Shown one piece after another: positions 1 through 51,670 of a DNA stretch of 51,670 bases. The notes beneath the pieces were generated by a model. The model saw nothing but the letters and a program-made list of their open reading frames with translations. It was not told where the DNA came from and made no database searches. Both the position numbers and the translations under genes were made by a program. This DNA comes from Vulcanisaeta sp. (GTDB taxonomy: Archaea; Thermoproteota; Thermoprotei; Thermoproteales; Thermocladiaceae): assembly GCA_023256215.1 (NCBI GenBank), contig JAGDXB010000113.1:1-51670 (forward strand), in the 5' to 3' direction. Within the stretch, counting starts at the first letter, position 1. Each line of letters starts with the position of its first letter.

Positions 1-364
1 TAACCCTCTTCGGGTAACCCTTAATCTCAAGCCTAATCTTATTATCATTACCCCTAGGCCTACGCCAGTGCTCGCCATGGGCAACCCTCAGGAATCTCCA
101 CTCATCCATCCTCATCCACCTAGGCTCTCTCCTCTCCATTAGAATCCTAATCCTCAATAAACGCCTCAACTTACCACTAAGTGAGACCCTAGGTCTAGGA
201 AGCTTAACCTCGACAGGCTTAGCCTCAGCCGGCTTAGCGACAGCCTCCTGGCCCTGCTGAGTCACTACCTGCCTCTCAGCGCCCTTCTCCTCAGTGGCTT
301 GCTGGGTCTGCTGAACACCCTGCTCAGTAGCCTGCTCCTTCTGCTTACTCTCCTCCGTGGACAT
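1..364 (-). CDS. rpl32e: 50S ribosomal protein L32e (partial, runs off the window start)
   Basis: Reverse-strand translation MSTEESKQKEQATEQG...RRPRGNDNKIRLEIKGYPKRV; the WRRPRG-DNK-RL-KGYPKRV block is typical of L32e, with an acidic/Q-rich N-terminal extension. Confidence 0.85.
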   Translation of the reverse strand, partial: MSTEESKQKEQATEQGVQQTQQATEEKGAERQVVTQQGQEAVAKPAEAKPVEVKLPRPRVSLSGKLRRLLRIRILMERREPRWMRMDEWRFLRVAHGEHWRRPRGNDNKIRLEIKGYPKRV

Positions 365-406
365 CGCAGAACCACCCAATTAATGCCTTTTTAAATTTAC
401 CAGCTC

Positions 407-799
407 TCAATAAACGTAGGCTATCAACACGCCACCAACATTTAACTGCCTAGCCTCTAAATGCGATATTATGCCCTTCGACGTGCTTAGTATCAAAATA
501 CCAACATTCCTAGCGGGTAAGTACTTCTCCTCCCACTTCATAAGCTCAGAAACCTTAACACTATGCCTAGGCTTTATGGCCCCAACATCGTTTATTTTAC
601 CGAGAAGCTGAACCTTAAACTTACCACCCCTACCATCCTCAATAAACTCAATCTCGCCTACATAGCCATACCTCTGCATAACCCTAAGAACATTACCCAC
701 AAGCTTAGAAGAAGGCCAAATAACCACCTCCCTATGGCCCCTAACCTCCGCATTCTTAATCATCGTCAACGCGTTGGAAAGAACATCAAGTAAGACCAT
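407..799 (-). CDS. rps8: 30S ribosomal protein S8 (true start probably the internal Met [18 protein letters not shown], not the ORF-track start at 967)
   Basis: [14 protein letters not shown] and C-terminal [31 protein letters not shown] are S8 signatures; the 5' extension overlaps a C/D-box sRNA and is non-coding-like. Confidence 0.93.
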
Positions 800-854
800 C
801 AACCCAACGACAAAGCAATAAAATAAAAACTTTACTACAGACAATAACAATGAA

Positions 855-903
855 CTGATGAGCGGGAGTAAGGCTGAGAAGTGATGACGTGGTCCTTCAC
901 TGA
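855..903 (+). ncRNA. C/D-box sRNA (2'-O-methylation guide)
   Basis: CTGATGA(C)-12 nt-CTGA(D')-3 nt-GTGATGA(C')-12 nt-CTGA(D); exact archaeal dual-guide architecture in the rps8/mannosidase intergenic region. Confidence 0.82.
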
Positions 904-1037
904 TATGTAATAATGATATAACATGAACATTGTATTCACCATAATATAAAGTATGGCAATTAAACATTTCATATCATAAAGATTGTATTTTTAACATAGG
1001 ATTTAAAAGTAAGGAATATCGTATTTCGTGATAAGGC

Positions 1038-3971
1038 ATGACAGATATTTTTATGAGAGACGTCAATGGTGTTAGGGTTAAGCTGTTCTATCTTGAGGCT
1101 GCCTCTATCATGGGTGTCGATACTATCAATCTTGAAGCTTGTGGTGGTTCTCTGTGTGGTGTTGCGGTCGTTAGGGATTTTGGCGAACCCTGGCTTTACT
1201 TCGATGTCATTGGTGAGGGCACACTAAAGGTTGGCGATCTGCAATTCGCTGTTTTTAGCTATGGCGGTGAGGGTGAGAGCAGGTGGGTTAAGGTATCTCC
1301 TGGCAAGCTCTCTCTTTCCTTGACTCTATCTCCCGTTAGGATGTTCGGTGAACGTAGGGTTAGTTTTAATGGCGCTTACATCGTCTATAGGGAACCAACA
1401 CTATTCAACTTTGTCCTTAGAGCTAAGCTGCTCCTCGACGTGGCTGAGGCATCCGATGAACTTAGGCATGATTATCTGGAGATCCTCAATAGGGCTCTTG
1501 ATGTTGTACCATTGAGCTCAATAGCTAATTGGCAGTTAGAATTTGCCATTAAGGCCCATGTGGTTGATCCTCCTGGCTTTGTTAGGGCGATCTTCGATTA
1601 TTATGATGCTAAGGAATTGACGCATATGGAGCCACCTAATTTTGATGAGTTACGTAGGAGTGCTCAGGAGGGACTTAAGGTACTTGAAGATGGAATTAGG
1701 GAGTTGAGGATTAGGAGGGGCCATAGGGGTATTGTTTATGTTGCTGGTCATGCCCATATTGATCTTGGTTGGTTGTGGAGTAGGGACGTGACTAAGGAGA
1801 AGGTTAAGAGGACCATAATAAACGTACTATCTCTGCTTCAGTCATACCCAGAATTGATATTCCTAGTATCTAATATGGCATACCTTAAATGGCTGAAGGA
1901 CGAGGGTGGGGAATTATGGGGTAGGGTTAAGGATGCGGTCAAGGCCGGTAAGGTGATCCCTGTTGGTGGTATGTGGGTTGAGAGTGATGTTAATTTGCCT
2001 GGTGGTGAGTCTTTGGTTAGGCAACTCCTGTACGGGCAGAGGTTCTTACTTAGGGAGTTTGGTTCGATAACCGAGGTTGGTTGGCTGCCGGACACCTTCG
2101 GATTCCCAGCATCACTACCACAAATACTAAGGAAGGCGGGCATTAAGGTGTTCTTTGAGCATAAGATGTATTGGAACACCGTGAACAAGTTCCCATACTC
2201 AGTATTCCTATGGGAGGGGATTGATGGTTCCGTAATACCGACGGTTAACTACGCAACGTACGGTGCCGACCTAACGCCTAGACAAATAACCAGGGCTTGG
2301 GCTGACCACACAAGTCCCGAACTTCCCGCCTTCTTGCCCTTCGGTAAAGGAGATGGTGGCGGAGGCCCCACGTGGTTAATGCTCGAGAGGTATAGGGCTT
2401 ATAACGATTTACCTGGCTTACCGAGATTAATAATGAGTGACTTAAGGGACTTCGTGAACACTTTATCTAATGATAATTCATTACCGAGGTGGAGAGGCGA
2501 GTTGTACCTAGAAATACATAGGGGTGTCTATACAAATGGTATTAGATTGAAGCAGTTGGTTAGGAGACTTGAGACCAGGTTAAGGGAGTTAGAGATGTGG
2601 AGTGTTATCGCCAATGTTCGTAAGAGCTATGAGGAGCTTTGGTACCCACTACTTGAGGCTGAGTATCACGATCCAATGGGCGCAACATCAACTAAGGCTG
2701 TCTATGAGGAAGTCATTAATGAGCTCGAGGATGATCTTAAGAGGGTTGAGAGTGAGTTAATTAATACGCTTAGGAATATTCTAGGCTCCGGTACATACAT
2801 ATCTGTGGTTAATTCCTTGCCTTGGTCACGTAGGGAGTTGGTAATAATTAAGGAACCGCTTAAGGGATTACCTATGCAGAGGGTTGATGATGGTTATTTA
2901 GTGCTTGTTGAGGTTCCTGCCCTTGGCTTTAAATCCTTCGAGCCCGGTGACGGTATTTCCTCGGGTGATGTGCACGCTGGTGATAATTACATAGAGAATT
3001 CGATAATTAAGGTAGTCTTTGACGGCTCGCTTAAGGTCTTTGATAAGGAGGGCAATAGGTGGGCTGTGGTAGATGGCTACTTAATGGCTTGTGAGGACAT
3101 GCCGAGTCGTTGGGATGGTTGGGACATAGATGCCTATTACAGGAGGGTTTGCTGGAGGCTGGAGCCTGGTGATGTTAGGGTTGTTGAGAATGGGCCTTTG
3201 AGGGGCTGTATTGAGGTTCATTATCGATTTAGGAGGTCTAGTGTTAAGCAGAGGATCTGTGTGACGGCCTTTAATAGGCGTGTTGATGTTTATAATGATG
3301 TTGATTGGAGGGAAAGACTTACGTTGCTCAAGGCGGTGCATAAACTAGGTATTTTTGGGCATAATGCCTCCTTCGAAATACCGTATGGAGTTATTGACAG
3401 ACCAACTAGGCCTAGTAATTCATGGGAGGTGGCAAAATTCGAGGTTCCCGCTCTTCGTTGGGTAGATGTTTGGGATCCTGATTACGGGATTGCCATCATT
3501 AATGATGGTAGGCAGGGATACTCCGTTGAGGAGAATGTGCTATCAATAACACTGCTTAGATCGCCAATATACCCAAATCCATTCCTTGATTACGGGCATA
3601 GCAATTTCGTATATGCAATATACCCACACATGGGTGATTGGAGGGTAGCCCAAGTGCCTAGGAGGGCTTATGAGTTTAACCAACCGTTAATTACGATTTA
3701 CGGGACAGAGAATAAGGAGGCGTCCTACGTTGAGATAGGTAATCCTGCCATAATGCTTGAGGTGCTCAAGTGGGGTGAGGACTCAGGTATTGTGATGAGG
3801 CTTTATGAGACTTACGGTATGAATGCATGTACTGATGTGAAGGGCTTCCTAGGCGATAAGGCTGTTGAGGTTGATTTGCTCGAGCTTAATAAGTACGGTG
3901 ATGTAAATACTAGTAAGGTCTGCCTTAAGCCATACGAAATAAAGACGTTGTTGTTCAGTAAATCACGATGA
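1038..3971 (+). CDS. Alpha-mannosidase, glycoside hydrolase family 38
   Basis: GHAHIDLGWLW, GGMWVESDVNLPGGESLVRQLLYGQRF and GWLPDTFGFPASLPQI are GH38 catalytic-domain motifs; 977 aa. Confidence 0.92.
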   Translation: MTDIFMRDVNGVRVKLFYLEAASIMGVDTINLEACGGSLCGVAVVRDFGEPWLYFDVIGEGTLKVGDLQFAVFSYGGEGESRWVKVSPGKLSLSLTLSPVRMFGERRVSFNGAYIVYREPTLFNFVLRAKLLLDVAEASDELRHDYLEILNRALDVVPLSSIANWQLEFAIKAHVVDPPGFVRAIFDYYDAKELTHMEPPNFDELRRSAQEGLKVLEDGIRELRIRRGHRGIVYVAGHAHIDLGWLWSRDVTKEKVKRTIINVLSLLQSYPELIFLVSNMAYLKWLKDEGGELWGRVKDAVKAGKVIPVGGMWVESDVNLPGGESLVRQLLYGQRFLLREFGSITEVGWLPDTFGFPASLPQILRKAGIKVFFEHKMYWNTVNKFPYSVFLWEGIDGSVIPTVNYATYGADLTPRQITRAWADHTSPELPAFLPFGKGDGGGGPTWLMLERYRAYNDLPGLPRLIMSDLRDFVNTLSNDNSLPRWRGELYLEIHRGVYTNGIRLKQLVRRLETRLRELEMWSVIANVRKSYEELWYPLLEAEYHDPMGATSTKAVYEEVINELEDDLKRVESELINTLRNILGSGTYISVVNSLPWSRRELVIIKEPLKGLPMQRVDDGYLVLVEVPALGFKSFEPGDGISSGDVHAGDNYIENSIIKVVFDGSLKVFDKEGNRWAVVDGYLMACEDMPSRWDGWDIDAYYRRVCWRLEPGDVRVVENGPLRGCIEVHYRFRRSSVKQRICVTAFNRRVDVYNDVDWRERLTLLKAVHKLGIFGHNASFEIPYGVIDRPTRPSNSWEVAKFEVPALRWVDVWDPDYGIAIINDGRQGYSVEENVLSITLLRSPIYPNPFLDYGHSNFVYAIYPHMGDWRVAQVPRRAYEFNQPLITIYGTENKEASYVEIGNPAIMLEVLKWGEDSGIVMRLYETYGMNACTDVKGFLGDKAVEVDLLELNKYGDVNTSKVCLKPYEIKTLLFSKSR

Positions 3972-4181
3972 TGGGCTTATGAAAAGTATTGTGTCCCCCC
4001 TTATAATCATTAATGCATTCTTTACACCACCCTTCGGATTTATCTCCTCTGTGTTTGTTAGGAGTAGGTTTAGGTGCTGATCATAACCTACAAGGACCCC
4101 CCTTATTTCTGCGCCATTCCTTAGCTTCACGAGTATTACCTTGTTCAAGTTCTTCTGCAATTCTTCATTCACAATCTCCAT
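3963..4181 (-). CDS. Archaeal Sm-like (Lsm) RNA-binding protein
   Basis: MEIVNEELQKNLNKVILVKLRNGAEIRGVLVGYDQHLNLLLTNTEEI...IIRGDTILFIS: Sm1 and Sm2 motifs. ORF track begins at 4193; MEIV is an alternative start. Confidence 0.92.
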   Translation of the reverse strand: MEIVNEELQKNLNKVILVKLRNGAEIRGVLVGYDQHLNLLLTNTEEINPKGGVKNALMIIRGDTILFISPSS

Positions 4182-4295
4182 GCAGCGAGGCATTGGGTTA
4201 ACCCCTGAAACCTCATTTTTAAAGGTTAATCTTCATGACATGGTACAACAAGTTAAAACTTATTAAGCAACACCTTCCTTGGTCCTCTGAAGATT

Positions 4296-4484
4296 ATGGT
4301 TAAGGGTACGCCGAGCTTCGGCAAAATGAATAAAGGTTGGACACACATTAGATGCCCAAGGTGTGGAAGGCATGCATACAACCCAGTCAAAGGCTACTGC
4401 GCAGCTTGTGGTTGGGGCCGGTCAAAGAGGATTAGGCGTTATTCATGGCAAAACAAGAAGGTTAATAAGGTAAGGATTCGTTAA
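4296..4484 (+). CDS. rpl37e: 50S ribosomal protein L37e
   Basis: [52 protein letters not shown]; CxxC...CxxC zinc ribbon of L37e. Confidence 0.95.
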
Positions 4485-5437
4485 TCACCCTCATCCTCCC
4501 TCGCAGACCTCCTAAACTGCTCAAGGTAATCTTTAGGCGGCGGCTCCTTAGCATAAAGATCCCTACGCATAGCCTCTAGCAACTCATCATTGCGCCCAAG
4601 CAATCCTGCGTATGTCATTATTGAAACGCCATGCTTAGACGCTTCATTAAATAATTCCTTAAGCATAATCCTCCAATTTAGCTCCCTCAACGTATGATGC
4701 GCGATGATCAACCTATTAAGGAAGCCAGCCCTAACAAGATTTATGAGGTTGCTCAGAGCGTTATTGAAATATTCCTCATTAAATCCTCTCCCCGATAAAT
4801 AAAGCGGTGGTCCACCAACAATGAGCGTCTGCGGTCTCATCCTATACACGTAATTAACAGCCACCTGTGTAACAGGGCCTTCGACATCAGGCATGAACGT
4901 TACCCTTTCATCACCATCCTCTATAGTCACTGCGATTACCCTACCTGTTTTTGAGCCCTCCTCACCATGTGGCAACGATTGCGATACCACTAATCTTGTT
5001 GAACCAATAGTTAGTTCCTTGCCATCTGCAAAGATGACCTCCTTAGCCACATTATCAAGTGCTTTCCTAAGTCCGTAATAACGCCTCCTCTGGCTCCAGT
5101 TTAGGTCGTCAGGGGATTTCAATAGCACGACCTTATTAGTGTATATCCTCCTGTAACTCTCGTTATCAGTACCCATGTAAATGCTTGCATATGGCACCGT
5201 AAAGTGGTCCCTATGATAATGACTTACGAATACGTAACTGGCATCCGTAGCGTAACTCTCAAGGACCCTCCTAAGAGCTCTGACCCTATCTAATTCCCTT
5301 GGGTGTGGCGGTAAGCCAAAACGGTTTGGCGAAAGACTTAACCCTGGGTCTAATAATATGGATGTGTCCCTCGTCTTTATAAACATGGCCATTGACCTAA
5401 CGCCAATACTTTCCTCAGCTATTGCGACTATCTCCAT
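4481..5437 (-). CDS. Metallo-beta-lactamase-fold protein, UPF0282-type
   Basis: N-terminal [35 protein letters not shown] motif. Confidence 0.82.
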
Positions 5438-5491
5438 TGCTTGTTTTTATGTATGAAAGATTTATAATATCTTTAGTTCCTTCTTAATTCA

Positions 5492-6082
5492 GTGGATGGT
5501 TTTGCCATAGGTTTTATCGGCCGATCATCCACCTGGAATTTACTTAGGGGATTGGTTTTTCCTGAGCATGTTGGGTTGAGGTATATAGATAATGAGGGTG
5601 ATTGCCTGGGGCTTGATTTAGTGCTTGTTGAGGATTATATGGTTGATTTGGTGCATTGTCCAAGGGTTTATGCACTTAATGATAGGAGTGTTGATGGGAT
5701 TATAGAGGCTATTGTTAGGGGTTTGGGACTTGGTGAGTTGAATATTGGTATTGACATTGGTGATTCTAGGTGTGGTGTGATAATACTCGTGAGGGACACC
5801 CCGATAATCCATGCAACACTTAGCTTTGCTAGGCTGGTGAGATTAGTGAGGAGGTTGTCCAAGTACTCCGTAATCAACATAATTGCCGGCAGAAGTCCCA
5901 GCGTCTCTCACTTACTACGGGACTTTCTAGAGCTGTTAGGCGATGTGAACATAAGGGTTAAGATCGTTGATGAGGAATTGGTTAATACTAAAAAGGTATG
6001 GTTTAAGGATAGATATCCATACCTTACGCTCGATGAATTGGACGGCCTCGTTTACGCATACGCCGGCCTGGCAAGTATTTGA
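5492..6082 (+). CDS. Conserved hypothetical, possible RNase H/actin-like fold
   Basis: GTG start; NIGIDIGDSRCGVIILVRDTPIIHATLS resembles an RNase H-like beta1-beta2 hairpin with an acidic residue; terminal LTLDELDGLVYAYAGL. Confidence 0.5.
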   Translation: MDGFAIGFIGRSSTWNLLRGLVFPEHVGLRYIDNEGDCLGLDLVLVEDYMVDLVHCPRVYALNDRSVDGIIEAIVRGLGLGELNIGIDIGDSRCGVIILVRDTPIIHATLSFARLVRLVRRLSKYSVINIIAGRSPSVSHLLRDFLELLGDVNIRVKIVDEELVNTKKVWFKDRYPYLTLDELDGLVYAYAGLASI

Positions 6083-6212
6083 ATTTTGCCTGTAAGAGTA
6101 TTCTTCATGTAATATTCATATATTATACATGTGTATTTTTGGTAAAACGTAAAGATAATTAATTGCGTAATAACGGTAATTTTTATAAATTAGTCATTAT
6201 GGTGAGATTCGT

Positions 6213-6371
6213 ATGCCCATAATTATTAAGTGCCATTCATGCGGTTTCGTATTTTATAACGACCAGCAACTTAAGAGCATCGACGAGGTGCTTAGGCAGT
6301 GGGGCTATAAATGCCCTGTCTGCCTGAGTCCATTAAATAAAACGCCAATTTCAATGCGTGTTAAAGGATAA
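6213..6371 (+). CDS. Small zinc-ribbon protein (52 aa), absent from the supplied ORF track
   Basis: MPIIIKCHSCGFVFYNDQQLKSIDEVLRQWGYKCPVCLSPLNKTPISMRVKG; two CxxC pairs. Confidence 0.75.
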   Translation: MPIIIKCHSCGFVFYNDQQLKSIDEVLRQWGYKCPVCLSPLNKTPISMRVKG

Positions 6372-6429
6372 ACTTACCAAAGCAATACCACTAAGGTTAA
6401 AAATAAGCACATAAAGTTATGCCTAAGCC

Positions 6430-7500
6430 ATGGTAATTAAAGCCTGGTTCGATGCGTTAACGGCAAAGCAGGCCAGGATAGCGGCAGTACTTAGTATGGA
6501 GGGTAGAAAAAACGACGTTGATTTCATAATAACGTGTAGAAAGTATGACTATGTGGATGAAGTTCTCGAAATGTTTAATCTACATTATGAGTGCGTTGGT
6601 TATCATGGAGAAAGCCCTAAGGACAAACTCGTTAAGGGTATCGAGAGACAACTGGCATTACTTGATGTGGTTAGGAATTTCGACATACATATATCCCTTA
6701 CATCACCAGACGCATTTAGAATAGCCTTTGGTCTCAATAAGCCTATCATTGCATTAACAGACACTGCCCACTCATACTTCGTGAATAAATTAACGCTTCC
6801 TCTCGCTGATGTGATAATCGCCCCATCTGCAATACCCATTAGTGAGTGGGGTCGCTATGTACCCAGTGCTGAGATTGATAAGGTCAGGACGTTTGACGGC
6901 GTGTTCGAGCTCATGTGGATTAATAGGTTTAAGCCTACGGGTGAGTCAATAAGTAAGCTTGGCCTTAAGAGTAAGGAGTTTGTCGTAATTAGGTTTGAGG
7001 AGGCTAGGGCTTCATATTATGGTTTTGGTGACAAGTCAAGGCTTCTCATTAGGATGGCTAGGAATGCGCTTGAGAAGGGGTATTCCGTGGTTTTGTTTCC
7101 TAGATATCCATATCAGGAGGAGATGATTAGGTCCGAATTGGGGTTATTTATTAAGCTTGGTAGGTTAATAATACCTAAGGGTCTAAGGCTTGACGGCTTA
7201 GATCTGTCATGGCATGCCAGGTTGGTTATTACGGGAGGCTCCACGATGGCTCATGAGGCGGTTTTACTAGGTACGCCGGCCATTAGTTATTTCCCACAGC
7301 ATTACTATATAGATGACTACCTGATTAATAAGGGGTTACCGCTGTATAGGTGTGTTGATGAGGACTGTATTAATGTGCTTAATACGGTGATCGACTCAAA
7401 CATCGAGCATGTAGATACAAGCTCCGTGTTAAGTAGGATGGAAGATCCTACAGACCTTATTTTCCGTGAGATAAAGAGACTTGTCAATGAGAGAAGGTAA
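6430..7500 (+). CDS. DUF354 family protein (glycosyltransferase-like)
   Basis: AWFDALTAKQARIAAVL...ITCRKYDY; GLNKPIIALTDTAH; VITGGSTMAHEAVLLGTPAISYFP. Confidence 0.8.
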   Translation: MVIKAWFDALTAKQARIAAVLSMEGRKNDVDFIITCRKYDYVDEVLEMFNLHYECVGYHGESPKDKLVKGIERQLALLDVVRNFDIHISLTSPDAFRIAFGLNKPIIALTDTAHSYFVNKLTLPLADVIIAPSAIPISEWGRYVPSAEIDKVRTFDGVFELMWINRFKPTGESISKLGLKSKEFVVIRFEEARASYYGFGDKSRLLIRMARNALEKGYSVVLFPRYPYQEEMIRSELGLFIKLGRLIIPKGLRLDGLDLSWHARLVITGGSTMAHEAVLLGTPAISYFPQHYYIDDYLINKGLPLYRCVDEDCINVLNTVIDSNIEHVDTSSVLSRMEDPTDLIFREIKRLVNERR

Positions 7501-7532
7501 TTAATATTAAGGCGCTTTATATCGTTGTTACG

Positions 7533-8417
7533 ATGCGGATATTAATAACGGGTTCATCAGGGTTCCTAGGAAGGAATTTGGTTAGATGTATGAGGGCTAA
7601 AGGGCACGATGCTCATGGACTAGATGTAGTTAAGGCTGAGACTACGGATTACATCGTTGATATAACTAAGAGGGATGATGTTATCAAACTTTCTAAGGAG
7701 GGTTTTGAGGCTGTAGTGCATTTGGCAGCCTTTCCAAACCCGAGGTCATTCAATAACGCAGGTGCTCTTAGGGGTCTTGATGTTAATGTTGTTGGTACGG
7801 TAAATATGCTGGAACTAGCTAGAACTTTAAATGCAAGGTTCTTATTGTTCTCCACGTCCAACGTGTATGGTAAACCACTCAAGCTTCCAGTCTCTGAGAA
7901 TGACCCATTAAGGCCCTTTGAGGGTTATGGCTGGAGTAAGGTGGCTGCTGAGGCGGTTTCGATGTCCTACTACGTGACTCACAATGTTCCGGTGACGATT
8001 TTTAGGCTTTGGAAACCATATGGACCCTATGATAATGGTGTTGTTGGGATCTTCATAACCAGAGCCCTGAAGAATGAGGACTTGGTGGTTAATAATGGTG
8101 GTGTTGATACGACGGATTTCCTATATACTGAGGATCTCTGTGACGCTACAGAATTGGCATTAAGGAAGGAGGAGGCTATTGGTCAAGCATTCAATATTGG
8201 TCTTGGGGTTGAGACATCAATACTTGACTTAGCGAGGATTATCGTTAGGCTTGTGGGTTCTAGCTCAAACATTAAGGTTCAGCCGCAGACATCGGAGCCC
8301 TTTAGGAGTTATCCAGATATTAGTAAGGCCATGAGGGTTCTAGGATTTAAACCTAAATACGACTTAGTCAGTGGGTTGAGGACAACCATTGATTGGTTTA
8401 AGGCGAACACGCTATGA
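7533..8417 (+). CDS. NAD-dependent epimerase/dehydratase (nucleotide-sugar, SDR family)
   Basis: GSSGFLGRNL Rossmann motif, STSNVYG, YGWSKVAAE (YxxxK). Confidence 0.88.
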   Translation: MRILITGSSGFLGRNLVRCMRAKGHDAHGLDVVKAETTDYIVDITKRDDVIKLSKEGFEAVVHLAAFPNPRSFNNAGALRGLDVNVVGTVNMLELARTLNARFLLFSTSNVYGKPLKLPVSENDPLRPFEGYGWSKVAAEAVSMSYYVTHNVPVTIFRLWKPYGPYDNGVVGIFITRALKNEDLVVNNGGVDTTDFLYTEDLCDATELALRKEEAIGQAFNIGLGVETSILDLARIIVRLVGSSSNIKVQPQTSEPFRSYPDISKAMRVLGFKPKYDLVSGLRTTIDWFKANTL

Positions 8418-9373
8418 ACATTAATGATTATGTAATACCTGCTGTGTTGTCCTTTATATTGTCATTAGTGACTGTGCACATAATATCTAGAGTAAGAAGT
8501 CCAAGTCTACTTGCGCCTGACGCACATAAACCGTATAAGGTATTCGTACCTAAGATTGGTGGTGTCTCGGTTTTAGTGTCCATGGCTGCCGTCACGGCTT
8601 ACGCCTATGTACTTAGTGATTGGAGACTTTTTGCGCTCGGGCTTGTTACAATAACTGTTGGATTGATAGGACTTGTCGATGATTTGAAGGGATTGCCCGT
8701 CAGTGTTAGGGTATTTCTGCCGTTGGTTCCCGCCTTAATAATACCTGTAGTTGTTCATGGCTACATATACATACTCCTCATTGGCCATGTACATTACTTC
8801 CTAGTGGTTGCGGCCCTATCAATGCTTGCGGTTACGGTTATGGCTAATGCTGCAAACATGCTGGACGTCATGAATGGGATAATACCAACATCAACATTGA
8901 TGATAATAACAGTGAGCGGATTAATCTCTTATTTAGCGGGCTTTAGTTATGCATTGCCAGCAACCATAGTATTAATATTAATGGTTTTGCCGCTGGCCAT
9001 ATATAATTGGTACCCGGCCAAGGTGTTTAATGGTAATGTTGGTAGTTACGCGCTCGGTGCTATGATGGGCGCATTCATGGTTCTATACAACGCTGGCACT
9101 CAGGGCGTAATAGCTGCATTGCCGTACATAATAAATGGTTTCCTAATAGTCATAACCGCAAAGGGCTTTAAACCGAAGGAGACGTTGAAGAGACCCGTGA
9201 TTGTTAATGACGGTGTTATTCATGCGAATAAAGTGCCTGGTTCTCCAACGACGTTGGTTAAACTTATGGTATTGAAAAAGCCAAAGACGGAGAAGGAGGT
9301 TGTGCGTGATATACTTTTACTCTTCCTAATAACTAGTTTGGCATCTCTGTCATTATTGATCTTCGTTATTTAA
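8414..9373 (+). CDS. Polyprenyl-phosphate sugar-1-phosphate transferase (GPT/MraY-like, glycosyltransferase family 4)
   Basis: LAPDAHKPYKVFVPKIGGVSVL, GLVDDLKGLP, NAANMLDVMNG, multi-TM. Confidence 0.85.
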   Translation: MNINDYVIPAVLSFILSLVTVHIISRVRSPSLLAPDAHKPYKVFVPKIGGVSVLVSMAAVTAYAYVLSDWRLFALGLVTITVGLIGLVDDLKGLPVSVRVFLPLVPALIIPVVVHGYIYILLIGHVHYFLVVAALSMLAVTVMANAANMLDVMNGIIPTSTLMIITVSGLISYLAGFSYALPATIVLILMVLPLAIYNWYPAKVFNGNVGSYALGAMMGAFMVLYNAGTQGVIAALPYIINGFLIVITAKGFKPKETLKRPVIVNDGVIHANKVPGSPTTLVKLMVLKKPKTEKEVVRDILLLFLITSLASLSLLIFVI

Positions 9374-9800
9374 CGATGATGGCATTTTTAATCTCAATAT
9401 CAGAACCCTTAGCAATGTAAACCGTCTTCATATTACTCAGTTCCTTAATAACACCCACGTAGAACGTGGCCTCCATAAAGTCTGTCTGCTCCTCAAGGCT
9501 TCTTGGCTTTCTTTTCCTAACCATATTTATGAATTCCTCAATCCCCATACCATACTTACGCTCTATATCTCTAATCATTACCCTAAAATTGTCCTGCCTA
9601 TACTCACCATAATCATTTATACAGGGTGGCGAACTTAATCCAACCCTCCTACTTAGATTAACTATGTATGGGCATGTCGCCGGATCCCTACCTACGGGGC
9701 AATGCTCTTGACATACGACCAGTGCGTAACGCAGTATCCTCTCAAGCACATTTAAAGGAATTATTGCATACTCTTCCTCTGGGTCAAGCTTAATCTCCAT
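9366..9800 (-). CDS. Conserved hypothetical protein (Cys-containing)
   Basis: 144-aa ORF with good codon style; CQEHCPVGRDPATCPYIV and a charged C-terminal half; no family recognised. Confidence 0.6.
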   Translation of the reverse strand: MEIKLDPEEEYAIIPLNVLERILRYALVVCQEHCPVGRDPATCPYIVNLSRRVGLSSPPCINDYGEYRQDNFRVMIRDIERKYGMGIEEFINMVRKRKPRSLEEQTDFMEATFYVGVIKELSNMKTVYIAKGSDIEIKNAIIVK

Positions 9801-9851
9801 TTAAAATCATTAGTGCGTCTACAATTACTTAATAAAACTTTTATGGATTAA

Positions 9852-11105
9852 TTAATACTCGCACTCCTTACTTATGGTGGTGCCCATCGGTGTTGATTCA
9901 AGGATCCTACCCCTCTTAACTACGACCAGCGCCTTATTTCTACCCAATTCATAACTTAACCACCTATAGTTAGGCACGTCCCAAATAACCAAATCCGCTA
10001 GATAACCTGGCTGTACAATACCACGATCCCTAAAGCCAAGGCTGTATGCAGCGTTGACCGTGGAGGCCATCAAAACCTCAATAGGGGTCATGCCTAGCAA
10101 GTACGTGGCTAACTCCATGACATATTGCATATTTAGAGACCACGAGTTAGGGCTGAAGTCGGAGCCTAATGCGATGGGCACACCAGTCTCTCTAAGTCTC
10201 CTTATTGGTGGTCTCTTATTGGTCATTAGCGATAATACAGTAATAGGCAGCAGAGTCGCGACAGTATTCCTTGAAGACAGCAAATCCACATTTCTCTCCG
10301 GTAAATTAAGTAGGTGATCTATGGATGATAAGTCGAACTCCCGTGCTAAATCACTGCATCCTATATACGCTATTTCATCTGCGTGAAGCCTAAGCCCGAA
10401 GCCCCTCAATGATGATTCCCTAAGTATTTCCCTGGTTTCGGCAACGGAGAATGCGCCCTCGTCGCAAAAAACATCCACGAACTTTGCTAAACCCTTTATC
10501 TGATCTAACGATGCCACTATAGCTTTGATATACTCATTCCTATCCATGTCTCTTGGTGGTACGTGGACGAGGAATGTCGGCACAACATCTAAAGGGGCAC
10601 CTAATGACGCATCATTGATTATCCTCAATAGTCTGATCTCTTGGCTTGGGTGAATGCCATAGCCACTCTTTACCTCTATGGTCGTTGTTCCGTACTTAGT
10701 GACTTCGAATAATCGATTAAGCAACGTCTTCTTAAGTTCACTATCGCTTGCACTAACTGTGGTGTTAACGGTCCTATAGATACCACCACCCCTTCTCAAT
10801 ATTTCCTCGTAAGGCACACCCTGAAGCTTAAGTTCTAATTCATCCTCCCTACTACCAGCAAATAATAAATGCGTGTGTGGATCCACGAGACCTGCAGTAA
10901 CTAGGTTATCCTCGGCAGGTATACTGCATTTGCCCTGATACTCCTTACTTATTTTGTCCCAGGGACCAACATCGAGTATTTTTTCACCATCAACAGCAAC
11001 ACCTGCGTTCTCGAGTATTAAGGGGTCATTACCATATCGCCAGGGCATTGACTTAGCCGTTACTAGCTGATTTATGGGACCTATGAGTAGTGAGACCTTC
11101 TTCAT
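9852..11105 (-). CDS. hutI: Imidazolonepropionase
   Basis: VDPHTHLLFAGSREDE, GGGIYRTVNTT, EVKSGYGI, ALGSDFSPNSWSLNMQYVMELA. Confidence 0.93.
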   Translation of the reverse strand: MKKVSLLIGPINQLVTAKSMPWRYGNDPLILENAGVAVDGEKILDVGPWDKISKEYQGKCSIPAEDNLVTAGLVDPHTHLLFAGSREDELELKLQGVPYEEILRRGGGIYRTVNTTVSASDSELKKTLLNRLFEVTKYGTTTIEVKSGYGIHPSQEIRLLRIINDASLGAPLDVVPTFLVHVPPRDMDRNEYIKAIVASLDQIKGLAKFVDVFCDEGAFSVAETREILRESSLRGFGLRLHADEIAYIGCSDLAREFDLSSIDHLLNLPERNVDLLSSRNTVATLLPITVLSLMTNKRPPIRRLRETGVPIALGSDFSPNSWSLNMQYVMELATYLLGMTPIEVLMASTVNAAYSLGFRDRGIVQPGYLADLVIWDVPNYRWLSYELGRNKALVVVKRGRILESTPMGTTISKECEY

Positions 11106-11155
11106 ACGTTAATTATCAGTATATGTTTTAAAAAGATTGTCATTGTTAAGCTCAC

Positions 11156-12919
11156 GTGACAATAGATAAGGAGAGGGTTAGGGATATTGCACTTAAGCAC
11201 GCATTAATAAATGCCATTAAGTTTAATGGGAAGGCAAGCATCAACGCCGTAATATCTAAGGTATTTGCTGAGGATCCATCACTAAAAGCCTCAGCGAGGG
11301 ATGTAGCTCAAGTCGTTAAGGAGGTTGTTGATTATGTGAATTCCATGAACATTGAAGAACAGAGAAATTTATTGCTAAGTAAATGGCCTGAGGCACTTGA
11401 GGAAAGGAGGCCTGAATCGTATAGGAAGGGTATTGAGGATCTACCTCCGCTACCAAACGATAATAAGTACGAGGTGATAACACTCAGGTTTGCACCAAAT
11501 CCAGACTTCGTATTGCACCTTGGTAGTGCTAGGCCTGCCATTATTGATTACGCCTACAAGTTAAAGTACGAGGGAGCTGGTAAGAGGGCTAAGTTCATAC
11601 TTAGATTTGAGGATACAGACCCAAGGACTAAAAGACCTATGCCTGAGGCTTACGATGCGATTAGGGAGGATCTTAGGTGGCTCGGTATTAGGTGGGATGA
11701 GGAGTACATACAGTCTGATAGGATGAGTATTTACTACGATATTGCCAAGAAGATGATTGAGCGAGGAGGCGCTTATATCGCTGCTAAAGGAACTGATTGC
11801 ACACCGGAAGACTGGAAGAAGTCTAAGGTTACGGGGGTTCCTTGCAAAAATAGGAATGAGGATCCAAGCATCAATCTTGAGCTTTTCGACAAAATGCTGG
11901 AGGGTCATTACCAGGAGGGTGAGGCCGTTATGGTAATAAAGACCGACCTTAAGCATCCAGATCCAAGCGTTAGGGATTGGGTGGCCATGAGGATTATAGA
12001 TACGACTAAGTATCCACACCCAAGGGTCGGTTCTAGGTACATTGTTTGGCCCACATACAATTTCTCGGTATCTATTGATGACCACCTAATGGGCATAACG
12101 CACATTCTTAGGGCCCAGGAGCATTCAGTGAATACTGTTAAGCAGTCCTTTGTTTATGCGCACATGGGTTGGGAGCAGCCTGAGGCCATACACTTCGGTA
12201 GGCTTAAGATCGTGGGTATGACGTTGAGCAAAACAAGGCTTAAGACTCTTGGTATTAAGTGGGACGATATTAGATTGCCAACTCTCGCGGGCCTTAGGAA
12301 TAGGGGTATACAGCCAGAGGCTATTTGGAACATAATGCTTCAGGTAGGTGTTAAACCGACTGACGCCACGATAACCTCTGATAACCTCTTTGCCGAGAAT
12401 AGGAAGTTGATAGAACCCAAAGCCAATAGGTATATGGCTGTGATAAACCCTGTCAAGGTAATAATTGATAATGTGCAGGAAAGATTAATTGCAAGGCTTC
12501 CCATGCATCCATCATATCCCGAACGTGGCTATAGAGAGATAATTCTTGAACCGATTAATGGCAAGATTGAATTATTCATAGGCAGAACTGATTATGAAAA
12601 GCTAGATAAGGGCTCGGTAATTAGGTTGATGGAGCTCGTAAATATAGAGGTTTTGAGTAAGGATGATGTAGTGATGGCGCGCATACATAGTAAAGATCTC
12701 GAAAGCGCGAGGAAGGCTAATGCGCCAATAATTCAGTGGGTACCCATTAATGGATTACCAATAACCGTCAATAGGCCTGAGGGCATGAAGATAATTGAGG
12801 ATAAGGGCATGGCCGAACGGGCGGTAGCGCAAGTGAGTATTGGTGAGATAATACAGTTTATGAGGTATGGTTTCGTGAAGAAGACCTCGAAGGATGACTT
12901 CATCTATGTTCATGATTAA
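11156..12919 (+). CDS. gltX: Glutamyl-tRNA synthetase (archaeal)
   Basis: LRFAPNPDFVLHLGSARPAII (HIGH-like), RFEDTDPRTKRP, MTLSKTRLKTLGI (KMSKS-like); GTG start. Confidence 0.95.
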   Translation: MTIDKERVRDIALKHALINAIKFNGKASINAVISKVFAEDPSLKASARDVAQVVKEVVDYVNSMNIEEQRNLLLSKWPEALEERRPESYRKGIEDLPPLPNDNKYEVITLRFAPNPDFVLHLGSARPAIIDYAYKLKYEGAGKRAKFILRFEDTDPRTKRPMPEAYDAIREDLRWLGIRWDEEYIQSDRMSIYYDIAKKMIERGGAYIAAKGTDCTPEDWKKSKVTGVPCKNRNEDPSINLELFDKMLEGHYQEGEAVMVIKTDLKHPDPSVRDWVAMRIIDTTKYPHPRVGSRYIVWPTYNFSVSIDDHLMGITHILRAQEHSVNTVKQSFVYAHMGWEQPEAIHFGRLKIVGMTLSKTRLKTLGIKWDDIRLPTLAGLRNRGIQPEAIWNIMLQVGVKPTDATITSDNLFAENRKLIEPKANRYMAVINPVKVIIDNVQERLIARLPMHPSYPERGYREIILEPINGKIELFIGRTDYEKLDKGSVIRLMELVNIEVLSKDDVVMARIHSKDLESARKANAPIIQWVPINGLPITVNRPEGMKIIEDKGMAERAVAQVSIGEIIQFMRYGFVKKTSKDDFIYVHD

Positions 12920-12935
12920 AATGGTGACCTAAACC

Positions 12936-14024
12936 ATGCAGGTATACTATAAGTGCTCTAGATGTGGCTTCTCTGCGGAGACAAATATATGGCTTTGGAG
13001 ATGCCCTAAATGTGGAGGCCCTATCGACGTAGTTATTGAGGGGCTTAAGCTCACTTTAAATGGGCGTAGAGATATGTGGAAGTTCTCGAGTGTAATACCT
13101 GCCAAGCCGTTAGTTAGTCTCGGTGAGGGTTTCACTCCATTAGTTAGGGCTGGTTTCCTTGGTAAAAATGTTAATCTAAAACTTGAGTATCTCAATCCCA
13201 CCGGGTCGTTTAAAGACAGGGGTTCTGCCGTGGCTATATCAAAGGCCTTGGAGTTCAATGCAAATACTGTGGTTGAGGATTCGAGCGGTAATGCCGGCAT
13301 ATCCGTTGCTGCGTATGCCTCAGCAGCCGGCATTAGAGCTAGGATATATGTACCAAAGGATGCGCCCGAGGGTAAAAAGGTTCTCATTAAGTATTTAGGT
13401 GCTGACTTGGTCGAAACTCAGTCAAGGGCTGAGGCAGCTAGGCTAGCTGTGGAGTCTGTGAGCGCCGGTGATGTGTATATTGGCCATGCATGGAATCCCT
13501 GGTTTTTACAGGGAACTAAGACTCTAGCCTACGAATTACTTGACCAACTTGGTCATGTGCCAGACGCGGTAGTACTACCTGTATCAGCGGGCACTTTATT
13601 ACTGGGCCTTTACATAGGTTTCAATGAATTAATGAATTTGGGAGTTGTGAGTAGATTACCGAGGCTCTATGCCGTACAGGCTCAGGGGTTTGCCAGGATT
13701 TATGAGGAGATTCATGGTAAGTACGTAGGTGAGCCTACAAGAATTGCTGACGCCCTTAGGGTTTCTGATCCACCAAGGCTTAACCAGGCAGTGGGGGCGA
13801 TAGTGAATACTGGGGGTGATGCTCTTGTGGTTAATGATAACGAATTAATAAGTGCCTGGAAGTACCTGGTTAAGAGGGGGTTTGTGATCGAGCCCAGTAG
13901 TGCAATTGCGTTGGCTGGTTATTGGGAGTTAACGAGGAGAGGTGTTGTTCAGAGGGATGAGGAGGTCGTTATAGTGCTTACGGGCAATGGTTTGAAATAT
14001 ATAGACCTTATGAGTAAAATGTAG
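12936..14024 (+). CDS. thrC: Threonine synthase
   Basis: N-terminal zinc ribbon CSRCGF...CPKCGG; LNPTGSFKDRGSAVAIS PLP motif; EDSSGNAGISVAAYA. Confidence 0.92.
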   Translation: MQVYYKCSRCGFSAETNIWLWRCPKCGGPIDVVIEGLKLTLNGRRDMWKFSSVIPAKPLVSLGEGFTPLVRAGFLGKNVNLKLEYLNPTGSFKDRGSAVAISKALEFNANTVVEDSSGNAGISVAAYASAAGIRARIYVPKDAPEGKKVLIKYLGADLVETQSRAEAARLAVESVSAGDVYIGHAWNPWFLQGTKTLAYELLDQLGHVPDAVVLPVSAGTLLLGLYIGFNELMNLGVVSRLPRLYAVQAQGFARIYEEIHGKYVGEPTRIADALRVSDPPRLNQAVGAIVNTGGDALVVNDNELISAWKYLVKRGFVIEPSSAIALAGYWELTRRGVVQRDEEVVIVLTGNGLKYIDLMSKM

Positions 14025-14080
14025 TAATAAATATATTACAAGAGAAGCATTTATAAATTGCTTGTTCTTTTACCCATGCC

Positions 14081-15268
14081 GTGAGGGTTTCGAGAAGAAG
14101 TAATGCATTTCCTGGTTCAGCGATTAGGGGTGTTAATGAGGAGGTTGTTAAATTGGTAAGTTCTGGTGTTAGGGTTTACAACTTCCACATTGGTCAGCCT
14201 GGTCTTCCACCGAGTAGGGATTTGCTTCTTGAGTTTACGAAGGAGTTGCTTGAGAAGCCCTTTGAGTATAGCATGTATACGCCGAGTAGTGGTATTGAGG
14301 AGCTTAGGGAGGCAATAGCCGAGGACTACACAAAATATTCGGGAATAAAGATAAGTAGTGATAATGTATCGGTCTCGGCCGGCTCAGCCGAGGCTATACT
14401 TGCCGCTTTTATGAGCATTATAGATGAGGGTGACGAGATCGTGTTGCTCGACCCAACGTACTTAATGTATGAGCCGGTCATAAATTATCTTGGTGGTAAG
14501 ATCAAGAAAGTTAAGGCTAAAGAGGAGCTTGGTTGGGAACCTAGTGAGGAAGACGTTAAGGATGCTATGAGTAGGAAGGTCAAGGCGATAATAGTGGTGA
14601 ACCCAGACAATCCAACAGGCAGGGTATTAAGTGAATCAACGGTTAAGCTCCTGGTAGATTTAGCACGTGACTATGACGCATTCCTAATATATGACGAGGC
14701 GTACAAGCACCTATACTACGAGGGTTCCCACACCTATGCCATTAAGTATGATCTAGAGCACGTAATCGCCCTGAACACATTCTCTAAGGATCCAGCAATG
14801 CCAGGTTGGAGACTGGGCTACATAGTTGCCCATGAGGATTTCGTAAGGGTCTTCAATAGAGTTAAGCAATACACAAACCTGAACCCACCAACGCCTGCCC
14901 AATATGCTGGTCTCCTTTACCTCAAGAAGTATAAAGAGAAATACCTAAGTGAGACCTTGCCAATCTACAAGTCAAGAATGGAGGCCATGTACAACGCCAT
15001 AAGGAAGTACCTACCCGAAGCAACTGTGGTAAAGCCCAAGGCCGGCCTATTCATGTTCCCCAACCTAAAGCCTTACTTGAACAAGCTTGGTACTGATGAT
15101 AAGGAATTCTCGATGAGACTGGTTAGAGAGGCCCATGTGGCCGTAGTGCCTGGATCGGCCTTTGGTGAGGTTGGCAGTTATCATGTAAGGATGACCTTTG
15201 CGAGGGAGGATGAGAAGGCAATTGAGGATGGTATAAGAATAATGAGTGATTATTTAATGACTAAGTAA
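14081..15268 (+). CDS. Class I/II aminotransferase (aspartate aminotransferase-like)
   Basis: NPDNPTGRVLS; NTFSKDPAMPGWRLGY PLP-lysine motif; GTG start. Confidence 0.92.
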   Translation: MRVSRRSNAFPGSAIRGVNEEVVKLVSSGVRVYNFHIGQPGLPPSRDLLLEFTKELLEKPFEYSMYTPSSGIEELREAIAEDYTKYSGIKISSDNVSVSAGSAEAILAAFMSIIDEGDEIVLLDPTYLMYEPVINYLGGKIKKVKAKEELGWEPSEEDVKDAMSRKVKAIIVVNPDNPTGRVLSESTVKLLVDLARDYDAFLIYDEAYKHLYYEGSHTYAIKYDLEHVIALNTFSKDPAMPGWRLGYIVAHEDFVRVFNRVKQYTNLNPPTPAQYAGLLYLKKYKEKYLSETLPIYKSRMEAMYNAIRKYLPEATVVKPKAGLFMFPNLKPYLNKLGTDDKEFSMRLVREAHVAVVPGSAFGEVGSYHVRMTFAREDEKAIEDGIRIMSDYLMTK

Positions 15269-15327
15269 ATGTTAGTAGTGTATTGAGGAAAATAAATTAA
15301 TAAATAATTATAATTAACGTAATTAGC

Positions 15328-16815
15328 ATGACCGTAAAGATTGGAAATAGGATTTCAGTCAGCGACATAGTTAGGGTTGCTAGGGATTATGAGAAGGTTG
15401 AGGTGAGTAGGGAGGCTTTAGATGCCGTGTCACGGTCACGGCGGTCGCTAGAGGAAATAATACATAGTGGTGTTAAGATCTACGGTGTTAATACAGGCCT
15501 TGGTGATTTATATAATGTCCCCGTGAGCCCTGAGGACGTGGCCAAGTATTCGCTGGATATGCTTAATGATCATGCGGTTGGCGTTGGTGATTATGCCCCC
15601 GAGGATTGGGTTCGTGCAACAATGCTTGTCAGGGCTCATCAGCTATCTCTTGGTTATAGTGGTATCAGGGAATTAATTATTGAGCAGCTGGTTCAGTTTC
15701 TAAATTTAGGGATAACACCGTTAGTACCTAGGTATGGCTCAGTAGGAGCATCCGGCGATCTGGCACCGTTGGCCCATATAGCCCTTGCATTAATGGGTAG
15801 GGGTGCTGTTAAATATCAGGGCAGGATCATGAATAGCGCAGAGGCCTTAAAGCTTGCTGGGCTTGATGAATTAAGGCTTAGCTATAAGGAGGCTTTATCG
15901 TTAATTAATGGAATAAGCTACAGCGCGGCATTGGCATCCCTTGGCATTTGGGACTCCTACAGGCTGCTGAGGGCTGCATTGGCTGTTATGGCATTAATTA
16001 TTGAGGCATCACGTGCAGGTACAGCATCTCTGAGTGTTGAGGCCAACGCCGTTAAGCTGCATAGGGGTGAGAACGAGGTCGCCAGAGTACTCAGTGAGTT
16101 ACTTAGTGGGAGTGGGAATGTGAATAGGAGTGGTAGGGTTCAGGATCCGTACTCAATACGGTGCATACCGCAGGTCTTTGGCTCCGTAATTGATGCATTA
16201 GAGTGGGCCTTACGTAATATTATCAATGAGGTTAATTCTGTGAGTGATAATCCAATAATAATCGGTAATAACGTATACTCAACCTGCCATTTCCACGGCC
16301 AATACGTGGCATTATCCACAGATTTATTAAATACATCATTGTCAGTAATTGGCAACTTGATCGAGAGACAAATAACTCAATTACTCAGGAAGGAGATTAA
16401 CGGTATAAGCAATTACCTGGCTAATGGACCTTGGCGCGTTGGTTTAATGCTTACGCAATACACGGCCGCAGCATTAGCGGCAAGGCTCCGTGAATTAGCC
16501 GTGCCATCCACAGTACAGAACATACCCACGAGCGGCTTCCAGGAGGATGTGAATTCCATGAGCGCAAACTCTGCGATCAAGCTTCACGAAATAAACGCAG
16601 TAATTACGCAGATGGTGTCATTACTTGCTTATGTGAGTTATGCTGTGATTAAGGCAAGCGATAACTGCGCAAATTGTGGTAAAGTTACGAGGAGTATTTA
16701 CGATACGATTGGCAAGTACGTAGATAACGTTGAAACGCATCATGAGGCGATAGCCAAGCTTAGTGATTCAATCAATGAACTGGCTAATTTTGTAAGTTTA
16801 AGTATTATAATATGA
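15328..16815 (+). CDS. hutH: Histidine ammonia-lyase
   Basis: GVNTGLGDL and GSVGASGDLAPLAHIAL (MIO-forming Ala-Ser-Gly); QDPYSIRCIPQVFG; SVSDNPII. Confidence 0.95.
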   Translation: MTVKIGNRISVSDIVRVARDYEKVEVSREALDAVSRSRRSLEEIIHSGVKIYGVNTGLGDLYNVPVSPEDVAKYSLDMLNDHAVGVGDYAPEDWVRATMLVRAHQLSLGYSGIRELIIEQLVQFLNLGITPLVPRYGSVGASGDLAPLAHIALALMGRGAVKYQGRIMNSAEALKLAGLDELRLSYKEALSLINGISYSAALASLGIWDSYRLLRAALAVMALIIEASRAGTASLSVEANAVKLHRGENEVARVLSELLSGSGNVNRSGRVQDPYSIRCIPQVFGSVIDALEWALRNIINEVNSVSDNPIIIGNNVYSTCHFHGQYVALSTDLLNTSLSVIGNLIERQITQLLRKEINGISNYLANGPWRVGLMLTQYTAAALAARLRELAVPSTVQNIPTSGFQEDVNSMSANSAIKLHEINAVITQMVSLLAYVSYAVIKASDNCANCGKVTRSIYDTIGKYVDNVETHHEAIAKLSDSINELANFVSLSIII

Positions 16816-17506
16816 TTGTAGAACCATCAGTTTTACCGATAATCAACCTTGAAACCTTCTTACCATTAAATACGCCCACCTCGACAACACCAGGTATTCC
16901 CTTGATCTCTCGCTCCACGATTACAGGGTCTATATCAGTTCCTGGTGTGTAGTCAAGTATGTAATTACCATTATCAGTAACGATAGGCCCCCTCTTACCA
17001 CTACCAAATCTTAACTCTACCTTACCCCGAAACTCCTCCTCAAGTCTTCTCTTAACTATTGTCCAGGCAAAAGGAAGTACCTCAATGGGTATTGGGTGCT
17101 TCATTGGTATTTTATCAACGAGCTTAGCCTCATCGATTATCACTATGAATTCCCTAGCCCAATAATCAATGATCTTCTCCCTAGTCAAGGCAGCCCCACC
17201 ACCTTTAACCAGGTTTTTCGCCCTATCAGCCTCATCAGCGCCATCGACAGCCACATCAATGTGATCAACCTGCCAGGGGTAGCGCAATAGCCCCGCTAAT
17301 CCTAAATTTACAATCTCAATCTCGGTCTCCGTTGACGTAGGAACAAGCAATACATCACTAATAATACCGCCACTTATTGCATTACGCAGTTCTCGGAGAA
17401 AGATCATCGCCGTAGACCCTGTCCCAACACCAATAACGTAATTACTCTTGACGTACTTTAAGGCCTCCTTCGCCGCCGCTACCCTGGCAGTATCGGTGGT
17501 ATTCAC
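16805..17506 (-). CDS. rpiA: Ribose-5-phosphate isomerase A
   Basis: GVGTGSTAMIFL, VDGADEADRAKNLVKGGGAALTREKI. Confidence 0.95.
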   Translation of the reverse strand: MNTTDTARVAAAKEALKYVKSNYVIGVGTGSTAMIFLRELRNAISGGIISDVLLVPTSTETEIEIVNLGLAGLLRYPWQVDHIDVAVDGADEADRAKNLVKGGGAALTREKIIDYWAREFIVIIDEAKLVDKIPMKHPIPIEVLPFAWTIVKRRLEEEFRGKVELRFGSGKRGPIVTDNGNYILDYTPGTDIDPVIVEREIKGIPGVVEVGVFNGKKVSRLIIGKTDGSTIIL

Positions 17507-17544
17507 GGGTATTAAGTTAGGGAATGATATTAAATTGATTATGT

Positions 17545-18507
17545 TTATGAACCCTTCACGAGCTTCATTAATTCCTCACTACATTCCTCGGGAGCCTTAT
17601 TAAGGCATAGTCTGAGTGCCTCGCCTATCCTAACGGCATCCCTACTCTCACGTACATTGTGGGTTCTGATGGCGTCAGCACCCATTAATGTGGCTATGGC
17701 CTCAACACTTATTGACGCGAATAACCTCTCCTCAGGAGGAGCCCTTCTTCTAATTAGCCTTTCAAGGAACGACTTCCTAGAAACACCAATAAGTATTGGC
17801 AAACCAAGCTCCTGCCTAATTCTAGGTATATTCATAATGAGTGACGCGTCCCAGGAGTACCAGGGATACTTCTCATCACCATGCCTAAACTCACCCCTGA
17901 TAGGCTCACCACCGGTGATTGTGGGATCTAGGCTTAAGGGTCCAAAGCCAATGCCTGGGTCAATAACGATCCTACCTTGTTCTATGCCGTTCTTAAACGC
18001 GATGTCCAGGCTTTCCCTGAGCGCGTTAATAACCCTAGTGACTGGGTCGAGACCCTTAATCGGGTCTCTCTCCCTAGCCATGATTATCACCGATGCGCCG
18101 TGTTCAGCCACAATCCTTGCCATCGCTGGGTCACCCTTCAATCCTGTAACATCATTCACAACATCTGCGCCAAGCCTAAGGCATTCATCAGCGACCTTAG
18201 ATCTGAATGTATCCACAGATATTGTGATGTCGGGAAATCTATCCCTCAACGCTTTAATGACCGGTGTTAACCTTCTTAATTCCTCGTCAACGCTTACAAG
18301 AGTGGTCTTGTAAGGAGCTGTGGACATACCGCCAAGGTCTAGTATATCAACGCCATCCCTAACCATAGCCTCGGCTGTACTGAGTACATCCTCCACAGTA
18401 GTCCTCACAGAGCCCTGGTAAAACGACTCAGGGCTAAGATTAATAACGCCCATCAACCTGACAGGCTCGCCATCGCCAACCCAAATACGGCCAAGCCTAG
18501 ACCTCAT
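17545..18507 (-). CDS. Dihydropteroate synthase-like protein
   Basis: MGVINLSPESFYQGS, DGVDILDLGGMSTAPY, SVDTFRSKVADE, VNDVTG, IDPGIGFGP, IGVSRKSFL. Confidence 0.9.
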   Translation of the reverse strand: MRSRLGRIWVGDGEPVRLMGVINLSPESFYQGSVRTTVEDVLSTAEAMVRDGVDILDLGGMSTAPYKTTLVSVDEELRRLTPVIKALRDRFPDITISVDTFRSKVADECLRLGADVVNDVTGLKGDPAMARIVAEHGASVIIMARERDPIKGLDPVTRVINALRESLDIAFKNGIEQGRIVIDPGIGFGPLSLDPTITGGEPIRGEFRHGDEKYPWYSWDASLIMNIPRIRQELGLPILIGVSRKSFLERLIRRRAPPEERLFASISVEAIATLMGADAIRTHNVRESRDAVRIGEALRLCLNKAPEECSEELMKLVKGS

Positions 18508-18593
18508 AGCCTTAACCCATCGTAAAGCAACTACTCATTTTAAAGCATTGCAGGCGAGTAAGATTTATCTTAGCCCAGGAAGTGACCTAAATA

Positions 18594-19019
18594 ATGGATT
18601 TATCACTGGGTGAGGAGATACTCATAGTTCTCAGGGAATACGGGCCATTAACGGCTGAGGAGATAGCCAATTATTTACGAAGGGACATTAGGGAGGTTAA
18701 TGAGGAGCTTCAATACCTAGAATTAGATAGGTTCGTCACCAAGGTAAAGAAGGGCGTATTCAGGAGGAGGGAGGCTTATGAGCTAACACCAACAGGGCTT
18801 GAAGAGGCATTGAAGGCTTATGAAAAACTGAGGGCTAAATCGCAGGAATTAATCAATAAGATTAACTCGTTAAGCCCTGAGGAGCTTGAGGAATTAATGA
18901 ACCAATTCTCATCCATAATACCACTCCTGCTTCTCCTGAATTTAATACCGCTTGAGCTCCTGATGCTACTAGGTTTAGACATGCTATTGATAGGGCCTAT
19001 GGTGATCCACGATCATTAA
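18594..19019 (+). CDS. Winged-helix DNA-binding protein with hydrophobic C-terminus
   Basis: YGPLTAEEIANYLRRDIREVNEELQYLELDRFVTKVKKGVFRRREAYELTPTGLEEA. Confidence 0.7.
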   Translation: MDLSLGEEILIVLREYGPLTAEEIANYLRRDIREVNEELQYLELDRFVTKVKKGVFRRREAYELTPTGLEEALKAYEKLRAKSQELINKINSLSPEELEELMNQFSSIIPLLLLLNLIPLELLMLLGLDMLLIGPMVIHDH

Positions 19020-20041
19020 TGGATCGTTAAGAGCAGTACGTAAATTACATATCCAAGCAACCCAATTAGGGACACGCCCCAGGTAAGCCTACCCCTAACC
19101 ACGTGATAAAGCATGGCTAAGGACACAGCCTCAACAATGATGACGCTTAGCACAGCCTCGTAAGTCAACACCCACCTAGTAAGTAGTAATGCCAGGGCTG
19201 GATATATCGTTGAGTACAGAACCTTCTCACCTATTAACGCTGCAACAGCCATGGTATCCCTACCCCTTAATACCCATATTACGGCTGTCACCGATTCAGG
19301 AAGTACGGTTGCAGTGGGTATTATGATTATTGATAAACCCATAACATCAAGCATGACAATCCTCGATAAATCAATAATACTGGAAACAAGAAGTTTAGAA
19401 CCAAGGTAAAGTAGGGATACTGAAACAATTAATTGCATTATCAATGCTATCACGTCACCTAATCCTAAAACCTTAGCCAAATATAACTTCTCGGCTTCCT
19501 CAACAATAAGGCCACCTCTTTTCCTCATTGCATGTACATAGAGCAGGTAAATAATGATTAGTAATGACGCTATTAGGTACCTAACAATGAATGACCTAAT
19601 TACAGCAGGTAGTAACACTGTTGGGAATAATGCAATGACAATAATAAATGGAATTACTAACTCCCTACCAACCTCAAGAACAAGATCATCCCTAGAACCC
19701 CTATAAAACCCTATTAAGGCTATGAGAAATATCAATGGATATATCACCGTAGAGACAACAAAGGGTTCGCCAATAACAGTACCAACTGCCACATCCTCAC
19801 CAGAGACACCACCGTAAAGTAATAAGGCGACAAGGAAAACAATAAGCTCAGGGAATGACGTAAGTATCGGCGAAATAACGGCCCCTACGAAAGATCCACC
19901 AATCCTGTACCTATGGCTTAGGTACTCCATGGAATTTGTAAATAACCAACCACCTACCAATACCGTTAGAAATCCAAGGGCTATGTTAATCATAATGAGT
20001 AGCATTGGGCATCTTATGCTAAAAGAATTCAAAGGCAACAC
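19016..20041 (-). CDS. Sodium/calcium exchanger (CaCA) family membrane protein
   Basis: About 10 TM segments; [22 protein letters not shown] and [23 protein letters not shown] resemble the paired alpha repeats. Confidence 0.8.
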
Positions 20042-20070
20042 TTAATAAGTACATCGTCGACAAAAACACA

Positions 20071-20700
20071 ATGAGCCTGCCAGCAAACCTATTTAAAAGG
20101 TATGAACTACCACCCCTACCATACGCAATAAATGCACTGGAACCCCACATAAGTGGGCAGGTAATTGACGTGCACTATAACGGGCATCATAAGGGTTATG
20201 TAAACGGTGCAAACGCCACAATAGAGAGACTCGAGAAAATAATAAAGGGTGATGTGACAAGTTACGACATACAGGGACTACTCAGAAACCTGTTCTTCAA
20301 TGTAAACGGTCACAAACTACACACCCTGTACTGGTACTCAATGGCGCCGCCAGGTAAGGGAGGAGGAACACCAGGCGGTTACCTAGGCGACTTAATAACA
20401 AAACAGTTCGGTAGCTTTGATAGGTTTAAGGCACTATTCACAGAGACGATGAGGTCGTTACCAGGTTGCGGATGGACCGTACTTTACTACGACCCAGAGA
20501 CCGGGAACCTCGAATTCACAACTTTCGAAAACCACTACAATCAACACATAGCCGAATTACCGGTGCTCCTCATAGTTGACGAATTTGAACACGCATACTA
20601 CCTGCAGTATAAGAATAACAGGAACGGCTACATAGACGCCATATGGAACGTAATTAATTGGGAGGAGGCGGAGAATAGGTTAAGAAAATACATAAAGTAA
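20071..20700 (+). CDS. sod: Superoxide dismutase (Fe/Mn)
   Basis: [64 protein letters not shown]. Confidence 0.95.
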
Positions 20701-20863
20701 TTGCTTAGAAATATTTTACTTCATAAAAATAACAATGAATAATTAATTTGGTTTTACGTCAGTTATCTTTAATTAATTTAAAACATTATCGGTAGAATAC
20801 TAATAAGTCCTCGCCTCAATACCCAATAATTCTTTAAAGCTATGAAAAGATAAGGCTCAATGT

Positions 20864-22723
20864 ATGTCAGTTCCCCAGAAATACAGGGGCAGACCTATTG
20901 AAGAGTTAATATCCGCTGGTTATTACGACCCTGAGACAAGAACGGTTAAGGCCATTAAAGGTCCTGAATTACATGTCCATAGTAGGGATTGGCAGTTAGA
21001 AGGGCCCCTCCGGATGCTCTTTCACGTTCTCGACCCCATGGTTGCTAAGGATCCAAAGAACCTAATAGTTTATGGTGGAACCGGCAAGGCTGCTAGGTCC
21101 TGGGATGATTTCGAAGCAATCGTAGATGCCCTGCTAACCATGGATAGTGAAGACACACTAGAAATTCAGAGTGGGCAACCAGTCGCAATTTGGAGACTTG
21201 GTAAGCATGCGCCTAGGGTTGTGATGAGCAATGCAATGCTTGTTCCTAAATGGGCAGATTGGAAGATATTTTGGGACCTTGAGGCTAAAGGGCTCATAAG
21301 TTTCCACCAAATGACAGCTGGTTGTTGGGCCTACATAGGTACGCAGGGAATTCTGCAGGGCACTTATGAGACCATAGGCGCAGCGGCCGATAGGCATTAC
21401 GGTGGTTCTCTTGAGGGCAGGCTCGTCGTATCTGCGGGGCTTGGCAACATGGGTGGGGCTCAACCTCTCGCTATTAAAATGCTTGGTGGTGTTGCCCTCA
21501 TTGCCGATGTGGATAGGAGGATGATTCAAAGGATGATTGATACTGGCTACCTCGATACCTGGACAGACAGCCTAGACAAGGCCATCGATATGGCTCTTGA
21601 CGCTAAGGAAAGGAGACAAGCAACGAGTATTGGGGTGCTTGCGAATGCCGTGGATTTACTCGAGAAGTTGATTAAGGAGAACATAGTTCCAGACATACTC
21701 ACGGATCAAACGCCAGCCCACGACCCGCTTTCCTACGTACCGCAGGGCTTGACCGTAGAGCAGGCGGAGCAATTGAGGAAGAGTGATCCTGAGAAGTACA
21801 TATTGCTGGCTAAGGAGACTATGAAGAAGCACGTACAATTAATGCTTCAACTTCAAGCAAGAGGTGCTGTGACCTTTGAGTATGGTAATAATCTCAGGAA
21901 GCAGGCATACGATGCTGGCGTTGAGGATGCCTTCAAAATACCTGGGCAGATGGAGTACATGAGGCCTTTGTTTGAGGAAGGCCGTGGACCATTTAGGTGG
22001 ACAAGCCTGGTCGGTGATCCTAACGACATCTATAAGCTTGATGATGTACTATTGACGCTATTTGAGAGAAACGCCAGACTTGCTAGGTGGATTAGGGCTG
22101 CCCATCAATACGTCAAGTTCCAGGGACTACCAGCCAGGGTTGTTTACTTGGGTTATGGCGAGAGGGCGTTGTTTGGTAAGATAGTTAGTGAGATGGTTAG
22201 GAAGGGTGAGTTAAGTGGCCCAATATGGTTCGGCAGGGATCACCTGGACAGTGGTTCTGTGGCATCACCATTTAGGGAGACCGAGGGTATGCTGGATGGT
22301 TCTGATGCTATTGGTGATTGGCCGATACTTAACTATGCATTGAACACGGCAGCTGGTGCCACCTGGACATGCTTCCACCACGGTGGTGGCGTTGGTATTG
22401 GTTATGCTATTCATGCTGGTTTTGGTATGGTTGTTGATGGTACTGAGCTTGCTGAGGAGAAGGCCCTTAGAGTCTTCACGGTTGATCCAGGAAGTGGTGT
22501 CGTTAGGCATGCACATGCTGGCTATCCGAAATCCCTAATGGTTGCTAGGGAGAAGGGTATTAGAATACCAATTATTGATAGGCTTGAGGAGAAGAGTAAG
22601 CGTGTGATTGAGGAGGCGTATAAGGAGGGTAGGATTAGTAAGTTCACGTATGACAGGGTCAAGAAGGACCTTCAGGAGTATGAGGAAAGGAAGCAGAACT
22701 ACAGAACACCATTTAATACCTAA
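20864..22723 (+). CDS. hutU: Urocanate hydratase
   Basis: YGGTGKAARSWDDFEAI, SAGLGNMGGAQPLAIKMLGG, CFHHGGGVGIGYAIHAGFGMVVDG. Confidence 0.95.
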   Translation: MSVPQKYRGRPIEELISAGYYDPETRTVKAIKGPELHVHSRDWQLEGPLRMLFHVLDPMVAKDPKNLIVYGGTGKAARSWDDFEAIVDALLTMDSEDTLEIQSGQPVAIWRLGKHAPRVVMSNAMLVPKWADWKIFWDLEAKGLISFHQMTAGCWAYIGTQGILQGTYETIGAAADRHYGGSLEGRLVVSAGLGNMGGAQPLAIKMLGGVALIADVDRRMIQRMIDTGYLDTWTDSLDKAIDMALDAKERRQATSIGVLANAVDLLEKLIKENIVPDILTDQTPAHDPLSYVPQGLTVEQAEQLRKSDPEKYILLAKETMKKHVQLMLQLQARGAVTFEYGNNLRKQAYDAGVEDAFKIPGQMEYMRPLFEEGRGPFRWTSLVGDPNDIYKLDDVLLTLFERNARLARWIRAAHQYVKFQGLPARVVYLGYGERALFGKIVSEMVRKGELSGPIWFGRDHLDSGSVASPFRETEGMLDGSDAIGDWPILNYALNTAAGATWTCFHHGGGVGIGYAIHAGFGMVVDGTELAEEKALRVFTVDPGSGVVRHAHAGYPKSLMVAREKGIRIPIIDRLEEKSKRVIEEAYKEGRISKFTYDRVKKDLQEYEERKQNYRTPFNT

Positions 22724-22790
22724 CACAATTATAAGACAACCACCTCCCTTTAAATAATCGCTCTATTTCCCAATAAAAATTAAGGAAAAA

Positions 22791-23720
22791 TTAAGGCCTA
22801 ATCCATATGGCATTAATCAGTAGCGTTGATGCTAACATACTCGTTATATCATTCACATCAAACGGTGGAGTAACCTCAACAACATCGACAACCCTCGGCC
22901 TCAATGATCGACTTAAAGCTGCGATAAATCTTATTATTTCTCTCGAAGTAAAACCACCAGGTGACGGACTATTTACTCCTGGTGCGAAGGCTGGATCAAC
23001 AACATCGAGATTTACACTTAAATGCACAACCCTTTCACCGACCTTATTCATGATCTCCTTAACCACGCCCTCTATGCCGTTGGTATCGACATAATTCATG
23101 TCGTAAATATCGATATTGAGTTTACGGGCCTCATAAAATAAGTATGGAGCGTTTGAGTGCGGTCTAACGCCAATCACGGCTATGTACGCCTTAGGATCAA
23201 CCTCCCTGATCCACCTAACGACCTGCCCACTCGTTAATCCCTCAGTAATAACCCTAACATCTGGATGAGCGTCAAGAAGCACGTATGCCACATCCTCCTT
23301 AAAAAATCGCCTAAATCCTCTAAAGGTTGCATAAGATGTGGTGCTGTCACCGCCTATTACCAAGAGCTCCTTAACCAGGTTTAACGCCTCATATACCGTC
23401 ACCTCAACTCTACGCCAGGTCTCATTATGATCACCGACAACCACATCAACATCCCCTAAATCAACAATACCCACCTTATCATAAATCATGGGATTCGTAT
23501 AAAGCCAATTCCTGATACGTGATGGCGCAACTCTTGAACCTGGTCGTGTACCCACAGCACCATCCCACGGTACACCTAAGATGCCAACATCACCACTAAC
23601 CCAACCTTTCCTTACGACCTCGCCAATCCTGACATCGCCAGGATCCTTAATGAACTTATACACGGACTCCCTAATAAAGGGCATACGAAACCTAATACTG
23701 ACGTGGGAATTATTATGCAT
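22791..23720 (-). CDS. Arginase/agmatinase/formimidoylglutamase-fold protein, putative HutG-like
   Basis: LGVPWDGAVGTRPGSRVAPSRIR, LLDAHPDVR, LDVVDPAFAPGVNSPSPGGFTSREI, DVVEVTPPFD. Start revised from 23777 to internal ATG at 23720. Adjacent and convergent to hutU. Confidence 0.82.
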   Translation of the reverse strand: MHNNSHVSIRFRMPFIRESVYKFIKDPGDVRIGEVVRKGWVSGDVGILGVPWDGAVGTRPGSRVAPSRIRNWLYTNPMIYDKVGIVDLGDVDVVVGDHNETWRRVEVTVYEALNLVKELLVIGGDSTTSYATFRGFRRFFKEDVAYVLLDAHPDVRVITEGLTSGQVVRWIREVDPKAYIAVIGVRPHSNAPYLFYEARKLNIDIYDMNYVDTNGIEGVVKEIMNKVGERVVHLSVNLDVVDPAFAPGVNSPSPGGFTSREIIRFIAALSRSLRPRVVDVVEVTPPFDVNDITSMLASTLLINAIWIRP

Positions 23721-24126
23721 TAACCTCAAGAACCTTAATACCCAATCTATGGGCTCGTCTTTTAAGCTCCCCATCAAATGTAAATAACGGTCTCCCCAAC
23801 ATATATGCTGTTCCCAACACCACTAAGTCGTTAAAACTACCAAATCCCCAGCCAAAATCCTGCATAATACGTAATACCCACTTAATAACATCATTATCAC
23901 ATAGTAAAACCACCTTCCTATAATTAATTAAGTTATTTAAGATATTCATTGCAAGGTCTCTCTGTAGATTAATTGATTTAAAGAACCAGACCAACTCGTA
24001 AATGACTATATGAGGCAAAAACCATCTACTTAAGTTATTCATAACCTCAACAGCCTTAGCATGTTCTCTAGAGTCCTCGACTATGTAAAATATTAATGCA
24101 TTAGTATCAATAACCGCCTCTGACAT
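23713..24126 (-). CDS. vapC: PIN-domain protein, VapC-type toxin
   Basis: VIDTNALIFYIVEDSREHAKAVEV; GFGSFNDLVVLGTAYMLGRPLFTFDGELKRRAHRLGI. Confidence 0.88.
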   Translation of the reverse strand: MSEAVIDTNALIFYIVEDSREHAKAVEVMNNLSRWFLPHIVIYELVWFFKSINLQRDLAMNILNNLINYRKVVLLCDNDVIKWVLRIMQDFGWGFGSFNDLVVLGTAYMLGRPLFTFDGELKRRAHRLGIKVLEVNA

Positions 24127-24346
24127 TCTCTATCAAACCCTCCTCAATAAGCCTATCAATATCATTAATTGTTAACTCCCTACCCAACCTAATCATTGGT
24201 ATTTCTTGGACTACCTTCCTCAAGATAATGCGATCACCATCAACCTCAACACTCAACAAATCCCCAATTTTAATTCCGAGCCTCTCCCTAATACTGGCTG
24301 GTATCGTAACTTGATAATTCCTAGTAACCTTAACCAGGGTTTTCAC
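24107..24346 (-). CDS. vapB: AbrB/SpoVT-type antitoxin (VapB-like)
   Basis: VTRNYQVTIPASIRERLGIKIGDLLSVEVDGDRIILRK; overlaps vapC by 20 nt. Confidence 0.9.
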   Translation of the reverse strand: MKTLVKVTRNYQVTIPASIRERLGIKIGDLLSVEVDGDRIILRKVVQEIPMIRLGRELTINDIDRLIEEGLIENVRGGY

Positions 24347-24593
24347 GGTAATAATAAAGAATTACTTCTATAAAAATATTTCTACTAGGTTAAAATAATT
24401 AATGCACAACAATACTTTTGCGTTTGATTAAAGATTTAATAATAAATTAATATTTATTGTCATAATTATAAAACTGTTAACATTATAATTTGATATATTA
24501 ATTAAGGATTTTTAAATATTATTCTGCGTAGAACATATTGTATAAGGTGCAACAAGTCTTATTTTTGACATTACGATCATTGCTCGATCAAAT

Positions 24594-26072
24594 ATGGCTA
24601 CCCAGGTATCGGCTAAGGTTGACTGGTCATCACTCTGGAAGAAGGAGGATTGGTGGGCCCTGTGGATTGGATTACTTATATTTTTCCTATCATTACCTGG
24701 TTATTACGGGATTTACCTATTGGGTTGGGTTCCGAGGGTTGCTGCGCCATGGGTTAATCCTTCAAAGAGCGTAATAGTGGTTGGTCAGGCGTTAACAATG
24801 ACTAAGGCCTATGTTGGCCTTAACCCATTACTTAGTATTCTATTTTTCTATCTATTTCTATTGGTTATACTCACGGTGGCCGCTAAGATAATGGGGCATA
24901 GTGCTAGGAGATTTGCCCTGGGTTTCACGATAATGTTCGTATTAACCTTCGGTTTCTGGTGGCTCTTTGGTTACGCCTATTTCAATGCCACCCCTGATCA
25001 GTACGCTAAACTTCACATAACCTGGTCAATACCCGTAGGTGCTGATGGTATATTAATATACCTGTTAATAATTGGGCTTTTGATATCTAACCTGGTATTT
25101 TATAAGAAATTACCTGCAACGTTAGAAACTGCGGCTAGAACTGAGTGGTACATAAAAACGGCCATAGTACTCCTCGGAGCCCTCATAGGTGCTTTATCTC
25201 TTAAGTACATAACGCTTGCCGTGACGCTCGTGGAGAGGTCGCTGATAGCCATTGTGGCGGCATACTTAATTTATTGGCCCATCTCCTACCTGATATCATA
25301 TAAATTATTTAAGCTCGACATTAAGTGGTCAGCAACCTTAGCCTCGGGCGTGAGTATTTGCGGTGTCTCGGCGGCTATAGCCACGGCAGCTGCGATCAGC
25401 GCGCCTAGTGTGGTTCCCGCGACCATTGCCTCGATAATCGTGCTCTTCGCGGCCGTGGAATTAGTGATACTACCATTTGTGGCAGCGACATTCCTTAAGT
25501 GGGCTCCATACGCTGCAGGTGCTTGGATGGGTTTGTCCGTGAAGACCGACGGTGCTGCAGCGGCTAGTGGTGCATTGACGGATGCACTGATTAGTGCTCA
25601 GCCTGGTCTTGCAGTTTATAAGACCTGGGTTATGAGTACCGCGGTTATGAATAAAGTGTTTATTGATATATGGATTGGCCTTTGGGCGTTTATATTGGCT
25701 GTGATATGGGTCACTAGGGTTGAGCGAAGACCTGGTGAGAGGGTACCCGCCATACAGATCTGGTTTAGGTTCCCCAAGTTCGTGCTTGGGTACCTAGCCA
25801 CGTGGTTAATACTATGGAGCATAGGGTTCACGGTGGGTGCCGCTGTGGCTGCTAAATTCATGACCGGCGGCATAACGCCACAGACTGAGTTATTCAGGTT
25901 CTTCTTCGCATTGACCTTCATGTCCATAGGTCTAACTACGAGGTTTAAAACCTTCAGGGAGATTAAGGCTGGGCGTATGATAGCTGCCTACGTGGTCTCC
26001 CTAATCATAATCATAATAATAGCCCTAGGTTTATCCATAGCCTTCTTCGCAGGTTTACCACCACCCAGATAG
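24594..26072 (+). CDS. YeiH/UPF0324-family putative sulfate-exporter-like membrane protein
   Basis: LASGVSICGVSAAIATAAAI and TDGAAAASGALTDALI; about 12 hydrophobic segments. Confidence 0.78.
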   Translation: MATQVSAKVDWSSLWKKEDWWALWIGLLIFFLSLPGYYGIYLLGWVPRVAAPWVNPSKSVIVVGQALTMTKAYVGLNPLLSILFFYLFLLVILTVAAKIMGHSARRFALGFTIMFVLTFGFWWLFGYAYFNATPDQYAKLHITWSIPVGADGILIYLLIIGLLISNLVFYKKLPATLETAARTEWYIKTAIVLLGALIGALSLKYITLAVTLVERSLIAIVAAYLIYWPISYLISYKLFKLDIKWSATLASGVSICGVSAAIATAAAISAPSVVPATIASIIVLFAAVELVILPFVAATFLKWAPYAAGAWMGLSVKTDGAAAASGALTDALISAQPGLAVYKTWVMSTAVMNKVFIDIWIGLWAFILAVIWVTRVERRPGERVPAIQIWFRFPKFVLGYLATWLILWSIGFTVGAAVAAKFMTGGITPQTELFRFFFALTFMSIGLTTRFKTFREIKAGRMIAAYVVSLIIIIIIALGLSIAFFAGLPPPR

Positions 26073-26252
26073 GGTGATGATTGGTAATTAACCTAAAAAT
26101 AAATCAATTTTCTTTTTCCTTATAAACACCGTAAATTAAGATATGTATATTGTGCGCTTATTGTTGGGCTCAGTTGTTAATAAATATTCATGAATAGCAT
26201 ATTTACTTAATTATTACTTAATAGAATAGACTATTTACCTTACGTTCTTTGA

Positions 26253-27455
26253 TTGTTAGATGATGATATGAGGTATTTAAGTGCGTATTGTAAGAATTGC
26301 CTGATGGGTAAATGTAGAATCTGTGGTAGAGATTGGCTAGTTTCAGAGACCTTAGGTGTCTGTGTTGACTGTATCAGAAATAGACGTGAAGATGCTCTTA
26401 ATATAATTAGAGGAAAGAGGTGGTTATGGAGAATTAGACTTGGCTTGGAAACCGAACCGCCGAGAAATGGGTCAATTCACTGTCACGTATGTATTAATGA
26501 GTGCCGTATATCTAATGGCTCAAGGGGCTTCTGTGGTGTGTGGATTAATGATGGAAAATTAAGGCCTTTAGGTGGTGAGGGCAAGCTCACGTTGATGACG
26601 TACCTAGACCCATTACCCACGAACTGTGTAGCAACGCCGGTATGCCCGGCCGTAGGTAGGGGCTATCCTAAATACTCATTGTCGAGACATGGTGAGTATG
26701 GTTATTTCAACCTGGCGGTATTCATGGGCGGTTGCGAGCTTGATTGCGCGTTTTGTCAGAATTACGAGCATAAGGTCTGGATTGCGCATGGTAAGGTAGG
26801 CGGTTTACTAAGGAGTGTAACCATTGATGAATTAGTTAAGGAGGCTTTAAACCCAAGGGTCACCTGTGTTTGCTACTTCGGAGGTGATCCAACACCACAA
26901 TCATCATTATTAGTATTAGCCTCACGAAAGATAATCAATGAGGCCCTAGCACGCGGACAGCAACCTAAGAGGATTTGCTGGGAGACTAATGGTCTCGCGA
27001 ATCCTTTAATCATGAGGGAAATGGCCAGGCTAAGCCTTATCTCTGGTGGAATTGTTAAGATTGATTGGAAGGCGTGGAATCCAGGCGTTTATGAGGCATT
27101 AACGGGAGTTAATGGTGAGAGAGCAATTAAAAGGCTCGTGGAAAACACGGACTTGATTGCTAGAATTGCGCGTGAAAGGCCTGACCCACCACTACTTGTT
27201 GTAAGTATCTTATTGGTTCCAGGGTATGTAGATGCAGAGGAGGTGAGAGGTATCGCCAGTTATGTGTCATCGCTGTCCAATAAATATAATGTTAACATAC
27301 CTATCGTACTATTAGCATTTCATCCAGATTACTTAATGAAAGATTTACCACCAACAAGCATTCATCATATGGATGAGGCCATAAAAATCGTTAGGGAGGC
27401 AGGTATTAAGGAAATTTATGTAGGTAATGAGTGGTTGCTAGGCGCATATTATTAA
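26253..27455 (+). CDS. Radical SAM protein, pyruvate-formate-lyase-activating-like, with N-terminal Cys-rich domain
   Basis: GGCELDCAFCQNYEHKVW (Cx3Cx2C); N-terminus YCKNCLMGKCRICGRD...GVCVDC; TTG start or ATG at 26268. Confidence 0.85.
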   Translation: MLDDDMRYLSAYCKNCLMGKCRICGRDWLVSETLGVCVDCIRNRREDALNIIRGKRWLWRIRLGLETEPPRNGSIHCHVCINECRISNGSRGFCGVWINDGKLRPLGGEGKLTLMTYLDPLPTNCVATPVCPAVGRGYPKYSLSRHGEYGYFNLAVFMGGCELDCAFCQNYEHKVWIAHGKVGGLLRSVTIDELVKEALNPRVTCVCYFGGDPTPQSSLLVLASRKIINEALARGQQPKRICWETNGLANPLIMREMARLSLISGGIVKIDWKAWNPGVYEALTGVNGERAIKRLVENTDLIARIARERPDPPLLVVSILLVPGYVDAEEVRGIASYVSSLSNKYNVNIPIVLLAFHPDYLMKDLPPTSIHHMDEAIKIVREAGIKEIYVGNEWLLGAYY

Positions 27456-27519
27456 CATAGTACTTCATAACGGCCAAATAGGTCCCCTTGTCTTTGGTTC
27501 CAGGTCAAACAACATTAAG

Positions 27520-27554
27520 TAAACACCCCTGAGTGCTGTACTCAGGGGTGTTTA
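27520..27554. repeat. Perfect 15-bp inverted repeat (hairpin) with 5-nt loop
   Basis: TAAACACCCCTGAGT-GCTGT-ACTCAGGGGTGTTTA read directly. Confidence 0.97.
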
Positions 27555-27614
27555 AATCCCTAGGTCTCAAAGAGACATTGGTTTTTAAGAACCCTTAACT
27601 CTGGTTATATTTAG

Positions 27615-27779
27615 ATGAGTGGGGTAAGTGGTAAGAGGGAGTTGCCGAAGCTTGAGGTTAGGGGTTTCGTTGGTTATATTAGGTATATTGCTTATTTAGG
27701 GACTTATGATGAGTATGTAAGGGGTTTGAGGAGAAATGACAACCTGGCTAAGGATAGTAATAAGAAAGGGAGTCAATGA
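27615..27779 (+). CDS. Small hypothetical protein (54 aa), first gene of a two-gene cassette
   Basis: MSGVSGKRELPKLEVRGFVGYIRYIAYLGTYDEYVRGLRRNDNLAKDSNKKGSQ; overlaps the next ORF by 44 nt; absent from the ORF track. Confidence 0.62.
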   Translation: MSGVSGKRELPKLEVRGFVGYIRYIAYLGTYDEYVRGLRRNDNLAKDSNKKGSQ

Positions 27780-28155
27780 GGTTATTGCCTGCGCTTTAGC
27801 CAATACTGGGTTTGAGGGTCTAGGGCCAGATATATTAATACCCATCAGTATTGCTCAAAGGCTTGGTCTCCACTTATCTGGTAGCGATGCTGATGTTTAT
27901 GCAGTACGTACAGCCTCAGGGGTCGCTCCAATATATCGTTTTAAGGAGGGCGTCGATGTTAGGGTGCTGGTTGATGATAGGGATGTGCCTATCGTTAGGT
28001 TGGTACCTATTGTTTCTGAGTCTGTCGACTACGTGCTCCTCAGTGATAAGGCATTGACAGAATTGGGAATAGTTATCATTGATGCGAGCAATGGAGTTTG
28101 GTGTTTTCGCGATGAGTTGGGGAGGGTCTTTAGGAATTCATGTAGTCCAGGCTAG
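27736..28155 (+). CDS. Retropepsin-like (clan AA) aspartic-protease-fold protein
   Basis: ALANTGFEGLGPDILIPISIAQRLGLHLS matches the usual (h)DTGfs..lsielA.rLGL pattern but with N in place of the catalytic D; VLLSDKALTELGI flap/C-terminal motif. Confidence 0.65.
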   Translation: MTTWLRIVIRKGVNEVIACALANTGFEGLGPDILIPISIAQRLGLHLSGSDADVYAVRTASGVAPIYRFKEGVDVRVLVDDRDVPIVRLVPIVSESVDYVLLSDKALTELGIVIIDASNGVWCFRDELGRVFRNSCSPG

Positions 28156-29279
28156 GTTATTGCTATGTGCAGTAATTGGTGGGCCATTGTACCTATTGTG
28201 TATGTTGCTGCAGCTGCGCCTAGGGATAGGGCTATGTTCATGGCCATTGTACGGATTATCTTACCACTGCCAGATATTGCCGTTAATAGCCCACTTACGG
28301 CTTGGGCTAGGGCAACGAGTACTACTGATACGTATAGCGAACCCACATTACCTATTAAATGACCGAGTAATGGGAAGGGCGCAACAACGAGTAGTGCGCC
28401 AATTAGATAGAACAAGCCAGTATATAGTGCCGACCTGCCAGGGCTTTCCAAAGCCTCCTTAGAAAGACCAATCTCGCCGATCTCCGCAATCCTCTTACTC
28501 ATATCTACACTAGTCGCGACATCCGCAGCGATTCTATCGGCACTCTCACCATTAATGCCCAACTGAGTCAATGATTTCCTAACCCTCTCAGCCCTGGCCT
28601 CAGGGTCTAAATTCTCGACCTCTATATCCACCTTAGACAAAACCGTCTCCCTAATATCCCTCTGCGCCTTGGTCGACATGTAGGCACCGACGGCCATAGA
28701 CAACGTGCCGGCAGTACCAACGATAAGACCTGCCAACGTTATTAGTACCGGATTCGTAACGACAGGCGCCAAGCCAGCCACTGCCGCTAAGACCTCGACT
28801 AAACCGTCACTCATTCCATACATTGCATCCCTAATATTCTCAATAAACGCTTCAAACTTCGACTCCTCCTCCTTAAAGACTTCCTCATGTGCAACCTCAT
28901 CAAGAAGTATTTCCCTGAGTCTATCCGTGTACGGCCCAAGCGCCTTCCTCCTAACCATATCACCATACCTCCTAATCGCCTCAACCTCGGCACTCTCCCT
29001 CAACTTAACAAGAAAACCTAAACCAAACAACCTCCTTATCAATACTGAAAATATGATTGTTGATCGAGAGGGCTTTACATCACTTACATCGATATTTGCC
29101 TGCTTTGCAATAAACCTCCAAAAATCTGCGTGAGATACTTCATATTGTGAAAGCTTAAGTAACTCCTTTCTCAACTCCTCACTCTTCTCAACCTTAGCGA
29201 GCGCCGCGTATATCTCGGCATCCGTTAATTCATCCCTATAGTTCTCGATAATCTCATCCTTACTAAGTCTTAATTCCAT
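28152..29279 (-). CDS. Ferritin-like (rubrerythrin) domain fused to VIT1/CCC1 iron/manganese transporter
   Basis: N-terminal YRDELTDAEIYAALAKVE...VSHADFW...EVAHEEVFKEEE; C-terminal DAMYGMSDGLVEVLAAVAGLA...GTLSMAVGAYMSTKAQRD. Confidence 0.88.
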   Translation of the reverse strand: MELRLSKDEIIENYRDELTDAEIYAALAKVEKSEELRKELLKLSQYEVSHADFWRFIAKQANIDVSDVKPSRSTIIFSVLIRRLFGLGFLVKLRESAEVEAIRRYGDMVRRKALGPYTDRLREILLDEVAHEEVFKEEESKFEAFIENIRDAMYGMSDGLVEVLAAVAGLAPVVTNPVLITLAGLIVGTAGTLSMAVGAYMSTKAQRDIRETVLSKVDIEVENLDPEARAERVRKSLTQLGINGESADRIAADVATSVDMSKRIAEIGEIGLSKEALESPGRSALYTGLFYLIGALLVVAPFPLLGHLIGNVGSLYVSVVLVALAQAVSGLLTAISGSGKIIRTMAMNIALSLGAAAATYTIGTMAHQLLHIAIT

Positions 29280-29382
29280 TTGCTATTTACGAAATGCCCC
29301 GGTTTATTAAACCTATATCCTTAGGATAATTTAATAGAAGCGGTAAGGAATCCGTAATATCGACGTCGTTAATCAATTAGAA

Positions 29383-30183
29383 TTACTTAAGCGTAACTAC
29401 GTGAACAACGACATTCCTTAACACTATATCGTGACTTCTTAAGTCATCAATATAGCCCCTCCTTGCCCTGGCGTATTCAATCTCATTATAATCAAGTACG
29501 GCCGTGTATAGACCCTCAGAACCAGGTTCTATAGTTAGTATTAATTCGCCATTTGGTGACGCCACAAAGCTGCCGCCAAAGACGTCACGTCCATCTGGGT
29601 ATTTATACCCTGTACCCATTGCGGATACGTAGAATACGGAATTCTCAAAGGCCCTAACCAACCCTAGGCTTCTCCATAGGGATATCCTATCAGCACTAAT
29701 ACTGCTGGGGTTTGCGATCAGGTCTATACCCTTTATAGCCATGAGTCTAGCCACCTCGGGATACATGGCATCAATGCATACTATACAACCTATCCTCCAG
29801 CCGTTAACCTCCACAATACCAAGCCGCCTACCATTACTTATACCCTCCCTCTCGCCGGTGGCCTTTGATGGGTATATCTTCTCCGAATAATTGATTAACC
29901 CCTCACCACTAACCATGGGGCATACACTAAGATTCTTGTTGTTCATATTAACATAGACCGCACCACCTATTATCAATGCATTGATTGAGCTTGCAATGTC
30001 CTTAAGCATACTAACGTAGTCATTAAACTCCTCGCTACTAAGAACCTTAACGCCAACCCAGTTCTCGGGCAACACTATTACGTCTGTGGACAGACTCTTA
30101 ACATTGTTAGTGAGCCAGTTTATCCCATCATGGTAATTATTGAATCTCCTCGTTTGCCCCACGGTAACCCTAAGGCTCCTCAT
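29383..30183 (-). CDS. Carbon-nitrogen hydrolase (nitrilase superfamily)
   Basis: VLPENWVG (Glu), YSEKIYPSKATGERE (Lys), GCIVCIDAMYPEVAR (Cys). Confidence 0.85.
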   Translation of the reverse strand: MRSLRVTVGQTRRFNNYHDGINWLTNNVKSLSTDVIVLPENWVGVKVLSSEEFNDYVSMLKDIASSINALIIGGAVYVNMNNKNLSVCPMVSGEGLINYSEKIYPSKATGEREGISNGRRLGIVEVNGWRIGCIVCIDAMYPEVARLMAIKGIDLIANPSSISADRISLWRSLGLVRAFENSVFYVSAMGTGYKYPDGRDVFGGSFVASPNGELILTIEPGSEGLYTAVLDYNEIEYARARRGYIDDLRSHDIVLRNVVVHVVTLK

Positions 30184-30197
30184 ATTTGCTTCATTTA

Positions 30198-31724
30198 TTA
30201 GTCACTTATTAAGGGTTCGTTAATTGCTGCGTTATCCACATTTATGCTTTGTTCTGTAAGTATCGATTTCCTGAGATCCTTAAACATGTAAAAACTACCT
30301 GGGTATTTCCTATAGCCAAGCATCCTATAATACTCCCTAACACCGACACCCGATATAACAAACATCCTATAGGCGTTAAATTCCTCGAGGGCTATGTGCT
30401 CAGCCTTAGCCATCAAGGCACGGCCAAGCCCGCGATGCTGCCACCAAAAGAGATCCATAGCCCTGCTGCCCACGGGTAATTCAGGACCATAAACATGTAA
30501 TTCCCTAATCAATGCGGTCCTTCCAACCCTGATCTCAGGCCTATGCGCATTACTGCTTGGTATCCTAAGTCTCAATATTCCATAGAGAGTATCATCTTCA
30601 TCGATAACCTCCAGGAAAACCTCATGTCCGTTGGATGCATCATAATCAATCCTGTTAATCCGTAAATTCCTAGGTGTTGGCACTAAACCCCTCTTCACGT
30701 ACTTATGCCCAACCTCCCTGCATCGAATCTCAACGCACCTAAGTCCCAGCTTCTCCATGTCCTTGAGTACGACCTCCCTCATATTACCTATTTTCGGTCC
30801 ATCAACGACCCAATGAAGCGGTATATCCCTACCGAACCTCATGACCCTAGCCCACCTGGGTATTGAAGCCATGATACGGGCCAGGAGCCAGTGCCAAGTC
30901 TCCTCATCATAACTCCTATAAAGGCCCTTTAACCACTCCTCGTATAACTCGGTGTCCTTTACCACAAAGGTTGGGTAAACCTTAATGCAGTCGGGCATGA
31001 AGCTTGGGTCACTGAATATTGTCTTTACCATCTCGAGATCCCTATCTGGTGTTGATCCAGGGAGCCCTGGCATTATGTGGTAGCAGACCTTATAGGCAGA
31101 GTCCTTTAGATACTGGGTCGCTTCAATGACTTCCTTAACACCATGACCCCTCTTAACTCTCTTAAGTACATCATCGTATATAGACTGAACACCAATCTCA
31201 ACCCTAGTAAAGCCAAGTCTCAGCATCATGTTAATGTGCTTAGGTCTCGCAAAGTCAGGCCTTGTCTCCAGCTCGAGCGCCACAACCCTTATCCTAGCCC
31301 TCTCATTACGCCTATGTTCATACTCAATATCTGGATGTTCAATAGAGCCAGTTATGAATGGATAATCATTCACAGCCCTAAAGGCATTACCTACAAACCA
31401 CTCGAGATACGACTCGGGCAATGACGTTACAGTACCACCCATAACTATTAACTCAACCTTAGATACTGGGTGGTGAAGAGCCTCGTACTGCTTAATCCTA
31501 GCCACCACCTGTCTATACGGATCATACTTAAGCGGCGCAGCACGAAGAACCACAGGTGAGTCAGGGAGATAACTCTTTGGGGTATTCGTGTTTTTCCCAC
31601 CGGGACAGTATGTGCAGCTGAATGGACATGCCACAGGCTCTACCATGATAGCTACAGGGACAACCCCCGAAATAGTCCTTGTCGGCTTCAATCTATTAAG
31701 TGCAACAACCTGAGTCTTAACCAT
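30198..31724 (-). CDS. elp3: Elp3-family radical SAM/GNAT tRNA uridine modification enzyme
   Basis: CPFSCTYCPGG, GVQSIYDDVLKRVKRGH, CYHIMPGLPGSTPDRDLEM; GNAT-like C-terminal HRGLGRALMAKAE. Confidence 0.93.
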   Translation of the reverse strand: MVKTQVVALNRLKPTRTISGVVPVAIMVEPVACPFSCTYCPGGKNTNTPKSYLPDSPVVLRAAPLKYDPYRQVVARIKQYEALHHPVSKVELIVMGGTVTSLPESYLEWFVGNAFRAVNDYPFITGSIEHPDIEYEHRRNERARIRVVALELETRPDFARPKHINMMLRLGFTRVEIGVQSIYDDVLKRVKRGHGVKEVIEATQYLKDSAYKVCYHIMPGLPGSTPDRDLEMVKTIFSDPSFMPDCIKVYPTFVVKDTELYEEWLKGLYRSYDEETWHWLLARIMASIPRWARVMRFGRDIPLHWVVDGPKIGNMREVVLKDMEKLGLRCVEIRCREVGHKYVKRGLVPTPRNLRINRIDYDASNGHEVFLEVIDEDDTLYGILRLRIPSSNAHRPEIRVGRTALIRELHVYGPELPVGSRAMDLFWWQHRGLGRALMAKAEHIALEEFNAYRMFVISGVGVREYYRMLGYRKYPGSFYMFKDLRKSILTEQSINVDNAAINEPLISD

Positions 31725-31974
31725 CCTCCTAATCCCAGTACTTACATATTACGGTTTAAAATGCTTTTTATACCATGTAATTATCGTAACGGAACTCCTC
31801 AGGGCATTAGTACTGGGGCACCGTACAAATTGATGTCAGGGTTCAGGAATAATTATGAAACGTAGACATCCTACGCATTTAAACTCGTTGGGGATAGGGT
31901 CTTAAATTAAGCGCTTAGATCCTCATACATAGGCTTTTTAAGTTGGTTGATGCTATTTATTATCGGTACTCGAA

Positions 31975-33846
31975 GTGTCTGGAGCAATTTCGCTCATTAA
32001 GAGGTATTTTCCGTACGAAGAGTTTAGGAGGTATCAGAGGGAGATAGCTGAGAATATATATAATGCCCTGGCCAGTGGTAGGATTGCCCTTATTGAGGCG
32101 CCAACTGGCGTTGGTAAGACTGCCAGCGCCTTAGCGGCTTCTTTAGCGTATTCCGAGGAGGTTGGTGCTAAGGTTCTATTTCTGGTTAGGACGAAGAATG
32201 AGGCTCAGGCACCGATTAGGGAATTGCGTAGGTTGAGGGATAGGGGCGTTGATGTTGATTATGTGGTAATTAGGAACAGACCTGACATGTGTTGTATGGT
32301 TAGTACCCGTAAATTACCTTATGAGGAATTTCTTGAGGAGTGTAAGTTCCTTAGGTCTAGTGGTGAATGCCCTTACTATGTGAATGTTGGAAAGGTCGAT
32401 ATTAATAGTGTTATGTACCAGGTTATGGAGGGCGCGGATAATGTTACTGGTTATGTTTCATCACTTTGTTCATTTGGTGTGTGCCCTTACGAGATCTCCA
32501 AGGATTACCTGAGTAGGGCAAGGGTTGGTATTATGACGTATTACTACGTATTCAGTATCAACAAACCCGAGACCATGAGTATTGATATTAAAAACTCCGT
32601 TTTAATAATTGATGAGGCTCATAACTTACCTGATGCCATAAGTAGTCTAAACACCGTGAGTCTTCCATTGACTTCAGTATTGGCTTCGATTGTTGAGGTT
32701 AGGAAGTTGATTGATGATGATGAACTGAAAAGCAGGGCATTGAAAATACTAAGAGGCTTGCAGACCTACATGGTTAGGCTGGGGAAGGTTCTTGAGGAGG
32801 AGACTATGGTGTCCATGGAGCTTGGCGACATTCTTCAATTCTTTGAGGACTTTCAAGCAATTACTGAGGCCTATTATGAAATCATTAGGAGAAAAAGAAG
32901 CGCTGGTGTGCCGATACCCTACACGCCGCTGTCCCGTGTTCTTGAGTTTCATAAGGCGATTTTGAATAAGGTTAGTGGTTTTGGTGTTTTCCTGGCCAGA
33001 GAGGAGCAAGGTGTTTCTCTTGTCTATAAGTGTGTGGATCCATCAATAGTTAGTGGTTCGGTACTTAATGAGGGAGGTGGTGTTGTGCTTATGAGTGGTA
33101 CACTACCACCCAGGGAATACATAACAAGCATGCTCGGTATCAATAGGGGAGTTGTTGAGTACAGGGTTAGTTTTAGGGATTATATTAGTCCAAGTAATTA
33201 TGAGGTGTTTATTTACGATGGAGTTACGACAAGGTACCTGGAGAGGGACGAGGAGGAATACGCAAAGATAGCTGGTATGTTGAGCAGGATTTATCAAGCA
33301 TACCCCCTTGATAAGGCTATTTTATCGATATTTCCATCATATGCCGTGCTAAAGGCTGTTAGGAAATATCTGAACCCCAATGTTAAATACATAATGGAAC
33401 TAGGTAGTACTTCTGTCGATGATCTAATTAAGGATTTACGTAGAGATAGAAGGAAATTAATAATGGCCGTGGCCGGAGGCAAACTTGTTGAGGGCGTCGA
33501 GTATAGATTAGGTACCGAAAACATGCTTGGTTTAGTAATAATTGTTGGTGTTCCTTACCCAGAACCTAATGATTATCTTGATGAGGTCATGGAGATACTT
33601 GCGGCAAGGCTTAGTGATAGGAGGTTGGCGTGGGAGTTAACTTATCAGTGGCCTGCCATCGTTAGGGTTAAGCAGGCAGTTGGTAGAGCCTTTAGGTCCG
33701 AGGGTGATAGGGCTTTAGTGATACTTATGGATCGTAGGTTTAGGGAGAATAGGCTGGCCAAGGTCTTCGAGGATTACTTCGGTAAGTATGCCATAGTTAG
33801 TGAGGATGAATTGATTAATAAGTTGATGGTTTTCACTCCTCGCTGA
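31975..33846 (+). CDS. XPD/Rad3-related superfamily 2 helicase
   Basis: FRRYQREIAENIYNAL, EAPTGVGKTASAL, FeS-domain Cys cluster, LIIDEAHNLPD, QAVGRAFRSEGDRALVILMDRR. Confidence 0.9.
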   Translation: MSGAISLIKRYFPYEEFRRYQREIAENIYNALASGRIALIEAPTGVGKTASALAASLAYSEEVGAKVLFLVRTKNEAQAPIRELRRLRDRGVDVDYVVIRNRPDMCCMVSTRKLPYEEFLEECKFLRSSGECPYYVNVGKVDINSVMYQVMEGADNVTGYVSSLCSFGVCPYEISKDYLSRARVGIMTYYYVFSINKPETMSIDIKNSVLIIDEAHNLPDAISSLNTVSLPLTSVLASIVEVRKLIDDDELKSRALKILRGLQTYMVRLGKVLEEETMVSMELGDILQFFEDFQAITEAYYEIIRRKRSAGVPIPYTPLSRVLEFHKAILNKVSGFGVFLAREEQGVSLVYKCVDPSIVSGSVLNEGGGVVLMSGTLPPREYITSMLGINRGVVEYRVSFRDYISPSNYEVFIYDGVTTRYLERDEEEYAKIAGMLSRIYQAYPLDKAILSIFPSYAVLKAVRKYLNPNVKYIMELGSTSVDDLIKDLRRDRRKLIMAVAGGKLVEGVEYRLGTENMLGLVIIVGVPYPEPNDYLDEVMEILAARLSDRRLAWELTYQWPAIVRVKQAVGRAFRSEGDRALVILMDRRFRENRLAKVFEDYFGKYAIVSEDELINKLMVFTPR

Positions 33847-34525
33847 GTTCCTCACCCTCTTGCTGCTGTTCAGCGGTTTGTTCTTCAGTTGTTTCTTGAA
33901 TCGTCTGTGGTTGTTGCTGTGGTGGCAATGCTTGTTGAGGCTTTACCTGCGGTGGTCTTGGTGGTGGTGCGAATATTCTCTCCTGGGGTTGTTGATACTG
34001 GGGCGTGTATTGCTGCGTTGGCGCTGCGGAGGTTGATTGCTGTCTTAGTGTCCTTACTATATATTCGAATCTCTTATCGAGACCTATGGCTATTTGGTAC
34101 ATCACTATGAAGTCGACGATTAGGGCTGCTGCTATGACGATGAGTGATGCCATGAATGCTATTGAGGAATACGGTAGATAGGCATCGCTTGTCGTTGGGA
34201 ATAGGGTTATTGCTGTTATTATGAAGACTATGGCTATTAACGCCAGAGGTATACCTAGGTAAAGGGCTATCTTGCTGATGCTTGGTGTTAACTCCTCAAT
34301 CCTGGGTTGTTGTGTTGTTGGTCGACTTGGTGGTATTGGCCTTGGTGGTGGTAATTGTGGCTGTGGTTGATAGGCCTGTGGATATTGTGGTGGGGGTGGC
34401 GGTGGTCTATACTGTGGTGGCGGTGGAGGTGGCATTTGTGGAGGTGGTGGAGGTGGGTATGCTGGGTATGGTTGCTGGTACTGAGGTCTCCTGACCTGCT
34501 TCTCTTCCGGCTTCTTCTCGCTCAT
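33833..34525 (-). CDS. Two-TM membrane protein with Pro/Gln-rich N- and C-terminal tails
   Basis: YPPPPPPQMPPPPPPQYRPPPPPPQYPQAYQPQPQ... two hydrophobic segments ... QQPQERIFAPPPRPPQVKPQQALPPQQQPQ. Confidence 0.75.
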   Translation of the reverse strand: MSEKKPEEKQVRRPQYQQPYPAYPPPPPPQMPPPPPPQYRPPPPPPQYPQAYQPQPQLPPPRPIPPSRPTTQQPRIEELTPSISKIALYLGIPLALIAIVFIITAITLFPTTSDAYLPYSSIAFMASLIVIAAALIVDFIVMYQIAIGLDKRFEYIVRTLRQQSTSAAPTQQYTPQYQQPQERIFAPPPRPPQVKPQQALPPQQQPQTIQETTEEQTAEQQQEGEELSEE

Positions 34526-34604
34526 TCACAACACCATTTAGTTAGCAGGCTTATTATTTAATAAGTTAATAAAGGTTTCGAAAGAGTTAGGGATAAAGGT
34601 CTTA

Positions 34605-36449
34605 ATGGTCATTGATTCGCTAGTAGTTGCTGAGAAGGACTCCGTGGCTAAGGCCATTGCTAAGTACCTAGCCCAGGGCAACGTAGGTGTAAAGAGGATC
34701 AATGGGGTAAAGACTTACTGGTTCATGAGGAATAATCAGCAGTGGGTTAGTATCGGCCTTAGAGGTCACATAATGAATATTGATTTCCCAGAGGAATTGA
34801 ATAGATGGCACTCAATAGAACCGTCAAAGCTATTTGACGCCGAGCCTGTACTAACTATTAGGGACGAGAATATTAATTATGTAAAGGCATTAATGAGCTT
34901 AGGGGCCACGGCTAAGGTTGTTTATCTGGCCCTTGACGCTGATTCGGAGGGTGAGGCCATTGCCTATGAGGCGATGTTTGTAGTACGAAATGTCAATCCA
35001 GGAGCTATTTTTAGGAGGGTCCTTTTCTCCGCAGTGACCAGGGACGAGATTACTAAAGCCTTCAACTCACCAACTAGCCTAAACCCAGGACTTGCCAAGA
35101 GGGTCTTCACAAGGATGATACTCGATTTAACACTTGGCGCGGTATTCACAAGGGCGTTAACGTTGAGTGTTGAGAAGTATGACAATAAGGTATTACCGAG
35201 GGGTAGTTTCCTTAGTTATGGGCCATGCCAAACACCAGTGCTAAACCTGGTTGTTCAAAGAGCCCTGGAGAGGGAGAATTTCAAACCTGAGAAATACTAT
35301 ACACTGCACATTACCGTGGATGCGAACGGGAAAGAACTAACCCTCAATCATGATGGCACCTTTAAGGATAGGCAGGAGGCTACTAAAGTGCTTGAGCTCG
35401 TTAGGGGTAGTGGTAAGGCTAGAGTTGTCGTTGCTAATTATAAGGAGGATACGATCGAACCACCAGTTCCTCTCGATACGGTAGAACTCGAAAGAAGAGC
35501 AAGTAGATTTCTCAACATAAGGCCTAAGGCAGCCCTCGATATTGCCGAGGAACTTTACAGGCATGGCTATATTTCGTATCCTAGGACAGAGACGACCATA
35601 TACCCACAATCCCTAAACCTCAGGCAAGTACTCCTGAACCTTACCCGTGGTGAGTATGGCACTTATGCTAAGGCATTACTGGATGGGTATCTAAAGCCGA
35701 CGCGTGGTGATACGGATGATGGTGCTCACCCACCCATATACCCAACGAAGGGTGCCACAAGGCAGGAGATACTTAGGTACTTTAAGAATGAGAGGTATTG
35801 GAAAATATACGATCTGGTTGTTAGGCATTTCCTGGCAACATTAAGTCCGTCAGCACGTGTTGAGAGACAAAAGATTGTTGCTGAGGTTGCTGGACATAGA
35901 TTCGAGACCAATGGTTTGAGGATCATTGATAAGGGTTACCTAGTTATTTACCCGTTTGAAAGCCCTGAGGAGAGGGTTTTACCCAGGTTAAGGCTGGGTG
36001 ATGAGTTAAGGATAGTAAAGGCGTGGATTGAGGAAAGGGAGACAGAGCCGCCGCCCTATTTGTCAGAGTCTGAGCTGCTTAGGTTGATGAGGAAGTATGG
36101 TATTGGTACGGACGCCACAATGCAGGATCATATACACACTAACATTGTGCGTGGATACTTCAAGGTAAGGAACAAGCAGTGTATACCAACACCTCTCGGT
36201 AAGGCTGTGATAAGTACATTAAGCAAGGTTGGTAGTGAGTTAATAGATCCATGGTTTAGATCACGTATGGAAAAGTCGCTCATGGAGATATCAAAGGGGA
36301 CCTTAAAGCCCAACGATGTATTATTGACGTTTAAGGACGAATCCAGGAAGATATACAGCAAATTCATGGAGAGGCAGAATGAGGTTGCGATGGAGCTTAT
36401 AAAGGCGTTGAAGGCATCACTAAATAAACGAAAAATCAACAAGAAGTGA
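34605..36449 (+). CDS. Type IA DNA topoisomerase (topoisomerase III-like)
   Basis: SLVVAEKDSVAKAIA (Toprim), LALDADSEGEAIAYE, SYGPCQTPVL, HGYISYPRTETTIYP (catalytic Tyr). Confidence 0.93.
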   Translation: MVIDSLVVAEKDSVAKAIAKYLAQGNVGVKRINGVKTYWFMRNNQQWVSIGLRGHIMNIDFPEELNRWHSIEPSKLFDAEPVLTIRDENINYVKALMSLGATAKVVYLALDADSEGEAIAYEAMFVVRNVNPGAIFRRVLFSAVTRDEITKAFNSPTSLNPGLAKRVFTRMILDLTLGAVFTRALTLSVEKYDNKVLPRGSFLSYGPCQTPVLNLVVQRALERENFKPEKYYTLHITVDANGKELTLNHDGTFKDRQEATKVLELVRGSGKARVVVANYKEDTIEPPVPLDTVELERRASRFLNIRPKAALDIAEELYRHGYISYPRTETTIYPQSLNLRQVLLNLTRGEYGTYAKALLDGYLKPTRGDTDDGAHPPIYPTKGATRQEILRYFKNERYWKIYDLVVRHFLATLSPSARVERQKIVAEVAGHRFETNGLRIIDKGYLVIYPFESPEERVLPRLRLGDELRIVKAWIEERETEPPPYLSESELLRLMRKYGIGTDATMQDHIHTNIVRGYFKVRNKQCIPTPLGKAVISTLSKVGSELIDPWFRSRMEKSLMEISKGTLKPNDVLLTFKDESRKIYSKFMERQNEVAMELIKALKASLNKRKINKK

Positions 36450-36493
36450 TGGAAATAATTATTAATTAATTAACAATGTTGAGATAATGCTTT

Positions 36494-37165
36494 ATGAGTG
36501 GGAGAATAACGGAGATACTGAGGGACTCTGTTAATGATGTATGGAATAGAATTTTTAATCATCCTTTCGTTACCGAACTATTCAGTGGGTCATTACCCAT
36601 TGAGAAGTTCAAGTTTTATGTGATTCAGGACTACAATTACCTACTTACATTAACAAGGTGCCAGGCAATAATTGCCTCTAAGTTCGAGGACCCAGCAATA
36701 ATGAGAAAGATACTTGAATTAGCGCTGGCTGATGTTTCGACAGAACTGGAGAACTACAATAAATTACTTAGTGTACTTGGTCTTAGGCTTGATGATGTCA
36801 TTAAGGCCAAGCCAAGTCCGACAAATACGGCATACATGAACTTCCTACTCACCACGTGCTCTCTGGGAAGCCCATACGAGGGTTTAGTATCAATACTACC
36901 GTGCTACTGGACTTACTTAGAGATTGCTAAGTATCATGCAGATAAACTCAGTAATAATCCAGTCAAGGTGTATAGGGATTGGGCATCCGTTTATTTAAGT
37001 CCTGAATATGCAGGAATAGTTAATGATCTTAGGGGTATTATAGATGGCGCTAGCGATTACTTAATGAAGGATGTTAATAGGCTGATGAGTATCTTTAGGC
37101 AAGCATCAATATACGAGTACATGTTTTGGGACATGGCGTATAGACAGGAACAATGGGCCTTATAA
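36494..37165 (+). CDS. TenA-family thiaminase II-like protein
   Basis: WNRIFNHPFVTELFSGSLPIEKFKFYVIQDYNYLLTLTR; WDMAYRQEQW C-terminus. Confidence 0.88.
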   Translation: MSGRITEILRDSVNDVWNRIFNHPFVTELFSGSLPIEKFKFYVIQDYNYLLTLTRCQAIIASKFEDPAIMRKILELALADVSTELENYNKLLSVLGLRLDDVIKAKPSPTNTAYMNFLLTTCSLGSPYEGLVSILPCYWTYLEIAKYHADKLSNNPVKVYRDWASVYLSPEYAGIVNDLRGIIDGASDYLMKDVNRLMSIFRQASIYEYMFWDMAYRQEQWAL

Positions 37166-37198
37166 TTGTAATTGAGTTACTATTTTTATTTTCTAAAA

Positions 37199-38344
37199 TT
37201 AAAAAATAAGCCTGCCTATGTATATATTGTCTTCATTCTCTATAACTTGAACCTTGACCTGTCTCCCCATTAGAACATTTTCGAGACGTGCATCTGCTAT
37301 AACCGTGATGACCCTATCATAAATAGCCGAACCTCTTAGTGGTTGTATAATGCCTATGAACTCGCCCTTAATTATGCCTCTACTTATGATTTTAGCCTTG
37401 ACTTCATCATTTACCTTAAATGGTCTCGGTAATTGTGGTGCCTTATGAATGTTTAACTCATCGTTTGTTGCCGTTAACCTAACATTAAGTTTCTCCTCTA
37501 ATTCCTTAAGTCTTTTCCAAAATTCATGCCATGTCATTACCCTTATATTGACCCTTCTACCTCTCTTATGTGGTATGTATTTCTGGATAAGGACTGGCGG
37601 CAGCGAACCCTTACCTAGTCCTACCTCATTGGCCCATTTCGTAATCTCAACCATATCCTCATCATTTATGCCGGGTAGCCACACGGGAGACGCTATGACG
37701 TTTATGCCTAAATTGAGGGCCTTAATCACGAGTTCCTTCACGTAATCCACATCATACCAAGAGGTCCCACTTAATCTCTTGGCGAGTTCTGGACGTAGTG
37801 AGTCAATACTTAGATTTATCCTATCTAAACCAGCATTCGCTAATTCCCTGAGACTATCATCATTGAACATGTAGAGCCTTGTTTGCATAGATACCACAGA
37901 GACACCACTTATTGATTTAATTCCACGAATTAACTTAGGCAGGTATGGATAAACACCAGGTTCTCCCATTCCATCTATATGCACTTCAATGTCGTTGATC
38001 CCCTTAAACCTAACGACATCCTCCAACGCATTAAGTAATGGTTCAGGTTCAACAACGAATTCAGCCCACCTATTGGTTGACTTCGGTCCTGCATTTACTG
38101 AACAATATATGCAGGATAATGGGCATAACGACGTTGGTCTTACCTCAATGATATTCGTGCCTCTGTCGACTATTCCAAAGGCTAATGTACCGACTTGAGG
38201 GACATCACCGCCTATCCTAATTATTTCCCTACTTCTTTCTATCTCCCTAATATTATCTCTCCACATAATTATCAGAGATTTCTTATCGCGTCTGTTCTTC
38301 TCTATGATCCGCCCAAATAGGGTTTTTAAAGTCAGAGTGTGCAA
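37199..38344 (-). CDS. Radical SAM protein with C-terminal TRAM-like domain
   Basis: PTSLCPLSCIYCSVNAG (Cx3Cx2C); C-terminal VNDEVKAKIISRGIIKGEFIGIIQPL...GRQVKVQVIENEDNIYIGRL. Alternative start at 38266. Confidence 0.85.
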   Translation of the reverse strand: MHTLTLKTLFGRIIEKNRRDKKSLIIMWRDNIREIERSREIIRIGGDVPQVGTLAFGIVDRGTNIIEVRPTSLCPLSCIYCSVNAGPKSTNRWAEFVVEPEPLLNALEDVVRFKGINDIEVHIDGMGEPGVYPYLPKLIRGIKSISGVSVVSMQTRLYMFNDDSLRELANAGLDRINLSIDSLRPELAKRLSGTSWYDVDYVKELVIKALNLGINVIASPVWLPGINDEDMVEITKWANEVGLGKGSLPPVLIQKYIPHKRGRRVNIRVMTWHEFWKRLKELEEKLNVRLTATNDELNIHKAPQLPRPFKVNDEVKAKIISRGIIKGEFIGIIQPLRGSAIYDRVITVIADARLENVLMGRQVKVQVIENEDNIYIGRLIF

Positions 38345-38362
38345 TAATCATGTACATGAAAA

Positions 38363-39043
38363 ATGATTAGAACAAACATAGTCAATGGTGTGGATCTATT
38401 TAAGGTTAACATTAAGTCGGCGGTCCTATTGCCTATTGAGTCCTTTGACGTATTAATGGGCAGCAACATTAGGATGGTCATTATGGACATGCTGAGCAGA
38501 GGGCCTATGACAGTCACATCACTGGCTCAGGAATTGAGTATACTTAAGGGCATTGTTCATAGGCACGTTAAGATCCTGGAGGATGCCGGTTGGGTTAGAC
38601 AGTTAAGTGATGATGAGGTTAGAGCGGTAGGTCTAAGTAGGGAGGCTAATAGGATTTATTACGTACCATCGGCCATGGTGTACCTAGGCTTTAGGCTTGA
38701 GGTTAATGAGCACGGCATGAAGATAGTGATTCCCACGAATTATGGCGCATTTATAGATATGAGGGGGCATAGGTTCATTCTATTAACACCCACATTCATA
38801 AAGCACGACTGTAAAGCAACATGTCCAACGCATGATTTATGCCTGGACTGGGTTAAGAGAATTGGGAAACAACACCACATAAACATCGATAGTGATGATG
38901 CTGCTGAGGCATTGATGAATTTATATGCACAATTAATACTTAAGGAGTTCAGGATACACATAATTAATAATGGAAACCTACTAAGACTTGACAGCCCACG
39001 CCTAAATTCAATCTTCATAAAGCATGCAAACCTAGCCCTTTAA
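38363..39043 (+). CDS. ArsR-like winged-helix transcriptional regulator with Cys-containing C-terminal domain
   Basis: LSRGPMTVTSLAQELSILKGIVHRHVKILEDAGWVRQL; CKATCPTHDLCLDW. Confidence 0.78.
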   Translation: MIRTNIVNGVDLFKVNIKSAVLLPIESFDVLMGSNIRMVIMDMLSRGPMTVTSLAQELSILKGIVHRHVKILEDAGWVRQLSDDEVRAVGLSREANRIYYVPSAMVYLGFRLEVNEHGMKIVIPTNYGAFIDMRGHRFILLTPTFIKHDCKATCPTHDLCLDWVKRIGKQHHINIDSDDAAEALMNLYAQLILKEFRIHIINNGNLLRLDSPRLNSIFIKHANLAL

Positions 39044-39760
39044 TATAACGAGGTAATTACCTGGACCGTTAATCTTACGCAGTTCATACCATGTATTAAG
39101 CGCTGGATAGTAACGCTCAATTGATAAAGTACTAGTACCACCAATTATTAGGAGGTTAGTACCATCATTCATCATTTGGGATATTTGAGCACAGGGATCA
39201 AACCTTAACCTCCAAACCTTAACCATTACCTCATTGACGCAATTGCTAGGGCCTAAATTTTCAATACCCTTCTTAATCCTAAAGATTTGGATCTCACCAT
39301 TAAGGTCTGAATATACTAATTTACCCTCAATACCAAGTTTCCTCATAAGCCTAGTAGCATAAGTATCCGGGTGAATTTTACGCCTACCAACCCTCATGAG
39401 CCTTACGAGTATTACCAATGCTTCATCGGCTCTTAATTGAAGGTTCACACTTATACCTTGTTCTTTCCAATCAATGCTAATTTCACAATTGCTATTAACG
39501 ATTACTGCGTATAAACCCTGTAATTCATCATTAATCTGAACGAGCTGTCTACCATAGATAATGCCGTCGCAGGGCAGGTAAAGATTGATCCTCGTGCCAT
39601 ATAGCGTGACATCCTCATTACTGATCGTAAGGCCATTACCCATAAAGGATCTTACATTCTCACCTGGAACTATGTACACCGTTAATCCTGACTTTTCGTA
39701 ACTCAATCGGAAGTTTCGTGTTAATTCCTCAAGGAGATTACTATTTCCTGTCTCTTCCAT
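39032..39760 (-). CDS. Hypothetical protein
   Basis: 242-aa ORF, coding-like composition, no family recognised. Confidence 0.6.
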   Translation of the reverse strand: MEETGNSNLLEELTRNFRLSYEKSGLTVYIVPGENVRSFMGNGLTISNEDVTLYGTRINLYLPCDGIIYGRQLVQINDELQGLYAVIVNSNCEISIDWKEQGISVNLQLRADEALVILVRLMRVGRRKIHPDTYATRLMRKLGIEGKLVYSDLNGEIQIFRIKKGIENLGPSNCVNEVMVKVWRLRFDPCAQISQMMNDGTNLLIIGGTSTLSIERYYPALNTWYELRKINGPGNYLVILKG

Positions 39761-39819
39761 ATTTATTTTTAATAATCGAGTTAGTTCTTTATTTAAATAG
39801 CTAGTTAATGGTGGGGTAA

Positions 39820-40740
39820 ATGATTAAGGTTACATTCCTTGGTACAGGTGCTGGAACTCCAGGTAAGGATAGGTACTTACCATCAATTTTAGTCGAGGAC
39901 GGCCAACGGAAAATACTACTTGATGCTGGCGAAGGAGTTCAGTATAGGCTTCTTGAGGTTGGTGTTAGCCCATTAAAGATAACCCACATATTCATTACGC
40001 ATCTCCATGGCGATCACGTATTTGGAGTACCTGGTTTGCTTGCTACGATGGCTATGTTAGGTAGGAAGGAGGATTTGGTGGTGAGTGGGCCTAGGGGTAT
40101 TTTCAATTTTGTAAAGAATGCCATGGAGGTGGTGGGTGATCCTCCATTTAATGTAAGGGTTTACGAGGTGGAGCCGACTGAGGAGGTCAGGGATATTATT
40201 AATGAAGAAAACTTCGGTCTCCAATGTGTCTTGGCTAAGCATTCAATCACAGATTGTACCTACGCGCTCATTTGGAGAACATACGTTGGCAAATTCAACC
40301 CAGAGAGGGCTAGGGACCTTGGCGTTCCAGTGACTTATTGGAAGAGACTACACATGGGCGAAACTGTGGTTTTGGATGATGGTAGAATAATCAGGCCTGA
40401 AGATGTTGTTGAGATAACTTCAAGCGGTGTGCTAAAGATCGTTTATACCGGCGATACCGCGCCAACGGATAATGTGGTAAGCATAGCTAAGGATGCCCAA
40501 TTGTTAATCCATGAATCCACATTCTCGGCGACTGAGGACGCAAACCTGGTTTGGAATCAGGGACATTCAAGATCCATAGATGCGGCTAAGATAGCCAAAG
40601 ATGCTGGTGTCAATAGGTTAGTGTTGACACACATAAGTAATAGGTACTCCGACCCAGAACAACTAGCCTGGGAGGCATCCGAGATATTCCCAAACGTGGT
40701 GGCGGCCAGGGACTTAATGAGCCTAATCATTAATACTTGA
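39820..40740 (+). CDS. rnz: Ribonuclease Z
   Basis: FLGTGAGTPGKDRYLPSILV, FITHLHGDHVFGVPGLL, YTGDTAPTDN, HESTF, LTHISNRY. Confidence 0.95.
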   Translation: MIKVTFLGTGAGTPGKDRYLPSILVEDGQRKILLDAGEGVQYRLLEVGVSPLKITHIFITHLHGDHVFGVPGLLATMAMLGRKEDLVVSGPRGIFNFVKNAMEVVGDPPFNVRVYEVEPTEEVRDIINEENFGLQCVLAKHSITDCTYALIWRTYVGKFNPERARDLGVPVTYWKRLHMGETVVLDDGRIIRPEDVVEITSSGVLKIVYTGDTAPTDNVVSIAKDAQLLIHESTFSATEDANLVWNQGHSRSIDAAKIAKDAGVNRLVLTHISNRYSDPEQLAWEASEIFPNVVAARDLMSLIINT

Positions 40741-41583
40741 CTTGCCTGCAACAGTTCTAATTATATTAATATAGGGATTGAGCGCCTTCACGATTTGTAC
40801 AACCTCATTAATACTTAGTTGCCTAGCCCTATTATTAACGTTGACTCCGGCCTTGACTACCGCATCAACAGCCTCCTTACCCAGATACTTACTAAGTACC
40901 CACCTAATTACCCTATTTCTATGTCTAAAGAGCATATTCGTAACCAACTCTAGTTTCTCCAAGTCTTCATAACAAGGCTTTCTCCTCTCCATAATTATTA
41001 GTGATGAATAGACCTCAGGGCTTGGATAGAACGAGTCAGGTGGGTATGTGGCTAGTACGTTGATGGTGTACGTACACTGCGTAATTACGCTTAACCTACC
41101 ATAGTTATCACCTCCAGGTGAACTAACGAGCCTATCGGCCACCTCCCTCTGAATAGTCAGTAATGCCTTAGACACGCCTTCCCTTATGATTCTCATTAAC
41201 AATGCTGAAGTTATTGAGTAGGGGACATTCGATACCACAAAATCTACCTGCGGCCAAGGAACCCTCAACGCATCACCCTGGATGATGGAGACATTATTAA
41301 CGCCACTTAATAACTTCTCGGCTATCTTTACGAGCCTTCCATCAACCTCTATGGTAATCACCTGCGACGCTACCTTAGCAAGGTAATAGGTCAATGTACC
41401 AATGCCCGTGCCAACCTCGAGAACCCTTGAGTTAGGCAATACATGACTCACGATGTCTCTTATCACGGTAGGGTCAATAACGAAGTGCTGGCTCAACCTC
41501 TTACTTAACCTTAATCTATACTGAGCCACTAGTCTCATCAAATCCTCCCTAGTCAATTCATCAAGTTCAGGGAGCATTACCAC
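40723..41583 (-). CDS. ksgA: rRNA small subunit dimethyladenosine transferase (KsgA/Dim1)
   Basis: LSQHFVIDPTVIRDIV, VLEVGTGIGTLTYYLAK, DFVVSNVPYSITSALLM. Confidence 0.93.
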   Translation of the reverse strand: MVMLPELDELTREDLMRLVAQYRLRLSKRLSQHFVIDPTVIRDIVSHVLPNSRVLEVGTGIGTLTYYLAKVASQVITIEVDGRLVKIAEKLLSGVNNVSIIQGDALRVPWPQVDFVVSNVPYSITSALLMRIIREGVSKALLTIQREVADRLVSSPGGDNYGRLSVITQCTYTINVLATYPPDSFYPSPEVYSSLIIMERRKPCYEDLEKLELVTNMLFRHRNRVIRWVLSKYLGKEAVDAVVKAGVNVNNRARQLSINEVVQIVKALNPYINIIRTVAGKSSIND

Positions 41584-41639
41584 CTCTGCTTATGATCAAT
41601 GCTAATAAATTTATAAATTGATACGTACCTTTAACAAGG

Positions 41640-42239
41640 ATGAATTCGTCGTTGGCAGACATAATTAATGTAGTGGACACGTTATTAAACACTCCAAGGA
41701 TTGGTTGGATTCAACGTGGTGTTTCAGGAGGTACAGCTGAAACTGTTGGCGATCACACTCTACTCACAAGTTATTTGGCCCTGATTATCTGTAATAGTGT
41801 TAAGGGGGCAGGTATTAATTTAGATTTGGGTAAGTGCATCATCATGGCGTTAATTCACGATGCGCATGAGGCTCTTATGGGTAATGTTGGTAACAATGTG
41901 AGGTCCATGATAAGCAACTGGCGAGACCTCGAGGTCCAGGTTTTCAGGTCTCTTGGTTTCCCTGATTATCTGAATGACTACTTCAGGGAATATAGATACG
42001 AATCGAGTGTTGAGGGTAAGGTCGTGAATTTAGCAGATAAGTTAGCCACGTATATGAGGGCATGCTTTTACTCTATGATTGGTTATGATACGAGTGAACT
42101 AATTAATAATTATAAGGAATTAATAAGCAAAATAATGAGCGAGCTTCCACCCGAGATTACGAGGGCAATTCAAGGAATAATCACTCCACTCCTCTCTGAG
42201 GATTATTGTCTCAATATACGAAGAGTAAGGCATGATTAG
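41640..42239 (+). CDS. HD-domain phosphohydrolase (YfbR/5'-nucleotidase-like)
   Basis: RIGWIQRGVSGGTAETVGDHTLLTSYLAL...ALIHDAHEALMGNVGN. Confidence 0.85.
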   Translation: MNSSLADIINVVDTLLNTPRIGWIQRGVSGGTAETVGDHTLLTSYLALIICNSVKGAGINLDLGKCIIMALIHDAHEALMGNVGNNVRSMISNWRDLEVQVFRSLGFPDYLNDYFREYRYESSVEGKVVNLADKLATYMRACFYSMIGYDTSELINNYKELISKIMSELPPEITRAIQGIITPLLSEDYCLNIRRVRHD

Positions 42240-42241
42240 GA

Positions 42242-42937
42242 TTAATGATCAACCTCAATAACGGTACCTGCGCCAACACCATTAACAATAAGGTTTCTTA
42301 GGGCATCAGGGTTGTTACAACCTACGACGTAAATAGTAACGCCACCCCTCTGTGCTATGCTTAATGCCCAGGGATCCAATAAGTCGTACGTCCCAGCAAT
42401 GGTCCTAGACTTAAGCATGCTCATTAGCTCGCTGATCCGAACCTTATCAAGCCTTTTGGCGTTGGGATCCTTCCTAGGATCCCCTGTATATACAGCATCC
42501 ACATTGGCACAATCAATAAGTCTCTTAATCCCAAGGAACTCACTTACTAATAGCGCTACCGTTGCTGTGGATTGCCCTGGTTGAAAACCACCAGTTATAA
42601 CAAGTCTGCCCGTTGACCAAGCCTTAAACACCTCATCGAGGTTCGTGGGTATTGATAAATAAGCGATGTCATAGAGCGCTGAAGCCAGTAATTGAGCGTT
42701 TAACCTACTCGCCGAAATACCCAACATGTCAAGTAACGACTCATTCACACCCATCTTCCTCCCAAGCTCTATGTATTGGCGAGCCAGGGAACCACCTCCA
42801 GTCACTATGACCATTCTATAGCCATCCCTCCATAAATCGCGAATAAGATCGATATACCTAGGCAGTAACTCCGCATTATCGAATAGGTGACCGCTGAGTT
42901 TTAGTGTGAATAGTTCCCTAAACATCCAAACCGCCAA
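42242..42937 (-). CDS. pyrH: Uridylate kinase (archaeal UMP kinase, amino-acid kinase family)
   Basis: TLKLSGHLFDN, RMVIVTGGGSLARQYIELGRKMG, ITGGFQPGQSTATVALLVSE, VDAVYTGDPRKDPNAKRL. Confidence 0.9.
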   Translation of the reverse strand: MAVWMFRELFTLKLSGHLFDNAELLPRYIDLIRDLWRDGYRMVIVTGGGSLARQYIELGRKMGVNESLLDMLGISASRLNAQLLASALYDIAYLSIPTNLDEVFKAWSTGRLVITGGFQPGQSTATVALLVSEFLGIKRLIDCANVDAVYTGDPRKDPNAKRLDKVRISELMSMLKSRTIAGTYDLLDPWALSIAQRGGVTIYVVGCNNPDALRNLIVNGVGAGTVIEVDH

Positions 42938-42953
42938 TTGCAGGTGAGCTTTC

Positions 42954-43472
42954 TTAAATTTTCTTGATCATGTCATTCACAGCCTTAATCATACCATTAA
43001 CTACGTAAGTAGGTAAATCATTAAAATTAAGGCTTGGATTACCACCATCACAGACAGCCTGAAGTTTATCCAGGTTATTCGTTAGAAAATCCCTAATTGC
43101 ATCGTAATGATCAGCGCCTATTAGGGGTTGCATGTATGTATCTACGGAACAATCACTCTCGTACCACTCCTTAAAGAATCTGGCTGATGACAATAATCTA
43201 TTCAGCTCATTGATACTTATTTCTTTACCGTCAAGTAAGATAATAACCTGGGAGCCCAGGAACTTCCTATTAATCCTCACCTCAATAAAGCCTAGATTAC
43301 ATGGCCTCTTCTCCTTAATGCACCTAGTGACCTCATTATCCACCCCCAGGAACCTAAGTAATTCCTTATTCTTCTCATATTCATGCTTGCACATGCAAAT
43401 CTGCTGAAGAACCTTGGTAAAGCGTGACCTATACTCCTCAATCAATGCCTCAATGGCGTCATTATTACGCAT
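42954..43472 (-). CDS. Hypothetical Cys-containing protein
   Basis: 172-aa ORF, ICMCKHEYEKNKELL..., immediately upstream of pyrH on the same strand (16-nt gap). Confidence 0.6.
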   Translation of the reverse strand: MRNNDAIEALIEEYRSRFTKVLQQICMCKHEYEKNKELLRFLGVDNEVTRCIKEKRPCNLGFIEVRINRKFLGSQVIILLDGKEISINELNRLLSSARFFKEWYESDCSVDTYMQPLIGADHYDAIRDFLTNNLDKLQAVCDGGNPSLNFNDLPTYVVNGMIKAVNDMIKKI

Positions 43473-43526
43473 TCGGGTTTAAGACATGGATTTATTTTAA
43501 AAGTAATCTATCGAGAAAAACATGCC

Positions 43527-43718
43527 TTACTCAGCCTTGCCAATAGCCTTCCTAACAACCTTACCGCCAGGGCACTTAAAGAGTCCAATAATTACTCCAC
43601 GCCTACCTCTTGGGGCAAGCATCCACACCTTCACAGGCTTAAGTTTTACTGTTTGGCCATCGCACTCGACTTCGTACTCCTTCTCCATGTATTGAGATAG
43701 TTCTGCCATTGTTCCCAT
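43527..43718 (-). CDS. creN7: Chromatin protein Cren7
   Basis: VKLKPVKVWMLAPRGRRGVIIGLFKCPGGKVVRKAIGK matches the Cren7 core ([21 protein letters not shown]...). Confidence 0.85.
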   Translation of the reverse strand: MGTMAELSQYMEKEYEVECDGQTVKLKPVKVWMLAPRGRRGVIIGLFKCPGGKVVRKAIGKAE

Positions 43719-43798
43719 TAATTATTCTATCCTTAATAAATAATCATGACCGTAAATAATGCATGGATTGAAAAATAAAGGGCTCTTTCTACACGGGT

Positions 43799-43866
43799 AA
43801 TTACAATGGAAATACACATAATATATGAATACAATGAGGCAATAATAAGTAGTTTCCATGGTAATT
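43799..43866. repeat. Imperfect inverted repeat, 14-nt arms (13/14)
   Basis: AATTACAATGGAAA (43799-43812) and TTTCCATGGTAATT (43853-43866). Confidence 0.85.
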
Positions 43867-44150
43867 GAATACTGCATTTTATTGTCAATTTCATAAATCA
43901 AGAACCAGAAGTATTATTAATCCAGCCAATAAATGAAAGACAAGAACCTAAATAGGTGATGAAGGGTCCCAAGCACTTAACGATGATGAATTGAAATGTA
44001 AAATAGTAAAATGGCTGATAATTCATAATCTCGTCAATAGATGAACATGACGATACATGATATTGATAAATCAATAGACGGTGTGAATATGAAGTGAGGT
44101 GGTGAATAAATATTTAATTTATTTTTAAGCTAATTACTGATTATAAGGAG

Positions 44151-44942
44151 ATGAAGATAATAAGCAGAATAGAAAGGCAAGCATTAATGATCGATGATTT
44201 AATCCGTGAGTTAAGGTATGAAAGGAGTTATGGGGAAATTGAACGTATTGTACAGTTACTCATACAGGCTCTCCTTGATCTAGGATTAATGGTAATATCG
44301 GGCTTAAATGCCAGGAGACCGTCAGGCTATTCTGAGGTTGGTTCTGTGCTTCATGAGCTTGGGATCATAGATAAGGAGGACGCGGATCTAATGAAGTCGT
44401 TGGCTGGTCTTTGTAATATGCTCGTGCATGAATATGCGGTAATCGATAGGGCTAGGATAATTGATTATTCAGGGACCATAAGTCAGGATATAATGAGGAT
44501 AACAAATAAAATCATTAGTAGAGTTAAGGGTAAGGGCATCAACGATCCTGTGGTGGATGTGGATGTACACAACGTGATCAGTAAATTAAGGCTTATACTT
44601 AATGGTAAGGTTAAGGCAGCATTTTTATTTGGTGGTCGTTCCAAAGGCTACGTATTAAGGGGCGATTACGATATCGGGGTTTTAATGGAACCAGGTTGCG
44701 ACCTATATAGGTTGGGTGCCCTGCAGGTTGACATCGCCAAGGCCCTTAATGTTGATGAAGAATTAATTAACCTGGTCTGTATTAATGATTCGCCCCCTGC
44801 CTTGGTGCTTGAGATCCTCGATGGCATACCTGTACTCGATGTCGATGATTATTTAGTATTTACATTGAGGTTCAGAGCCCTTAAGGAATTGCTTGATTTA
44901 AATGAGGATATTCGTATCGTTAATAGGATGCTCGTTGGGTAA
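44151..44942 (+). CDS. Fused HEPN (DUF86-like) - MNT nucleotidyltransferase protein
   Basis: HEPN-like half with CNMLVHEYAVID (canonical RNxxVHxY); NTase half AAFLFGGRSKGYVLRGDYDIGVLM (canonical GSxxxG...DxD), in one continuous 263-aa frame. Confidence 0.82.
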   Translation: MKIISRIERQALMIDDLIRELRYERSYGEIERIVQLLIQALLDLGLMVISGLNARRPSGYSEVGSVLHELGIIDKEDADLMKSLAGLCNMLVHEYAVIDRARIIDYSGTISQDIMRITNKIISRVKGKGINDPVVDVDVHNVISKLRLILNGKVKAAFLFGGRSKGYVLRGDYDIGVLMEPGCDLYRLGALQVDIAKALNVDEELINLVCINDSPPALVLEILDGIPVLDVDDYLVFTLRFRALKELLDLNEDIRIVNRMLVG

Positions 44943-44976
44943 TTACTTATAAAATTGCTTAAGGACGCAACTAGTA

Positions 44977-45972
44977 ATGACCATTAGGGTTGTCATCTAC
45001 GGTGTCGGCCCAATAGGGCAATTAATAGCTAGGGTGGCTCTTGAGAGGGGTTTTGATGTGGTTGGTGCTGTGGATATTGATCCGCAGAAGGTTGGTAAGG
45101 ATCTGGGTGAGGTTATAGGGCTTGACAAGGCCATTGGTATTAAGGTAGAGAGTGACGCCGATAAGGTCCTTAGAGAGGCCGATCCAGACGTTGTTCTTCA
45201 CTCCACGGGTAGTTTTCTCGATAAGGTTTATCCGCAGATAATGAAGGCTATTAGGGTTGGTGCTGATGTAATATCCACATGCGAAACATTGGCATGGCCT
45301 TGGTACAGGTATCCAGATCTTGCGGAGTTGATTGATAATTATGCGAGGAATTACGGCTCAACGGTCCTCGGCGCTGGTGTTAACCCGGGCTTCGTATTCG
45401 ATGCATTACCAGCGGCTCTCTCGGTAACCCTCACTAAGTTGGATAAAATTAGTGTTGTTAGATCATTGGATGCATCCAAAAGGAGGTACTCATTCCAGAA
45501 GAAGATTGGTCTTGGAATGACCATTAACCAATTCAGGGAGGCTCTGGCTAAGGGTGAGATAACGGCCCATGTGGGCTTTGCAGAGTCTGTTCTACTTATG
45601 GCCAATATGATGGGAATAAGGTTGGATAGGGTTGAGGAGGGGCAAGACGCAATAATTGCAGATAGGCACTACGAAACCCAGTACTTCAAAATCGAGGAGG
45701 GTCAGGTAAGAGGTGTGGTTGGTCATGGGAGTGGCTTTGTGGGTAATAGGGAGGTGATCAGGGTTGAGCTTAGGGCCTGTGTGGCTTGCGAGGATTATGA
45801 GGAAATTAGGCTTGAGGGTGATCCGTCAATGCTCTGGAGAAGTACGGGGACACCCGGTGACCCGGCTACGGCCGCGGTGATAGTGAACCTAGCGCCAAGA
45901 ATACTCAATGTGAGACCTGGCCTAGTAACGCTTAAGGACCTAGTGAACTACGCATTTACTGGGCAGACCTAA
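44977..45972 (+). CDS. Dihydrodipicolinate reductase-like / 2,4-diaminopentanoate dehydrogenase-like oxidoreductase
   Basis: VVIYGVGPIGQLIARVALERGFDVVGAVDIDPQKVGKDLGEVIG; GAGVNPGFVFDALP. Confidence 0.82.
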   Translation: MTIRVVIYGVGPIGQLIARVALERGFDVVGAVDIDPQKVGKDLGEVIGLDKAIGIKVESDADKVLREADPDVVLHSTGSFLDKVYPQIMKAIRVGADVISTCETLAWPWYRYPDLAELIDNYARNYGSTVLGAGVNPGFVFDALPAALSVTLTKLDKISVVRSLDASKRRYSFQKKIGLGMTINQFREALAKGEITAHVGFAESVLLMANMMGIRLDRVEEGQDAIIADRHYETQYFKIEEGQVRGVVGHGSGFVGNREVIRVELRACVACEDYEEIRLEGDPSMLWRSTGTPGDPATAAVIVNLAPRILNVRPGLVTLKDLVNYAFTGQT

Positions 45973-45973
45973 T

Positions 45974-46876
45974 TCAATAACTGATCCTCATAATCCTATT
46001 GATAATCTGCGCAATGGACCTGGCGTCACCAATTCTTTTAACGCCCTGTAGTACCGATGGTGCGTACCACCTATTCGCCAAAGTCCTGTTGAGTAATCCA
46101 AAGGCCCAGGCAATGATAGGTAATTTGTATGGTAATACCAATGAGCCTCTAATCGCCATACTCATGACGTTTAACGCAAATTCCAAGGCATGCATGCACC
46201 TAAGCTTCTTGCACAGCTCCATGGCATCCTCATTCAACCAGCTCAGTATGGTCACGGCATCATTAAGGGTCAAAATACCCTCCTTATAGATGGCGTGGAG
46301 TATGGTTAAAACAACCTCACCATTCCTATCCACGGCATCCACCTCAACACCATGATACCTACTAACCACCCTAAGCCTAAGGAAATCCTCACCCCTGGCA
46401 TAGACCAGGTTAGCCGCTGATGGATGAATGTATAAATCGACATTTATCCCATCCTTAACCAGGGTTATTGTGTATGGCTCATAAAGCAAAACCCTATACC
46501 CAAGCTTAACCAATCTAGATGCTGCAAGCAGTACCTGATCCCTCCTAACAAGCACGTCAACGTCAGCAGGCACGTAGGTTACAGGCTTAATTAACTTAAT
46601 GAAGGCGTGATCAAAGCCTCTCAATGCATCCTCAACCTCAGCCACAATACCAATAATCCTCCTTAATCCATCCTCCTGCTCACGCCTTAACTCGCCCTCA
46701 TAACCAGCAGCCCTAAGTACGTGAAGCAAAACCTTATTCAATCTAGCTAACCGAATCAACTCATCATCAATTTCAGAGATCCCATTACCAAAAACAACAT
46801 TAACGAGTCTCCTAAAGATAAGCGAATCATTATGGCCAGTCACTAGATCATTAATACCGCGGCGATATTTAAGCAA
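45974..46876 (-). CDS. Putative nucleotidyltransferase-fold protein
   Basis: TYVPADVDVLVRRDQVLLAASRLVKLGYRV...DGINVDLYIHPS acidic motifs; 300 aa. Confidence 0.65.
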   Translation of the reverse strand: MLKYRRGINDLVTGHNDSLIFRRLVNVVFGNGISEIDDELIRLARLNKVLLHVLRAAGYEGELRREQEDGLRRIIGIVAEVEDALRGFDHAFIKLIKPVTYVPADVDVLVRRDQVLLAASRLVKLGYRVLLYEPYTITLVKDGINVDLYIHPSAANLVYARGEDFLRLRVVSRYHGVEVDAVDRNGEVVLTILHAIYKEGILTLNDAVTILSWLNEDAMELCKKLRCMHALEFALNVMSMAIRGSLVLPYKLPIIAWAFGLLNRTLANRWYAPSVLQGVKRIGDARSIAQIINRIMRISY

Positions 46877-46972
46877 GACTCATAACGCTGACCGTAGAAT
46901 AACAGAATGAGCGAGCCAAATAATTGAGTAATTATTTAATTATTAGTACATTATAATTATATAATTATTGGT

Positions 46973-47635
46973 ATGGATACACCGAGAGACCTGAGGAGGG
47001 AGTTCCTGGAGAGGGTACGTAAGAACCTGGAACAACTCAATAATGCAATCCTTAATCATCCACTAATTAAGGATGCTGAGGAAGGTAAACTACCAATAAA
47101 TGTGATTAAGGCATTCATCACTAATCAATGGTATATAGTCAACCATGACCTGAGATCACTAGCCATGGCGTTAGGTAGAACAAGGACTATAGAAGAGCTT
47201 GAGTTCTTCAAAATGCTGCTGGATGGAGACTACAATGCGCTCCACGAACTAATGAAGCTAATGAAGGAGTTAAATATTGAGCCTAAAGACCCGTTAATGC
47301 TCGAGATAATACCAGAGGCGGTGCAATACACTCATTATCTAGCCTGGCTAGCCAACTATGCAAGTCCTCAGGAATTTGCCTTAGCCATAATCGTAAACAT
47401 GCCCGTATGGGGACAAAACGTTGTTAGGCTGGGCAATTCATTACGTAATAAATACGGAATCAGGGAAATAGGGTTTTTCGAGGTCTTTAAAGGGCCCTTT
47501 AACGAGCTAGAGGATAGGGCCCTAAGTCTCGCCAGAAATATTGATAATGCATCCCTCGTTAGGGCTATGAACATGGCCTATACAATACAGATCTACGAGA
47601 AAGCCTTTTGGGATGCCATATACTCTGTGCGTTAA
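46973..47635 (+). CDS. TenA/PqqC-like heme-oxygenase-fold protein
   Basis: LNNAILNHPLIKDAEEGKLPINVIKAFITNQWYIVNHDLRSLAMALGR; IYEKAFWDAIYSVR C-terminus. Confidence 0.82.
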   Translation: MDTPRDLRREFLERVRKNLEQLNNAILNHPLIKDAEEGKLPINVIKAFITNQWYIVNHDLRSLAMALGRTRTIEELEFFKMLLDGDYNALHELMKLMKELNIEPKDPLMLEIIPEAVQYTHYLAWLANYASPQEFALAIIVNMPVWGQNVVRLGNSLRNKYGIREIGFFEVFKGPFNELEDRALSLARNIDNASLVRAMNMAYTIQIYEKAFWDAIYSVR

Positions 47636-47785
47636 TCTTTATCAAGAGTAAAATATATACATAATCATTAAAATCTTTATTGTTTATATAATTGGTCCCA
47701 AGCTAAGAAATATTAACGTCAAGCCACTATAGAAAAAGATGTTCTAAAGCTAAAACCTTAAAAATGAGACAAAGTACATTAATGC

Positions 47786-48178
47786 GTGGGTACAGAACCA
47801 ATAACTCTCATAAATAATGCCCGGAAAGATCTTCAAATGGTCACGAAACTCCTAAATGAGTATGAACGGAGTAGGGACGTGGGAGTACTTACATCAATCG
47901 CAAAACTTGGGTTGCTTATCTTTGATAACGCAACAAAGGCGTTATTAGACGCCAGGGAGATTAGGGTTAAGGATTGGGGCTATGTTATGGAGGTTATTAG
48001 GTACTTCGTTCCGAATAATGTGGTTAGTGAGGACTTAAGGGATTACTTCGTAAAGTGCTCTTCGCAGGACAATGGTTGCGATCATGATGAAGTTTCAGCG
48101 AGAGTCAATGAGTTAAGTAGGTTTGTTGATTACATAAGCACCGTAGTAACGCATAGAATACCATACAGGGGACTCTAA
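47786..48178 (+). CDS. Small helical hypothetical protein (possibly HEPN-like)
   Basis: 130-aa ORF, GTG start; predominantly helical-looking sequence; no conserved RxxxxH motif. Confidence 0.5.
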   Translation: MGTEPITLINNARKDLQMVTKLLNEYERSRDVGVLTSIAKLGLLIFDNATKALLDAREIRVKDWGYVMEVIRYFVPNNVVSEDLRDYFVKCSSQDNGCDHDEVSARVNELSRFVDYISTVVTHRIPYRGL

Positions 48179-48561
48179 CCTTTAATACCATACTTATCAA
48201 GTAACCCCTTAACTAAGCTCTCTAGCTCATTCTTCCTCACAATACTATTCTCCATCTCACTAATCCTCCTCTCAACCTCACTAATCCTAGCCCTAATGGC
48301 ATCAAGATCACCGCAAGAACCGAGGGATAGGGTAGGTGCTAAGAATAACCTCAATAATACTGTGGGTATCGCCAGAGGAACCACGGTAATAAGCATTAGA
48401 AGTCTAAGGAGGGTATCCGGCCTATTTGCTAAGGCCCTTATTAATACATTTGGATCTGTTAGTAGTATGTCGTTTAACGCATCAATTAGAAGCTCGGGAT
48501 TCTCCCTAATCCTCCTTCTAACATCCTCAGTATCCATACACTCAATCAATAACTCGGCCAA
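48175..48561 (-). CDS. Hypothetical membrane-associated protein with C-terminal coiled coil
   Basis: LLRLLMLITVVPLAIPTVLLRLFLAP hydrophobic segment followed by DAIRARISEVERRISEMENSIVRKNELESLV heptads. Confidence 0.6.
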   Translation of the reverse strand: MAELLIECMDTEDVRRRIRENPELLIDALNDILLTDPNVLIRALANRPDTLLRLLMLITVVPLAIPTVLLRLFLAPTLSLGSCGDLDAIRARISEVERRISEMENSIVRKNELESLVKGLLDKYGIKG

Positions 48562-48577
48562 TTAATAATTCAATCGT

Positions 48578-49786
48578 TTATTGATTAGAAACAAACTCCT
48601 GATAATTATTACGGCCAACAACCAACTCCACACTGGACGGTCCAATAAATAGTGAGTATACGTTGGTGGCGAATTCGCCAGTGCTAACGCCAAAACTATA
48701 GGTTACTGGATACGGAGCCCAATTAGTACCATTCCAGTAATAAAGCGCCAGGTAGGCATTTAGGTCCTTAAAAGTCACGCCACCGCCATTACCTGGCCCG
48801 CCAACCACGAATTCCGTATCCATGGGCCAACCATAGGGTCCCTGGGCTGGGCTCGTTATTATGTAGGCCGTGGCGTTCGGTATCGGTATTAACTCATGTG
48901 CAAACCAATGAATTGTAGGTCTGAATGTCTCATTACCAAGCCTAAGAAGTACATAGCCATAGTTAATCACCACACCATAACCCGTGGAATTCACAGAAAT
49001 GATTAAGGCACCACTCATTGGAGCCTCAAAACAACCAATCACGCACCTACCACCTTCATAGATAAGGTTTTGCGAGGAACCCACGTAGTTAGTGACGTCC
49101 ATCTCACCCTGAAACCAATACTGACCACCCATAACCACGAGGGCATCCTGAACCCAATGAATCTCCTCACCACCACCGTACCCAATAACCACATAGGCAT
49201 TTAACTGAAGGGAGAAGCCGGGCGCTGCTGCGCCCGTGGAATTCTCAACAACGGCATTCGTTATATTGAAAATGCCGAGTATTGCGTTAGTCGTAATATT
49301 ACTGAGGTGAGGACCATAATAAGCGGCCACGCCCATGGCCGTATAATTCAAAACCCTATAAGCAATGTCAGTATTGCCGCAGACAACAAGGTCATAATTA
49401 CCAGGACTCAATGTGTTAATTACATAAATACCAGGTCTGGACTCAAACCACTCATAATTCGTAGGAGCAAGCGGACCACCGCCCCAACTATTAAATTGCG
49501 TACTATTCATTAAGTAGACCATCGAGCCGTTGGGTATGTCCAGAAACACGGATTCGCCACTACCTAGTGATAACCCTATGGAGCCCCAGATAGAACAGGG
49601 TGGCTGTGTTAGGTTCTGCACCTTATTTATGACAGACGTAGCATTAAAACTAAAGTAGGCAGTGGCATTTCGTATCAAGGACTCAATAAACCCATTAAAC
49701 GCAGGATTAACAATAAGTAACAAAACCACCAAGGCAATAACTAACACAGCAAGAACCTCGCCAAACCTCATTACGAAAACGAACAC
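48578..49786 (-). CDS. Thermopsin-like (peptidase A5 family) membrane-anchored secreted protein
   Basis: N-terminal TM; LNAYVVIGYGGGEEIHWVQDALVV; TEFVVGGPGNGGGVTFKDLNAYLALYYWNGTNW; multiple N-x-S/T sequons. Confidence 0.7.
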   Translation of the reverse strand: MFVFVMRFGEVLAVLVIALVVLLLIVNPAFNGFIESLIRNATAYFSFNATSVINKVQNLTQPPCSIWGSIGLSLGSGESVFLDIPNGSMVYLMNSTQFNSWGGGPLAPTNYEWFESRPGIYVINTLSPGNYDLVVCGNTDIAYRVLNYTAMGVAAYYGPHLSNITTNAILGIFNITNAVVENSTGAAAPGFSLQLNAYVVIGYGGGEEIHWVQDALVVMGGQYWFQGEMDVTNYVGSSQNLIYEGGRCVIGCFEAPMSGALIISVNSTGYGVVINYGYVLLRLGNETFRPTIHWFAHELIPIPNATAYIITSPAQGPYGWPMDTEFVVGGPGNGGGVTFKDLNAYLALYYWNGTNWAPYPVTYSFGVSTGEFATNVYSLFIGPSSVELVVGRNNYQEFVSNQ

Positions 49787-49896
49787 CTAAGGGAGTAATA
49801 AAGCAAACTCTCAGCGTCTCATTTATTACTTACAATAAATGAAACAAAAATATTAAAATAAAAATAAAATCAAATTTAAATGGGTCCTAAATTAAA

Positions 49897-50586
49897 TTGA
49901 TCATTAGTATGGTGGAGTTCAGGATAATGGGTAGTGACATACAGCATCTATATGTGGAGTTGGGGCATGGTGAGAGGATATATGCTGAGGGTGGTCACCT
50001 AGTTTGGAAGTCCTCAAGCGTTAATATAAAGGCCACAACTGGCGGTGGCTTACTGGCTGGATTAAAGAGGGCACTCACCGGAGCAGGCTTTTTCGTACTG
50101 GAGCTCGAGGGGCCGGGGAACGTTGATATCGCCGGTTTTGCCCCCGGCAAGATTGTTGAGATTGACCTGAATGGTAATGGGGTAATGGTTGAGCACAGGG
50201 CCTTCCTAGCCATGGAATCAACAGTAAACTATGACGTTAAACTCGTCGGCCTGGGCTTCGGATGGTTGGGAGGTGAGGGCCTTCTAATGGCTAGATTAAC
50301 TGGTTATGGCAGGGTATTCCTACACGCCATTGGTGACGCCCTAATGCTTGAGCTTAGGCCTGGGGAGAGTGTCGATGTTGAGGCAGGCCACGTACTGGCC
50401 TTTGACGAGGGTATGAGGGTTGGCATTAAGCGTGTTGGTGGCCTGAGGACCATGCTCTTCGGCGAGGAAGGATTATGGTTTGCGCATGTAGAAGGCCCTG
50501 GCAGGGTCTGGCTCAGGACTTTGAGCCGTCAGCAGATGATAATGGGCCTCATGCCAGAACTCGCTCAAGTCGCCAGATCTGCATAG
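49897..50586 (+). CDS. AIM24 family protein (TIGR00266-like)
   Basis: EFRIMGSDIQHLYVELGHGERIYAEGGHLVWKSSSVNIKATTGGGLLAGLKRALTGAGFFVLELEGPGNVDIAG. Confidence 0.88.
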   Translation: MIISMVEFRIMGSDIQHLYVELGHGERIYAEGGHLVWKSSSVNIKATTGGGLLAGLKRALTGAGFFVLELEGPGNVDIAGFAPGKIVEIDLNGNGVMVEHRAFLAMESTVNYDVKLVGLGFGWLGGEGLLMARLTGYGRVFLHAIGDALMLELRPGESVDVEAGHVLAFDEGMRVGIKRVGGLRTMLFGEEGLWFAHVEGPGRVWLRTLSRQQMIMGLMPELAQVARSA

Positions 50587-50736
50587 TTAATAAGGGCATT
50601 GGGCCAGGTTAAAAATTCCATGGGTGCCTCAATTACACAGTCTGCTTAATATGTATAAGCTTGGTGATTTGACGAGGTAGTTTATTGATACAGTGATTAC
50701 GGGTGGCTCGGTTTAGCAATATATTAATTTACCGGC

Positions 50737-51135
50737 ATGAATATAGTCAATACTGAGGAAATGCGGGACTTAAGCCTATTTCCCTGGCAGGAGTTCAATA
50801 TTGAATTCGCAGTACTCTTTGGGTCCAGGGCTAATGGGAGGGCTGTTAAGGGTGATTGGGACATAGCCGTTTGGTTCAACGACATCAATGACTACGCGGA
50901 CCTACTGGCGTCATTGGCCAGGTTCCTTGGTGTTAGGGAGGAATTGATAGACCTCGTACCACTCAATTATAGGCTGCCCTGCCAATTAATAATCGAGATA
51001 CTCCGCCACAAACCAATATACGTAAGGGACATCGAGAAATACCTAGAGATCAGGTTCAGGCTTCAAAACCCGTGCATCGACTTCTTCATAAGCATGAAAA
51101 AGCTGGGCCTCGGCGAGGCGCCATGGCCATTATAG
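50737..51135 (+). CDS. MNT-type nucleotidyltransferase (MntA-like antitoxin)
   Basis: FAVLFGSRANGRAVKGDWDIAVWF (GSxxxG...DxD). Confidence 0.88.
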   Translation: MNIVNTEEMRDLSLFPWQEFNIEFAVLFGSRANGRAVKGDWDIAVWFNDINDYADLLASLARFLGVREELIDLVPLNYRLPCQLIIEILRHKPIYVRDIEKYLEIRFRLQNPCIDFFISMKKLGLGEAPWPL

Positions 51136-51524
51136 GCAGGTTATTGAGGATCATCGAGGAACGAGAGGCGCTACTCAATAGGTACTCACCCGACGAGCTA
51201 GGCGATGTTAAGGCGTATTACTCCGCCGTATACCTACTCCAGACACAGGCCCAAGCCCTCATTGACCTAGCCCAGAGGGTGGCTACTCTCATGGGAATGG
51301 AGGTCAGCGGTTACGTGGACGCAGGCGAGAAGTTGAGCATGCTCGGCGTGATTAGCCCCGAGGACTTAAGGCTTTATAAGTCGGTAGTGACCTTCAGGAA
51401 TATCGTTGTCCATCAATACGCAGTGGTCGACCTCGAGATAATCAGGAGAATAATCGCAAACAGGGAGTACAGGAAGGTCACGGAGCTCGCCAGGAAGATT
51501 GCCAGTAGGGTGAACGACCCATAA
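51123..51524 (+). CDS. HEPN-domain protein (HepT-like, DUF86-type toxin)
   Basis: VVTFRNIVVHQYAVVD (RNxxVHxY). Start revised to ATG 51123, overlapping the MNT stop by 13 nt. Confidence 0.87.
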   Translation: MAIIGRLLRIIEEREALLNRYSPDELGDVKAYYSAVYLLQTQAQALIDLAQRVATLMGMEVSGYVDAGEKLSMLGVISPEDLRLYKSVVTFRNIVVHQYAVVDLEIIRRIIANREYRKVTELARKIASRVNDP

Positions 51525-51554
51525 AATTATTAAGCAGAAAGCCGACTAAAGCAC

Positions 51555-51670
51555 ATGGGACTGAGCAACTGGTGGTACTACACAGGCACCATAACCAAGG
51601 CACTGACGATAGTGGGCATGGCCGCAATCATAGTGCTGGCGCTGGTGATTGCCGGGGCACACTACAGGCC
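51555..51670 (+). CDS. Small membrane protein, partial (runs off the window end)
   Basis: MGLSNWWYYTGTITKALTIVGMAAIIVLALVIAGAHYR..., hydrophobic segment. Confidence 0.55.
   Translation, partial: MGLSNWWYYTGTITKALTIVGMAAIIVLALVIAGAHYR

Follow-up and report, generated by a model that had tools for sequence, protein, structure and literature searches.

A C/D box dual-guide sRNA gene of Vulcanisaeta, divergent from rps8 and with predicted targets in 16S helix 23

The sRNA gene and its conservation

The window, that is the whole stretch of 51,670 nucleotides analysed here, constitutes an entire contig of the MAG of a hot-spring archaeon of the genus Vulcanisaeta, which comprises 138 contigs and is 87% complete. 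Close to its left end, in the gap between the gene for ribosomal protein S8 and that for a GH38 alpha-mannosidase, lies a complete C/D'/C'/D-box sRNA gene with two 12-nt guides (Table 1), in the order CTGATGA-GCGGGAGTAAGG-CTGA-GAA-GTGATGA-CGTGGTCCTTCA-CTGA. The boxes follow the RUGAUGA/CUGA pattern at regular spacing, three of them perfectly and box C with a deviation at its first base only, and a strict four-box search of both strands of the 51.7-kb window yielded this single match. An earlier note on this DNA had described the boxes, the two 12-nt guides, the 3-nt D'-C' spacer and the deviating first base of box C, and sequence and layout are exactly as it gave them. The interval it assigned, 850-908, does contain the sRNA, but the RNA core is slightly shorter and lies inside it. 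It had also located the sRNA within an apparent 5' extension of the S8 reading frame, and the mechanically called S8 ORF (407-967, minus strand) indeed overlaps the sRNA in this way. Note that S8 homology in the relatives begins at the methionine at 799, and that the extension to 967 is therefore not coding.

Table 1. Features of the sRNA locus, in window coordinates
Feature	Position	Strand	Description
rps8 (ribosomal protein S8)	407..799	-	Pfam PF00410 (Ribosomal_S8); true start 799, not 967
rps8 promoter-like AAAGTTTTTAT element	824..837	-	position and direction with respect to rps8 as in the relatives
C/D box sRNA gene core	855..903	+	49 nt, spanning boxes C to D; one copy in each of ten Vulcanisaeta genomes
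Box C	855..861	+	CTGATGA; first base C, against RTGATGT or RTGATGA in relatives; TGATG invariant
D' guide	862..873	+	GCGGGAGTAAGG; 8 Watson-Crick pairs (guide positions 4-11) with 16S UACUCCCG; predicted Am676
Box D'	874..877	+	CTGA
D'-C' spacer	878..880	+	GAA, 3 nt
Box C'	881..887	+	GTGATGA
D guide	888..899	+	CGTGGTCCTTCA; 10 pairs (guide positions 2-11), one of them G-U, with 16S GGAGGACCAC; predicted Gm713
Box D	900..903	+	CTGA
GH38 alpha-mannosidase	1038..3971	+	downstream neighbour of the sRNA, same strand

An Rfam search returned nothing at the gathering threshold. Below it, boxes and spacing align over the full length with sR17 (RF01144), and also with sR14, sR9 and snoPyro_CD, sR17 being the best at 27.1 bits against a gathering score of 36. 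It is the boxes that produce these matches, not the guides, and as the guides of sR17 differ and the score stays under 36, the window sRNA is not a member of that family. The folding stability of the sRNA is no greater than that of shuffled sequences, and no excess over shuffles is expected of C/D sRNAs. A search of plasmid records found no match. The same genome encodes the methyltransferase partner, fibrillarin (PF01269, E=2e-102).

When the stretch 780-1040 was used as a query, the relatives returned a sharply bounded match at about 856-904 with 81-90% identity, and the flanks drift. As evidenced by a pattern search, exactly one copy is present per genome in 10 of the 12 genomes of the genus; the remaining two are incomplete, with one contig ending 35 bases upstream of rps8 in the first and no detected rps8 in the second. 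Boxes and guides are both conserved in the relatives: in the ten-genome alignment no change is seen in CTGA (box D), in TGATG within box C, in CTG within box D', in TGATGA within box C' or in GTGGTCCTTC within the D guide, and variation is found in the outer bases of box C, in the spacer and in the outer guide bases.

A sequence model built from the Vulcanisaeta alignment matched four Caldivirga genomes with E-values from 1e-13 to 1e-10, at unrelated loci and with both guides recognisable; the window copy, which was part of the alignment behind the model, scored E=1.4e-15. A matching two-guide sRNA with the guides ACAGGAGTACAA and GGTGGTCCTTCA is present in a Sulfolobaceae MAG. Among 85,462 species genomes there were 21 exact matches to TGATGANGTGGTCCTNNNCTGA, 19 of them labelled as Thermoproteota/Crenarchaeota or as member groups thereof; as this search fixed the core, it shows the distribution of the core and not its conservation. 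The reading of the locus as a dual-guide C/D sRNA, put forward in the earlier note, is thus supported by conservation, by the Caldivirga homologues, by the box-level Rfam match and by the fibrillarin gene, and the gene is found upstream of rps8, where conservation was to be looked for, in nine other Vulcanisaeta genomes. It is a real and well-supported addition to the known class of archaeal C/D sRNAs, and an ordinary member of that class apart from its orientation relative to rps8.

Orientation relative to rps8

The nine Vulcanisaeta relatives with the gene all encode sRNA and rps8 on one strand; box D lies 44-45 bases ahead of the rps8 start, and most copies have a TATA-like CATTTAAA about 28 bases ahead of box C. 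In the window, a point that the earlier note had not raised, the two genes are on opposite strands, box C lies 55 bases from the rps8 start in divergent orientation, and no CATTTAAA-type TATA is evident ahead of the sRNA. The promoter-like element of rps8 retains its place and direction relative to that gene, and this A+T-rich stretch may also serve the divergent sRNA. In a tree of rps8 the co-directional genome G011 falls outside the other Vulcanisaeta, with modest support (82/65) and with inner branches that are not resolved, and the change in orientation therefore most likely occurred in the lineage of the window.

From the mannosidase on, positions 1038-46000 of the window are collinear with 734-784 kb of the relative G004. 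The latter has the order sRNA(+), rps8(+), L32e(+), about 8 kb of further sequence and mannosidase(+), and the distance from rps8 to mannosidase is about 8 to 13 kb in G004 and G007; the window has the order L32e(-), rps8(-), sRNA(+), mannosidase(+). Measured against the collinear block, the sRNA has therefore kept its direction, and rps8 and L32e have been reversed. A flip of the sRNA alone in its place was dropped as an explanation, since the direction of the sRNA relative to the long collinear block is unchanged. Comparison of window positions 1-1037 with 725-734 kb of G004 shows rps8 and L32e reversed and the intervening ~8 kb missing from its place relative to the 45-kb collinear block, with the breakpoint at the sRNA. 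Judged from these gene orders, a local rearrangement breakpoint is located at the window sRNA, and the order seen would result from an inversion that took in sRNA, rps8, L32e and the genes after them, with the small sRNA piece flipped back at the junction. The stretch 904-1037 between sRNA and mannosidase has no counterpart in the compared stretches of G004 or G007, and a search for repeats at the sRNA gene that would account for the rearrangement gave no convincing ones, and no strong ones flanking it. The homologue of the GH38 alpha-mannosidase is interrupted by frameshifts or stops in the Vulcanisaeta drafts G002, G003, G005 and G008, as pseudogenes or through sequencing errors.

Among the alternatives, the divergent order might be an artefact of MAG assembly, the real genome being co-directional. 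The window is, after all, one whole contig of an incomplete and fragmented MAG, no more than about 850 bases separate the sRNA and the breakpoint from the end of this contig, and rps8 is out of place with respect to the 45-kb stretch of collinearity with G004. A chimeric join, however, must by chance have returned rps8 and the single sRNA copy to within 55 bases of each other, whereas a rearrangement with a small reversed end piece needs no such coincidence, and we regard an artefact as rather unlikely.

A further alternative accepts the sRNA family as real and takes the rearranged copy in the window for a decaying or silent relic that has lost its promoter. This would agree with an orientation unlike that of all relatives, with the missing TATA-like element, with two altered bases in the part of the D' guide that is otherwise conserved and with a box C that begins with C. 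All box cores and the entire D guide are unchanged, however, the D' guide still forms 8 pairs, and the consensus bases are present at the end of box C (A) and at the start of box C' (G). In addition, most archaeal C/D genes have no promoter of their own and their products are processed from longer transcripts (PMC7994747), and the rearranged copy could therefore stay active; it is presumably transcribed from the A+T-rich promoter region of rps8 or within a longer transcript. That the copy is a relic thus appears unlikely, and the locus presents a clear case in which the orientation of an sRNA gene has changed with boxes and D guide intact.

In another genus of the same family an unrelated C/D sRNA gene lies divergent from rps8 at a distance of about 50 bases; its guides fit the Vulcanisaeta 23S at about 2985 and 2912, 73 nt apart. 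Because of this second divergent sRNA, the gap upstream of rps8 might be a recurrent site for C/D sRNA genes. Taken together, we only tentatively propose that the orientation changed at the breakpoint with function retained, that the sRNA and the S8 mRNA start divergently from a shared A+T-rich element, and that the site is recurrent.

Predicted targets in 16S helix 23 and proposed function

The 16S and 23S genes of the organism itself are absent from the MAG assembly, and targets were therefore assessed on the rRNA of relatives; helix 23 is identical among the Vulcanisaeta 16S genes that were aligned. With guide position 5 required to be paired, the best match of each of the two ~12-nt guides among the relatives' sense 16S, 23S and sampled tRNAs is 16S helix 23, and by the N+5 rule the duplexes listed in Table 1 place G713 opposite the D guide and A676 opposite the D' guide (E. 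coli 16S numbering, transferred through a gap-free stretch of the alignment). The earlier note had derived a G and an A as the respective nucleotides, which is right by the same rule, and had left the targets unplaced in rRNA and tRNA; both now fall into helix 23 of the relatives. Targets complementary to the full 12 nt, for which it had suggested searching, are not found in the relatives' rRNA, but the D duplex of 10 bp and the D' duplex of 8 bp are.

The two predicted sites are 37 nt apart on opposite strands of one stem, and judged from the 16S sequence G713 could pair with C677, adjacent to A676. Positions 1 and 12 of the D guide, which vary among the genomes, fall just outside its 10-bp duplex. 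The D' guide of the relatives pairs through positions 3-10 with GUACUCCC, and that of the window has lost the pair at position 3 and gained one at position 11, so that the total stays at 8. The longest run of consecutive Watson-Crick pairs is 8 for the D guide, within its 10-bp duplex, and likewise 8 for the D' guide, one short of the nine used by Dennis et al. as a criterion for prediction and not for definition of the class; for some linked double guides this rule is relaxed (PMC4644070). Pairing as good or better within 100 nt was reached by 0.4% of shuffled guide pairs, or by 1.8% under a looser sum criterion, and matches of single guides were common in the shuffles (17% and 43%). By itself the significance of the joint match is moderate. 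Other lineages add independent support: the best matches of the Caldivirga guides in Caldivirga rRNA are the same two 16S sites, and the guides of the Sulfolobaceae MAG fit both sites in the 16S of that MAG, with runs of 7 and 11 consecutive pairs.

Other candidate targets were discarded. A tRNA was rejected, as 7 pairs were the most that any of 68 ARAGORN predictions gave; these came from two Vulcanisaeta genomes, from selected loci, and include some duplicates. Matches of 13 nt to the D' guide were rejected because they fall on the antisense of 16S, and the scan on sense rRNA was used instead. The D' guide core of the relatives, GGGAGUACGG, is identical to a piece of the 16S sense strand that we take to lie near position 890 (E. 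coli numbering); this is probably a coincidence, and one that misleads strand-blind target searches.

The guides might of course act on a different RNA, be it an mRNA, 5S or another tRNA, the 16S match being fortuitous. The shuffles show that a match of one guide is not rare, and significant rRNA matches are missing for a third of the sRNAs in seven archaea (PMC4644070). Both guides match one and the same helix, however, the best tRNA match remains at 7 pairs, and the D core and its site are kept in Caldivirga and Sulfolobaceae and are found also in other Thermoproteota, where a different second guide likewise fits helix 23. We therefore hold a different target to be very unlikely. A chance box pattern in non-functional intergenic DNA is barely conceivable, for although the boxes are short, 200 Markov-1 sequences of window length contained no strict four-box match, and the strong cross-species conservation is limited to the sRNA.

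The Vulcanisaeta gene thus very probably encodes a functional dual-guide C/D box sRNA of the archaeal kind that acts on 16S helix 23. What the analysis shows is the sequence, its conservation, its place in the genome and the complementarity of guides and targets in relatives; transcription, RNP assembly, methylation and chaperoning we infer. Against this reading stand the D' duplex of 8 bp, below the nine-pair rule, the C at the start of box C, the absence of an evident TATA element like that of the relatives ahead of the window copy, and the placing of the targets on rRNA of relatives. In archaeal C/D RNPs the box pairs are bound by L7Ae, Nop5 and fibrillarin, and methylation takes place at the target nucleotide that faces position 5 of the guide. 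The sRNA would assemble with these three proteins, its two guides would pair with both strands of helix 23, and 2'-O-methylation would be directed to A676 through the D' guide and to G713 through the D guide; two methyl groups on one 16S hairpin are the most likely outcome of its action. Since the strands bound by the two guides pair with one another later on, guide binding may also delay or chaperone the folding of helix 23. A gene missed by gathering-level Rfam annotation is thereby added, with concrete predicted targets.

Related sRNAs and guide modules

With four boxes, two 12-nt guides, a 3-nt D'-C' spacer and both targets within 100 nt of one rRNA, the sRNA resembles the dual-guide sRNAs of Thermoproteales and Sulfolobales (Dennis et al. 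2015, PMC4644070; Breuer et al. 2021, PMC7994747). Unlike these, the window copy is reoriented with respect to rps8 relative to its orthologues, and its D' duplex has only 8 bp. Double guides were predicted for 262 of 489 sRNAs in seven archaeal species, and dual guides with targets within 100 nt are the common archaeal type (PMC4644070).

In other Thermoproteota GTGGTCCT occupies the D' position and is combined with a D guide for 16S near 685, also in helix 23. The sRNAs L175, L184, L185 and L190 have GUGGUCCU beside D' and CUACCC beside D. Like the Vulcanisaeta sRNA they combine one guide for 16S G713 with another for helix 23; unlike it, they hold the shared guide in the D' position and aim the partner guide at about 685. 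The guide module has therefore been exchanged or has converged. A guide for the G713 site is common to Vulcanisaeta, Caldivirga, Sulfolobaceae and other Thermoproteota, and its partner guide changes, the module being kept and the sRNA genes reshuffled.

In L182, too, a D' guide for 16S G713 is joined to a D guide (CUACCC) for a site near 685, an apparent swap of guide modules. A group of Thermoproteota MAGs (L192, L193, L200, L201, L204, L206 and L212) shares a common sRNA-like half with the D guide GTGGTCCTCC, which is preceded by the strongly conserved stretch GGATGAGGGCCGGCCGGCTTACCTTACCCTTTTGAG.
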